Source of the DNA: a virus
Virus record (IMG/VR): IMGVR_UViG_3300025000_000270
Location: 1 to 35,900 of that record
Length of the DNA: 35,900 nt
Direction: 5' to 3' (one strand)
The position numbers and the translations under genes were made by a program. Position 1 is the first letter of the stretch. Each line of letters opens with the position of its first letter. This document shows, piece after piece, positions 1 through 35,900 of the stretch. The notes below the pieces were generated by a model. That model saw only the letters and a program-made list of their open reading frames with translations. It did not search any database and had not been told where the DNA came from.

Positions 1-44
1 ACGATCAAGTTTTTAGGCATAGATTAATAAAAACTAAAATATGA
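1..44 (+). CDS. 3' end of the 79-aa small protein (rest at 35570 onward)
   Basis: This is the repeat copy of the last 44 bases of the gene at 35570-35809. Its stop codon (TGA, 42-44) overlaps the ATG of the Erf gene at 41, so in the closed genome the two genes are translationally coupled. Confidence 0.75.
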   Translation, partial: DQVFRHRLIKTKI

Positions 45-126
45 CACAAAAAGCAAAAGCAGAAATAATAAAAGTAGAAAGAGAGTCGGAAGCACAGACA
101 CCAATGGCTCTTATCGCTCAAGCGAT
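1..126. repeat. Terminal direct repeat, copy 1 (contig closure)
   Basis: Bases 1-126 are identical to 35766-35891. This shows that the sequence closes into a circle of 35,765 bp, either because the phage DNA is circularly permuted or because an assembler walked round a circular graph. A true short terminal repeat cannot be excluded, but the repeat begins inside one gene (35570-35809) and ends inside the Erf gene, which favours assembly overlap. A length near a common assembler k-mer also fits. Confidence 0.93.
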
Positions 127-766
127 TCAAAACAACATCCCAGTCGAAACTATGGAGAAACTCATGGACTTGCAGGATCGCTGGGAAGCAAAGAAGGCAA
201 AGCACGCGTATGACGCGGCAATGGCTGCATTCCAGTCTGAATGTCCCGTTATTAAAAAGACAAAGCCAGCAAAAGACAACGCAGGGAAAGTCCTGTATAA
301 GTTTGCCCCTATCGAGGAGATAGACGCGCAGACGAAGGAATTACGCATGAAGCACGGGTTCAGCCACTCGTTTAAAACACTAACGACCGAAGGAAAGATA
401 ACCGCGATCTGCATCGTAAAGCATACCGAAGGTCATTCGGAGGAAAGCGATTTTACCGTTCCCTCTACAGGAGGTACAAGTATCATGTCAGGCCCACAGA
501 AAGAAGCCGCGGCCCTTACCTTCGCCAAGCGATACGCGTTCTGCAACGCATTCGGAATCATGACCGGCGATGAGGACAATGATGCAAAAAAAGAAGCAAA
601 AGAACCGACAACAGTAGATAAGGTTGAGCAGTACCGCTCAAAGCTCGAAGGTTGCCGACATATCGAGGAACTGAAAAAGGTATGGGCCGAAATGCCTATC
701 CAGTATAAAAAAGAAACATCGCTTGTAAGCCTCTGCGCTAAACTTAACAAAGAATTATCAGTATGA
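41..766 (+). CDS. erf: Erf-family single-strand annealing recombinase
   Basis: 241 aa. The family anneals complementary DNA strands in phage recombination and genome circularisation. The diagnostic parts are visible: YKFAPIEEI near residues 86-94 and the GPQKEAAALTFAKRYAFCNA stretch near 151-170, followed by a DEDND acidic turn. The C-terminal third is charged and helical. The next gene is a YqaJ nuclease, so the pair forms a two-component recombinase as in lambda Red or the Erf systems. The start ATG overlaps the stop of the upstream small gene. No Shine-Dalgarno is present, only an A-rich leader. Confidence 0.93.
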   Translation: MTQKAKAEIIKVERESEAQTPMALIAQAIQNNIPVETMEKLMDLQDRWEAKKAKHAYDAAMAAFQSECPVIKKTKPAKDNAGKVLYKFAPIEEIDAQTKELRMKHGFSHSFKTLTTEGKITAICIVKHTEGHSEESDFTVPSTGGTSIMSGPQKEAAALTFAKRYAFCNAFGIMTGDEDNDAKKEAKEPTTVDKVEQYRSKLEGCRHIEELKKVWAEMPIQYKKETSLVSLCAKLNKELSV

Positions 767-1497
767 AGCAATTTACTTTTGAGTCGGAAGAAGAATGGAA
801 AGAAGCTCGAATCGGAAAAGCAACGGGATCTAAGGCAAAGGCACTTATCCCAACGGGTGGCCCAACAGTTGAAATGATAAAAAAAGAACTCGGAGAATGT
901 GGAGTAGTTATCGAAAAAGGAGCAAAAAAAGAGGAACTTGAAAAACTACTTTCGAGGGAATCAATGGCAAAGCTCATGATGCTACTCGATAAAAAAGCAG
1001 AGTTCTGGCAACTCCTAGCTGATAGACTTTCAACCGCTCCTGATGAAGAATATCCAATGGATCGCGGTAAGCGGCTAGAGGTAGAGGCAATTGATCGCTT
1101 TACAAAAGAAACGGGAATAGAAGTTGATAAGAGCCTCGTGATCCTTACCCGCGATGATGATGAAAGTATTGCAGTATCTCCAGACGGATTGATTGATAAG
1201 ATACCAGAACTTGAAGTGAAATGCCTTAAATCAGCAAAACATCTCGAAGCATACTTTACGCAACAGATCCCCGATGAATATCATTACCAAGCAATCCAGT
1301 ATTTCGTGGTATGTGATGAACTTCAAACATTAAAGTTTGCTTTCTATGATCCACGAGTACTTGCAAAAGAATTCTTTATAATCGAAATACATCGTGCAGA
1401 TATTCTCGATGAAATAGAAAAATCACTTGACTATCAAAGAAACGCACTCAAGGAAATAAATAGCATGGTAAATCAATTAACAATGCCAACACTCTAA
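763..1497 (+). CDS. YqaJ-family (lambda exo-like) recombination exonuclease
   Basis: 244 aa. The YqaJ family resects double-stranded ends to give single strands for the annealing partner. The PD-(D/E)XK nuclease core is readable: GKATGSKAKAL near residues 18-28, E107 in RLEVEA, D141 in SPDGL, and the E-x-K of LEVKC at 151-153, followed by HYQAIQY near 174-180. Residues 36-85 form an unusual lysine and glutamate-rich helical insert. The ATG overlaps the Erf stop (ATGA), which indicates coupled expression. It is full length for the family. Confidence 0.92.
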   Translation: MKQFTFESEEEWKEARIGKATGSKAKALIPTGGPTVEMIKKELGECGVVIEKGAKKEELEKLLSRESMAKLMMLLDKKAEFWQLLADRLSTAPDEEYPMDRGKRLEVEAIDRFTKETGIEVDKSLVILTRDDDESIAVSPDGLIDKIPELEVKCLKSAKHLEAYFTQQIPDEYHYQAIQYFVVCDELQTLKFAFYDPRVLAKEFFIIEIHRADILDEIEKSLDYQRNALKEINSMVNQLTMPTL

Positions 1498-2396
1498 TGG
1501 ACACACAACTAATAGTAATTGACCCGCAGGAATTTGGCCTCGAAAAAACCGAGGCCCAGAATATTGAGAAAGTCTTTACTCCAATGCTCGCCAAGATGTC
1601 CGAACTTGAGCAGGAATATAACGAGATTGTTATATTGCCCATGGGAGATGAAACTAGCAAGAAGGCCCGCGATTTACGCCTACGCTTCGTAAAGACCCGT
1701 ACAGCTACAGATGAGATACGAGTAAAGGCAAAAGCCTATTACCTTGCTGGAGGAAGATTCGTTGACGCGTGGGGCAATGCTCAAAAATTCGCAGCAATTG
1801 GGAAAGAGGAAAAACTCGAAGCAATTGAAAAGCATTTTGAGAACATCGAAAAAGAACGCAAGGAAAAACTCCACACCGAACGATGCGAACTACTCCGAGA
1901 TTATGTTTCCGATACGAGCCTGTACAACCTCCGAGAAATGACAGACGAAGTATTTACGAAACTTCTAGCCGATTCAAAGATTGCCTTTCAAGCCATTAAG
2001 GATGCAGAAGTAACAGCTGAAAAGGAACGAGTTGAACGAGAAGCAGAAGCACTAGCAGAACAGGCACGAATAAGGGAAGAGAATAAAAAACTCCAAGAAG
2101 AAGCGGCCGAGCGAGATGCAAAAGTAGCCGAGGCAGTGGCTGCCCAGAAAAAAGCAGAAGCAGACCTTAAAGCAAAGCAGGTATCCGAAGAAGCCGACAG
2201 AAAAGCAAAGGCATCAGCGGATCGGAAAGCAAAGAACGCCCCCGATAAAGTTAAACTGCTTGCCTATGCTGAAACGCTTTCAAATATCGCAATCCCTCAA
2301 TTTGTAAGCGAAGAAGCAACTCAAATCATGGGAAAGGTCGTCGCAAACCTAAAGCACACCATCGAACTCATTAAAAACGAAGCAGAAAATCTATGA
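1497..2396 (+). CDS. Coiled-coil protein of the recombination module
   Basis: 299 aa. I recognise no enzymatic motif. From about residue 105 the protein is a long highly charged helix rich in E, K, A and Q, peaking in the repeated AEA and AEKKAEAD pattern of residues 160-245, which is typical of a coiled coil. It lies between the exonuclease and SSB, overlapping both by one to four bases (TAATG and ATGA), so it is co-translated with them. Proteins of this look often sit beside phage Erf or RecT genes, and a structural or accessory role in recombination is inference only. Confidence 0.8.
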   Translation: MDTQLIVIDPQEFGLEKTEAQNIEKVFTPMLAKMSELEQEYNEIVILPMGDETSKKARDLRLRFVKTRTATDEIRVKAKAYYLAGGRFVDAWGNAQKFAAIGKEEKLEAIEKHFENIEKERKEKLHTERCELLRDYVSDTSLYNLREMTDEVFTKLLADSKIAFQAIKDAEVTAEKERVEREAEALAEQARIREENKKLQEEAAERDAKVAEAVAAQKKAEADLKAKQVSEEADRKAKASADRKAKNAPDKVKLLAYAETLSNIAIPQFVSEEATQIMGKVVANLKHTIELIKNEAENL

Positions 2397-2845
2397 ATAA
2401 AAATTTTGTGCAACTCATAGGACGAGTAACCAAAGACCCGCAACTCAAATCAACTCAATCAGGACAATCAGTCTGTTCATTTTCCCTTGCCACTAATCAG
2501 GTATGGAAAGGTGCTAATGGAGAGAAAAAAGAAAAGACGGACTTTCATAACATCGTATTCTGGGGAAGCCGTGCGGAAGCGATAGCAAAGTATGTCGTGA
2601 AAGGACAGGAGCTACTCGTCGAAGGACGTATTGAAACCCGCAAGTGGGAAGACCAGGACAAGCGTACCCACTACGCAACCGAGATCATCGGGCAGGACTT
2701 CCAATTTGGACAAAAGCCGAAAGGACAAGAAAACGTATCGGCCCATAATGAAGCAAGTGACCTCGAACGTGAAGCAGAATTGCCGTCGGTAGAACTGGAC
2801 GCACCGATACCCGAAGAACCGGGAGAGGAAGTATTCCCCGAATAA
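2393..2845 (+). CDS. ssb: Single-stranded DNA-binding protein
   Basis: 150 aa. The OB fold occupies residues 1-105 with the SSB signature: start MNKNFVQLIGRVTKDPQLK, the conserved ATNQVWKG, the FHNIVFWG strand, AEAIAKYVVKGQELLVEGRI, and YATEIIGQDFQF. The C-terminal tail is acidic and ends EEPGEEVFPE, resembling but not matching the DDDIPF tip of bacterial SSBs. It protects single strands produced by the exonuclease and works with Erf. The ATG overlaps the preceding stop. Confidence 0.96.
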   Translation: MNKNFVQLIGRVTKDPQLKSTQSGQSVCSFSLATNQVWKGANGEKKEKTDFHNIVFWGSRAEAIAKYVVKGQELLVEGRIETRKWEDQDKRTHYATEIIGQDFQFGQKPKGQENVSAHNEASDLEREAELPSVELDAPIPEEPGEEVFPE

Positions 2846-2847
2846 TT

Positions 2848-3264
2848 ATGAAAGAACTCATCCCAACAATTTACGGACTGGTAACGGATGACGGAAAGTT
2901 TATACCCGATATTCCAGCGATGTTCAAAGATGCGTTTATCCCGCTAAGAAACAAACGGATCGCCGTTATCCTCAAAGAGGAAAAAAAACGGCGGTCTGAA
3001 AGCCAAAACAAGTATTATTGGGCCGTTCCAGTTAGAATGATTGCAGAGCATGAAGGAAAAACGTCAATGCAAACCCATGAATGGCTACTGCACGAATTTA
3101 ACTCGGAGATAGTAGTAATGGCAGGCAAGGCACATCGTATCAGAAAAGGATCATCAGAGTTGAACACGGTCGAATTCATGGATGATTATATTTTCCATAT
3201 CCAACAATGGGCAGCCGAAGAATTACATATGAATATCCCCGGCCCGAACGAAGTGAACTACTAA
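2848..3264 (+). CDS. NinB-like recombination mediator
   Basis: 138 aa. The segment RRSESQNKYYWAVPVRMIAEHEGKT (residues about 50-74) matches the RS-x-QN-x-x-YW core of the lambda NinB/Orf family, whose members bind single-stranded DNA and help load annealing proteins. The length fits the family. It begins two bases after the SSB stop and closes the recombination cluster. A large stem-loop follows directly. The family call is from motif recognition and is fairly secure, while the biochemical role is inferred. Confidence 0.8.
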   Translation: MKELIPTIYGLVTDDGKFIPDIPAMFKDAFIPLRNKRIAVILKEEKKRRSESQNKYYWAVPVRMIAEHEGKTSMQTHEWLLHEFNSEIVVMAGKAHRIRKGSSELNTVEFMDDYIFHIQQWAAEELHMNIPGPNEVNY

Positions 3265-3274
3265 AAAATAATCC

Positions 3275-3330
3275 CAGAACTTGGGAAGCAATAGTTTTAA
3301 TGGATTATTTCTATTGTTTCTCAAATTCTG
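3275..3330 (+). other. Long intergenic stem-loop after the recombination genes
   Basis: Arms 3275-3294 (starting CAGAACTTGG) and 3311-3330 (ending AAATTCTG) pair over 20 positions with two G-U wobbles and one C-A mismatch. The loop is 16 nt. The element fills the whole gap between the NinB-like gene and the next ATG. There is no T-run after it, so it is not a standard intrinsic terminator. An mRNA-processing, stabilising or attenuating role is possible. Confidence 0.7.
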
Positions 3331-3336
3331 AATAAC

Positions 3337-3501
3337 ATGCAACCAATAATAAAAATACTCCTTAAATTACTATTTATCATCTTGATTATATCTATTCCTA
3401 TAATAGGATTCTATATCAAAGATGGGACTATGATTGTGATAGGAACAGCACAAGTAATCATAGTCTTCGCTGTAATTATTATAAAATTTTTAGAAAACTA
3501 A
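3337..3501 (+). CDS. Small two-helix membrane protein
   Basis: 54 aa. It is almost wholly hydrophobic, with one membrane segment at residues 5-24 (runs of I and L) and a second at about 33-51, joined by FYIKDGT. Its stop is one base before the next ATG, and it begins six bases after the stem-loop. I do not recognise a family. Small membrane proteins of this kind are common in phage early regions. Confidence 0.6.
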   Translation: MQPIIKILLKLLFIILIISIPIIGFYIKDGTMIVIGTAQVIIVFAVIIIKFLEN

Positions 3502-3502
3502 C

Positions 3503-3685
3503 ATGCAAGACCTAATAAACAAACTCTTAGAAATAATCCCCAGCCAGTATCTAGATATTCAACATCGAAATCCTGAAGATTATATGTTTAAATGGCACGC
3601 AGTAGCACCTAGATACGAGGGAATGGGGAATACCCCCGAAGAAGCCCTACAAGACTTATTAAATCAACTAACAAAAAAGATATGA
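3503..3685 (+). CDS. Small HicB-like-fold hypothetical protein
   Basis: 60 aa. The pattern WHAVAPRYEGMGNTPEEALQDL (split here: WHAVAPRY, EGMGNTPEEALQDL) resembles the beta-beta-beta-alpha ending of HicB-like or RNase-H-like small domains, where G-x-G-x-T-x-EEA-L is the usual turn. There is no HicA toxin beside it, so an antitoxin role is not supported. It overlaps the next gene by four bases (ATGA). Confidence 0.6.
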   Translation: MQDLINKLLEIIPSQYLDIQHRNPEDYMFKWHAVAPRYEGMGNTPEEALQDLLNQLTKKI

Positions 3686-4287
3686 GATGTAATGTTGACG
3701 AAAATGGGTATGTGATAATCCCGAAAGGTTATTTTGACGAATTTAAATATAATATAAATATAAAAACACCTATGCTAAACATTCAACAACTACAAAAAAA
3801 CCTACAAGCAGGAAAGCACGTTATTGTGAAATGCCCGCTTACTAGCCAGCATGTAATCATTTCCCCCTTCACGGATGAAAATGGTGGGTATAGAAATAGT
3901 GGTCATAGACCCTCGATACAAGGTGCAATAGAAAAGATTGGCTCTTACAGTGGGGATTGGAAAGAAAATTTCAAAGAACACACCTTCATCGGCATCTACG
4001 AATCAGAGTTTGAAACCTTCAAGGTAGGCGATAAAGTCCTCATCTCTAAAGACGCAGAGAAGTGGTGTGAGAAGATGGGTATGCTATGGACTAAAGAAAA
4101 AGAAGGCATGGTTGGTGAGATTGTGGAAATAAAATCAGTTCCCGACAATGGAACTTACTTTATTGGAGGTTGGAACTTCCCTCCCCAAGCCCTCTCCTAT
4201 CCTATGGAAGAAGAAGACGAAGTAGAGAAGGCAATTAAACTGTTGGTCGAGAGGGGGAAAATTAAGGACGGTAAGATACTGATATGA
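3682..4287 (+). CDS. Hypothetical protein with an SH3-like C-terminal segment
   Basis: 201 aa, unrecognised. The middle part (FKVGDKVLISKDAEKW, then GMVGEIVEI, then FPPQAL) reads like the small beta-barrel of KOW/SH3-type domains found in many phage small proteins, where a flow-control mark such as DKV-x-I and a G-x-V-x-E-I turn recur. The C-terminal 25 residues are a charged helix. Start and stop overlap both neighbours, so it belongs to the same operon. Confidence 0.7.
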   Translation: MRCNVDENGYVIIPKGYFDEFKYNINIKTPMLNIQQLQKNLQAGKHVIVKCPLTSQHVIISPFTDENGGYRNSGHRPSIQGAIEKIGSYSGDWKENFKEHTFIGIYESEFETFKVGDKVLISKDAEKWCEKMGMLWTKEKEGMVGEIVEIKSVPDNGTYFIGGWNFPPQALSYPMEEEDEVEKAIKLLVERGKIKDGKILI

Positions 4288-4487
4288 ATGAAGTAAAAAT
4301 GTCTGATGGATTTCAACGAGGCACAACAAAAGATACAACTCAATGTGCTCGATGTGGAGGAAACATACCACCATATTGTGCCTGTTACTACGGCGGGAAA
4401 AGAGTCGGGAATGTAACTATTTGTAAAAATTGCGGAGAAGAAGGAGAGAGATTAGAAGATGAAGCAAAATATGGGGAGAGACTATAG
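4284..4487 (+). CDS. Small zinc-ribbon-like protein
   Basis: 67 aa. Cysteine pairs CARCGG (near residue 22) and CKNCGE (near 49), with PYCACYY between them, are the knuckles of a treble-clef or zinc-ribbon fold. The C-terminal end is acidic. The ATG overlaps the preceding stop. Function unknown, with nucleic-acid or protein binding the usual guess for such phage proteins. Confidence 0.72.
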   Translation: MNEVKMSDGFQRGTTKDTTQCARCGGNIPPYCACYYGGKRVGNVTICKNCGEEGERLEDEAKYGERL

Positions 4488-4554
4488 GGGAATTAATCGC
4501 AGGAACAAAGCAGGGTTTGAACGAGTAACTAAAGATTTAAAACCAATACTATGA
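4471..4554 (+). CDS. Possible 27-aa ORF or gene remnant
   Basis: The reading frame MGRDYRGINRRNKAG then FERVTKDLKPIL ends in TGA overlapping the next ATG (ATGA), a spacing seen between real genes here. It overlaps the upstream gene by 17 bases. Its ending resembles FEQAVKDLKKI, encoded in another frame at about 4750-4788 just before the gene at 4788, so both may be remnants of duplicated gene ends. Confidence 0.3.
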   Translation: MGRDYRGINRRNKAGFERVTKDLKPIL

Positions 4555-4760
4555 AAGAAATAAAACAAATAGCATACCCTAATACAATTGCATCTAACGA
4601 ACAGTCATTTTTTACAGTAGGTTCTAATTGCGATAGAATAGAAGAAGTCTTTAAGAGCGGAGAGATGGCGAGCATAACATGGTTCGCTGTTATAAAAAGT
4701 GAAAATGTAATTGCGGAAATAAAAGAAAGTGTTTGTGATATTTACTATAAATCAGTTTGA
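4551..4760 (+). CDS. Hypothetical 69-aa protein
   Basis: 69 aa, unrecognised. It contains a beta-rich stretch (MASITWFAVIKSENVIAEI) and two cysteines. It begins MKEIKQIAYP, while the gene 28 bases downstream begins MKEIYHEYEP, and the DNA before both starts is also similar, which suggests local duplication. Confidence 0.55.
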   Translation: MKEIKQIAYPNTIASNEQSFFTVGSNCDRIEEVFKSGEMASITWFAVIKSENVIAEIKESVCDIYYKSV

Positions 4761-4787
4761 ACAGGCAGTTAAAGACTTAAAGAAAAT

Positions 4788-4982
4788 ATGAAAGAAATAT
4801 ACCACGAATACGAACCACTAATAACATGCCCCCACTGCGGACGGAAAGAAGAAGATAGTTGGGAAGTAAATGACGATAATGGTGAAATGGAATGTGGAGA
4901 GTGTGATAAGAAGTTTTCTTATGAAAGAATTGTCGATGTAACATATACGACAAGGAAGATAGAAGAGACGCAAACAGAATAA
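4788..4982 (+). CDS. Small zinc-ribbon protein
   Basis: 64 aa. CPHCGRKEEDSWEV followed by MECGECDKKFSYE gives two C-x2-C knuckles about 20 residues apart, a classic zinc ribbon. The rest is acidic. It is the last gene before the structured RNA at 4997. Phage proteins of this type are common and uncharacterised. Confidence 0.75.
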   Translation: MKEIYHEYEPLITCPHCGRKEEDSWEVNDDNGEMECGECDKKFSYERIVDVTYTTRKIEETQTE

Positions 4983-4996
4983 CCTAACAAACACTC

Positions 4997-5139
4997 CATT
5001 GTCGGTTTAAAGGAGGGGATGTGGTGGACAGTGAGCCACTCCAGTGTTAAGCCAGATACACGTACTGGCAGACCATAGAAATGTGGGCTGGGACGTAATG
5101 CAAGTCAAATCCTTGCTCCCCTCCTCTAAGCCGATAATG
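4997..5139 (+). ncRNA. Large structured RNA with a tRNA-like cloverleaf core
   Basis: The 168-bp gap between genes is almost filled by one folding element. Bases 4997-5019 pair with 5117-5139 over 23 positions (20 Watson-Crick, two G-U, one A-C), which implies selection for pairing and not for an exact palindrome. Inside are GTGG/CCAC (5021-5024 with 5036-5039), CCAGT/ACTGG (5041-5045 with 5064-5068), CAGACCA/TGGGCTG (5069-5075 with 5084-5090, one mismatch) and GCAAG-TCAAATC-CTTGC (5100-5116). The last is a five-pair stem with a seven-base loop next to the closing stem, in the place of a tRNA T-arm. The 18-base third loop and the long fourth arm do not fit a normal tRNA. I see no clear promoter or terminator. 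Confidence 0.75.
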
Positions 5140-5150
5140 TAATAAAAGAT

Positions 5151-5339
5151 ATGCAAAATTTATTTTTCTACAACCCAGATTTCTTGCTTGATTATCCAAG
5201 GTATTGCTTTGAACATCTTCCCGATGAGATTGATAGGCTTAAACAGCAAGGGAGAAGTGGTGTTGAGGCTATTATTGCTGCAAATCAATACCGTTACAGA
5301 GTAATATCAGAATCAGATAATGGAATAAAACAACTATGA
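5151..5339 (+). CDS. Hypothetical 62-aa protein
   Basis: 62 aa, unrecognised. It has aromatic-rich text (LFFYNPDFLLDYPRYCFEHL) followed by a helix with RLKQQGRSGVEAIIAANQYR. It starts 12 bases after the closing stem of the 4997-5139 RNA, so that RNA could act as its 5' leader. The start has no Shine-Dalgarno. Confidence 0.55.
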   Translation: MQNLFFYNPDFLLDYPRYCFEHLPDEIDRLKQQGRSGVEAIIAANQYRYRVISESDNGIKQL

Positions 5340-5350
5340 ATGAAGAAACA

Positions 5351-5379
5351 TTGATTGATAGTTAAAAATACTATATAAT
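5351..5379 (+). promoter_or_regulatory. Sigma-70-type promoter for the HNH gene
   Basis: TTGATT (5351-5356), a 17-base spacer and TATAAT (5374-5379). The expected start of transcription is about 5386, a few bases before the pseudoknot that begins at 5390. Confidence 0.75.
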
Positions 5380-5389
5380 TAAAGCATAT

Positions 5390-5456
5390 TAACCTTACGC
5401 ATAGACCCCAGATAGGTAGCATTTACTCGTAAGGTTAGGCTACTTTTCTGGGGTTT
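5390..5456 (+). ncRNA. 5'-terminal pseudoknot leader of the first HNH gene
   Basis: Three stems interleave. Stem a: TAACCTTACG (5390-5399) with CGTAAGGTTA (5428-5437). Stem b: ACCCCAGA (5405-5412) with TCTGGGGT (5447-5454). Stem c: GTAGC (5416-5420) with GCTAC (5439-5443). The order a b c a' c' b' makes stem a cross stems b and c, an H-type pseudoknot. It starts about four bases after the predicted +1 and ends 14 bases before an ATG with no Shine-Dalgarno. The same plan with different bases precedes the HNH gene at 30679. Confidence 0.8.
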
Positions 5457-5468
5457 GTGAATTAAAAA

Positions 5469-5951
5469 ATGGATAAGAGAAAGTATAGCAGGCATGATAT
5501 GAATGGGGCACGGTTTCATCAGATATGGGATAATATGAAACAAAGGTGTAGTAATAAGAACAACGATAGATACAGAGTGTATGGTGGCAGAGGTATAAGC
5601 GTTTCAGAAAGATGGTTAGACTTCCTGCGGTTTAAAGAAGATATGTATCAAGAATACTTGGAACATTCAGAGGTCCATGGAGAAAAAAATACCACAATAG
5701 ACCGTATAAATAATAATCTTGGGTACTATAAAGAGAATTGCAGATGGGCAACAAGAAAATTACAAGCAATGAATCAAAGAAACACGATACTTTATAAGGG
5801 AGAGTCTGCAAGAGAGGCAAGTATCAGGTTAGGGAGTAATGAAAGCATTGTAAACCAAAGAATAAAATTAGGATGGAGTTTGGAAAAAGCATTTACTACG
5901 CCAGTCATGAAACAATTTACACATATCGGTAGATATGTACCAAAAAAATGA
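5469..5951 (+). CDS. HNH homing endonuclease (HNH/AP2-like type)
   Basis: 160 aa. The order MKQRCSNKNNDRYRVYGGRG, then ERWLDFLRFKEDM, then IDRINNNLGYYKENCRWAT is the hallmark of the free-standing phage HNH proteins annotated as HNH or AP2-domain endonucleases, and the C-terminal part (SAREASIRLGSNESIVNQR) is a helix-turn-helix that helps target DNA. Such genes spread by cutting genomes that lack them. Length is full for the family. It has its own promoter and pseudoknot leader, unlike its operon-borne neighbours, and overlaps the next gene by four bases. Confidence 0.9.
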   Translation: MDKRKYSRHDMNGARFHQIWDNMKQRCSNKNNDRYRVYGGRGISVSERWLDFLRFKEDMYQEYLEHSEVHGEKNTTIDRINNNLGYYKENCRWATRKLQAMNQRNTILYKGESAREASIRLGSNESIVNQRIKLGWSLEKAFTTPVMKQFTHIGRYVPKK

Positions 5952-6223
5952 ATAATAATATAGAGATAGCATCAAGAATATCAAATAATGTAGGTGGAGA
6001 TAGTGATAGAGAAGTAATTGCACAGGACATCCTCGACGAATTAAATGCCAAAGACCTCGAACATAAGAATGTGCTGGAGGAGATACTAGACTCGCTTGAG
6101 AGCATGTATCAGCAGTATTGCCAGGACGGACACCAGTTTATGACTGCAGGAGAAGGTGCAAGTGAACTATTAGAAAGATACGGTCGATTAAAGTTAGACG
6201 AAGTAGGAAGGATTAAACCCTAA
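5948..6223 (+). CDS. Hypothetical 91-aa helical protein
   Basis: 91 aa, acidic, mainly helical (AQDILDELNAKDLEHKNVLE and on). The short segment QYCQDGHQFMTAGEGASELL has no clear motif. It overlaps the HNH stop (ATGA) and is the last gene before the TnpB insertion. Not recognised. Confidence 0.6.
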   Translation: MNNNIEIASRISNNVGGDSDREVIAQDILDELNAKDLEHKNVLEEILDSLESMYQQYCQDGHQFMTAGEGASELLERYGRLKLDEVGRIKP

Positions 6224-6251
6224 TACAAGATAAGATCCACGATAACTACTC

Positions 6252-6280
6252 TTTACAAAAATAAGATAATTTTGTAAGAT
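6252..6280 (+). promoter_or_regulatory. Candidate tnpB promoter overlapping a hairpin
   Basis: TTTACA (6252-6257), 17 bases, TAAGAT (6275-6280). The ATG of tnpB lies six bases after the -10, so the transcript may be leaderless. TTACAAAA (6253-6260) and TTTTGTAA (6270-6277) form a perfect eight-pair inverted repeat across the promoter, which could also be the left-end hairpin of an IS200/IS605-type element. Confidence 0.45.
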
Positions 6281-6285
6281 TAAGT

Positions 6286-7440
6286 ATGCGGATACATAAG
6301 GCTATAAAATTAAAACTATACCCAAATAAAGAACAGGAAAAGCATTTGATTGAAACGATAAATGCTTGTAGATTTGTATGGAATTATTATCTTGCAAAGA
6401 GAAAGGAAGAATATCTTAATGGGAATAAGTCTTTTAACTATTATAAGTGTGCAAAAGATCTAACGATTCTAAAGAAGTCAGATGATTTTAAGTGGATTAG
6501 TAATTCTCAAATACACCCATTACAGCAGTCATTAAGAAATCTTGATATTGCATACACTCGATTCTTTAAGAAGAAATCAAAATATCCAATATTTAAGAGC
6601 AAAAATGATCCTATAAAATCATTCCAGAAGCCTCGTGATTGGAAGATTATCGGAAATAAAATTCAAATAGAGAAATGGGTTGCTATTAGATTTAGAGGTA
6701 CACTACCAAGTAGTGAATGCAAATTAGGAGCAATTACTGTGGTTAGCCAAAATGGAAAATGGTACGCATCTATAAAATATACAGAAGATGTCACAGTAAA
6801 AAAGAAAGCTGGAAATCCGATCGGTATAGATATGGGGCTTACGCATTTAGCGATAACAAGTGAGGGAGATAAATATGTCAATATTAGAAGTTTCAGAAAG
6901 AGCGAAAAGAAATTGGCAGAAGCACAGAGAGTGCTATCAAGAAAAACAAAAGGAAGCAGCCGAAGGAATAAACAAAAGGTCGTCGTGGCAACAATCCACG
7001 AAAAGATAAAGAACAGAAGGATAAACCATCTTCATCAGACGAGCCATCGCATTACGAGCGAAAACCAAGCAGTAATCGTATGTGAGGATCTTGCAGTAAA
7101 GAATATGCTCAAAAACAGGAAACTGTCTAAGGCAATTTCAGACGCAGGGTGGGGAGAGTTTTTAAGACAATTAGAATACAAGCAAATTTGGAGAGGTGGG
7201 GAATTTGTCAAAGTAGATAGATTTTTCCCGTCATCAAAGACCTGTTCTAATTGCAATCACATTGTTGAGAAATTACCGTTAAACATCCGAGAATGGACTT
7301 GCCCGAAATGCGAGGCAATCCACGATCGGGACGTAAATGCGGCTAAGATGATTCTCAAACAAGGGCTAAGGAATAGCCGATACGCAGAGGATAGTAAGAC
7401 CAAGCGCAAGCGAGGCAAATCCGTTGAAGCGCGAAGATAA
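6286..7440 (+). CDS. tnpB: TnpB (OrfB) RNA-guided nuclease of the IS200/IS605 group
   Basis: 384 aa, full length and apparently active. The N-terminal wedge part begins KAIKLKLYPNKEQEKHL with RFVWNYYLAKR. The RuvC triad is D182 (IGIDMGLTHLAI), E267 (VIVCEDLAV) and D349 (HDRDVNAA). The zinc ribbon is C320-x2-C323 and C339-x2-C342. No TnpA lies nearby, so the gene is either a solitary element moved in trans or has been adopted by the phage. TnpB guide RNAs come from the gene's 3' end. Here that region holds GGCTA-AGGAA-TAGCC (a hairpin near 7363-7381) and GCGC/GCGC pairs near the stop, so an omega RNA is plausible but its end is not visible. Confidence 0.95.
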   Translation: MRIHKAIKLKLYPNKEQEKHLIETINACRFVWNYYLAKRKEEYLNGNKSFNYYKCAKDLTILKKSDDFKWISNSQIHPLQQSLRNLDIAYTRFFKKKSKYPIFKSKNDPIKSFQKPRDWKIIGNKIQIEKWVAIRFRGTLPSSECKLGAITVVSQNGKWYASIKYTEDVTVKKKAGNPIGIDMGLTHLAITSEGDKYVNIRSFRKSEKKLAEAQRVLSRKTKGSSRRNKQKVVVATIHEKIKNRRINHLHQTSHRITSENQAVIVCEDLAVKNMLKNRKLSKAISDAGWGEFLRQLEYKQIWRGGEFVKVDRFFPSSKTCSNCNHIVEKLPLNIREWTCPKCEAIHDRDVNAAKMILKQGLRNSRYAEDSKTKRKRGKSVEARR

Positions 7441-7468
7441 TTTATTATTATTCCGTACAATCTAAACT

Positions 7469-7579
7469 ATGAACATACTATGCTGGTTAGGAATCCACTT
7501 ATGGGTATTAAGAACAAATGAGAACTTTCTATTCGACAGAAAACAATGCTCCCGATGTAATAAGACTAAAATACTATGA
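7469..7579 (+). CDS. Small CxxC protein
   Basis: 36 aa. It reads MNILCWLGIHLWVLR and ends QCSRCNKTKIL. The C-W-x-G-x-H-x-W start with a C-x2-C end is a common pattern of tiny phage proteins probably binding zinc through four ligands. It overlaps the next gene by four bases. Confidence 0.6.
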   Translation: MNILCWLGIHLWVLRTNENFLFDRKQCSRCNKTKIL

Positions 7580-7731
7580 ACCAAGACCAAGAAAAATTAG
7601 TAAAGGAAGCGATTAGAAAGTTAAGATCAAAGGCAATCCAAAGAAGGAGAGAAGCCGACCAATACGATAAGCAAGCTGATAAGCTCCAAGGAGATACAGA
7701 CGGGTATTCTGCCCTTGATGACGAGGATTAA
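7576..7731 (+). CDS. Small charged helical protein
   Basis: 51 aa. Basic N-terminal helix (KEAIRKLRSKAIQRRREAD) and acidic tail (SALDDED). The ATG overlaps the preceding stop. Not recognised. Confidence 0.5.
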   Translation: MNQDQEKLVKEAIRKLRSKAIQRRREADQYDKQADKLQGDTDGYSALDDED

Positions 7732-7734
7732 TAG

Positions 7735-7763
7735 TTGCAAGCATTTTGATAAAGTTGTATAAT
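7735..7763 (+). promoter_or_regulatory. Promoter giving a near-leaderless transcript
   Basis: TTGCAA (7735-7740), 17 bases, TATAAT (7758-7763). The ATG at 7772 is nine bases after the -10, so the message would start within about two bases of the start codon. No Shine-Dalgarno can fit. Confidence 0.75.
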
Positions 7764-7771
7764 ATCTTTAA

Positions 7772-8083
7772 ATGGCTTTACGCAGAACACCGATAAAAAA
7801 AGTTGGAAAAGTTGGAAAGGCAAACATAGAAGCGCGAAAGATGATCGCGGATAAGTGCGAGGAGATAGGATTAAACAGGTGCGAGCTAAGGTTAGATGGA
7901 TGTTTAATAAATTGGGCTTTAGCCCCAGCTCATCGTAAAAAGAGAATGTTCTATCATGGGAATGCAGAAGAACTGGCAGATTATAAGCAATGGGTTTGTG
8001 CCTGCACACCATGCCATATGAAGATTGAGAATGACGAACAACTTACAGAGCAAATATTCTTAAAACTAAGAGGAACAGAATGA
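7772..8083 (+). CDS. HNH-like nuclease domain protein
   Basis: 103 aa. Metal ligands and HNH-type spacing are visible: CELRLDGC (residues 37-44), then APAHRKKR (52-59), then CACTPCHMKIE (77-87). Small phage HNH proteins of this form often lie beside rusA or terminase genes and may act in packaging or recombination. It overlaps rusA by four bases. It is distinct from the homing-type HNH proteins at 5469 and 30679. The precise role is not known. Confidence 0.68.
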   Translation: MALRRTPIKKVGKVGKANIEARKMIADKCEEIGLNRCELRLDGCLINWALAPAHRKKRMFYHGNAEELADYKQWVCACTPCHMKIENDEQLTEQIFLKLRGTE

Positions 8084-8448
8084 TAATCTTAAAAGGTACT
8101 CCGCTAAGCACATCGCATATATATAAATATAGATCGTTTGGGAAGTTTATATCCGGCTACATGAGCCAAGCAGGAAAGAACGCAAAACTCGCTTATCAGA
8201 TAGAGTTCAAACAACAGTTTAAGGGAAAACCAATAGAAGGAGATCTTGCCCTCGAAGTACATTATTATTTTGGAGACAAACGGAAAAGGGATATAGACAA
8301 TTTTACAAAGTTGTGGTTAGACGCTGGAACTGGTATACTATGGATAGATGATGTACAGATAACTGACCTACATCTTGTAAAACATTACGATAAAGAAAAT
8401 CCACATATAGAGATAGAAATTAAAGAACTAACCAAACATATCACCTAA
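8080..8448 (+). CDS. rusA: RusA-family Holliday-junction resolvase
   Basis: 122 aa, the normal size of RusA. The conserved active-site segment DKRKRDIDNFTKLWLDA and the GILWIDDVQITDL stretch (residues 68-98) carry the acidic residues that bind metal and cut four-way junctions. It completes the recombination set (Erf, YqaJ, SSB, NinB-like) although encoded about 5 kb away. ATGA overlap with the preceding gene. Confidence 0.94.
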   Translation: MIILKGTPLSTSHIYKYRSFGKFISGYMSQAGKNAKLAYQIEFKQQFKGKPIEGDLALEVHYYFGDKRKRDIDNFTKLWLDAGTGILWIDDVQITDLHLVKHYDKENPHIEIEIKELTKHIT

Positions 8449-8489
8449 ACCATAAAAGTCGATCATAGAGGCATGTAGAACTGATAAAT

Positions 8490-8591
8490 ATGCTTTCAGA
8501 GAAGTATTTAATAGCAATAATAATTATATTACAGATATTTGTAATTTTCTGTTTATACATGGCAATTAAAAACAAAGAATTTGATGAGTAA
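8490..8591 (+). CDS. Tiny single-pass membrane protein
   Basis: 33 aa. LIAIIIILQIFVIFCLYMAI is one hydrophobic membrane segment, followed by a charged tail NKEFDE. It overlaps the next gene by eight bases. Not recognised. Confidence 0.5.
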   Translation: MLSEKYLIAIIIILQIFVIFCLYMAIKNKEFDE

Positions 8592-9534
8592 CATAGCCTA
8601 CCCACCAGACAACATATTCAAGTTTCGTCAAAATAGACAAAATCCTTCAGAGATCAAAAAACAGGAAGGCAATGTTGGTTTCATAACGAAAGCAATGATT
8701 TATGATGAAAAAGGAGAATATAAATATGGAAAGGGTATTTTTATGGAATATGAAGATGTTCCCTTTCCGTCAAAAGGACATGTCATACCAGAAGCAGTAT
8801 ATGCAACAGGACAGGTAAAAAGACTATTGATAAGTTCGATAAAGTTTATTGCAGGGAGGGAGATGATTTTCCCTCTTATAGGATTTATATTTACAAATAA
8901 GGCTAAAGTCATAGATAGATTTATAACCACATTCATAGATATTGTGGATATAAATATCTTAAAGCCTTATTATTTAAAGAGTGATTATTATTCTGCAGCA
9001 GCAAAAGAATTAAGAACATTCTTAAGGGAAAGTATTAAATCATTCGGTGTAGATCATAATAAATCAGATCTATTCGGAGAAATAATATGTATGTTATTTC
9101 AATATGACAATGCCTATTATTATCGGTTAATAGATATAATGAGTGAAACTTCACAAGAGGAAATGTTAAATGATTTTCCGAAAGAGATTGACAAACTTGC
9201 AAAGATATTGATAGAGCGCGATCCTAATATTCATCAATTAAAGAAATACGACGCAATCCATAAACTTGTAAGGGTGCTCTATATCATCCCGTCATTCAGG
9301 AAAGCAATTAAGGCAGGAATAAAAGCAGTAAATTTTAAAGGATGGCAAATGGATGAGGCAGATATATATCATACGAATCTATACGATGGATATAATATGC
9401 GAGGGCTTACATTCAATGAACGATTTAAAGAATATTGTGATTTCCATGGCGGTAAAGAAAATACACCTCCTAGAATCCACTGGTGGTATGAAGGCGGAGA
9501 GATAAAGACAGAAATAATTAAATTTACAGCATGA
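8584..9534 (+). CDS. Hypothetical 316-aa protein
   Basis: 316 aa from the ATG at 8584; a TTG one codon upstream is an unlikely alternative. No recognised motif. It has a hydrophobic patch (MIFPLIGFIFTN) near residue 100 and a long helical middle (YSAAAKELRTFLRESIKSF and ARILIERD-like text). The C-terminal part is rich in Y, W and H (FCDFHGGKEN, IHWWYEGG). It sits between membrane peptides of 33 and 32 aa that overlap its ends, so the three may act together. Confidence 0.7.
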   Translation: MSNIAYPPDNIFKFRQNRQNPSEIKKQEGNVGFITKAMIYDEKGEYKYGKGIFMEYEDVPFPSKGHVIPEAVYATGQVKRLLISSIKFIAGREMIFPLIGFIFTNKAKVIDRFITTFIDIVDINILKPYYLKSDYYSAAAKELRTFLRESIKSFGVDHNKSDLFGEIICMLFQYDNAYYYRLIDIMSETSQEEMLNDFPKEIDKLAKILIERDPNIHQLKKYDAIHKLVRVLYIIPSFRKAIKAGIKAVNFKGWQMDEADIYHTNLYDGYNMRGLTFNERFKEYCDFHGGKENTPPRIHWWYEGGEIKTEIIKFTA

Positions 9535-9629
9535 CTCGACACGAAATATTTATCCAATGGCTCAAGATAGTTCTCGCAATAACCTACGGAACAGTAATAG
9601 CCGGGCTTCTTTATAGAATTGCTTATTGA
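9531..9629 (+). CDS. Tiny membrane protein
   Basis: 32 aa, with one transmembrane helix (LKIVLAITYGTVIAGLLY). The ATG overlaps the preceding TGA. Not recognised. Confidence 0.5.
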   Translation: MTRHEIFIQWLKIVLAITYGTVIAGLLYRIAY

Positions 9630-9654
9630 CGATAAAATAAAATAAGTTTATAAT
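9626..9654 (+). promoter_or_regulatory. Promoter whose -10 box overlaps a start codon
   Basis: TTGACG (9626-9631), 17 bases, TATAAT (9649-9654). The last two bases are part of the ATG at 9653-9655, so this promoter cannot produce an mRNA with that ATG. It more likely drives the terminase genes downstream. Confidence 0.65.
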
Positions 9655-9973
9655 GAAGTATCTTACAAAACCAATCTTTAAGACCAATGGCAAAAAGCCA
9701 AAAGTAATAAGATGTGTTTGTAACTACTGTCAAATAATTTACTGGGAATCCCAATCATTAAGGAAACGAGGATATAACAAGTATTGCTCAACTGAACATT
9801 TTTGCCTTGATAAGGGAATCAACACCGAAACATACAGGAAAAAAAAGAAACCAACCAGTTATAAAGAGTATTTGGAAAAAGAATACAAAAGAAGCCCAAC
9901 AGATGAAACAAGACAAGTAATAAGATTCTACAGAAAGAACCCGGATTATCTAAAAAACTATAAAGGGATATGA
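9653..9973 (+). CDS. Hypothetical protein with zinc-binding cysteines
   Basis: 106 aa. CVCNYCQIIYWES and YNKYCSTEHFC supply four or more cysteines in zinc-finger spacing. The C-terminal half is basic (KYRKKKKPTS-like and EYKRSPTDETR). It may be made by read-through from upstream, because the local promoter starts inside it. It precedes the terminase genes, where small HNH or zinc proteins are usual. Confidence 0.65.
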   Translation: MKYLTKPIFKTNGKKPKVIRCVCNYCQIIYWESQSLRKRGYNKYCSTEHFCLDKGINTETYRKKKKPTSYKEYLEKEYKRSPTDETRQVIRFYRKNPDYLKNYKGI

Positions 9974-10095
9974 AACAGAAAACCAAAAAGACAAAGTTTA
10001 AGAAATGCCCAAAATGCAAAGGCATACATAATGACGAGAAGTTCCACGATCGAGTATGCCCTGACGGGAAAGGATATACACCAACTAATTGGTAA
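9970..10095 (+). CDS. Small zinc-binding peptide
   Basis: 41 aa. KKCPKCKGIHNDEKFHDRVC has a C-x2-C plus C and H pattern. The ATG overlaps the preceding stop, with AAAGGGA just upstream acting as a partial Shine-Dalgarno. Not recognised. Confidence 0.55.
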   Translation: MKQKTKKTKFKKCPKCKGIHNDEKFHDRVCPDGKGYTPTNW

Positions 10096-10097
10096 TT

Positions 10098-10544
10098 ATG
10101 GCTAATAAGGGAGAAAAAATTGTAGATGAATTGACTCCACGCCAAATGGAGTTTATTCGTTTATACAATGACCCTAAAAGCAAAACATTCTCCAATGCTT
10201 ATCGAAGTGCAATAGAGGCGGGATATACAGAAGAATACGCAACTTCTATAACTGGCAAAGGAAACGAATGGATGGCAGAAAATGTAAGCAGGCGCAAAAG
10301 GATGCTTGAAAAGGCAGAAAATAGGCTTGAGAAGTTGTTGGGTAGCAAAGATGAACGAGTAGCCGGAGATATAGCAAAGTTCGTTGCAAAGACTGTTGGG
10401 AAGGATAATTATTCCGATAGAACAGAGCACACAGGCAAAGACGGTAAAGACTTAATGCCTACTCCTATATTGGGAGGTATTTCACAAGATGTATCAGCAA
10501 ACAACAGCACTTCGCAAAATACTACAATTAAAAAAGCGTCTTAG
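10098..10544 (+). CDS. terS: Terminase small subunit
   Basis: 148 aa from the ATG at 10098 (a TTG at 10089 is possible). The TerS pattern is clear: LTPRQMEFIRLYNDPKSKTF, NAYRSAIEAGYTEEYA as the DNA-binding HTH, and a later coiled-coil AENRLEKLLGSKDERVAGDI. It selects phage DNA for packaging. Its end overlaps the large subunit by 56 bases in another frame. Confidence 0.9.
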   Translation: MANKGEKIVDELTPRQMEFIRLYNDPKSKTFSNAYRSAIEAGYTEEYATSITGKGNEWMAENVSRRKRMLEKAENRLEKLLGSKDERVAGDIAKFVAKTVGKDNYSDRTEHTGKDGKDLMPTPILGGISQDVSANNSTSQNTTIKKAS

Positions 10545-11685
10545 AATTATTCAAGGAGGTAGTAGTGCAGGAAAGACAATCGCTTTACTTCTTATTCTTA
10601 TAGATAGAGCGCAAAGCGAAAAGGGCAAGACGATCTCTGTAGTATCTGCAACAATCCCCCATCTAAAGCGTGGAGCAATCAAAGACTTCCTTTCGATAAT
10701 GGAGGAGCATGGCTATTATAAAGATGAAAACTGGAATAGAACCGACTATATATATAAATTTGAAACAGGTTCAACGATAGAGTTCTTTTCAGCAGATAGT
10801 TCTGATAAGGTTCGCGGCCCTCGTAGAGATATACTCTTTATAAACGAATGTAATAATATCTCTTTTGAAACATACACCCAGTTGGCGATCCGCACAGCAG
10901 AAGACATTTATCTTGACTACAACCCTGTATCACAGTTCTGGGTGCATGATGAGATTATCCCTAAGTTAGACCATGAGTTTTTAATTCTTACATACAAAGA
11001 TAATGAGGCTTTAAGTCCAAAGATAGTCGAGGAATTAGAAAGCAGAAAGAATAGAAAAGGTTGGTGGGCAGTTTATGGAGAAGGGCAACTGGGGGAGATA
11101 GAAGGAAAAATTTATAAGGGCTGGCAAATAATAGACAAGATACCACATGAGGCACGTCTTGAACGATATGGGATAGACTTCGGCTATTCGGTAGACCCAA
11201 CAGTCATACAAGCGATTTACACTTACAATGGAGGATTTATAATAGATGAGGTAGCCTATCAAAAAGAATTAAGTAATAAGGCTATCGCTGACATTCTCAA
11301 CAATCTTGATAAAGCACTTACAATAGCAGACAGCGCAGAGCCTAAGAGTATTGATGAAATAAAAACCTACGGAGTAAACATCATAGGAGCAATGAAAGGC
11401 CCGGGGAGCGTTGCACAGGGCATACAATGGGTGCAAGACCAGAAGATAAGCATTACGAGGCGTTCTGATAAGACTATTAAGGCCTATAATAACTATCTAT
11501 GGCGAGTAAACAAGGATGGCAAAGTCATTAATGAAGTAGACGACACAATACACGAATGGAGCAATCCGATGGATGCTATCCGCTATGGGTTATCATCATT
11601 TAAATCGACTCACACAGAAAAGGAAAAAATCCTTGAGCAAATGCAACGCAATCAATCGCGACAAAATCTAAACTCTACACGATGA
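10489..11685 (+). CDS. terL: Terminase large subunit
   Basis: 398 aa. ATPase: Walker A GGSSAGKT (23-30), Walker B ILFINE (115-120) and a coupling motif YNP (144-146). Nuclease: D230 in GIDFG and D281 in ADSAEP. These drive DNA into the prohead and cut it. The length is short but within the range for compact TerL. The start inside terS gives a 56-base overlap, and the start is well placed because Walker A follows closely. Divergent from model phages. Confidence 0.95.
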   Translation: MYQQTTALRKILQLKKRLRIIQGGSSAGKTIALLLILIDRAQSEKGKTISVVSATIPHLKRGAIKDFLSIMEEHGYYKDENWNRTDYIYKFETGSTIEFFSADSSDKVRGPRRDILFINECNNISFETYTQLAIRTAEDIYLDYNPVSQFWVHDEIIPKLDHEFLILTYKDNEALSPKIVEELESRKNRKGWWAVYGEGQLGEIEGKIYKGWQIIDKIPHEARLERYGIDFGYSVDPTVIQAIYTYNGGFIIDEVAYQKELSNKAIADILNNLDKALTIADSAEPKSIDEIKTYGVNIIGAMKGPGSVAQGIQWVQDQKISITRRSDKTIKAYNNYLWRVNKDGKVINEVDDTIHEWSNPMDAIRYGLSSFKSTHTEKEKILEQMQRNQSRQNLNSTR

Positions 11686-11708
11686 GAAAAAATAATCTGT
11701 GCTATAAT
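11681..11708 (+). promoter_or_regulatory. Late-type promoter before the portal gene
   Basis: GATGAG (weak -35, 11681-11686), a 16-base spacer ending TGC, and TATAAT (11703-11708), which makes an extended -10. The stretch TGAGAAAAAATAAT then six bases then TATAATAAAA is shared with the promoter at 14111. Confidence 0.65.
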
Positions 11709-11741
11709 AAAACAAAGGTATAACAACTGGTGGTGATACCG

Positions 11742-13520
11742 ATGCAAGACACGATCTATGATCTAATCCGCAAAGCGGAAAAAAACTATACAAACGGAAC
11801 ATTGAAGATGGGGAAGTATGTTGATTTTGATATGCTCGAAACAATCGAGACAATCAACGCATACTCACATTCCAAGCATACATCTGGGCCAACCGATGCC
11901 CTCGGAAGGGAGAAGCCTTTCTTTAATATCGTTACCGCGGCAATAAATGTATGGTACAAGGCTACTGACATTGACCGTAAGAACATACGATTTAAAGCAA
12001 CCAAAGCAGGGAACTATATCAAGGCGTTCATAGCGTCTATTTTGCTTAGACACTGGATGAGGCAAGAGAACTTCGGTAAGTTCCTCAATGACTGGGGTAG
12101 AGTATTGGCAAAGTATGGCTCGGCTGTTAGCAAATTCGTGGAAAAAGATGGCCAACTAATACCAACGGTAGTTGCATGGGATAGACTTATCTGTGACCCC
12201 CTCAACTTCAGGGATAATATAAAGATAGAAAAACTATATTACACCCCGGCCAAGTTACGCAGGATGCCCTATGATCAAGAATTGATAAAGGAGGCAATAA
12301 AAAGCGCAACGGAATCACGAGAAGACATAAGAGGAGAAAAAAAGGATTTACGAGATGATTATATCGGAGTTTATGAGTTGCATGGAGAACTCCCATTGTC
12401 ATATTTGACAGGAAAAGAAAGCGACGATGAAACATATCGCCAGCAGATGCATGTTATCTTCATAAACGGCGATGATAGCGAACTTACCCTTTACAGCGGG
12501 AAGGAAGAGAAAGACCCATATCTTCTTACGCATCTTATCGAGGAAGAAGACCGTACGCTTAGTATTGGCGCGGTAGAGCATCTATTCGATTCGCAATGGA
12601 TGGTCAATCATTCTGCTAAACAGATTAAAGACCAACTAGATCTTGCCTCTAAAATGGTATTGCAGACGGCAGATGATAACTTCCTCGGCAAGAATGTCCT
12701 CAATAATCTTGAAACGGGAGACATTCTCTTCCATGCCGAAAATAAGCCGCTCACGCAGGTAAACAACCAATCCCACGATACTCCTGCAATATCGAATTAT
12801 CTTGAGATGTGGAAAAGGTTAGCAAGAGAGATTGCATCGACCCCAGAGGCAGTTACGGGCGAAACAATGCCATCAGGGACACCGTACAGTCAGACAGCAC
12901 TCCTTAACCAGGAAATCCACAACCTATTCGGGCTAATGACAGAAAATAAGGGACTTGCAATAGAAGAAATGATGCGCGAATTCGTTATCCCATTTTGGAA
13001 GCGAAGGAAACTGAACAACAGCGATGAAGTGGCTGTATTGCTTGAAGGAGAAGAATTGGAAAATCTTGACGAACTTGATCTGCCCATAAAACTTGAACAA
13101 GAATTGAAAAACAGAATACTCGGTGGACAGGAACTCGGTACGATAGAAGAAATGACTGCGGGTATTAAAGAACAGCAAAAGAAGTTCGGTAATACGCGTT
13201 TTCTCAAGGTAAAGAAAACATGGAAGCAATACCTCGCAGATCTTGAAGACAGCGTAGAAGTGGAGGTAACGGGTGAAAACAGCGATAAGCAAGCAACACT
13301 CACGACATTAAACACATTGTTGCAGACAGTTGCTGGCAATCCGCAGATACTCGTAGACCCAAATGGAAAGATGCTATTTAACGCCATACTTGCCGAAAGC
13401 GGTGTGGTTTCCCCCGTACAATTAAAAGGCGTAGCCCAACAAGCCCCCCCGGTGGCACAGGCTCAACAGGTCGGTACGCCTCAACAAGTAAATCAAATAA
13501 ATCAACCAATACCACAATGA
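11742..13520 (+). CDS. Portal protein
   Basis: 592 aa from the ATG at 11742; a GTG at 11730 is an alternative. It follows TerL and precedes the scaffold and capsid genes as portal genes do. Typical portal text is visible in the crown-stem region: VNHSAKQIKDQLDLASKM, TASTPEAVTGETMPSGTPYS-like and LNQEIHNLFGLMTENKGLAI. It forms the dodecameric DNA channel. The last 25 residues are rich in Q and P and probably disordered. GGTGGTG eight bases upstream of the ATG is a weak Shine-Dalgarno. Confidence 0.9.
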   Translation: MQDTIYDLIRKAEKNYTNGTLKMGKYVDFDMLETIETINAYSHSKHTSGPTDALGREKPFFNIVTAAINVWYKATDIDRKNIRFKATKAGNYIKAFIASILLRHWMRQENFGKFLNDWGRVLAKYGSAVSKFVEKDGQLIPTVVAWDRLICDPLNFRDNIKIEKLYYTPAKLRRMPYDQELIKEAIKSATESREDIRGEKKDLRDDYIGVYELHGELPLSYLTGKESDDETYRQQMHVIFINGDDSELTLYSGKEEKDPYLLTHLIEEEDRTLSIGAVEHLFDSQWMVNHSAKQIKDQLDLASKMVLQTADDNFLGKNVLNNLETGDILFHAENKPLTQVNNQSHDTPAISNYLEMWKRLAREIASTPEAVTGETMPSGTPYSQTALLNQEIHNLFGLMTENKGLAIEEMMREFVIPFWKRRKLNNSDEVAVLLEGEELENLDELDLPIKLEQELKNRILGGQELGTIEEMTAGIKEQQKKFGNTRFLKVKKTWKQYLADLEDSVEVEVTGENSDKQATLTTLNTLLQTVAGNPQILVDPNGKMLFNAILAESGVVSPVQLKGVAQQAPPVAQAQQVGTPQQVNQINQPIPQ

Positions 13521-13633
13521 AGAAAGACAAGAAGATGCCTTCTGAAAAAATGATGAGTGATAAAGAAATGGCAAAGAAGATGAAAGAGAACATGAAGCCA
13601 TCGAAAGCAAAAAAGGCAAAGAAATCTTATTAA
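13517..13633 (+). CDS. Small basic lysine-rich protein
   Basis: 38 aa, mostly K and M (MKKDKKMPSEKMMSDKEMAK). The ATG overlaps the portal stop. Possibly DNA-associated in the virion. Not recognised. Confidence 0.5.
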   Translation: MKKDKKMPSEKMMSDKEMAKKMKENMKPSKAKKAKKSY

Positions 13634-13634
13634 A

Positions 13635-13769
13635 ATGCCCCTAAAAAAAGGAAAATCAAAAAAGGTTATCAGTGAAAATACCCGCAAGGAAATGCATGCT
13701 GGTAAACCACAAAAACAAGCGATAGCAATAGCCATGTCGGTGGCTAAAAAAACTAAAAAGAAAAAATAA
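13635..13769 (+). CDS. DUF6496-like small protein
   Basis: 44 aa. The sequence KGKSKKVISENTRKEMHAGK then PQKQAIAIAMSVAKK matches the widespread phage pattern of a basic start, S-x-N-x-R-x-x-M-x-x-G, and PQKQA-x-AIA. These small proteins occur in the structural module of many environmental phages and have no known function. It ends one base before the next ATG. Confidence 0.75.
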   Translation: MPLKKGKSKKVISENTRKEMHAGKPQKQAIAIAMSVAKKTKKKK

Positions 13770-13770
13770 C

Positions 13771-14109
13771 ATGGCAGAAGCACAAGGTAGGCAGATGATG
13801 TATACCGAAGATGAGTTGACGCTTATCAAGGCGACATTCAAAAACAATGAGAAACTATTAAAGTTAATGCGTAAGGTATTTCTCCCAGAATACGACCCAA
13901 ACGCACCACTAGGACAGGTAATCGATCTATGGCTCTCCCTTCCTGTTAAGGAAATGTCCCCAGAGGCGGCGCAGATAAACATTCTCGCACGCAACTCGCT
14001 TATAATGCACATCGAAAACCAGTTGCAGGTGATAAACGTTTTAGCAACGGCAGAAGTTGAAACAGTAGAGGAGGCACGAGAGCGTGTCGCGAAGAACAGC
14101 TCAAAATAA
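13771..14109 (+). CDS. Hypothetical head-module protein
   Basis: 112 aa, helical (TEDELTLIKATFKNNEKLLK). It lies between the portal and scaffold genes, where head-completion or portal-associated proteins are found, but no family is recognised. Starts one base after the preceding stop. Confidence 0.6.
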   Translation: MAEAQGRQMMYTEDELTLIKATFKNNEKLLKLMRKVFLPEYDPNAPLGQVIDLWLSLPVKEMSPEAAQINILARNSLIMHIENQLQVINVLATAEVETVEEARERVAKNSSK

Positions 14110-14110
14110 T

Positions 14111-14138
14111 TTGAGAAAAAATAATAAGGTGGTATAAT
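14111..14138 (+). promoter_or_regulatory. Promoter for the scaffold and capsid genes
   Basis: TTGAGA (14111-14116), 16 bases, TATAAT (14133-14138). It shares TGAGAAAAAATAAT and TATAATAAAA with the promoter at 11681, which suggests a common late-promoter type. Confidence 0.75.
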
Positions 14139-14152
14139 AAAATTAATCGAGT

Positions 14153-14191
14153 ATCATTTCTCTAAATAAATGATTTTGCGGATATATCCGC
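14153..14191 (+). promoter_or_regulatory. Two adjacent inverted repeats in the scaffold leader
   Basis: ATCATTT (14153-14159) pairs with AAATGAT (14168-14174) around an eight-base loop, and GCGGATATATCCGC (14178-14191) is a perfect 14-bp palindrome. Both sit between the promoter and the ATG at 14200. They may be an operator or an mRNA structure. Confidence 0.55.
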
Positions 14192-14199
14192 TCCAAAAT

Positions 14200-14748
14200 A
14201 TGGCAGAAGAAATTGTGGACATCGACACTACAACCGATGAAGAGGAGGTAGACATCTTCGAAGACACCGATGATGTAGATGCGCTCAAAGAGCAACTTGC
14301 AAAGAAAGACGAAACGAACAAGCAACTCTATGTGCGCATGAAGAAGGCAGAAGGATTTGAGATCATTGACGGAAAGTGGGTAAAGCCACAGCAAGTAATA
14401 AAGCCAACGGTCAATCCAGAAGCAAATGAAGACATGCTTTCACAGAAAGACATGATGGCGTTTATCAGGGCCGGAATAGACGATGACGACATATCGGTAG
14501 TAACTGATTATGCAAAACTGAAGGGTATCACCGTTTCCGAGGCTCTTAACTCAACGGTCATCAAAGGAATCCTTGCAGAGAAAGAAGAAGAGCGCAGAAC
14601 AGCACAGGCAACCTCCACGGGGAATACTCGTAAGGGTTCGTCAAAGCCAAGTCCAACTCAATTACTGGAAAAAGCCAAGAAAGGCGAAATGCCAGAAAGC
14701 GATGAGGATATGGCCGCACTTGTGAAAGCGCAGTTTGAAAATAAGTAA
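14200..14748 (+). CDS. Head scaffolding protein
   Basis: 182 aa from the ATG at 14200. The N-terminal 50 residues are very acidic (DIDTTTDEEEVDIFEDTDDV), followed by helices and a basic, disordered C-terminal part with TGNTRKGSSKPSP and a terminal helix ending ALVKAQFENK. This acid-to-basic layout, immediately before the capsid gene, is typical of scaffolds that guide prohead assembly and then leave. An upstream ATG at 14170 in the same frame is less likely because it places the palindrome inside the gene. Confidence 0.78.
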   Translation: MAEEIVDIDTTTDEEEVDIFEDTDDVDALKEQLAKKDETNKQLYVRMKKAEGFEIIDGKWVKPQQVIKPTVNPEANEDMLSQKDMMAFIRAGIDDDDISVVTDYAKLKGITVSEALNSTVIKGILAEKEEERRTAQATSTGNTRKGSSKPSPTQLLEKAKKGEMPESDEDMAALVKAQFENK

Positions 14749-14754
14749 ATCGGT

Positions 14755-14792
14755 GGTGTGGGCAACGAAATTAACGCCCATAAAAAAACACC
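14755..14792 (+). promoter_or_regulatory. Hairpin leader of the major capsid gene
   Basis: GGTG (14755-14758) pairs with CACC (14789-14792), and TGGGC (14759-14763) with GCCCA (14776-14780), leaving TAAAAAAA bulged on the 3' side. It ends three bases before the capsid ATG, which has no Shine-Dalgarno. Confidence 0.55.
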
Positions 14793-14795
14793 TAA

Positions 14796-15656
14796 ATGGC
14801 AGCACAGTCAATCGCCACTCGAGCGAATCGAGAAAAGTATTTAATGTCGAAGTTTGACTATCTATTGCGCAACGCAGTAGTAGCAGAGAAGATCTGTTCG
14901 GTAGATCGATCTGATCTGAAACTTCTTCAGAACCCGTACGGATCAACCGCAACCGCAACCGTACAGGCAATCGCAGGAACATACACGGTAAAGAATTTTC
15001 AGGTAACTGATGATACCTTGACCGTAAGTGAGGAAATCATCACTTCGGAGCACATCTTTGCACATGAAGACATCTTCGCTCAGTTCGATCTCTTTAGTTC
15101 TCGAACTGATAGCATGATGTATGCACTCACGAAGTCTATCGACCAGTACGTTCTTAACGTATTGTGTGAAGACGGAACCGGAGCATACACAACTCCAGTA
15201 GGAGGTTTCACGACCGCAGCAAACATCACCGCTATTCTTGGGGGATTGTGGGCAAAGGTAGCAGGATATGCAGATACCTATAAGGGACTGTATCTTGTTA
15301 TCGAGGCTCCTGATGTTGCTGGTTTTGTAACAGCACAGATGGCGAGCGGGTTCAACTTCTCGGACTCTGCGCTCAAGAACGGATTCATGACGCAACAGGC
15401 TGGTATCGACATCTATGTTGTTGCAGCCGACACCTTCACAGACGACACCATTGGTACTCGTTCCGACTTCACCAACAGCGGACATCGTTTGTTCGGAGTA
15501 AAGAACACCGCAACCTATGCAACTCCTCGTGGCATTGTATATGACGAAAAGAAGGTAACTGGAAAGACTGGTACCGAGCTCGTCGTATCTGCTCTCTGTG
15601 GCGCAAAGGTCTGGGCATCAAAGGCTGCCCTGACAATTGATGTGACTTTAGCCTGA
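14796..15656 (+). CDS. Major capsid protein (HK97-fold type)
   Basis: 286 aa. Position after the scaffold, length and the pattern of short alternating strands (ATVQAIAGTYTVKNFQVTDD, then SEHIFAHEDIFAQFD, then GLYLVIEAPDVAGFV, then GIVYDEKKVTGKTG and a beta-rich end) fit a small HK97-fold coat protein. It probably forms the icosahedral shell. Despite an expected high expression, the gene has no Shine-Dalgarno and lies 47 bases after the scaffold stop with a hairpin leader. A pseudoknotted RNA follows the stop. Confidence 0.85.
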   Translation: MAAQSIATRANREKYLMSKFDYLLRNAVVAEKICSVDRSDLKLLQNPYGSTATATVQAIAGTYTVKNFQVTDDTLTVSEEIITSEHIFAHEDIFAQFDLFSSRTDSMMYALTKSIDQYVLNVLCEDGTGAYTTPVGGFTTAANITAILGGLWAKVAGYADTYKGLYLVIEAPDVAGFVTAQMASGFNFSDSALKNGFMTQQAGIDIYVVAADTFTDDTIGTRSDFTNSGHRLFGVKNTATYATPRGIVYDEKKVTGKTGTELVVSALCGAKVWASKAALTIDVTLA

Positions 15657-15665
15657 ACGTAACCA

Positions 15666-15751
15666 CCTTTTGGGTGGTACAGGACTATTCGCTAACTCCG
15701 TTTTCTCCACCGGTTAGCGGACTAACGGATATTCCTGTACTGCCCAAAAGG
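15666..15751 (+). ncRNA. Structured RNA with internal pseudoknot after the capsid gene
   Basis: CCTTTTGGGTGGTACAGG (15666-15683) pairs with CCTGTACTGCCCAAAAGG (15734-15751) over 18 positions, including two G-U pairs. Inside the enclosed 50 bases, CGCTAAC (15690-15696) pairs with GTTAGCG (15713-15719) and TCCGTT (15697-15702) with AACGGA (15724-15729), which cross as an H-type pseudoknot. There is no T-run, so it is not a normal intrinsic terminator. It occupies nearly the whole gap before the ATG at 15763. Confidence 0.8.
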
Positions 15752-15762
15752 GATTCAATCAT

Positions 15763-16008
15763 ATGGTAAAACAAAAGAAAGGGGTTGTAGAAGTCCCAAA
15801 AGAGGCACTACAAGCCCCTGTAGTAGAAGTAAATGAGGAAAGTGAAGTAGTAGCCGAAGTTGAGGAAAATAAGGTTGAAGAGTCAACTGATATTTCCGAA
15901 GCAAAGAAAGCATTTATGGCTAAAGTCGAAGCCTATAAAATTAGTAACCCTATCAAGTACGAGCGGAAAAAGGAATCCTTTGAAGCTACCTTGAAGGGAA
16001 TGGAATAA
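15763..16008 (+). CDS. Acidic head-module protein
   Basis: 81 aa. The first half is rich in E and V (EVNEESEVVAEVEENKVEES), probably disordered, followed by a charged helix. It starts 11 bases after the structured RNA and directly precedes the decoration-like gene. No family recognised. Confidence 0.6.
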   Translation: MVKQKKGVVEVPKEALQAPVVEVNEESEVVAEVEENKVEESTDISEAKKAFMAKVEAYKISNPIKYERKKESFEATLKGME

Positions 16009-16380
16009 ATGGCAGTAGCAAATGGAATTAATCCGACATTCGATAAGGTCAACATCGGAAACTCTGGCACTAATACCGCAGTAACGCAGGCAACATCGAC
16101 CGCAACAGCGGTCAGGATTAATGCTGCGACTGGTGTTATCACCATGTTTGGTCCGACCGCTACCCCAGCAGGTGGAGAGAGTACATTCGATCTCTTGAGC
16201 AGCCAGATCACGGCAAAATCGGTTATTCCGATTAACGTTGCATCAGGAAGTGTAGGGGGGACTACGCAGGTATTCACTAAGAGTGCCGCTGCAGGTTCCG
16301 CTACGATCGTTCTTACAAACCTGCACGCTTCGGTAGCAGAAACGGGAACGCTTGTGTTGAACTTCGCAGTAATCAATTAA
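16009..16380 (+). CDS. Putative capsid decoration or beta-rich virion protein
   Basis: 123 aa. Nearly all short beta strands and T, A, G and S-rich turns (ATAVRINAATGVITMFGPTA, VVFTKSAAAGSATIVLTNLH-like), with few charges. This composition and the place after the capsid gene suit a decoration or head-fibre protein. It starts with the base after the previous stop. Inference from context. Confidence 0.6.
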   Translation: MAVANGINPTFDKVNIGNSGTNTAVTQATSTATAVRINAATGVITMFGPTATPAGGESTFDLLSSQITAKSVIPINVASGSVGGTTQVFTKSAAAGSATIVLTNLHASVAETGTLVLNFAVIN

Positions 16381-16390
16381 CGTTTCTACT

Positions 16391-16415
16391 CTGTCCCTTA
16401 TGGGGATAGGGATAG
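16391..16415 (+). other. Short hairpin between decoration-like genes
   Basis: CTGTCCC (16391-16397) can pair with either of two overlapping GGGATAG copies (16403-16409 or 16409-16415), with one G-U pair. There is no T-run after it. The function is unclear. Confidence 0.35.
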
Positions 16416-16444
16416 GCATATTAAAATAAATATAAAACTAATTT

Positions 16445-16702
16445 ATGGCAGTACAATACTCACGTTCAGGTTTACCAATTAATCTTCAGTCGGAAAAAGC
16501 AGTCGCAGCGACAGCAAGTACTACTCTGGTATTCAATCCAGCAGTACAATTATATTCAGGTTCAGGCGGAACATTTACCGTCGTTCCAGTTGGGCAAACT
16601 TCATCGGCAACATTCGTAAGCGTACCAGCAGGTGTGGTGCTTCCCGTTCTTATCACGACACTCGAAGAAACATCGGCAACAAATGTAATCGGACTTTCGT
16701 AA
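16445..16702 (+). CDS. Small beta-rich virion protein
   Basis: 85 aa. Beta-rich (STTLVFNPAVQLYSGSGGTF, SVPAGVVLPVLITTLEET), resembling small decoration or adaptor proteins. No Shine-Dalgarno. Its stop is one base before the adaptor gene. Confidence 0.6.
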   Translation: MAVQYSRSGLPINLQSEKAVAATASTTLVFNPAVQLYSGSGGTFTVVPVGQTSSATFVSVPAGVVLPVLITTLEETSATNVIGLS

Positions 16703-16703
16703 A

Positions 16704-17507
16704 ATGCAATACTCGGATACCACAAATAAATCTGGGATTTTACAAGACTGCGAGTTCTGGTGCAATCTTTCCGACGCAACAATAACTGCATCAACTGCAA
16801 CATTTACAAAGCAGGTCTTTACTTCGCTTCTTAATAGACGCTATGAGCGTGCTTTAGGCATGATCGGCGCAACTTCCCGTAATGTTGTAGCAGACGATAC
16901 GAATTACGACCATCAGTTCTTTTCTTATTTCGATATTGTTTCAGGACAGAATGATTATCAGTTCTTAACTGACGCAGATGGCAATTCAATAACAGACATT
17001 ACGGGTGTGCTTATTCTTAGGTCATCGAGCGACACGGAATATGTATCACTTGATAAACTTTCCGTTGGAGATAGCCGAGTAAACTATGGAAACGCAAGTG
17101 GCGATCTCGGTACCAACTCGAATAATGACACAAACCTCATTATTTCCCCAAATCCATCCAATACAGGAGTACCTACGGGATATATAGAGCAGAATAATAC
17201 CATTTTCTTTGACAAAAAACCGAATTATTCAAAGACAAACGGAGGGAAACTGTTCTTTAAGCGTGTGCCTTCATATTTCACAATAAGCGACACCACAAAA
17301 GCCCCCGGATTTAACCCAGATCACCATAGGATTCTCTCTCTCGGGGCTTCATATGACTGGATATTGGTAAATAAACCAGATCAAGGGACTCTCATTACTA
17401 GAATCGAAGCAGAATTACGACGAGCAGAGCAAGAATTTAAGGATTGGATAAGAATGAAAAACCCAGAAAAAGGACGAATGACAGTAAGACAAGACAGTTG
17501 CAGATAA
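16704..17507 (+). CDS. Head-tail adaptor or tail-tubular-like protein
   Basis: 267 aa. A helical start (FTKQVFTSLLNRRYERALGM) is followed by a long beta-rich middle and a C-terminal helix ending WIRMKNPEKGRMT. The layout and gene position between head and tail genes resemble the gp4/gp11-type adaptors of short-tailed phages. The call is from context and fold-like pattern, not from a strict motif. Confidence 0.6.
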   Translation: MQYSDTTNKSGILQDCEFWCNLSDATITASTATFTKQVFTSLLNRRYERALGMIGATSRNVVADDTNYDHQFFSYFDIVSGQNDYQFLTDADGNSITDITGVLILRSSSDTEYVSLDKLSVGDSRVNYGNASGDLGTNSNNDTNLIISPNPSNTGVPTGYIEQNNTIFFDKKPNYSKTNGGKLFFKRVPSYFTISDTTKAPGFNPDHHRILSLGASYDWILVNKPDQGTLITRIEAELRRAEQEFKDWIRMKNPEKGRMTVRQDSCR

Positions 17508-17508
17508 T

Positions 17509-17715
17509 ATGGCTACCCTGACCAACATAAATAAGAGCAGTGCTACTTTAACCAATATAAATAAAAGTGGGGCTACCCTGACCAACATAAATAAGAGCAG
17601 TCAAACAGGTTATATAACTACCGATGACCTTTCTTTCATTCTTGTTGGGGGTAATGAAGACGAAGTGCTTATTTGGAACATCGCGAATGCCTTAACAAAC
17701 ATAACCAAGAACTGA
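17509..17715 (+). CDS. Small tail protein with three decapeptide repeats
   Basis: 68 aa. The first 30 residues are three copies of ATLTNINKS plus S or G, and a degenerate fourth copy (NALTNITKN) ends the protein. The middle (YITTDDLSFILVGGNEDEVL) is unique. Beta-repeat fibres are often built this way. It starts one base after the adaptor stop and is close to the fibre gene. Function unknown. Confidence 0.6.
   Translation: MATLTNINKSSATLTNINKSGATLTNINKSSQTGYITTDDLSFILVGGNEDEVLIWNIANALTNITKN
17512..17600 (+). repeat. Three 30-bp tandem repeats
   Basis: Units at 17512-17541, 17542-17571 and 17572-17600. The first and third are nearly identical (GCTACCCTGACCAACATAAA start), while the middle one has silent changes, so the first and third may have been exchanged or recently copied. 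Confidence 0.9.
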
Positions 17716-17716
17716 T

Positions 17717-18820
17717 ATGTCTAATAAACTACTCTCACAACTCTTAAAAGGAACATATAGCGGAGCAACAGCCTATACGATCGGAGATATTGTTACCTAT
17801 TTAGGGTCTTCTTACGCTTGTAAGGCCAACACAACCAATAATCTACCTACTGATACAACTTATTGGGCTTTATTGGCTTCAAAAGGCGATACAGGGGCTA
17901 CTGGGTCAACGGGTGCGACAGGAAATACAGGACCACAAGGCCCAGCAGGAGAGGTTGCTTCAACTGGCTCATTTACAACTGGCAATTTCGCTATATTCTC
18001 AGACACAACTGGTGATTTAATCCAAGACGCTTCCGTCTCTTCGACAACCTTTGCACTCGCAGCTAAGGGTGTAACCAACGGGGATTCACATAATCACGTT
18101 GGCGGAGATGGTGCACAAATAGACCATGCACTTACTTCGAGCCTAACCTATGTACTCGCAGGACACACAGGGACAGCATCAGAGTTTAACGCAACAATCA
18201 CTGATGTGGATTTTGCTACTATTGCCTCCCCAACCTTCACGGGGACAGTGACAACTCCTGCGATAAAAATAACTACAGGAGCAGGGGCAAGTAAGGTGTT
18301 AACTTCCGACGCAGATGGAGACGCTACATGGGAAACGCCCGCATCATCAGGGGCAGTTAAAAGCATGTCAGCTAAAGTGGACACGGGTGCATATTCTTCA
18401 AGTGCTGCATCACTGACTGAAATTACAACAAATTGGAGACATTCGTTCACACCTATCTCCACGACGAGTACACTTGTTTTTGTTGCAAACTTTTCCCTAA
18501 ATACAACCAACAGTGTAATTCATCAGTATGATTTCTATGACGTGACGAACACCACAGCGGTTGGTAGTGGTATTGCCGCTGGTTCTCGTAGAGCATCTAA
18601 CACAGTATTTCGTGGTCCTGGCGCAGACGCAAATGACGGAGAAAACCTGACCATGATGGCAGTTATAGCAAACACAAGTACTACGACAAGGGTGTACACA
18701 ATCAGAACTTCAAATGAAACCACTGATTCGACTACTGTCACGTATTTCAACCAATCAAATGGAGATTCCTCGGCATTCGGCTGGAATACTCCGTTCACAT
18801 GGACGATAACAGAGATATGA
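17717..18820 (+). CDS. Tail-fibre protein with collagen-like segment
   Basis: 367 aa. Residues 12-55 (SGATAYTIGDIVTYLGSSYA, then TYWALLA) look like a carbohydrate-binding module of the type found near chitinases and tail fibres. GDTGATGSTGATGNTGPQGPAG (residues 57-78, given in part) is a collagen-like G-x-y stretch. The remaining C-terminal part is beta-rich. This is the usual plan of a host-recognition fibre. Confidence 0.7.
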   Translation: MSNKLLSQLLKGTYSGATAYTIGDIVTYLGSSYACKANTTNNLPTDTTYWALLASKGDTGATGSTGATGNTGPQGPAGEVASTGSFTTGNFAIFSDTTGDLIQDASVSSTTFALAAKGVTNGDSHNHVGGDGAQIDHALTSSLTYVLAGHTGTASEFNATITDVDFATIASPTFTGTVTTPAIKITTGAGASKVLTSDADGDATWETPASSGAVKSMSAKVDTGAYSSSAASLTEITTNWRHSFTPISTTSTLVFVANFSLNTTNSVIHQYDFYDVTNTTAVGSGIAAGSRRASNTVFRGPGADANDGENLTMMAVIANTSTTTRVYTIRTSNETTDSTTVTYFNQSNGDSSAFGWNTPFTWTITEI

Positions 18821-19101
18821 CCTACTCACCTAACTCTCTACAAGATAAATTGGATCAACATATTAAAGACAACCAAAAAGATATGGGGGAACTTAAGGAC
18901 GACATTAGAGAACTTAAGAGGTTGTTAATTGGCAATGAAGTAACAGGAGAGAAAGGCTTGATAATAAAGATAGACACGCTCTTCACGCTCTTCACGGAAG
19001 GCAATGCTATCCGTAGGGCTGTGATATGGGTCTTTAGTGGAATAGTAGCAACCTCAGCGTTCGTATACACGATTATAAAGATATTTAAAGAAATCAAATG
19101 A
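18817..19101 (+). CDS. Coiled-coil protein with a C-terminal membrane segment
   Basis: 94 aa from ATG 18817 (ATGA overlap with the fibre stop), or 100 aa from ATG 18799. Residues 5-40 are a charged coiled coil (DKLDQHIKDNQKDMGELKDD) and the C-terminus has one membrane helix (AVIWVFSGIVATSAFVYTII). The plan resembles XhlA-like or holin-accessory proteins. It sits inside the tail genes and not by the lysis genes, so the role is uncertain. Confidence 0.55.
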   Translation: MTYSPNSLQDKLDQHIKDNQKDMGELKDDIRELKRLLIGNEVTGEKGLIIKIDTLFTLFTEGNAIRRAVIWVFSGIVATSAFVYTIIKIFKEIK

Positions 19102-20576
19102 GTGTAATTATTCGACAATTTGATGGGGGTATTGCCAATGATGAGCGTGAAGAAGTTTCAAACTCTTGCACGCTCATTAAGCATTTTGATACCCTTAAAC
19201 CGAATAGACTTGTCCCCTATAGGGATATGGAAAACGAAGCAGGGAGTATTGCACAATACAAGATTAAATCAGTAGAACTTTGTACTCCTACTTCGGGGAC
19301 TCAAACACTATTTGCTCTTGGTTCGGTGGCAAGCCAAACCTATCCGGCTTTCTTGGAAAAAGATACCCCGATCACGGGGACTTTTGCTCTGGCTTCTAGC
19401 GGAACTGATACAGGAGGAGCAGTTATTGGGAACTCTCTCATCGCTTACAAAGCAGACCTCTATGCAATGAAGACATCAGGGACACACACAGTAGTTATCA
19501 ACTATGACCCTGCAACCAATGTACTGGCAACTACAGGTACTATCACAGCCCAATCATCGGCTTCAATCTACCCACAGCCTTTTAGACACCCACAAGACGA
19601 TATACTTTACTTCGGGGCTGGGAATATTATTTCAAAACTAGACAACACAACATTCACAGCAGAAGCTCTTGTGCTTCCGAGTGATTTAATCATAACTTCC
19701 CTTACAGATTACGGGGTATATTTGGCTATTGCTTGCGCTCCAAAAGACGCAGGAAAGTCTTATGTATTCCTATGGGGCAGAGATACTTCGCTAACAACCG
19801 TACAAGAAACCATTGATTTCGGGGAAGGGAACTTGATGGTTATAGACAACGTAGGGGGAACTTTGGTTGGTGTTTCTGGGTCATCTTTGAGTGCTTCATC
19901 ATTCGATATTCTTCCACGCTTAGTAGCACGAGCCTACACTGGCGGACTTGCACGAGTATTTAAGGAAATCAAATCAGAAAGCACCGTACAGACCCTCTCA
20001 AACATCAAAGCAAAAAGTAAGGATTCTCTTTACTTCACAGCCTCTACCCGTATTCAAGGAGAAACGGTAAATCAAATATGGGTATGTAAAAAGAACGCTG
20101 GCGGACAGTTAATCATTCAACCCGATAGACTAGCAAACAACAACACCGCAGTAACCACGGTAGACGGACTTTCGGTTATTGGGGATTATATGTGGGTTGC
20201 CTATGATAACGGATCGTTGAAAAGAACAAACGATTCAGCTTCATACACAGCAACAGCGGTATACGACACCCTCTTGAACCCTTCAATGCCTATCGAGGAT
20301 AGAAGTAAGTTGAAACAATTGAAGAATGTATCAGTATCATTTGCCCCGTTGGCTTCAAGTTCAACTCTCAATGTTCAATACAGATTTGACAACGGTTCAT
20401 ACGAAGACCTATTAAACGCAACAACAGCAGGAACACTCAATAAGGAAGTTGTCAAGACATTAGACGGAGATACCTTTGGGACTGGTAGAGAATTACAGTT
20501 CCGAGTGAACTCGACAGCCGCAGAAGTTACTGAGATAAAGTACGATTACACCGTAAATAAGACACTCACAAACTAA
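19098..20576 (+). CDS. Tail nozzle/stabilisation-like protein
   Basis: 492 aa. The start (IIRQFDGGIANDEREEVSN, then FDTLKPNRLVPYRDM) and the repeated short beta segments of the rest resemble beta-propeller-type nozzle or stabilisation proteins of short-tailed phages (P22 gp10-like or T7 gp12-like role). It is placed before the spike, as those are. The ATG overlaps the previous stop. The family is inferred. Confidence 0.55.
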   Translation: MSVIIRQFDGGIANDEREEVSNSCTLIKHFDTLKPNRLVPYRDMENEAGSIAQYKIKSVELCTPTSGTQTLFALGSVASQTYPAFLEKDTPITGTFALASSGTDTGGAVIGNSLIAYKADLYAMKTSGTHTVVINYDPATNVLATTGTITAQSSASIYPQPFRHPQDDILYFGAGNIISKLDNTTFTAEALVLPSDLIITSLTDYGVYLAIACAPKDAGKSYVFLWGRDTSLTTVQETIDFGEGNLMVIDNVGGTLVGVSGSSLSASSFDILPRLVARAYTGGLARVFKEIKSESTVQTLSNIKAKSKDSLYFTASTRIQGETVNQIWVCKKNAGGQLIIQPDRLANNNTAVTTVDGLSVIGDYMWVAYDNGSLKRTNDSASYTATAVYDTLLNPSMPIEDRSKLKQLKNVSVSFAPLASSSTLNVQYRFDNGSYEDLLNATTAGTLNKEVVKTLDGDTFGTGRELQFRVNSTAAEVTEIKYDYTVNKTLTN

Positions 20577-22270
20577 TGACACCAGAACAGCAAAGAATTG
20601 AAGACCTTGAATTTAAGGTGGCCCAGTTATCTGATGCTTATTATAAATATAACTTTCAAGGTTCACAGGCCATAACAAAAGACACCACAGTTCAATCGGG
20701 GTTTCTTCAATCTGGGAACTTCAAAAGTGGAGTAACGGGTTGGCAGATCAAAAGTAATGGAAACGCAGAGTTTCAGAACGTCAACATTGGTACGAAGATT
20801 ATAACCATTGACAATACCCAGGACATTCAAACCAACCTTGACCTTATAACAACTTCGGGAGGTGGAGTTCTTAACTTAAAGGCAGGAACATACACGGTCA
20901 ATTCTGCCATCCTACCGCCATCAAACACAGCAATTCAAGGACTGAACAAGGGTACTGTTATCATCGACTTCAATAACACTTCGGCAAACATATCCTATGC
21001 AGGGACAAATGTGTACACCACAGGAACTATCACCGCAATAACTTCGGGTGTAAACGTAACAGGTTCGGGTACTTCATGGTTGGCTAACGTAACCGCAGGA
21101 CAACATCTTTTTATAAACACACGTTGGTATCAGATCGCGTCGGTTACTTCTGATACAACCCTAATCCTCGCGGAGTCATATGGAGATGACGAAACACTCC
21201 CAATAACCTATCGAATAGCAACACCAGCACAGAATATCAAGGTTGCCGACATCACATTAAAGAACTCCACAGGAACAGCACTTTCCCTTACGGATTGCCG
21301 AGATTATGAACTCGAAGACCTCCTTTTTCTAGACAACAATAAGGGTCTTTCTGAAACAAATTGTGCATACTCCACAAAGACACGCCTTACTTCGGTTTCA
21401 AACACTTCACACGGGTACGAGATAGCAAACGGATCACTGCTTAATTCAGAGTATTGTGCGGCCGCCGGAAACGGTGGAGATGGCTTTCATATGGAAAACA
21501 TCGAAGCAACACCATTTGCAAGGTGTTCTTCAAACTCAAATACAGGAGATGGCTTTAACTGCACGACATTAGAAAGTTGTGCATTTGGCGTTGAGGCAAA
21601 CGGAAACGGAAGTAATGGAATAGAGTTTGTGTCTGGGTGTGATGAGAACTTCATAAATAACTCTATTGTAAATGGAAACACCGGCGATGGAATCAAACTA
21701 ACAGGAACATCAGACGCTAACACGCTTGGCCCCGCTCTTAATCTTGTAGGAAATGGAGGATATGGAATAAACATTGGAGCAACCTGTACGAATAATATGG
21801 TTATCTCTCCGTATTTCGAAAGCAATTCATCTGGTACGTATGTGGATAGTGGAAGTGGAACTGTGATTATACAAAGCACGTCAACACTCGATACAACAGC
21901 ATTAACTGCATCTGATAATTTAAAAACAAGTGCAGATGGAGTAGATGCACCAAACTCATCGTCATATGAAGTAGTAAAACAAATAATGGTTAGGTATCCA
22001 GGAATAATCCGTGTGAAGTTCGACATAAAAGCACATTCAGGATTCACCATGTTTGGAATAATATATAAAAATGGCATTGCCATTGGAACAGAGCGGAGCA
22101 CAACTGGAACATCATATACGACATTTTCAGAGGACATACGAGTAACAATAGGTGATTATATAGAATTATATACAAAGTATAGTGCATCCGGGCCAGATCA
22201 CGCATCAAGAAACTTTAGAATTTATTACGATACAAATGGAACAACGGTAGATATAGTTGTTCTTGACTAA
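20576..22270 (+). CDS. Tail spike with a parallel beta-helix
   Basis: 564 aa. Residues 1-75 form a virion-binding start (EQQRIEDLEFKVAQLSDAYY is a short coiled coil). The main part has repeated short strands and N-rich turns in the pattern of right-handed parallel beta-helices (NNKGLSETNCAYSTKTRL, NGGDGFHMENI, NGNTGDGIKL, GNGGYGINI). This is the pectate-lyase-type fold used for glycan binding or degradation. The C-terminal 110 residues are a separate beta domain. It probably sets host range. Confidence 0.75.
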   Translation: MTPEQQRIEDLEFKVAQLSDAYYKYNFQGSQAITKDTTVQSGFLQSGNFKSGVTGWQIKSNGNAEFQNVNIGTKIITIDNTQDIQTNLDLITTSGGGVLNLKAGTYTVNSAILPPSNTAIQGLNKGTVIIDFNNTSANISYAGTNVYTTGTITAITSGVNVTGSGTSWLANVTAGQHLFINTRWYQIASVTSDTTLILAESYGDDETLPITYRIATPAQNIKVADITLKNSTGTALSLTDCRDYELEDLLFLDNNKGLSETNCAYSTKTRLTSVSNTSHGYEIANGSLLNSEYCAAAGNGGDGFHMENIEATPFARCSSNSNTGDGFNCTTLESCAFGVEANGNGSNGIEFVSGCDENFINNSIVNGNTGDGIKLTGTSDANTLGPALNLVGNGGYGINIGATCTNNMVISPYFESNSSGTYVDSGSGTVIIQSTSTLDTTALTASDNLKTSADGVDAPNSSSYEVVKQIMVRYPGIIRVKFDIKAHSGFTMFGIIYKNGIAIGTERSTTGTSYTTFSEDIRVTIGDYIELYTKYSASGPDHASRNFRIYYDTNGTTVDIVVLD

Positions 22271-22287
22271 AACACACCTAAAATAAT

Positions 22288-22295
22288 GCTAAAAT
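22288..22295 (+). promoter_or_regulatory. Extended -10 promoter giving a leaderless virion gene
   Basis: TGC followed by TAAAAT (22290-22295) with AAAATAATGC before it, akin to the late promoters. The ATG at 22302 is seven bases after the -10, exactly where transcription should begin. Confidence 0.5.
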
Positions 22296-22301
22296 AAACA
22301 T

Positions 22302-24425
22302 ATGGCAAACGAAGTACCCTACAAATTATATGCAAAGGATTCTGGGTTTGGATTCCAAACACTAATGATAGCCCCAGGAACAAATACACCTTACGGAGCA
22401 AGAGAGGTTGATTTAAATACCTTCAAACAAATTTCAGAAGCAAGCCCACAGGCAAAATTCCAGTATCAAGAGTTTCTAAGAGACCCAACTCATAGTGGAG
22501 TTCTTGCTGCCGCAGAAAAAGGACAGACTGTTGGATCAGGATATTCAATGGGAGTAGACCCTCTCTCTGGACAATCTGGATGGGGAAAATGGGATGAGTT
22601 CAACGCACAGCAAGCCGCTAATGATGCCGCTGTTACTGCAGGAACAATGCGTAAAGAAGGTGTTCATTATGTAAGCACTGGATATACTCCCCCAACCCCT
22701 GAAAAGATTTCCGCAGACCTTTCTTCACAACTCAAAGGAACCTCTTATCAAGTACAGCCAGGAGATACACTATCCCAAATCGCAAAGAAAATGGGTGTTT
22801 CTGTTTCTGATATTTCAGGGTATCGTTCTGGTAATCCTAATCTTATTTATGCAGGGGAAACGCTCTCGATCAAACCGAAAGCACCAACAGCCCCAAGCAC
22901 TTCAACAAGTGTGGATTCATTGGGAACTGGAACAATGCCGAAACTTCCGACAGGTGGAACAACTACACCGAATTACGCATCAGTTATCGCAGGAATACCA
23001 ACTCCACAGACTCCCACAACGCCCACACAAGCCCCTACAGCAGCCGAAACCACTTCAAAGGGACTTATGGACAGAATAACTAGTGCATACGGAGAACTTA
23101 CTGGAAAGAGTGCTTTTGAACAGTCCCAAATGGAGCAGGCTGGAGTTCCACAACAGGAAAAAGATGTACAGGAATTGACAAATCAGTTAAACCAATTAAA
23201 AACAGAATCAGGTATAATCCCAATGCAAGCCCAAGAAGGAGCAACGGGCCGAGGCGTAACTGACGCAGGTATAGCACCGCTTACACAGGCACAACTTCGA
23301 CAGAACGCCATCAAGACCCTAACCGTATCAGCACAACTTCAAGCAAAGCAGGGCAATTTGACGTTAGCAAAAGACCAAGTAGACCGTGCAGTTTCAATGA
23401 AGTATGACGCTATCGAACAGGAGATCATGGCCAAGAAAGACCAGTTGGCTATTTTGGATAAATATGTTTTGACACCAGCGGAAACAAAGCGAAAGGAAGA
23501 GATGGAATTAGCTATTACACAAGCAGCCGAAAAAGCAAAGGAACTTAAAGTAACCGAAGCAGCATTTGAAAAATCACTAGCAGATTCCATTGCAAATGGT
23601 ATGCCTAATACTGCGGTTGCTTCCGCAAGAGCATTGTTTGAGGCAGGAAGAGAAGATGAAGCACGAATACAGATGGCAACCTATATGAAGGGAAGTCAGG
23701 AATCAACTGATGTGGCATTACAGCGATTACAGTTGGCCATTGAAAAGGCACAAGGAGGTGGAGAAGATAAAGTCCTTTCAGTAACAGAAGCCCAAGCACT
23801 CGGAGTTCCTATTGGAACAAAGATGTCACAGGTATCGGGAATCGTACCGCTTGGAAAGCCAACAGAGGGACAGTTTACTACCGCTAACTATGCCACTCGT
23901 CTCGAGCAGTCTAATCCAATAATCAGTGATTACAAACCGCTTTCAGATACAAAGTTCTTTGCAGCTCAAAAGGCAGAACAGGTTGGTGGAATTGCTAATC
24001 TATTGATTCCTGCAGCCGATCAAAACCTATTCCAAGCACAGCGTAACTTCTTAAACGCAACGCTTCGAAGGGAGTCTGGTGCAGTAATCAGCCCAACTGA
24101 ATTTGCTGATGGAGCAAGACAGTATTTCCCACAACCAGGAGATAATGAACAGGTACTTGCCCAAAAGAAAGCAAACAGAGATTTGGTCACTAGAAACTTT
24201 GTAGGAATGTCTGGTAATGCTTATGAGCAGTTGACTGGAAACAAGCCAACAACTGGAACAGATACCTCAGGAATGGAAAATGATATAAGAGCAGCAGTAA
24301 AAGATACAGCGAACGTAAAGAGTAGAGAGCAACTTATCCAAGACATCATGAAAGAATACAATGTATCTCAGGATATAGCAGCCTCAAAGGTCTACGGAAT
24401 ATGGACAGATAACACACAACGATAA
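22302..24425 (+). CDS. LysM-containing virion protein
   Basis: 707 aa. A LysM domain at residues 147-192 (YQVQPGDTLSQIAKKMGVSV, NPNLIYAGETLSI) binds peptidoglycan. A P/T-rich linker follows (residues 195-240), then a long helical part with AQLQAKQGNLTLAKDQVDRA and similar text. The size, location after the spike and helical body suit an internal or ejected virion protein that helps the phage cross the cell wall. No catalytic lytic motif is seen. Probably leaderless. Confidence 0.72.
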   Translation: MANEVPYKLYAKDSGFGFQTLMIAPGTNTPYGAREVDLNTFKQISEASPQAKFQYQEFLRDPTHSGVLAAAEKGQTVGSGYSMGVDPLSGQSGWGKWDEFNAQQAANDAAVTAGTMRKEGVHYVSTGYTPPTPEKISADLSSQLKGTSYQVQPGDTLSQIAKKMGVSVSDISGYRSGNPNLIYAGETLSIKPKAPTAPSTSTSVDSLGTGTMPKLPTGGTTTPNYASVIAGIPTPQTPTTPTQAPTAAETTSKGLMDRITSAYGELTGKSAFEQSQMEQAGVPQQEKDVQELTNQLNQLKTESGIIPMQAQEGATGRGVTDAGIAPLTQAQLRQNAIKTLTVSAQLQAKQGNLTLAKDQVDRAVSMKYDAIEQEIMAKKDQLAILDKYVLTPAETKRKEEMELAITQAAEKAKELKVTEAAFEKSLADSIANGMPNTAVASARALFEAGREDEARIQMATYMKGSQESTDVALQRLQLAIEKAQGGGEDKVLSVTEAQALGVPIGTKMSQVSGIVPLGKPTEGQFTTANYATRLEQSNPIISDYKPLSDTKFFAAQKAEQVGGIANLLIPAADQNLFQAQRNFLNATLRRESGAVISPTEFADGARQYFPQPGDNEQVLAQKKANRDLVTRNFVGMSGNAYEQLTGNKPTTGTDTSGMENDIRAAVKDTANVKSREQLIQDIMKEYNVSQDIAASKVYGIWTDNTQR

Positions 24426-24426
24426 T

Positions 24427-26028
24427 ATGGCACTATACGAAAACGGAAAGTATAAGTACGCACAGCAAACACAGCCAGAAAAGAAGGGACTGCTCGAATC
24501 AATCGGGCAGTTTGGCGTGGGAGCATTAAAGGGTTTAGGGTCAACTGTATATGGTGCGGCTAAACTTGGAGAGAAGATAGGCGAAGCAGTTTTGCCTCAA
24601 TCATTGGAAAAGTTTGGCCCACAAGTTGGAGAGAAGCCTAGCATATTAGAACCACAAGGAACAGCGCAAAAGGCAGGCTTTGGAACTGAGCAGATTGCAG
24701 AATGGTTTGTCCCTGCTGGAGCATTTGTAAAAGGTGTAAGTAAAGCTGACAAGGCAATACAAGCAAGCAAGGTAGGCATGAAACTCGCAGAAGGAGGGAA
24801 GATTGCAAAAACAGCCCTAACTACTGCACGAGTTGGCGCAAAGGCTGGCATTAGTGCTTCCGAGGGTGCTTTTGGAACAGCAATACAGTCTGGTGGAGAT
24901 ATAGACGAGATGAGAAAGTCCGCAATGTTTGCAGGTGCTATTCCAATCGTAGGAAAAGGATTAAGTGTATTAAAGAATGTCACCGTAGGAGGAACAAGCG
25001 CAGCACGATCACTAGCAACAGGAGTTCCCAAAGATGTATTTGCACGAGCAAAAGCAAATCCACAAATGATTGACGATGCACTAAAACACATAGAGGAAAA
25101 TCCAAATCAACCGCTATATGGTCTAGTAACAGCAGTCAGCAATAAATTAACTGGATTAAAAGAAACCGCCCGACAGACCTATGACAATGCTATAGAAGCG
25201 GCCCGAACAAATTACCCAGGAACTACCTTTAATCTTGATAATAAAATATCAGAATTAAATAATACCCTAAATAAATTTAACATCGGTATTTCACAAGTAA
25301 GGGACAAGGCTGGAAAAATTGGTCAAGCAGTTGTAAAACCAACAACTCGAACAACCCCGTATACAGAGCAAGAGATTTCCTCAATCAATAATCTTGTTCA
25401 AAAGATGCGAGTCAAAGATATGTCAGTAGACGAACTTGCAGACTTCCAGCGATCGGCACAGACATTTCTTGCAGACGCAATAAACCGAGACAATAAGAAA
25501 ATGATAGCTCTAGGAGCAGCTTTAGTAGAAGATAGTGTTAAATTCGTCAATGCCGCTTTGCCAGACTTAAAGACAGCAAATACGCTCTACTCGAACTATT
25601 ATAAAGCACTTGAAAGTGGCGGTAATAAAATTATAGATAATTCGGGAAATATAAAACCAACAGCAGAACAGTTCTTGTCAAATCTCCAAAACCTCAACAA
25701 AGGAGAGCAACGAGAAGCATTAAAACTACTCGAAGATGCAACTGGTATCCCTATCGCCGATAGTGTTCTTATAAATAAAGATGCCCAGAAATTGAGTAAT
25801 CTTTTCCCTGCTACTGGAAGCAGGACGCAGGACATCATAAGGGCAATGGGTATTTCTGGTATTGGTGTTGCTGGTGGTGGATTGATGACTGGAGGAGCTG
25901 CTGCTGCTTTCTCTTCCCCTAAAATCCAAGGAAGAATCGCGATAGAAGCCGCAAAAATTAGTAAGAAGTTCCCAACACTTCCACCGGAGGTAAAGGAGTT
26001 TATAAATCTTGTAACAACAGCAAAATAA
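24427..26028 (+). CDS. Putative ejection/internal virion protein
   Basis: 533 aa. Hydrophobic alanine and glycine-rich segments alternate with helices (GVGALKGLGSTVYGAAKLGE, KTALTTARVGAKAGISASEG, and GISGIGVAGGGLMTGGAAAA near the C-terminus). Proteins of this composition are typical of the internal or ejected cores of short-tailed phages. It starts one base after the LysM gene. No motif gives a precise family. Confidence 0.6.
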   Translation: MALYENGKYKYAQQTQPEKKGLLESIGQFGVGALKGLGSTVYGAAKLGEKIGEAVLPQSLEKFGPQVGEKPSILEPQGTAQKAGFGTEQIAEWFVPAGAFVKGVSKADKAIQASKVGMKLAEGGKIAKTALTTARVGAKAGISASEGAFGTAIQSGGDIDEMRKSAMFAGAIPIVGKGLSVLKNVTVGGTSAARSLATGVPKDVFARAKANPQMIDDALKHIEENPNQPLYGLVTAVSNKLTGLKETARQTYDNAIEAARTNYPGTTFNLDNKISELNNTLNKFNIGISQVRDKAGKIGQAVVKPTTRTTPYTEQEISSINNLVQKMRVKDMSVDELADFQRSAQTFLADAINRDNKKMIALGAALVEDSVKFVNAALPDLKTANTLYSNYYKALESGGNKIIDNSGNIKPTAEQFLSNLQNLNKGEQREALKLLEDATGIPIADSVLINKDAQKLSNLFPATGSRTQDIIRAMGISGIGVAGGGLMTGGAAAAFSSPKIQGRIAIEAAKISKKFPTLPPEVKEFINLVTTAK

Positions 26029-26037
26029 TCACTCCCC

Positions 26038-26087
26038 TCCCCTATCCCCTACTGAAAAATCAAGTATTTATACAGTGGGGGAGGGGA
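26038..26087 (+). promoter_or_regulatory. Shine-Dalgarno-sequestering hairpin
   Basis: TCCCC (26038-26042) pairs with GGGGA (26083-26087), CCCC (26046-26049) with GGGG (26077-26080), and ACTG (26051-26054) with CAGT (26073-26076), around an 18-base loop. The 3' arm holds GGGGGAGGGG, the only evident Shine-Dalgarno of the gene at 26096. Opening this stem would expose it. Confidence 0.65.
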
Positions 26088-26095
26088 CTACTCCT

Positions 26096-28453
26096 ATGGA
26101 AAACCTAAAAAAACTCATAACCCTCAAAGACGACCCTGCACTTGCTATCCATGACGAACTAACGGAAGCCAATGCCCATTTATCGGCCATAGAGGCCTCT
26201 GTGAGCGAAGATAAAACTATAAAGGTAGAAGTTATCAACCAGCAGGAAATTGACCCTATAAACCTCACTCCCCTTACGGAAGAGGTTGCTTCTGTCCGTG
26301 AAGAGTTGTTGAACACTATTAGAACGATAGAGGGTATTGGTAAGGTTTCGGACATCAAAGGAATAGACCTATCCCCTATCGCTTCTATCCTCAAAGAAAT
26401 TGCCTCAAAGGAGCAGAAAATAGACCTTTTAGAACTCAAGGTTATCTCGAAGAACTTATCTGATCTTCTTTATCTTTCCCAAAGCCTCGCACTCGAAGAA
26501 AAACCAGGAATACAAGACAACCACAAGGAAATGATGATGGATATCTTAAACCTCATCAATGACAATCTTGTGGCCATTGAAATACCAGAGTTTGACTATG
26601 AGCGGATAGTTGAGGCGATCAGAAATATAAAGATAGTTTCTGGTGGAGGGGGGATAGGGGCATTGAACCAGGCACTTGAAACAAATGTGCATACAGAAAA
26701 TGTAGAAGTCCGCACATTTCAGGAAAATCATATTTGCACAGACAACACAACAACCACCCCGCTCGGCTCAAATGCAACATTTACGGGAGCGTGGCAGGAC
26801 TGTCTAAATTATCAGGAGGTGAATGTTTCGATTATTGCCGATCAGGATTCCGCAGTAAACGGCCTCGTTTTTCAATGGTCTGCGGATGGGGTAAACATCG
26901 GTGATACCGACTCGTACTCCTACTATACGGCAAGTGGTGGTACAAACTATACCCCAAACCCATCTTTTCGATATATTCGCATGGTTTATACAAATGGTTC
27001 TGTTGCACAGGGGTCGTTTTCATTACAAACAATTCTAAGGCGTGCGGCTACGGGTGGTTCGTTTCACAGGATAGACTCGACCCTCAAAGATGATAGCGAC
27101 GGTAGACTTCGTATCGTTGTTCCGAAATTAAGAACTGCGCAGAACAATTATATATCACAAAGTGCCACAAATCTTGGCAACACAAAGGTATCTTTGGAAG
27201 AACTTGAGAGTGGCATCAGCGTAAATAGTAATTCGCAATTAAAAGTAACACAATACGATAGCATCGGAAACGAAAAGAGTAATCCGTACACGGCATTTGG
27301 CGACCTTCGCACCGCAGAATTATCTCCTCTCATCCAGTTTAGTTTTGAGTATACCGTTGACAATACAGAACTTACCGCCTCGGTAGTTTCTGGAAGTGGA
27401 GCGGTAACACAGGCAGATGCAATGGCTATCGCTACTACGGGAACAACCACCGCCAGTATTGCAAAAATGATATGTAAGCAACACGCACGCTATCGTGCCG
27501 GACTTGGCGGACTAATGCGCTTCACTGCATTATTTACTACAGGGGTGGCAAGCACATCACAATGGGTTGGTCTTTTGGGCGCAGCGGGTTCAAGTGCCGA
27601 TTTCAAAGACGGCTTTGCTGTCGGATACAACGGAGCGACATTTGGTATCGCGCGTTTTAAGAATGACTCGCTGACCTTCACTGCCCTTGCTGATTGTGAT
27701 GACCCGCTCGACGGAACAGGAAGAAGCGGAATAACGCTTGATACAACGAAACTAAATGTCTTTGGGATAAATTATCAATATCTCGGAGCTGGTGCAATAC
27801 GTTTTTACGTTGAAGATGGTGATGGGTATTTCCACGAATTTCATAAAATTGATTATTCTGGACTCAATACAACCCCATCTGTTTATAATCCAAACTTTCA
27901 TCTTGCGATGTATGCAAACAACAAGGCAACTACGTCAAACCTTGTCGTGAAGTCTGCAAGCATGGCATATTTTGTCGAAGGAAAGACGGGTGAAATAGAG
28001 ACGCAGCAATTTGTTACCGAAACAGGACGACGTCAAAAGACTGCTGTTACCACAGAAATTGCATTATTCACAATAAGAAATAGGAGCACATATGCTAGCA
28101 AGGCAAATCTTATTTCAGTAAAACCGATTCGATTAAGCCTTGGGATAGACGCAAACGCAGTAACAAATCTTGGACAGTTCAGGCTGGTTAAAAATACAAC
28201 ACTTGGAGGTACGCCGTCATATTCGGATATAGACACAGCAAACAGTCTCATAGAAATAGATACAGCAGGAACGACACTCACTGGTGGGACAAATCTTATC
28301 ACGGGCGACCTTGCTGGGCAGAACGACAAAAATATAGAAAATATCTCCGACTATGATATTTACCTACATCCAGGCGAATCGATAACGCTGGCAGTACAAT
28401 CAGCAACATCAGCAACATTTAATGGAAGTATTGCGTGGAAAGAATTATTTTAA
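26096..28453 (+). CDS. Large tail or surface-binding virion protein
   Basis: 785 aa from ATG 26096; a GTG at 26075 in frame would start inside the Shine-Dalgarno hairpin and is rejected. The first 170 residues are acidic helices (coiled-coil-like). The remainder is beta-rich with cysteine (NATFTGAWQDCLNYQEVNVS), and VFQWSADGVNIGDTDSYSYY resembles surface-binding jelly-roll domains. It may be an adhesin or baseplate-type protein. No family firmly recognised. Confidence 0.6.
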   Translation: MENLKKLITLKDDPALAIHDELTEANAHLSAIEASVSEDKTIKVEVINQQEIDPINLTPLTEEVASVREELLNTIRTIEGIGKVSDIKGIDLSPIASILKEIASKEQKIDLLELKVISKNLSDLLYLSQSLALEEKPGIQDNHKEMMMDILNLINDNLVAIEIPEFDYERIVEAIRNIKIVSGGGGIGALNQALETNVHTENVEVRTFQENHICTDNTTTTPLGSNATFTGAWQDCLNYQEVNVSIIADQDSAVNGLVFQWSADGVNIGDTDSYSYYTASGGTNYTPNPSFRYIRMVYTNGSVAQGSFSLQTILRRAATGGSFHRIDSTLKDDSDGRLRIVVPKLRTAQNNYISQSATNLGNTKVSLEELESGISVNSNSQLKVTQYDSIGNEKSNPYTAFGDLRTAELSPLIQFSFEYTVDNTELTASVVSGSGAVTQADAMAIATTGTTTASIAKMICKQHARYRAGLGGLMRFTALFTTGVASTSQWVGLLGAAGSSADFKDGFAVGYNGATFGIARFKNDSLTFTALADCDDPLDGTGRSGITLDTTKLNVFGINYQYLGAGAIRFYVEDGDGYFHEFHKIDYSGLNTTPSVYNPNFHLAMYANNKATTSNLVVKSASMAYFVEGKTGEIETQQFVTETGRRQKTAVTTEIALFTIRNRSTYASKANLISVKPIRLSLGIDANAVTNLGQFRLVKNTTLGGTPSYSDIDTANSLIEIDTAGTTLTGGTNLITGDLAGQNDKNIENISDYDIYLHPGESITLAVQSATSATFNGSIAWKELF

Positions 28454-29528
28454 TGTAATACATAAGTTGCCAATCACCACAAAAAGATACATGGAAAAAT
28501 ACATACTCGGTGAAAAATTAAACGGGCTAACATTTCTTCAAGGCTACAAAGATAACCCATATCTGTATGTCTTTTTGGGGATAAATGGACATCAAGGAAT
28601 TGATTTAAGTCGTGCAGATGGCGATCCTATTCCTGCTTATTATTCTGGCACAATCATATACATTCAAAATGATGCGATAGTATATTTGACCGACCCCGAT
28701 GAGAATAAATTATGTCTTGAAATTACCATAGCCCATGGAAAGAATTATCGTTTCAAGGTAGGTGATAGAATAGAAAAAGGACAGATCATTTGCGATCAAA
28801 GTACTTCCGGCCCGTCTATAGGTTGGGGCGAAGAAGACTTTGACCGTATCGCATGGAGCCACGAACACCTAGCGATCCGCAAAGCAAAACGAGTAGACGC
28901 AAAAGTACAGCAAAAACTAATATGGAATTGGAGAGATTTTAGCCCGATAAATTATGTAATCCTCAACGAAGACAACGGCATGGACGGGTTTATCAATCCG
29001 AATGATTATAATCATCGGCTTATCTATCATTTTGCAAAGGCGATTGACCGCAAAGAAGATTCAAAAGTTGATTATGCAAAAGGAAATAATCCAGGGAATG
29101 TGCGCAGCATCGGAGGGAGTTTTATAACGTTCAAAACATATGACGAAGGATTTTTGTATTTGATGAACTACATTGAGCGCGCGATCACAGGACGACACGC
29201 AGCATATCTGAAATACGGACATAGGATGACAGTGCTAGAATTTTTTAAGACATATGCGCCAAAGGAAGACGGGAATGACCCTGTAAAATACGCTCAAGAT
29301 GTGGTACAATGGATAGGACTAAAAGGAATAGATCAACCCATGTCGGATTTCCTTTTGACGGAGATCCAGTATCTTCAGAAGTATTACAATTTATCTTCTG
29401 GGTTGGTTCCACACATCAAAGAAAAAACAACATCAGTTGAACAGGAAAAGGTCGAGGATTTACGAGTGGCAATGAATCCACTCACAAGAATGGTTTTATA
29501 TTTATTCAATAAATATTTTAGACAATGA
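28422..29528 (+). CDS. Two-domain lysin: M23 peptidase plus glucosaminidase-like domain
   Basis: 368 aa from ATG 28422, which overlaps the previous gene by 32 bases; ATG 28491 is an alternative that removes 23 residues. The M23/LytM metallopeptidase is marked by H57-x3-D61 (GHQGIDLS) and H147-x-H149 (SHEHLAI). The second domain at about 220-330 starts GNNPGNVRS and continues with the F-KTYDEGFLYLMNYIE pattern of phage muramidase or glucosaminidase-like proteins. It would cut both peptide bridges and glycan strands. The adjacent holin-like gene supports lysis. Confidence 0.82.
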   Translation: MEVLRGKNYFNVIHKLPITTKRYMEKYILGEKLNGLTFLQGYKDNPYLYVFLGINGHQGIDLSRADGDPIPAYYSGTIIYIQNDAIVYLTDPDENKLCLEITIAHGKNYRFKVGDRIEKGQIICDQSTSGPSIGWGEEDFDRIAWSHEHLAIRKAKRVDAKVQQKLIWNWRDFSPINYVILNEDNGMDGFINPNDYNHRLIYHFAKAIDRKEDSKVDYAKGNNPGNVRSIGGSFITFKTYDEGFLYLMNYIERAITGRHAAYLKYGHRMTVLEFFKTYAPKEDGNDPVKYAQDVVQWIGLKGIDQPMSDFLLTEIQYLQKYYNLSSGLVPHIKEKTTSVEQEKVEDLRVAMNPLTRMVLYLFNKYFRQ

Positions 29529-29755
29529 ACAAACAATGGTATCAGTCATCAGTTAATCCCGAACAGTTGTCATGGACTGTCGGAGGGTTCTCGGTTCTCG
29601 GTATTGCACAGGCTATTACGCTTGTATCAGGAATGGCAGGGTATCCCGTCAGTGAGTCAGAAGTAGAAATGATCATCGTCGCAATCCTTACAGGTATCGG
29701 CGCGATCACAACAGTAGTAGGAATGATTAGAAAAGCAGTTGTTAGTTTTAAGTGA
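29525..29755 (+). CDS. Holin-like membrane protein
   Basis: 76 aa. Two membrane helices (SWTVGGFSVLGIAQAITLVS and VAILTGIGAITTVVGMI) joined by a short acidic linker (PVSESEVEM), with a basic end. The size and the overlap with the lysin gene (ATGA) are those of a phage holin or a similar lysis-associated protein. No closer match is claimed. Confidence 0.75.
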   Translation: MNKQWYQSSVNPEQLSWTVGGFSVLGIAQAITLVSGMAGYPVSESEVEMIIVAILTGIGAITTVVGMIRKAVVSFK

Positions 29756-29757
29756 TT

Positions 29758-29787
29758 CAATTGGGCGGGTTATGCCCTCCCAAATTG
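29758..29787 (+). terminator. Stem-loop after the lysis genes, probable terminator
   Basis: CAATT-GGG-C-GGG (29758-29769) pairs with CCC-T-CCC-A-AATTG (29775-29787) around TTATG. There is one mismatch and one bulge. Only a weak T-stretch follows, so termination may be partial. The next promoter-like TATAAT is at 29837. Confidence 0.5.
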
Positions 29788-29836
29788 GCTCATTTATAGC
29801 AAAATATCGCCGAGATGATAGAATAGTAGTCTAACG

Positions 29837-29842
29837 TATAAT
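29837..29842 (+). promoter_or_regulatory. -10 box of a possible promoter
   Basis: TATAAT (29837-29842) with a weak -35 (GATGAT) at suitable distance. The likely start near 29849 precedes a Shine-Dalgarno AAAGGAGG (29869-29876) and the ATG at 29881. Confidence 0.4.
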
Positions 29843-29880
29843 AACCGCTCACAGGCCCACAGGGAGCCAAAGGAGGCATC

Positions 29881-30051
29881 ATGAACGCCGTATGGATGAG
29901 GACTGGTCTCGTAGCAAATGGGAATAATCCCGTAAAACAACGTTGGACTTGTTTCAAGTGCAAAAACGGAACGACAATCAAAGAGGATTGCCACATTACG
30001 ACAGGCTTGAATGAAGAGCCGGGGGAGGACTCTTGCAAAAAATCCTCTTAA
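29881..30051 (+). CDS. Small cysteine-rich protein with a strong Shine-Dalgarno
   Basis: 56 aa. WTCFKCKNGT, DCHI and SCKKSS give four cysteines. The AAAGGAGG four bases before the ATG is the strongest ribosome-binding site in the window, in contrast to most genes. It overlaps the next reading frame by 19 bases. Confidence 0.65.
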   Translation: MNAVWMRTGLVANGNNPVKQRWTCFKCKNGTTIKEDCHITTGLNEEPGEDSCKKSS

Positions 30052-30197
30052 AACGTTGCACCCGTTGTGGGAAATTCCTCAAACAATCCAATTGGATTAT
30101 TCCAAGAGTCGATCAGTATATCGAAATATGTAAACTGATCGGTCAGGGGATCATCGTAATCGAAGATTCATTGTGCGATAAACATCAAGAGGTCTAG
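30033..30197 (+). CDS. Small zinc-binding protein starting with TTG
   Basis: 54 aa with the start TTG at 30033, preceded by GGGGGAGG four bases upstream. KRCTRCGKFLKQSNW then ICKLIGQGIIVI and SLCDKH provide paired cysteines of a zinc-binding type common in phages. Overlaps the preceding gene. An unusual start, but the strong Shine-Dalgarno supports it. Confidence 0.6.
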   Translation: MQKILLKRCTRCGKFLKQSNWIIPRVDQYIEICKLIGQGIIVIEDSLCDKHQEV

Positions 30198-30210
30198 TGC
30201 CTCTTTTTTT
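30187..30210 (+). terminator. Rho-independent terminator
   Basis: AAGAGG (30187-30192) pairs with CCTCTT (30200-30205) around TCTAGTG, followed by TTTTTTT. The stop codon of the zinc protein lies inside the loop. This ends the 29881-30197 transcript. Confidence 0.85.
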
Positions 30211-30222
30211 CGTTTATAAAAA

Positions 30223-30255
30223 AGAAGCCCCCGACTTATTTTTTGGAAGGCTTCT
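30223..30255 (-). terminator. Reverse-strand terminator-like hairpin
   Basis: AGAAGCC (30223-30229) pairs with GGCTTCT (30249-30255). Read on the minus strand it is followed by TTTTTAT. No minus-strand gene is seen, so it may guard against antisense transcription or be chance. Confidence 0.4.
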
Positions 30256-30322
30256 ACAAGTTGCGCGATTTGTTTTATTACTCTCTATGAAATTATAACG
30301 ATAGATTGTCAAGTTGTTACAC

Positions 30323-30331
30323 TTATCCACA
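30323..30331. promoter_or_regulatory. Perfect DnaA box
   Basis: TTATCCACA matches the bacterial DnaA consensus exactly. It lies in the 480-bp gene-free interval, next to an AT-rich region and the 17-pair stem. This is suggestive of an origin-associated site, though a single 9-mer can occur by chance. Confidence 0.5.
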
Positions 30332-30360
30332 TTGTATTAAAAATATACGCATGATAAAAT
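30332..30360 (+). promoter_or_regulatory. Candidate promoter of the 30367 RNA
   Basis: TTGTAT (30332-30337), 17 bases, TAAAAT (30355-30360). It shares its first base region with the DnaA box, so DnaA binding could affect it. Confidence 0.45.
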
Positions 30361-30366
30361 TATGTT

Positions 30367-30585
30367 AGTAGCATGTCAATCCAAATTAAATATCGAGCGG
30401 AACCTAACCGGCCACGATAACGCCGCGCACCTTATGAAGTGAAAGTCGACCTTTCTGTTTCAATCCTCACGATATGCGAGTGAACAATCTCGATATTTAA
30501 TTTGGGCAGAGATACCCACGCATCACGCAAGAAATACTTAACAGTATTTGATACAAAATTACTTGACTCACGTCAAGTTTTTTTG
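30367..30585 (+). ncRNA. Candidate stand-alone structured RNA gene
   Basis: The interval has no credible ORF but a promoter-like start and a terminator-like end (30561-30585). Its main structure is a perfect 17-pair stem, 30381-30397 with 30489-30505 (CCAAATTAAATATCGAG and its complement). Inside are CGGC/GCCG (about 30409-30424), GAAAG/CTTTC around TCGAC, and TCAC/GTGA. AAATACT/AGTATTT (30532-30538 with 30543-30549) adds a hairpin downstream. The inner bases are more GC-rich than the surroundings. A DNA-level origin or cruciform role is an alternative. Confidence 0.6.
30561..30584 (+). terminator. Terminator-like repeat overlapping the next promoter
   Basis: ACTTGAC (30561-30567), loop TCAC, GTCAAGT (30572-30578), then TTTTTTT. 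It could end the 30367 RNA. It also covers the -35 box TTGACT (30563-30568), so it may act as an operator instead. Confidence 0.6.
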
Positions 30586-30592
30586 TTATAAT
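30563..30592 (+). promoter_or_regulatory. Promoter of the second HNH gene
   Basis: TTGACT (30563-30568), 18 bases, TATAAT (30587-30592). The start is expected near 30599, two bases before the pseudoknot begins at 30601. The -35 lies within an inverted repeat. Confidence 0.8.
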
Positions 30593-30600
30593 ATTATTAA

Positions 30601-30663
30601 GTAACGACGATAAAAAGGGGTTTATTGGTATGGCTTCGTCGTTACACCAGTAGATCCCTTTTT
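30601..30663 (+). ncRNA. 5'-terminal pseudoknot leader of the second HNH gene
   Basis: Stem a: GTAACGACGA (30601-30610) with TCGTCGTTAC (30636-30645), ten perfect pairs. Stem b: AAAAAGGG (30612-30619) with CCCTTTTT (30656-30663). Stem c: TGGT (30626-30629) with ACCA (30646-30649), extendable by a G-U pair. The order a b c a' c' b' and stem lengths match the 5390-5456 leader, while the bases do not. It ends 15 bases before the ATG, which has no Shine-Dalgarno. Confidence 0.82.
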
Positions 30664-30678
30664 GTGTGCCATTTAAAA

Positions 30679-31140
30679 ATGATAATAGCAAAAGAAATAC
30701 CAAGTTTTGATAGAAATAAAGTTTTAAATAAAATCAAAAAAACAAATGGGTGCTGGTATTGGGAAGGTTTTATTAATGATGAAAGATATGGTTCAATTAC
30801 TATAAATAAGAAAAATTATCAAGCACATAGATTATGTTATGAATTATTTACTGGTAATAAAATACCTTTAGATATGTGCATAGATCATATATGCAGGAAT
30901 AGGTCATGTGTAAACCCACAACATTTAGAAATTGTTACAAACCAAGAAAATCTAAGAAGAGGTAACGGGGTTGCTGCAATCAATCGAAGAAAAACCCATT
31001 GTATCAGAAGGCATGAATTTAATAGTGGAAATACTGCATATTATTTTGATAAGACGAGAAACACAATAAGAAGAACTTGTATAGTTTGTAAAAGAGCAAG
31101 AGAAATAAAAGCAAGGAGATTAAAAAGAATGACAAAATAA
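30679..31140 (+). CDS. HNH homing endonuclease (HNH_3 type)
   Basis: 153 aa. The pattern CWYWEGFINDERYGS, then YQAHRLCYELFTGNKIP, then IDHICRNRSCVNPQHLEIVT and NLRRG is the HNH_3 form common in phages. The later part (HCIRRHEF, CIVCKRAREIKARR) adds zinc and basic DNA-binding features. It spreads by cutting target genomes. The ATG at 30679 is chosen. A TTG-initiated longer frame from 30625 is rejected because its extra 18 residues lie in the pseudoknot. This gene does not resemble the 5469 HNH protein in sequence. Confidence 0.9.
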   Translation: MIIAKEIPSFDRNKVLNKIKKTNGCWYWEGFINDERYGSITINKKNYQAHRLCYELFTGNKIPLDMCIDHICRNRSCVNPQHLEIVTNQENLRRGNGVAAINRRKTHCIRRHEFNSGNTAYYFDKTRNTIRRTCIVCKRAREIKARRLKRMTK

Positions 31141-31157
31141 TATATAAACCTTATAGT
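31129..31157 (+). promoter_or_regulatory. Promoter of the 31311 gene
   Basis: ATGACA (31129-31134), 17 bases, TATAGT (31152-31157). The expected +1 is near 31164, one base before the folded leader starts at 31165. Confidence 0.6.
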
Positions 31158-31164
31158 ATATATA

Positions 31165-31307
31165 CCGATTGACTCCCAACAATCGGGATGCACCCCATGT
31201 ACCGCCGACAGTAGCAAATCCTATCTTCGGCGGACTATAGCGATGTAGAAGAAAAGAACTTCGCCAGTCTCATAAATTGGAGGAGCCGGAGCGTTACCGG
31301 CCATCGC
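31165..31307 (+). ncRNA. Highly structured leader of the 92-aa gene
   Basis: From the predicted start of transcription the leader folds in three parts. CCGATTG (31165-31171) pairs with CAATCGG (31180-31186). CCGCCGA (31202-31208) pairs with TCGGCGG (31227-31233). A cloverleaf fills 31240-31307. The loop of the first hairpin (CTCC, 31173-31176 region) can pair with GGAG at 31279-31283. The leader ends three bases before the ATG. The size resembles a riboswitch or translational control element, but I recognise no class. Confidence 0.75.
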
Positions 31308-31308
31308 A
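31240..31308 (+). other. tRNA-like cloverleaf with a CAT anticodon position
   Basis: GCGATG (31240-31245) pairs with CATCGC (31302-31307). A GAAG/CTTC arm (31248-31251 with 31259-31262), a CCAGT/ATTGG arm (31264-31268 with 31276-31280) with a CTCATAA loop, a four-base variable part and a GCCGG/CCGGC arm (31285-31289 with 31297-31301) with a seven-base loop follow in tRNA order and spacing. CTCATAA is the normal methionine anticodon loop. However, the D-loop lacks GG, the T-loop (AGCGTTA) lacks TTC, and the acceptor has six pairs, so it is probably a mimic or a decayed tRNA. Confidence 0.6.
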
Positions 31309-31310
31309 AC

Positions 31311-31589
31311 ATGAAAAAAATCCAAGAAGAAAAAGTAAAAGTACGTCACATAAATAAATACCCCTGCAAGAGAAACAAGGGCAACCACGAATGGGATATT
31401 CCACTCGTGAAAGACGATGGAGCATATATCCGATACTTGTATAAACTTCCCGAGAAACGAACCCTAGATTCGGGGGAACCGACTCATAGGGGAATGAAGT
31501 ATGACGAAGCATATTTTCTCGCCCATGTGGAAGTGAGGTGTATGTGGTGCAATAAGAAGATTGTCAGAATTATTAAGGAAAAGATATAA
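31311..31589 (+). CDS. Hypothetical 92-aa protein
   Basis: 92 aa. Ends in an acid and aromatic part with AHVEVRCMWCNKKIVRIIKE, where C-x2-C suggests metal binding together with C19 (NKYPCKRNKGNHEW). It is the first gene of a small operon with a promoter and folded leader of its own. Not recognised. The unusual leader suggests that its production is controlled tightly. Confidence 0.65.
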   Translation: MKKIQEEKVKVRHINKYPCKRNKGNHEWDIPLVKDDGAYIRYLYKLPEKRTLDSGEPTHRGMKYDEAYFLAHVEVRCMWCNKKIVRIIKEKI

Positions 31590-31630
31590 ACAAAAAGGTC
31601 GATTAGTAAAGTATTAGTAAAATTATACCT

Positions 31631-31828
31631 ATGAAAAACAAATGCCCGATTTGCGGAATACAAACAGAAACATTAACAAGAAAAAAAGAAGTATGTTTTA
31701 TATGCGCTTTTAAATTATGGAAAGAAGTAAACCATATATTTGAAACTGGATTTGGTATGAATGGTATTATTAAAAATACAAAACATGAAAAGACACCGTT
31801 GCGTAAACTGCAAAAAACTAAGAAGTGA
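31631..31828 (+). CDS. Small zinc-finger protein
   Basis: 65 aa. NKCPICGIQTETLTRKKEV then CFICAFKLWKEV gives two C-x2-C knuckles 15 residues apart. The C-terminal part is basic. It overlaps the next gene by 44 bases in a different frame. Confidence 0.65.
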   Translation: MKNKCPICGIQTETLTRKKEVCFICAFKLWKEVNHIFETGFGMNGIIKNTKHEKTPLRKLQKTKK

Positions 31829-31952
31829 AAAAAACCTCCGCCCGATTTTCTTTCGGACACAACAGCAACTCAAAGACAAACGACTCTCCGAGATCGCCAT
31901 GGCTTGCAAGGATACCGGGGACTGTTTGGCGAGGGAGTTTAAGACCACTTGA
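31785..31952 (+). CDS. Small zinc-binding protein overlapping its neighbour
   Basis: 55 aa from the ATG at 31785. RHRCVNCKKLRSEKNL and MACKDTGDC provide four cysteines. The long overlap with the previous zinc protein suggests compact coding, and the shared cysteine pattern at both starts supports both being real. Confidence 0.55.
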   Translation: MKRHRCVNCKKLRSEKNLRPIFFRTQQQLKDKRLSEIAMACKDTGDCLAREFKTT

Positions 31953-31971
31953 GTGGACTGTCCACGGACAG
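31945..31971. promoter_or_regulatory. Three interleaved palindromes upstream of the initiator promoter
   Basis: CCACTTGAGTGG (31945-31956), GTGGACTGTCCAC (31953-31965) and CTGTCCACGGACAG (31958-31971) share bases, so only one of the overlapping hairpins can form at a time. They lie four bases before the -35 box at 31975. A repressor operator or a switching RNA structure is plausible. Confidence 0.6.
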
Positions 31972-31974
31972 CAC

Positions 31975-32002
31975 TTGCAATTAAAATTAGACAGTTTATA
32001 CT
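31975..32002 (+). promoter_or_regulatory. Promoter of the initiator gene
   Basis: TTGCAA (31975-31980), 16 bases, TATACT (31997-32002). The expected +1 near 32009 is about six bases before the pseudoknot at 32015. Confidence 0.65.
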
Positions 32003-32014
32003 TAAAGTAAATTC

Positions 32015-32099
32015 ACCTTGCCGCTTTTTATGAGGCGAGCGGGTTGGGTATCTGGCAAGGTACTCCGCTCGCTTCGTAAAAGGCATATACCCAAATGCC
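32015..32099 (+). ncRNA. Double-pseudoknot leader of the replication initiator
   Basis: ACCTTGCC (32015-32022) pairs with GGCAAGGT (32054-32061). CTTTTTATGAGGCGAGCGG (32024-32042) pairs with 32065-32083 over 19 positions including three G-U pairs. The two stems cross as an H-type pseudoknot. TTGGGTAT (32044-32051), in the loop between them, is the exact complement of ATACCCAA (32087-32094), the loop of a GGCAT/ATGCC hairpin that follows (32082-32086 with 32095-32099). The last two bases of the long stem compete with that hairpin. The leader continues to the ATG at 32185. Confidence 0.85.
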
Positions 32100-32184
32100 A
32101 AAGACTTAATACAATATTGTAATCCAAAAAACCGAAACGAAACGGTTTATTTTCGTAATTAATCACCAGTAAGAAAAAGTAAAA

Positions 32185-32970
32185 ATGAATAAAGATACAG
32201 AAATACAAGACGACAGTGGGGACAAGAAATATTTTACTATCATCCCCAATTACATACTCAACCATTCAACGATGTATGACCGAGAGGTATATATCCAAAT
32301 GAAACGGATTACGGGAGAAAGTGGCACATGTTGGACTTCACAAAAGACGCTCGCAAAGCAATGTGGAATAAGTATAAATAGACTTAAGAAGTCTTTGAAA
32401 TATCTAGTAGACCATAAATGGATACGAAAGACCGGAACCAAAGAAGTCGTGACTAAAGGCGGTATTCAAGAAGTGCATGTTTATATAGTTGAAGACCTTT
32501 GGAAATTAAATGCTGACTTCTTTGAAAACAAGAAAGGGGTATCACACAATGATACACCTACCACTAAGGGGGTATCACGAAACGATCAAAGGGGTATCAC
32601 GGATGAATCCAAAGGGGTATCACCAGGTGACGACAAAGAAGAACAAGTTAAAGAAGAACCAATTAAGAATAAAGCGACTGAAGTCGCAGGAAAGGAAATA
32701 TCAGAAATTATATTTCTATTCAAAGATATAAACCCTTGTTACGAGGAATGGTACGGAAACAAAACCCAACGCGGAGCAATAAAGTGGCTTATAGATAAAT
32801 TCGGCTTCGAGGAAGTATCAAATATGGTTTCCGCTTTGCCAGCTATCAACGCTAAAGAGTTTGTAACTAAAAGTACTACCCCGTGGGAATTAAAGAAAAA
32901 CCTCGGAAAACTAAAAGCACACTTTAACCAGTCGAAGGCAAAGCCAAACAAATTAACAATCGCAATATGA
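32185..32970 (+). CDS. Replication initiator with internal origin iterons
   Basis: 261 aa. Residues 15-95 match the HTH_36-type fold of phage replisome organisers (FTIIPNYILNHSTMYDREVY, CWTSQKTLAKQCGISINRLK, LVDHKWIRKTG). Residues 118-147 are a linker encoded by iterons and contain four GVS or GIT-type repeats. The C-terminal part (EWYGNKTQRGAIKWLIDKFG on) may bind a helicase or loader. This is the domain plan of the lambda O protein. No partner helicase loader gene is recognised, so the host enzyme may be used directly. Confidence 0.85.
   Translation: MNKDTEIQDDSGDKKYFTIIPNYILNHSTMYDREVYIQMKRITGESGTCWTSQKTLAKQCGISINRLKKSLKYLVDHKWIRKTGTKEVVTKGGIQEVHVYIVEDLWKLNADFFENKKGVSHNDTPTTKGVSRNDQRGITDESKGVSPGDDKEEQVKEEPIKNKATEVAGKEISEIIFLFKDINPCYEEWYGNKTQRGAIKWLIDKFGFEEVSNMVSALPAINAKEFVTKSTTPWELKKNLGKLKAHFNQSKAKPNKLTIAI
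32536..32623. repeat. Four iterons forming a lambda-like origin
   Basis: GGGGTATCAC occurs exactly at 32536-32545, 32569-32578, 32591-32600 and 32614-32623. Start-to-start spacing is 33, 22 and 23 bp, close to whole helical turns, so the sites lie on one DNA face. An inverted near-copy TGATACACC sits at 32550-32558. They are inside the initiator gene, as in lambda, and probably are the binding sites of the protein it encodes. Confidence 0.88.
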
Positions 32971-33260
32971 TTTATAAAATAACACTTTCAAGTGGCGCGC
33001 CGATAGCAATAGAAAATGACGAAGACTTACAAACAGTCATAAATGCAATCCACAATCCGAGCGCAAAACTGATAGTAACAAAGCACGGGATATTCAACCT
33101 AAGTTTTCTCGTATCTATAACAGCAGACGATGACGCGGAAGAAAAATTAGTCTATGCAAGAAAATCACGAAATACGGAAGAGTCAGCAATCCAAAGCGTG
33201 GTAGGTCGGCCCATCTTTGCGGAAATGGTAGAGCGAATGACATTGGGGAATGGAAAGTAA
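32967..33260 (+). CDS. Hypothetical 97-aa protein
   Basis: 97 aa. A beta-rich start (IYKITLSSGAPIAIENDEDL) is followed by a helix-rich end. The ATG overlaps the initiator stop. A role in replication is possible by position only. Not recognised. Confidence 0.6.
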   Translation: MIYKITLSSGAPIAIENDEDLQTVINAIHNPSAKLIVTKHGIFNLSFLVSITADDDAEEKLVYARKSRNTEESAIQSVVGRPIFAEMVERMTLGNGK

Positions 33261-33271
33261 AAAACACTTGT

Positions 33272-33436
33272 ATGGAACAAATAAGAAAAAACAGATACCC
33301 CACCAAAGAGGAACTTGAAAAGATAAAAAAGCAAAGCGAGGAGTATAAAATAAAAATGGGGTGGATCAAAAAACCCGAAGGCACTAAACCCCTCCCCTCT
33401 CTCACCGAAGAAGAATTTTTAGGGAAATTAAATTAA
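33272..33436 (+). CDS. Small charged helical protein
   Basis: 54 aa. Rich in K and E (NRYPTKEELEKIKKQSEEYK), and ending PLPSLTEEEFLGKLN. It ends one base before the methyltransferase ATG. Not recognised. Confidence 0.5.
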   Translation: MEQIRKNRYPTKEELEKIKKQSEEYKIKMGWIKKPEGTKPLPSLTEEEFLGKLN

Positions 33437-33437
33437 A

Positions 33438-34055
33438 ATGGACAACAAAAATAAAGTTATACTTGACCTATGCGGTGGTACTGGAGCATGGAGCAAGCCA
33501 TACAAAGACGCAGGATACGATGTTCGTGTAATATCCCTACCAGAAAACGATATTTTAAAGTTTAAAGATTATCCGTGGGATTGGGAAAACGTTTATGGAG
33601 TATTAGCTGCCCCCCCCTGCACTATGTTCAGTATGGCCCGGACAAATGCAAAGACTCCGAGAGATTTGAAAGGAGCAATGGAAGTGGTAAATGCGTGCTT
33701 ACAGATAATCCATCAATGCCAATATAAAGGATCGCGATTACAATTTTGGGCCATAGAAAACCCAAAAGCGCGATTAAGGTGGTTTATGGGTAAGCCAGCG
33801 ATGACCTTTAATCCGTATGATTTCGGAGATGCATACAAAAAGCCGACCGACATATGGGGAAATTTTAACACGGAATTAAAAAAGACTCCCGTAGAACTCG
33901 ACCCCGAACAGGACAAACAATCAAGATTAAATCTACAGCATCTTCAGCCAATCCCGAAAGATTATATTAGAGATCCAAATATGTCTCCGCGCGCAATAGC
34001 GAGAAGTATAACACATACTGGTTTTGCCAAAGCATTTTATAACGCAAATAAATAA
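33438..34055 (+). CDS. Solitary cytosine-C5 DNA methyltransferase-like protein
   Basis: 205 aa. Motif I DLCGGTGAWS (10-19) binds S-adenosylmethionine, motif IV APPCTMFS has the catalytic C61, and ENP (107-109) stands in motif VI. The later half (KPTDIWGNFNTELKK, then SPRAIARSITHTGFAKAF) matches small phage Dcm-like proteins. It is shorter than a normal C5 methyltransferase, with a reduced target-recognition part. No restriction nuclease is near, so it may protect phage DNA from host restriction. Confidence 0.85.
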   Translation: MDNKNKVILDLCGGTGAWSKPYKDAGYDVRVISLPENDILKFKDYPWDWENVYGVLAAPPCTMFSMARTNAKTPRDLKGAMEVVNACLQIIHQCQYKGSRLQFWAIENPKARLRWFMGKPAMTFNPYDFGDAYKKPTDIWGNFNTELKKTPVELDPEQDKQSRLNLQHLQPIPKDYIRDPNMSPRAIARSITHTGFAKAFYNANK

Positions 34056-34077
34056 CCAATATTAGTAAATTAAAAAC

Positions 34078-34251
34078 ATGAAAATTTTAGCAACAATAAT
34101 GATAATTTTGGAAATCTTATCAATAGCCATAGCCTCGATTCTTATGGGTAGAAAAAAAGAAGGATACTATGACCTTTACTGGTGGATCAGTAATCTTATT
34201 CAAAGCGCAATAGTTATTATCTTATCATTAAAGGTGTTGGGAATAATTTAA
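34078..34251 (+). CDS. Small two-helix membrane protein
   Basis: 57 aa. Two membrane segments (LATIMIILEILSIAIASILM and IQSAIVIILSLKVLGII) around a hydrophilic loop GRKKEGYYDLYWW. No Shine-Dalgarno. Not recognised. Confidence 0.6.
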   Translation: MKILATIMIILEILSIAIASILMGRKKEGYYDLYWWISNLIQSAIVIILSLKVLGII

Positions 34252-34260
34252 ATTAAAGAC

Positions 34261-34674
34261 ATGAAAAAAGGTTCACATATGACAATCAAACAAAGGAAGA
34301 AAGTCAGTGATGGATTAAAAGGCAATGTTCCATGGAATAAAGGAATGAAGACGATCACCGAACCTGCATGTAAGCGATTAAGACGCGATGGAAATTATCG
34401 CATAAACGAATTAAGATTAAATGCTTTAAGAAATCAAAGAAAAGGATATGATCGCGGACGGATGGATGAAATAGCCAAGGCAAGTAAGGAACGACAAGAA
34501 AGATGCGGCCATTTCCCCGTAAAACTATGGAGTGAATATGAGATAAAATATTTGCATGATAATTATACAGAATTAACCATCGAAGAAATGGCAAAGCATT
34601 TACAAAGGAGCTGGATAAGCGTATCCCATAAACTTAGTAGGCTAAGATTGATAGTGAACAATAAGTGGATATGA
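34261..34674 (+). CDS. DNA-binding protein related to homing endonuclease tails (NUMOD-like)
   Basis: 137 aa. The segment VSDGLKGNVPWNKGMK is a NUMOD3-type DNA-binding motif, and the C-terminal WSEYEIKYLHDNYTELTIEE then MAKHLQRSWISVSHKLSRL is a SANT/HTH-like fold. No HNH or GIY-YIG catalytic core is present, so this is probably a regulator or a remnant of a homing endonuclease. Confidence 0.7.
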   Translation: MKKGSHMTIKQRKKVSDGLKGNVPWNKGMKTITEPACKRLRRDGNYRINELRLNALRNQRKGYDRGRMDEIAKASKERQERCGHFPVKLWSEYEIKYLHDNYTELTIEEMAKHLQRSWISVSHKLSRLRLIVNNKWI

Positions 34675-34715
34675 ACGCTATGGACAAAATAGTAAAGTAG
34701 CAGTACAGTATTTAA

Positions 34716-34871
34716 ATGAACAAGAAACAAGACAATAGAATAGCGATAATCAAAAAAATGCGAGAAGACCGCTATACATATAGGGAAATTGCAAAAACAC
34801 TCGGAATATCGCGGCAACGTATTTATCAAATTATTGGAAAGAAGAATGTGGATAACTTAAAAAATAAGTGA
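34716..34871 (+). CDS. Small helix-turn-helix protein
   Basis: 51 aa. YTYREIAKTLGISRQRIYQI is a classic HTH of the sigma-region-4 or resolvase type, with a basic N-terminal helix. It may regulate phage transcription. A perfect DnaA box lies inside its last codons. Confidence 0.75.
   Translation: MNKKQDNRIAIIKKMREDRYTYREIAKTLGISRQRIYQIIGKKNVDNLKNK
34847..34855. promoter_or_regulatory. Perfect DnaA box (reverse orientation)
   Basis: TGTGGATAA is the exact complement of TTATCCACA and lies in the end of the HTH gene, 50 bases before the promoter at 34906. It is the second exact DnaA match in the window and could be chance. Confidence 0.35.
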
Positions 34872-34905
34872 AAAATACCGCATAGATAAAGGATATTTGA
34901 CATAG

Positions 34906-34934
34906 TTGACAAGGTTTAAAAATAGGAATATACT
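34906..34934 (+). promoter_or_regulatory. Strong promoter of the membrane-peptide genes
   Basis: TTGACA (34906-34911), 17 bases, TATACT (34929-34934). It is the best -35/-10 match in the window, and another TTGACA lies at 34897-34902. It drives the genes from 34976 into the recombination module. Confidence 0.9.
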
Positions 34935-34975
34935 GATAAGGTAATAAAGGTCGCTAATAAAACAAATCAAATCAC

Positions 34976-35089
34976 ATGGATATTTCACAACAATTAGTCA
35001 ACTATTTCTCAGTCGCAAGCATGATGGTAGTATTCACAGTAGGGCTTGCATCAGTTATCGTCGCATCAATTAAAATGTTCAAAAAGTGA
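34976..35089 (+). CDS. Small single-pass membrane protein
   Basis: 37 aa. VASMMVVFTVGLASVIVASI is one membrane helix with the basic end KMFKK. First gene after the strong promoter, so highly expressed early. Not recognised. Confidence 0.6.
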   Translation: MDISQQLVNYFSVASMMVVFTVGLASVIVASIKMFKK

Positions 35090-35128
35090 TGAACAAGAGA
35101 AGTGAGACTAATAAGTGAAACCAAAATT

Positions 35129-35269
35129 ATGAACCACACATACTCACGCTACCACGCAGAACAGATCGCCAAGGCAAGAATGACTAAAATTGCTACCGCA
35201 TCATTCTGGATAGCAATAGGACTATTCATCGCTTTCGAGTTTTTACTCGCTACATCAAAAAGTATTTAA
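35129..35269 (+). CDS. Small membrane protein
   Basis: 46 aa. Hydrophilic start (NHTYSRYHAEQIAKARMTK) and one membrane helix (ATASFWIAIGLFIAFEFLLA). It follows the 37-aa membrane protein, with a 39-base gap. Not recognised. Confidence 0.55.
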   Translation: MNHTYSRYHAEQIAKARMTKIATASFWIAIGLFIAFEFLLATSKSI

Positions 35270-35325
35270 AAAATAATCCCAAACACCAGCCCGTCATGCG
35301 AAGCGGTTTGATGTTTGAAAAACAA

Positions 35326-35565
35326 ATGAAAAAAGTATCAGAGTGTTGCGAAGCAAAAATAGTCTACGTAAAAGACTGGGGCAATCATCATGATGAATGC
35401 TCAAAATGTAGGAGAGAAATATCTATGGAAGAATTTGAACAATCTAAAGAAAAAACTAAGCCCATGATATATTGCTCCCACATCAACAACGGAAAAAACG
35501 ATTGCACCTGCCCCCTATTCCATTATTACGGGGACAGTTCAGAAGAAACTCAAGATAACGTATAA
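35326..35565 (+). CDS. Small cysteine-rich zinc-binding protein
   Basis: 79 aa from the ATG at 35326; upstream ATGs at 35311 and 35296 give 84 and 89 aa. KKVSECCEAKIVYV then CSKCRR and YCSHINNGKNDCTCPLF place six or more cysteines in zinc-ribbon spacing. The KKVSECC-type start is a common phage pattern and favours the third ATG. Unknown role. Confidence 0.65.
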   Translation: MKKVSECCEAKIVYVKDWGNHHDECSKCRREISMEEFEQSKEKTKPMIYCSHINNGKNDCTCPLFHYYGDSSEETQDNV

Positions 35566-35569
35566 CTAT

Positions 35570-35809
35570 ATGGTTAAACAATCTCAAACCGAAAAGATTT
35601 TTGAGCATTGCCATGAGGGAAAATGGACGTGTCAAACATGGTTCTGGGCAAACTTCATTAGAAGCCCCCATGTAAGACGCAGGGAATTAGTAAACCAACT
35701 AAACCGTGCCGATACAAAATATCGCTGGCATTGGGAAAGCAAGGACTGTAATTGTCCCCGGCCACACGATCAAGTTTTTAGGCATAGATTAATAAAAACT
35801 AAAATATGA
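35570..35809 (+). CDS. Small hypothetical protein crossing the contig closure
   Basis: 79 aa. Rich in W, H and C (HCHEGKWTCQTWFWANF, then KYRWHWESKDCNCPRP). It starts four bases after the previous stop. The last 44 bases lie in the terminal repeat, so in the circular genome it overlaps the Erf start. Not recognised. Confidence 0.65.
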   Translation: MVKQSQTEKIFEHCHEGKWTCQTWFWANFIRSPHVRRRELVNQLNRADTKYRWHWESKDCNCPRPHDQVFRHRLIKTKI

Positions 35810-35891
35810 CACAAAAAGCAAAAGCAGAAATAATAAAAGTAGAAAGAGAGTCGGAAGCACAGACACCAATGGCTCTTATCGCTCAAGCGAT
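35766..35891. repeat. Terminal direct repeat, copy 2
   Basis: Exact copy of bases 1-126. It repeats the first 86 bases of the Erf gene, which is therefore truncated here and should not be counted as a second gene. Confidence 0.93.
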
Positions 35892-35900
35892 AAGAGCCAT
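35869..35900. other. Fold-back hairpin at the contig end
   Basis: ATGGCTCTTATCGCT (35869-35883), a CA spacer, then the exact reverse complement AGCGATAAGAGCCAT (35886-35900). In the first repeat copy only ATCGCT-CA-AGCGAT is present (about 113-126), followed by unrelated sequence. The last nine bases are therefore a copy of the opposite strand, typical of a polymerase or assembly fold-back at a short hairpin. Confidence 0.85.

Follow-up and report, generated by a model that had tools for sequence, protein, structure and literature searches.

The leader of the replication initiator gene rep, the leaders of two HNH endonuclease genes in the same genome and their relatives in other phages seem to form a class of RNA control element that has not been described before. 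That the class is a real RNA is very probable, and far surer than any mechanism at the rep-leader site. Computation directly shows its pairings and how they recur, the compensatory changes seen in a related family, ends that resemble terminators and which kinds of gene follow. The best reading, to which we give a probability of roughly 0.45, is a cis-acting, co-transcriptional folding switch (an attenuator) that tunes initiator expression. We tentatively suggest that this is a widespread class of phage leaders, so far undescribed, in which pairing of the transcript 5′ end with the loop of a terminator hairpin acts as a sequence-independent timer for initiators of unrelated families.

The window (the whole stretch of 35,900 nt that was analyzed) is a virus record that carries a direct terminal repeat of 126 nt. 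The rep leader and its surroundings contain the following features.

31975..32002, plus strand: putative sigma-70 promoter, TTGCAA-16 nt-TATACT (weak, 9/12 matches)
32015..32022, plus strand: 5′ strand of P1, ACCTTGCC, the exact complement of 32054-32061
32023..32043, plus strand: 5′ strand of P2, the apical portion of which serves as P3
32044..32051, plus strand: loop TTGGGTAT, the exact 8-nt complement of 32087-32094
32054..32061, plus strand: 3′ strand of P1 (P1′), GGCAAGGT, inside the P2 hairpin loop, forming 8 pairs with ACCTTGCC
32064..32084, plus strand: 3′ strand of P2 (P2′), pairing with 32023-32043
32082..32099, plus strand: 3′ hairpin GGCAT-ATACCCAA-ATGCC, with arms 32082-32086/32095-32099 (-6.4 kcal/mol alone)
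32030..32122, plus strand: putative small ORF through the structure, MRRAGWVSGKVLRSLRKRHIPKCQRLNTIL, starting inside P2
32129..32148, plus strand: terminator-like hairpin, then ATTTTCG, between the leader and rep (weak, a consensus match only)
32185..32970, plus strand: replication initiator gene rep (HTH_36; PHROG replication initiation / DnaD-like helicase loader)

The first-pass annotation described an eight-pair stem crossing a long stem, and a loop exactly complementary to the loop of the next hairpin. Both are present: P1 is exact over all 8 pairs (32015-32022/32054-32061), and TTGGGTAT matches ATACCCAA at 32087-32094, the loop of the 3′ hairpin. The long stem is there too, but the count of 19 pairs with three G-U is revised to 21 uninterrupted pairs, 17 of them Watson-Crick and 4 G-U. 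The linkers between P1 and P2 are 0 nt on one side (the outer P2 end) and 2 nt on the other (the inner end). The rep leader has the class layout, with P1 near the predicted +1, P1′ in the P2 loop and the 2-nt gap, and its P1 shares TTCACCTTGC with a leader that precedes an HNH gene in another phage (L040). TATACT, the -10-like element, ends at 32002, which puts the predicted +1 near 32009 and P1 12 nt past the -10. The placement of the element at the start of the initiator mRNA, about 6 nt after the predicted +1, is upheld with this 9/12 promoter, in a region where promoter-like sites occur near chance density.

The crossing stems were scanned for over the whole window, on both strands and with a single scoring rule. 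The best crossing pair on either strand is the rep leader itself (32015-32084, score 67.5), and the next two independent matches are the HNH leaders (64 at 30601 and 53.5 at 5389), which agrees with the shared layout noted earlier. The null consisted of 200 dinucleotide shuffles of the whole window in 1-kb blocks; none scored above the maximum of 55, and 1% reached 53.5. A further crossing stem at 3266-3324 (score 49) was set aside as within chance (7.5% of shuffles) and without a clear promoter. Given the P2 hairpin, the chance that an 8-nt stretch in the 30 nt upstream finds its complement in the loop is 0.006-0.008 for the rep leader; the chance of P1 is 0.0005-0.002 in leader B and 0.001-0.0015 in leader A. 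The argument that so many complementary segments are unlikely by chance therefore holds for P1 crossed with P2 and is weaker for the loop-loop match, for which chance alone gives about 0.02-0.03. We give hardly any credence to the reading in which the complementarity at this site is functionless chance. The loop-loop probability would fit it, as would an energy model that favors a plain hairpin and a leader without a homolog, but none of the 200 shuffles reached the crossing score of the rep leader, and the same layout occurs in two further leaders of the genome and in other phages.

The minimum-energy fold of the rep leader is a single extended hairpin (-41.3 kcal/mol, z -5.9), in which an inner 7-bp helix takes up P1′ and most of the loop. 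The separate helices have energies of -11.4 (P1) and -33.5 (P2) kcal/mol. When the growing transcript was folded with nested structures, the P1 pair probability was 0.47 and then 0, and P1 faces a competing local hairpin; the folding programs forbid pseudoknots, and the order of P1 then P2 is partly built into these results. On geometric grounds, linkers as short as 0 and 2 nt do not let an 8-bp P1 bridge a 21-bp P2, and GGC at 32082-32084 is needed by two helices, P2 and the 3′ hairpin, which have these three bases in common. All helices of the rep leader are probably not formed at once. As a static structure, the double pseudoknot first proposed is not supported, given the shared GGC, the 0- and 2-nt linkers and the preference of the energy models for one long hairpin. 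The long hairpin is likely the end state, with P1 at best transient or regulated.

The two HNH leaders are as follows.

5351..5459, plus strand: leader A of an HNH gene, promoter TTGATT-17-TATAAT, fold z -6.4; helices P1 TAACCTTACG/CGTAAGGTTA, P2 CATAGACCCCAGA/TCTGGGGTTTGTG and P3 GTAGC/GCTAC
5469..5951, plus strand: HNH endonuclease gene 3′ of leader A (phrog_3377, 1.5e-41)
30563..30665, plus strand: leader B of an HNH gene, promoter TTGACT-18-TATAAT, fold z -6.3; helices P1 GTAACGACGA/TCGTCGTTAC and P2/P3 ATAAAAAGGGGTTTATTGGT/ACCAGTAGATCCCTTTTTGT, then terminator-like TTTTT
30679..31140, plus strand: HNH endonuclease gene 3′ of leader B (HNH_3, 1.6e-14)

At leader B, the HNH frame runs open from a TTG within the leader (30625) into the gene, so part of this leader might be translated. 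An element specific to HNH genes was considered and rejected. We tested 78 upstream regions (76 other HNH genes and 2 Lin1244-type genes), and one, L230, scores at least 50; L190 and L219, both before HNH genes, have a recognizable leader despite scores below 50. Most HNH relatives of the gene behind leader A are without a leader, so the element is not part of an HNH unit.

A search with the window's terminase found 80 contigs; against genomes it matched one metagenome-assembled genome, from which no host was obtained. The relatives were scanned both with promoter-anchored and with free crossing-stem scans, including whole records. The common order is promoter, P1-P2-(P3)-loop-P1′-(P3′)-P2′, start codon, with P3′ within a few nt after P1′ and P3 absent or fused with P2 in some leaders; in most members P2 ends 10-25 nt ahead of the start codon. 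Such leaders precede Lin1244_N initiators (L034, L050), a DnaD-like loader gene (L013), a Phage_rep_O gene (L090), a C5 methylase gene (L128) and an HNH gene (L040), and the VapE/BT4734 primase group carries the same layout. With the VapE primase as query, the cultured Cellulophaga phage phi38:2 was also reached; its leader stands before gp62, which PHROG assigns as a topoisomerase. Further cases from later searches were L190, L219, L230 (all HNH), L264 and L265 (both Lin1244-type) and L270. The last was the one further clear case from a search with an ACCTTRCS-type pattern: at 4754-4850, GAAACCTTAC/GTAAGGTTTC crosses CAGCCCACT/AGTGGGCTG, and a 24-codon ORF stops 3 nt before a gene of at least 129 codons.

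No recognizable leader was found before the initiator of L277, which is 32% identical to that of L034 and has an upstream stretch that resembles coding sequence, and the control phage FpV9 gave no convincing leader. In L052, the crossing pair ahead of the CHC2 primase (6020 onwards) lies in a frame open from an ATG at P1, so it may represent coding sequence or a leaderless mRNA. L018, L019, L036 and L052 carry little weight, as they may be ordinary terminators (or, for L052, coding). In the lambda control, crossing stems reach a score of 60 near cos and one of 51 directly before the holin gene S; a high score is therefore not diagnostic without support from position and conservation. The latter crossing pair (L280, 45116-45183) may be pseudoknotted, and lies where a stem-loop that governs the start of S is known.

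Conservation of the pairing is clearest in the VapE primase set, which comprises 42 upstream regions, 24 of them distinct, before genes whose proteins are 65-100% identical. These leaders keep the crossing pair, and P1 occurs in five versions (ACCGCCAA, ACCCGCCAA, GTTGCGGC, GTTGCGC and AGGGACG), each with its exact complement. In an alignment of the 15 best-aligned VapE leaders, 97.9% of cells are paired vs. 36-53% when the strands are slid. Five pairs in this alignment are changed on both sides, with covariation in P2/P3, and the covariation score (0.256 vs. a shuffle mean of 0.145) was reached in 0/500 shuffles. Because relatedness is kept in the shuffle control, more weight falls on the sliding control and the replaced helices. 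In the alignment, P1 has a matched insertion but no double substitution, and the evidence for its conservation comes from the wholesale replacements. Likewise, the Lin1244-type leaders L050, L264 and L265 all keep P1 crossed with P2 while their sequences differ (proteins about 37% identical to that of L050).

The G-U pairs in the VapE alignment argue for RNA. The inverted repeats adjoin replication genes and could belong to a DNA element (an origin, or sites for recombination or protein binding), but we regard this as very unlikely, given that the orientation is constant, after promoters and ahead of genes, that G-U pairs are tolerated in the helices (4 in P2 of the rep leader) and that HNH and methylase genes also have the layout. 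Among the rivals to a folding switch, it ranks after leader-peptide control, 5′-end protection and a trans-acting terminated RNA.

We infer the switch, its direction and its extension to the window's own copy as follows. P1 would form first, because P1′ is transcribed before P2′. With P1 paired, P3 would stack on P1 in an H-type pseudoknot and P2 would be left open, giving the ON state. Once P2′ is made, the P2/P3 hairpin would form, and versions with short linkers would then need P1 to be opened. This hairpin would represent the OFF state. It would serve most members as an intrinsic terminator immediately ahead of the gene, and may also cover the landing place of the ribosome. Whichever state wins would set the amount of initiator, primase or HNH mRNA made or translated. 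The encoded proteins are unrelated, so a general machine (RNA polymerase or the ribosome) is a likelier reader of the structure than the encoded protein, and autogenous binding by the latter is unlikely on the same grounds.

On geometric grounds, the linkers of 0-4 nt in the HNH-type and rep leaders would make P1 and full P2 exclude each other. In nested folding of 12 other leaders, P1 formed first in 11 with a pair probability of at least 0.87 (0.64 in L264), and P1 of the tested leaders was lost once P2′ emerged, in a model where coexistence is forbidden. The J1/2 linker of the VapE leaders is A-rich and 20-25 nt long, so that both helices could coexist there, and a static pseudoknot or a translational role is possible in that group. 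At least four T directly follow the P2′ core in 14/25 leaders (including leader B) vs. 3.1% of 3077 control hairpins, with the P2′ core ends set by eye, a choice that favors the count; the U-tracts of the VapE leaders are mostly weak.

The rep leader is an outlier of its class. Its P2′ has no U-tract and is not of intrinsic-terminator form, ATATACCC coming next, and the distance from the P2′ end to the rep ATG is about 100 nt (101). The weak terminator-like hairpin at 32129-32148 lies 45 nt beyond P2′. The Rep protein found no relatives among viral contigs and annotated phages, and the leader DNA matched none of the annotated phages; no homologous leader was found. The absent U-tract, the spacer, the weak P1 and the inner hairpin that competes with it all count against a switch at this particular leader. 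The earlier suggestion that the structure may control initiator synthesis gains from the recurrence of the layout, with other sequences, before initiators and primases, but is better framed with P1 and P2 as alternatives than in the static form.

Control by a leader peptide, in which a ribosome on a short ORF opens the structure and re-initiates at rep while P2 otherwise blocks ribosomes, is unlikely, yet it heads the rivals. ORFs with an ATG start no more than 15 nt from P1 and running beyond P1′ cross the knot in 7/26 leaders (3.0 expected, P ~0.02). Five of the six well-supported Rep-type leaders (the window's left out) carry such an ORF, four of these being Lin1244-type, a concentration that was noticed post hoc and is suggestive. 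Their stops lie 3-26 nt before the rep start or overlap it (ATGA in L013), and the position of the P2 end relative to the start codon in most members also fits. The window's copy has its own ORF (32030-32122), but this begins 15 nt into the element, within P2, and stops 62 nt short of rep; the coupling-like overlap of ORF and rep is seen in other phages only. The HNH and VapE leaders, moreover, have no such ATG ORF.

Protection of the mRNA is improbable as an alternative to the switch. Here the 5′ end would be locked in a hairpin loop against 5′-end-dependent nucleases and early phage mRNAs kept intact. P1 does begin a few nt from the predicted +1 in several leaders, the sequence varies freely while the pairing stays, and the controlled genes are unrelated, but P1 of L034 lies about 40 nt past the -10, and a stabilizer leaves the terminator form of P2′ and the zero-length linkers unexplained. 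We find it quite improbable that the terminated leader is a small RNA acting in trans on nascent leaders, with copy-number-like feedback. A promoter and a terminator-form hairpin would give a stable RNA of 60-110 nt, the strands of the inverted repeats are complementary between molecules, and the P4 CI RNA and IsrK are precedents (PMC4825925). Nevertheless, a separate target site was not found, and the window's copy is without a terminator at P2′.

Several known systems invite comparison with the proposed switch. The leaders of plasmid rep genes (IncI-alpha ColIb-P9 repY-repZ, IncB, IncL/M) combine a pseudoknot with a leader peptide, and the pseudoknot activates translation. As in these plasmids, a structured leader with a pseudoknot stands before an initiator gene (here HTH_36 and replication initiation PHROGs), and several class members have a short ORF ending at the initiator start. 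Unlike in the plasmid leaders, P2′ mostly resembles a terminator, HNH, methylase and topoisomerase genes are also among those that the class precedes, and no antisense RNA or target loop was found. The analogy with plasmid Rep control drawn earlier is a fair one as far as the ORFs of five of six Rep-type leaders go. No antisense RNA, sequestration of the ribosome-binding site or plasmid-type target motif was found. A consensus scan of the minus strand, which is a weak method, gave no close promoter reading into 32015-32099 and one 9/12 match at 32399.

In T4, the mRNA of the replication gene 32 has a leader pseudoknot close to its 5′ end, through which the encoded ssDNA-binding protein represses its own synthesis. 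The position and the kind of mRNA are alike, whereas the members of the present class encode unrelated protein families. In the preQ1, fluoride, ZTP and SAM-II riboswitches, pseudoknot and terminator are alternative states, and the ligand-binding nucleotides are conserved. Our class has the same pair of alternatives but keeps the pairing while the sequence changes wholly, and its genes are not metabolic. The helix orders of HDV-like, twister and other ribozymes differ from that of the class, and a self-cleaving ribozyme or known riboswitch was rejected on this order and on the Rfam result. Rfam covariance models at the gathering score gave 0 matches in the window and seven related loci, and a permissive Rfam search gave only chance microRNA matches.

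Phage leaders offer a second set of comparisons. P4 seqA/CI RNA and Gifsy-1 IsrK are leaders running from promoter to gene, with premature termination, alternative pairings and a short terminated RNA (PMC4825925). They are alike in lying between a promoter and replication or antirepressor genes (PMC4825925), but they are trans-acting RNAs with other folds, and the class has no Rfam match. The put RNA of HK022 is a nascent RNA of about 70 nt after an early phage promoter, with a cis effect on transcription (PMC9378689). Unlike the class, in which the stems cross and end terminator-like, put consists of two nested stem-loops that suppress distant downstream termination. By analogy, the element may somewhat resemble the plasmid rep, P4/IsrK and put systems; membership in any of them is not shown.

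We place the element among the structured leaders that control phage early genes. Searches for regulatory RNAs usually rely on sequence conservation. This class keeps only topology and helix adjacency, and ordinary searches and nested-structure programs therefore miss it. If the switch is real, the replication initiators of many uncultured phages would share one RNA-level control, and HNH genes may have borrowed leader control. The class also suggests concretely how replication might be timed in such phages.

Other sites in the window are also structured. The stretch 4992-5140 is strongly so (-64.8 kcal/mol, z -5.8), with a long closing stem and a small ORF downstream at 5151, and is possibly another leader or a non-coding RNA. 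The stretch 31160-31308 (z -3.6) lies directly before a 92-aa ORF at 31311 and has a fold unlike that of the crossing leaders. Upstream of leader B, at 30381-30505, a 17-nt perfect inverted repeat, CCAAATTAAATATCGAG, surrounds 91 nt (z -3.3). The 384-aa ORF at 6286-7440 resembles, as judged by eye, a lone TnpB-type (IS605 OrfB) protein.
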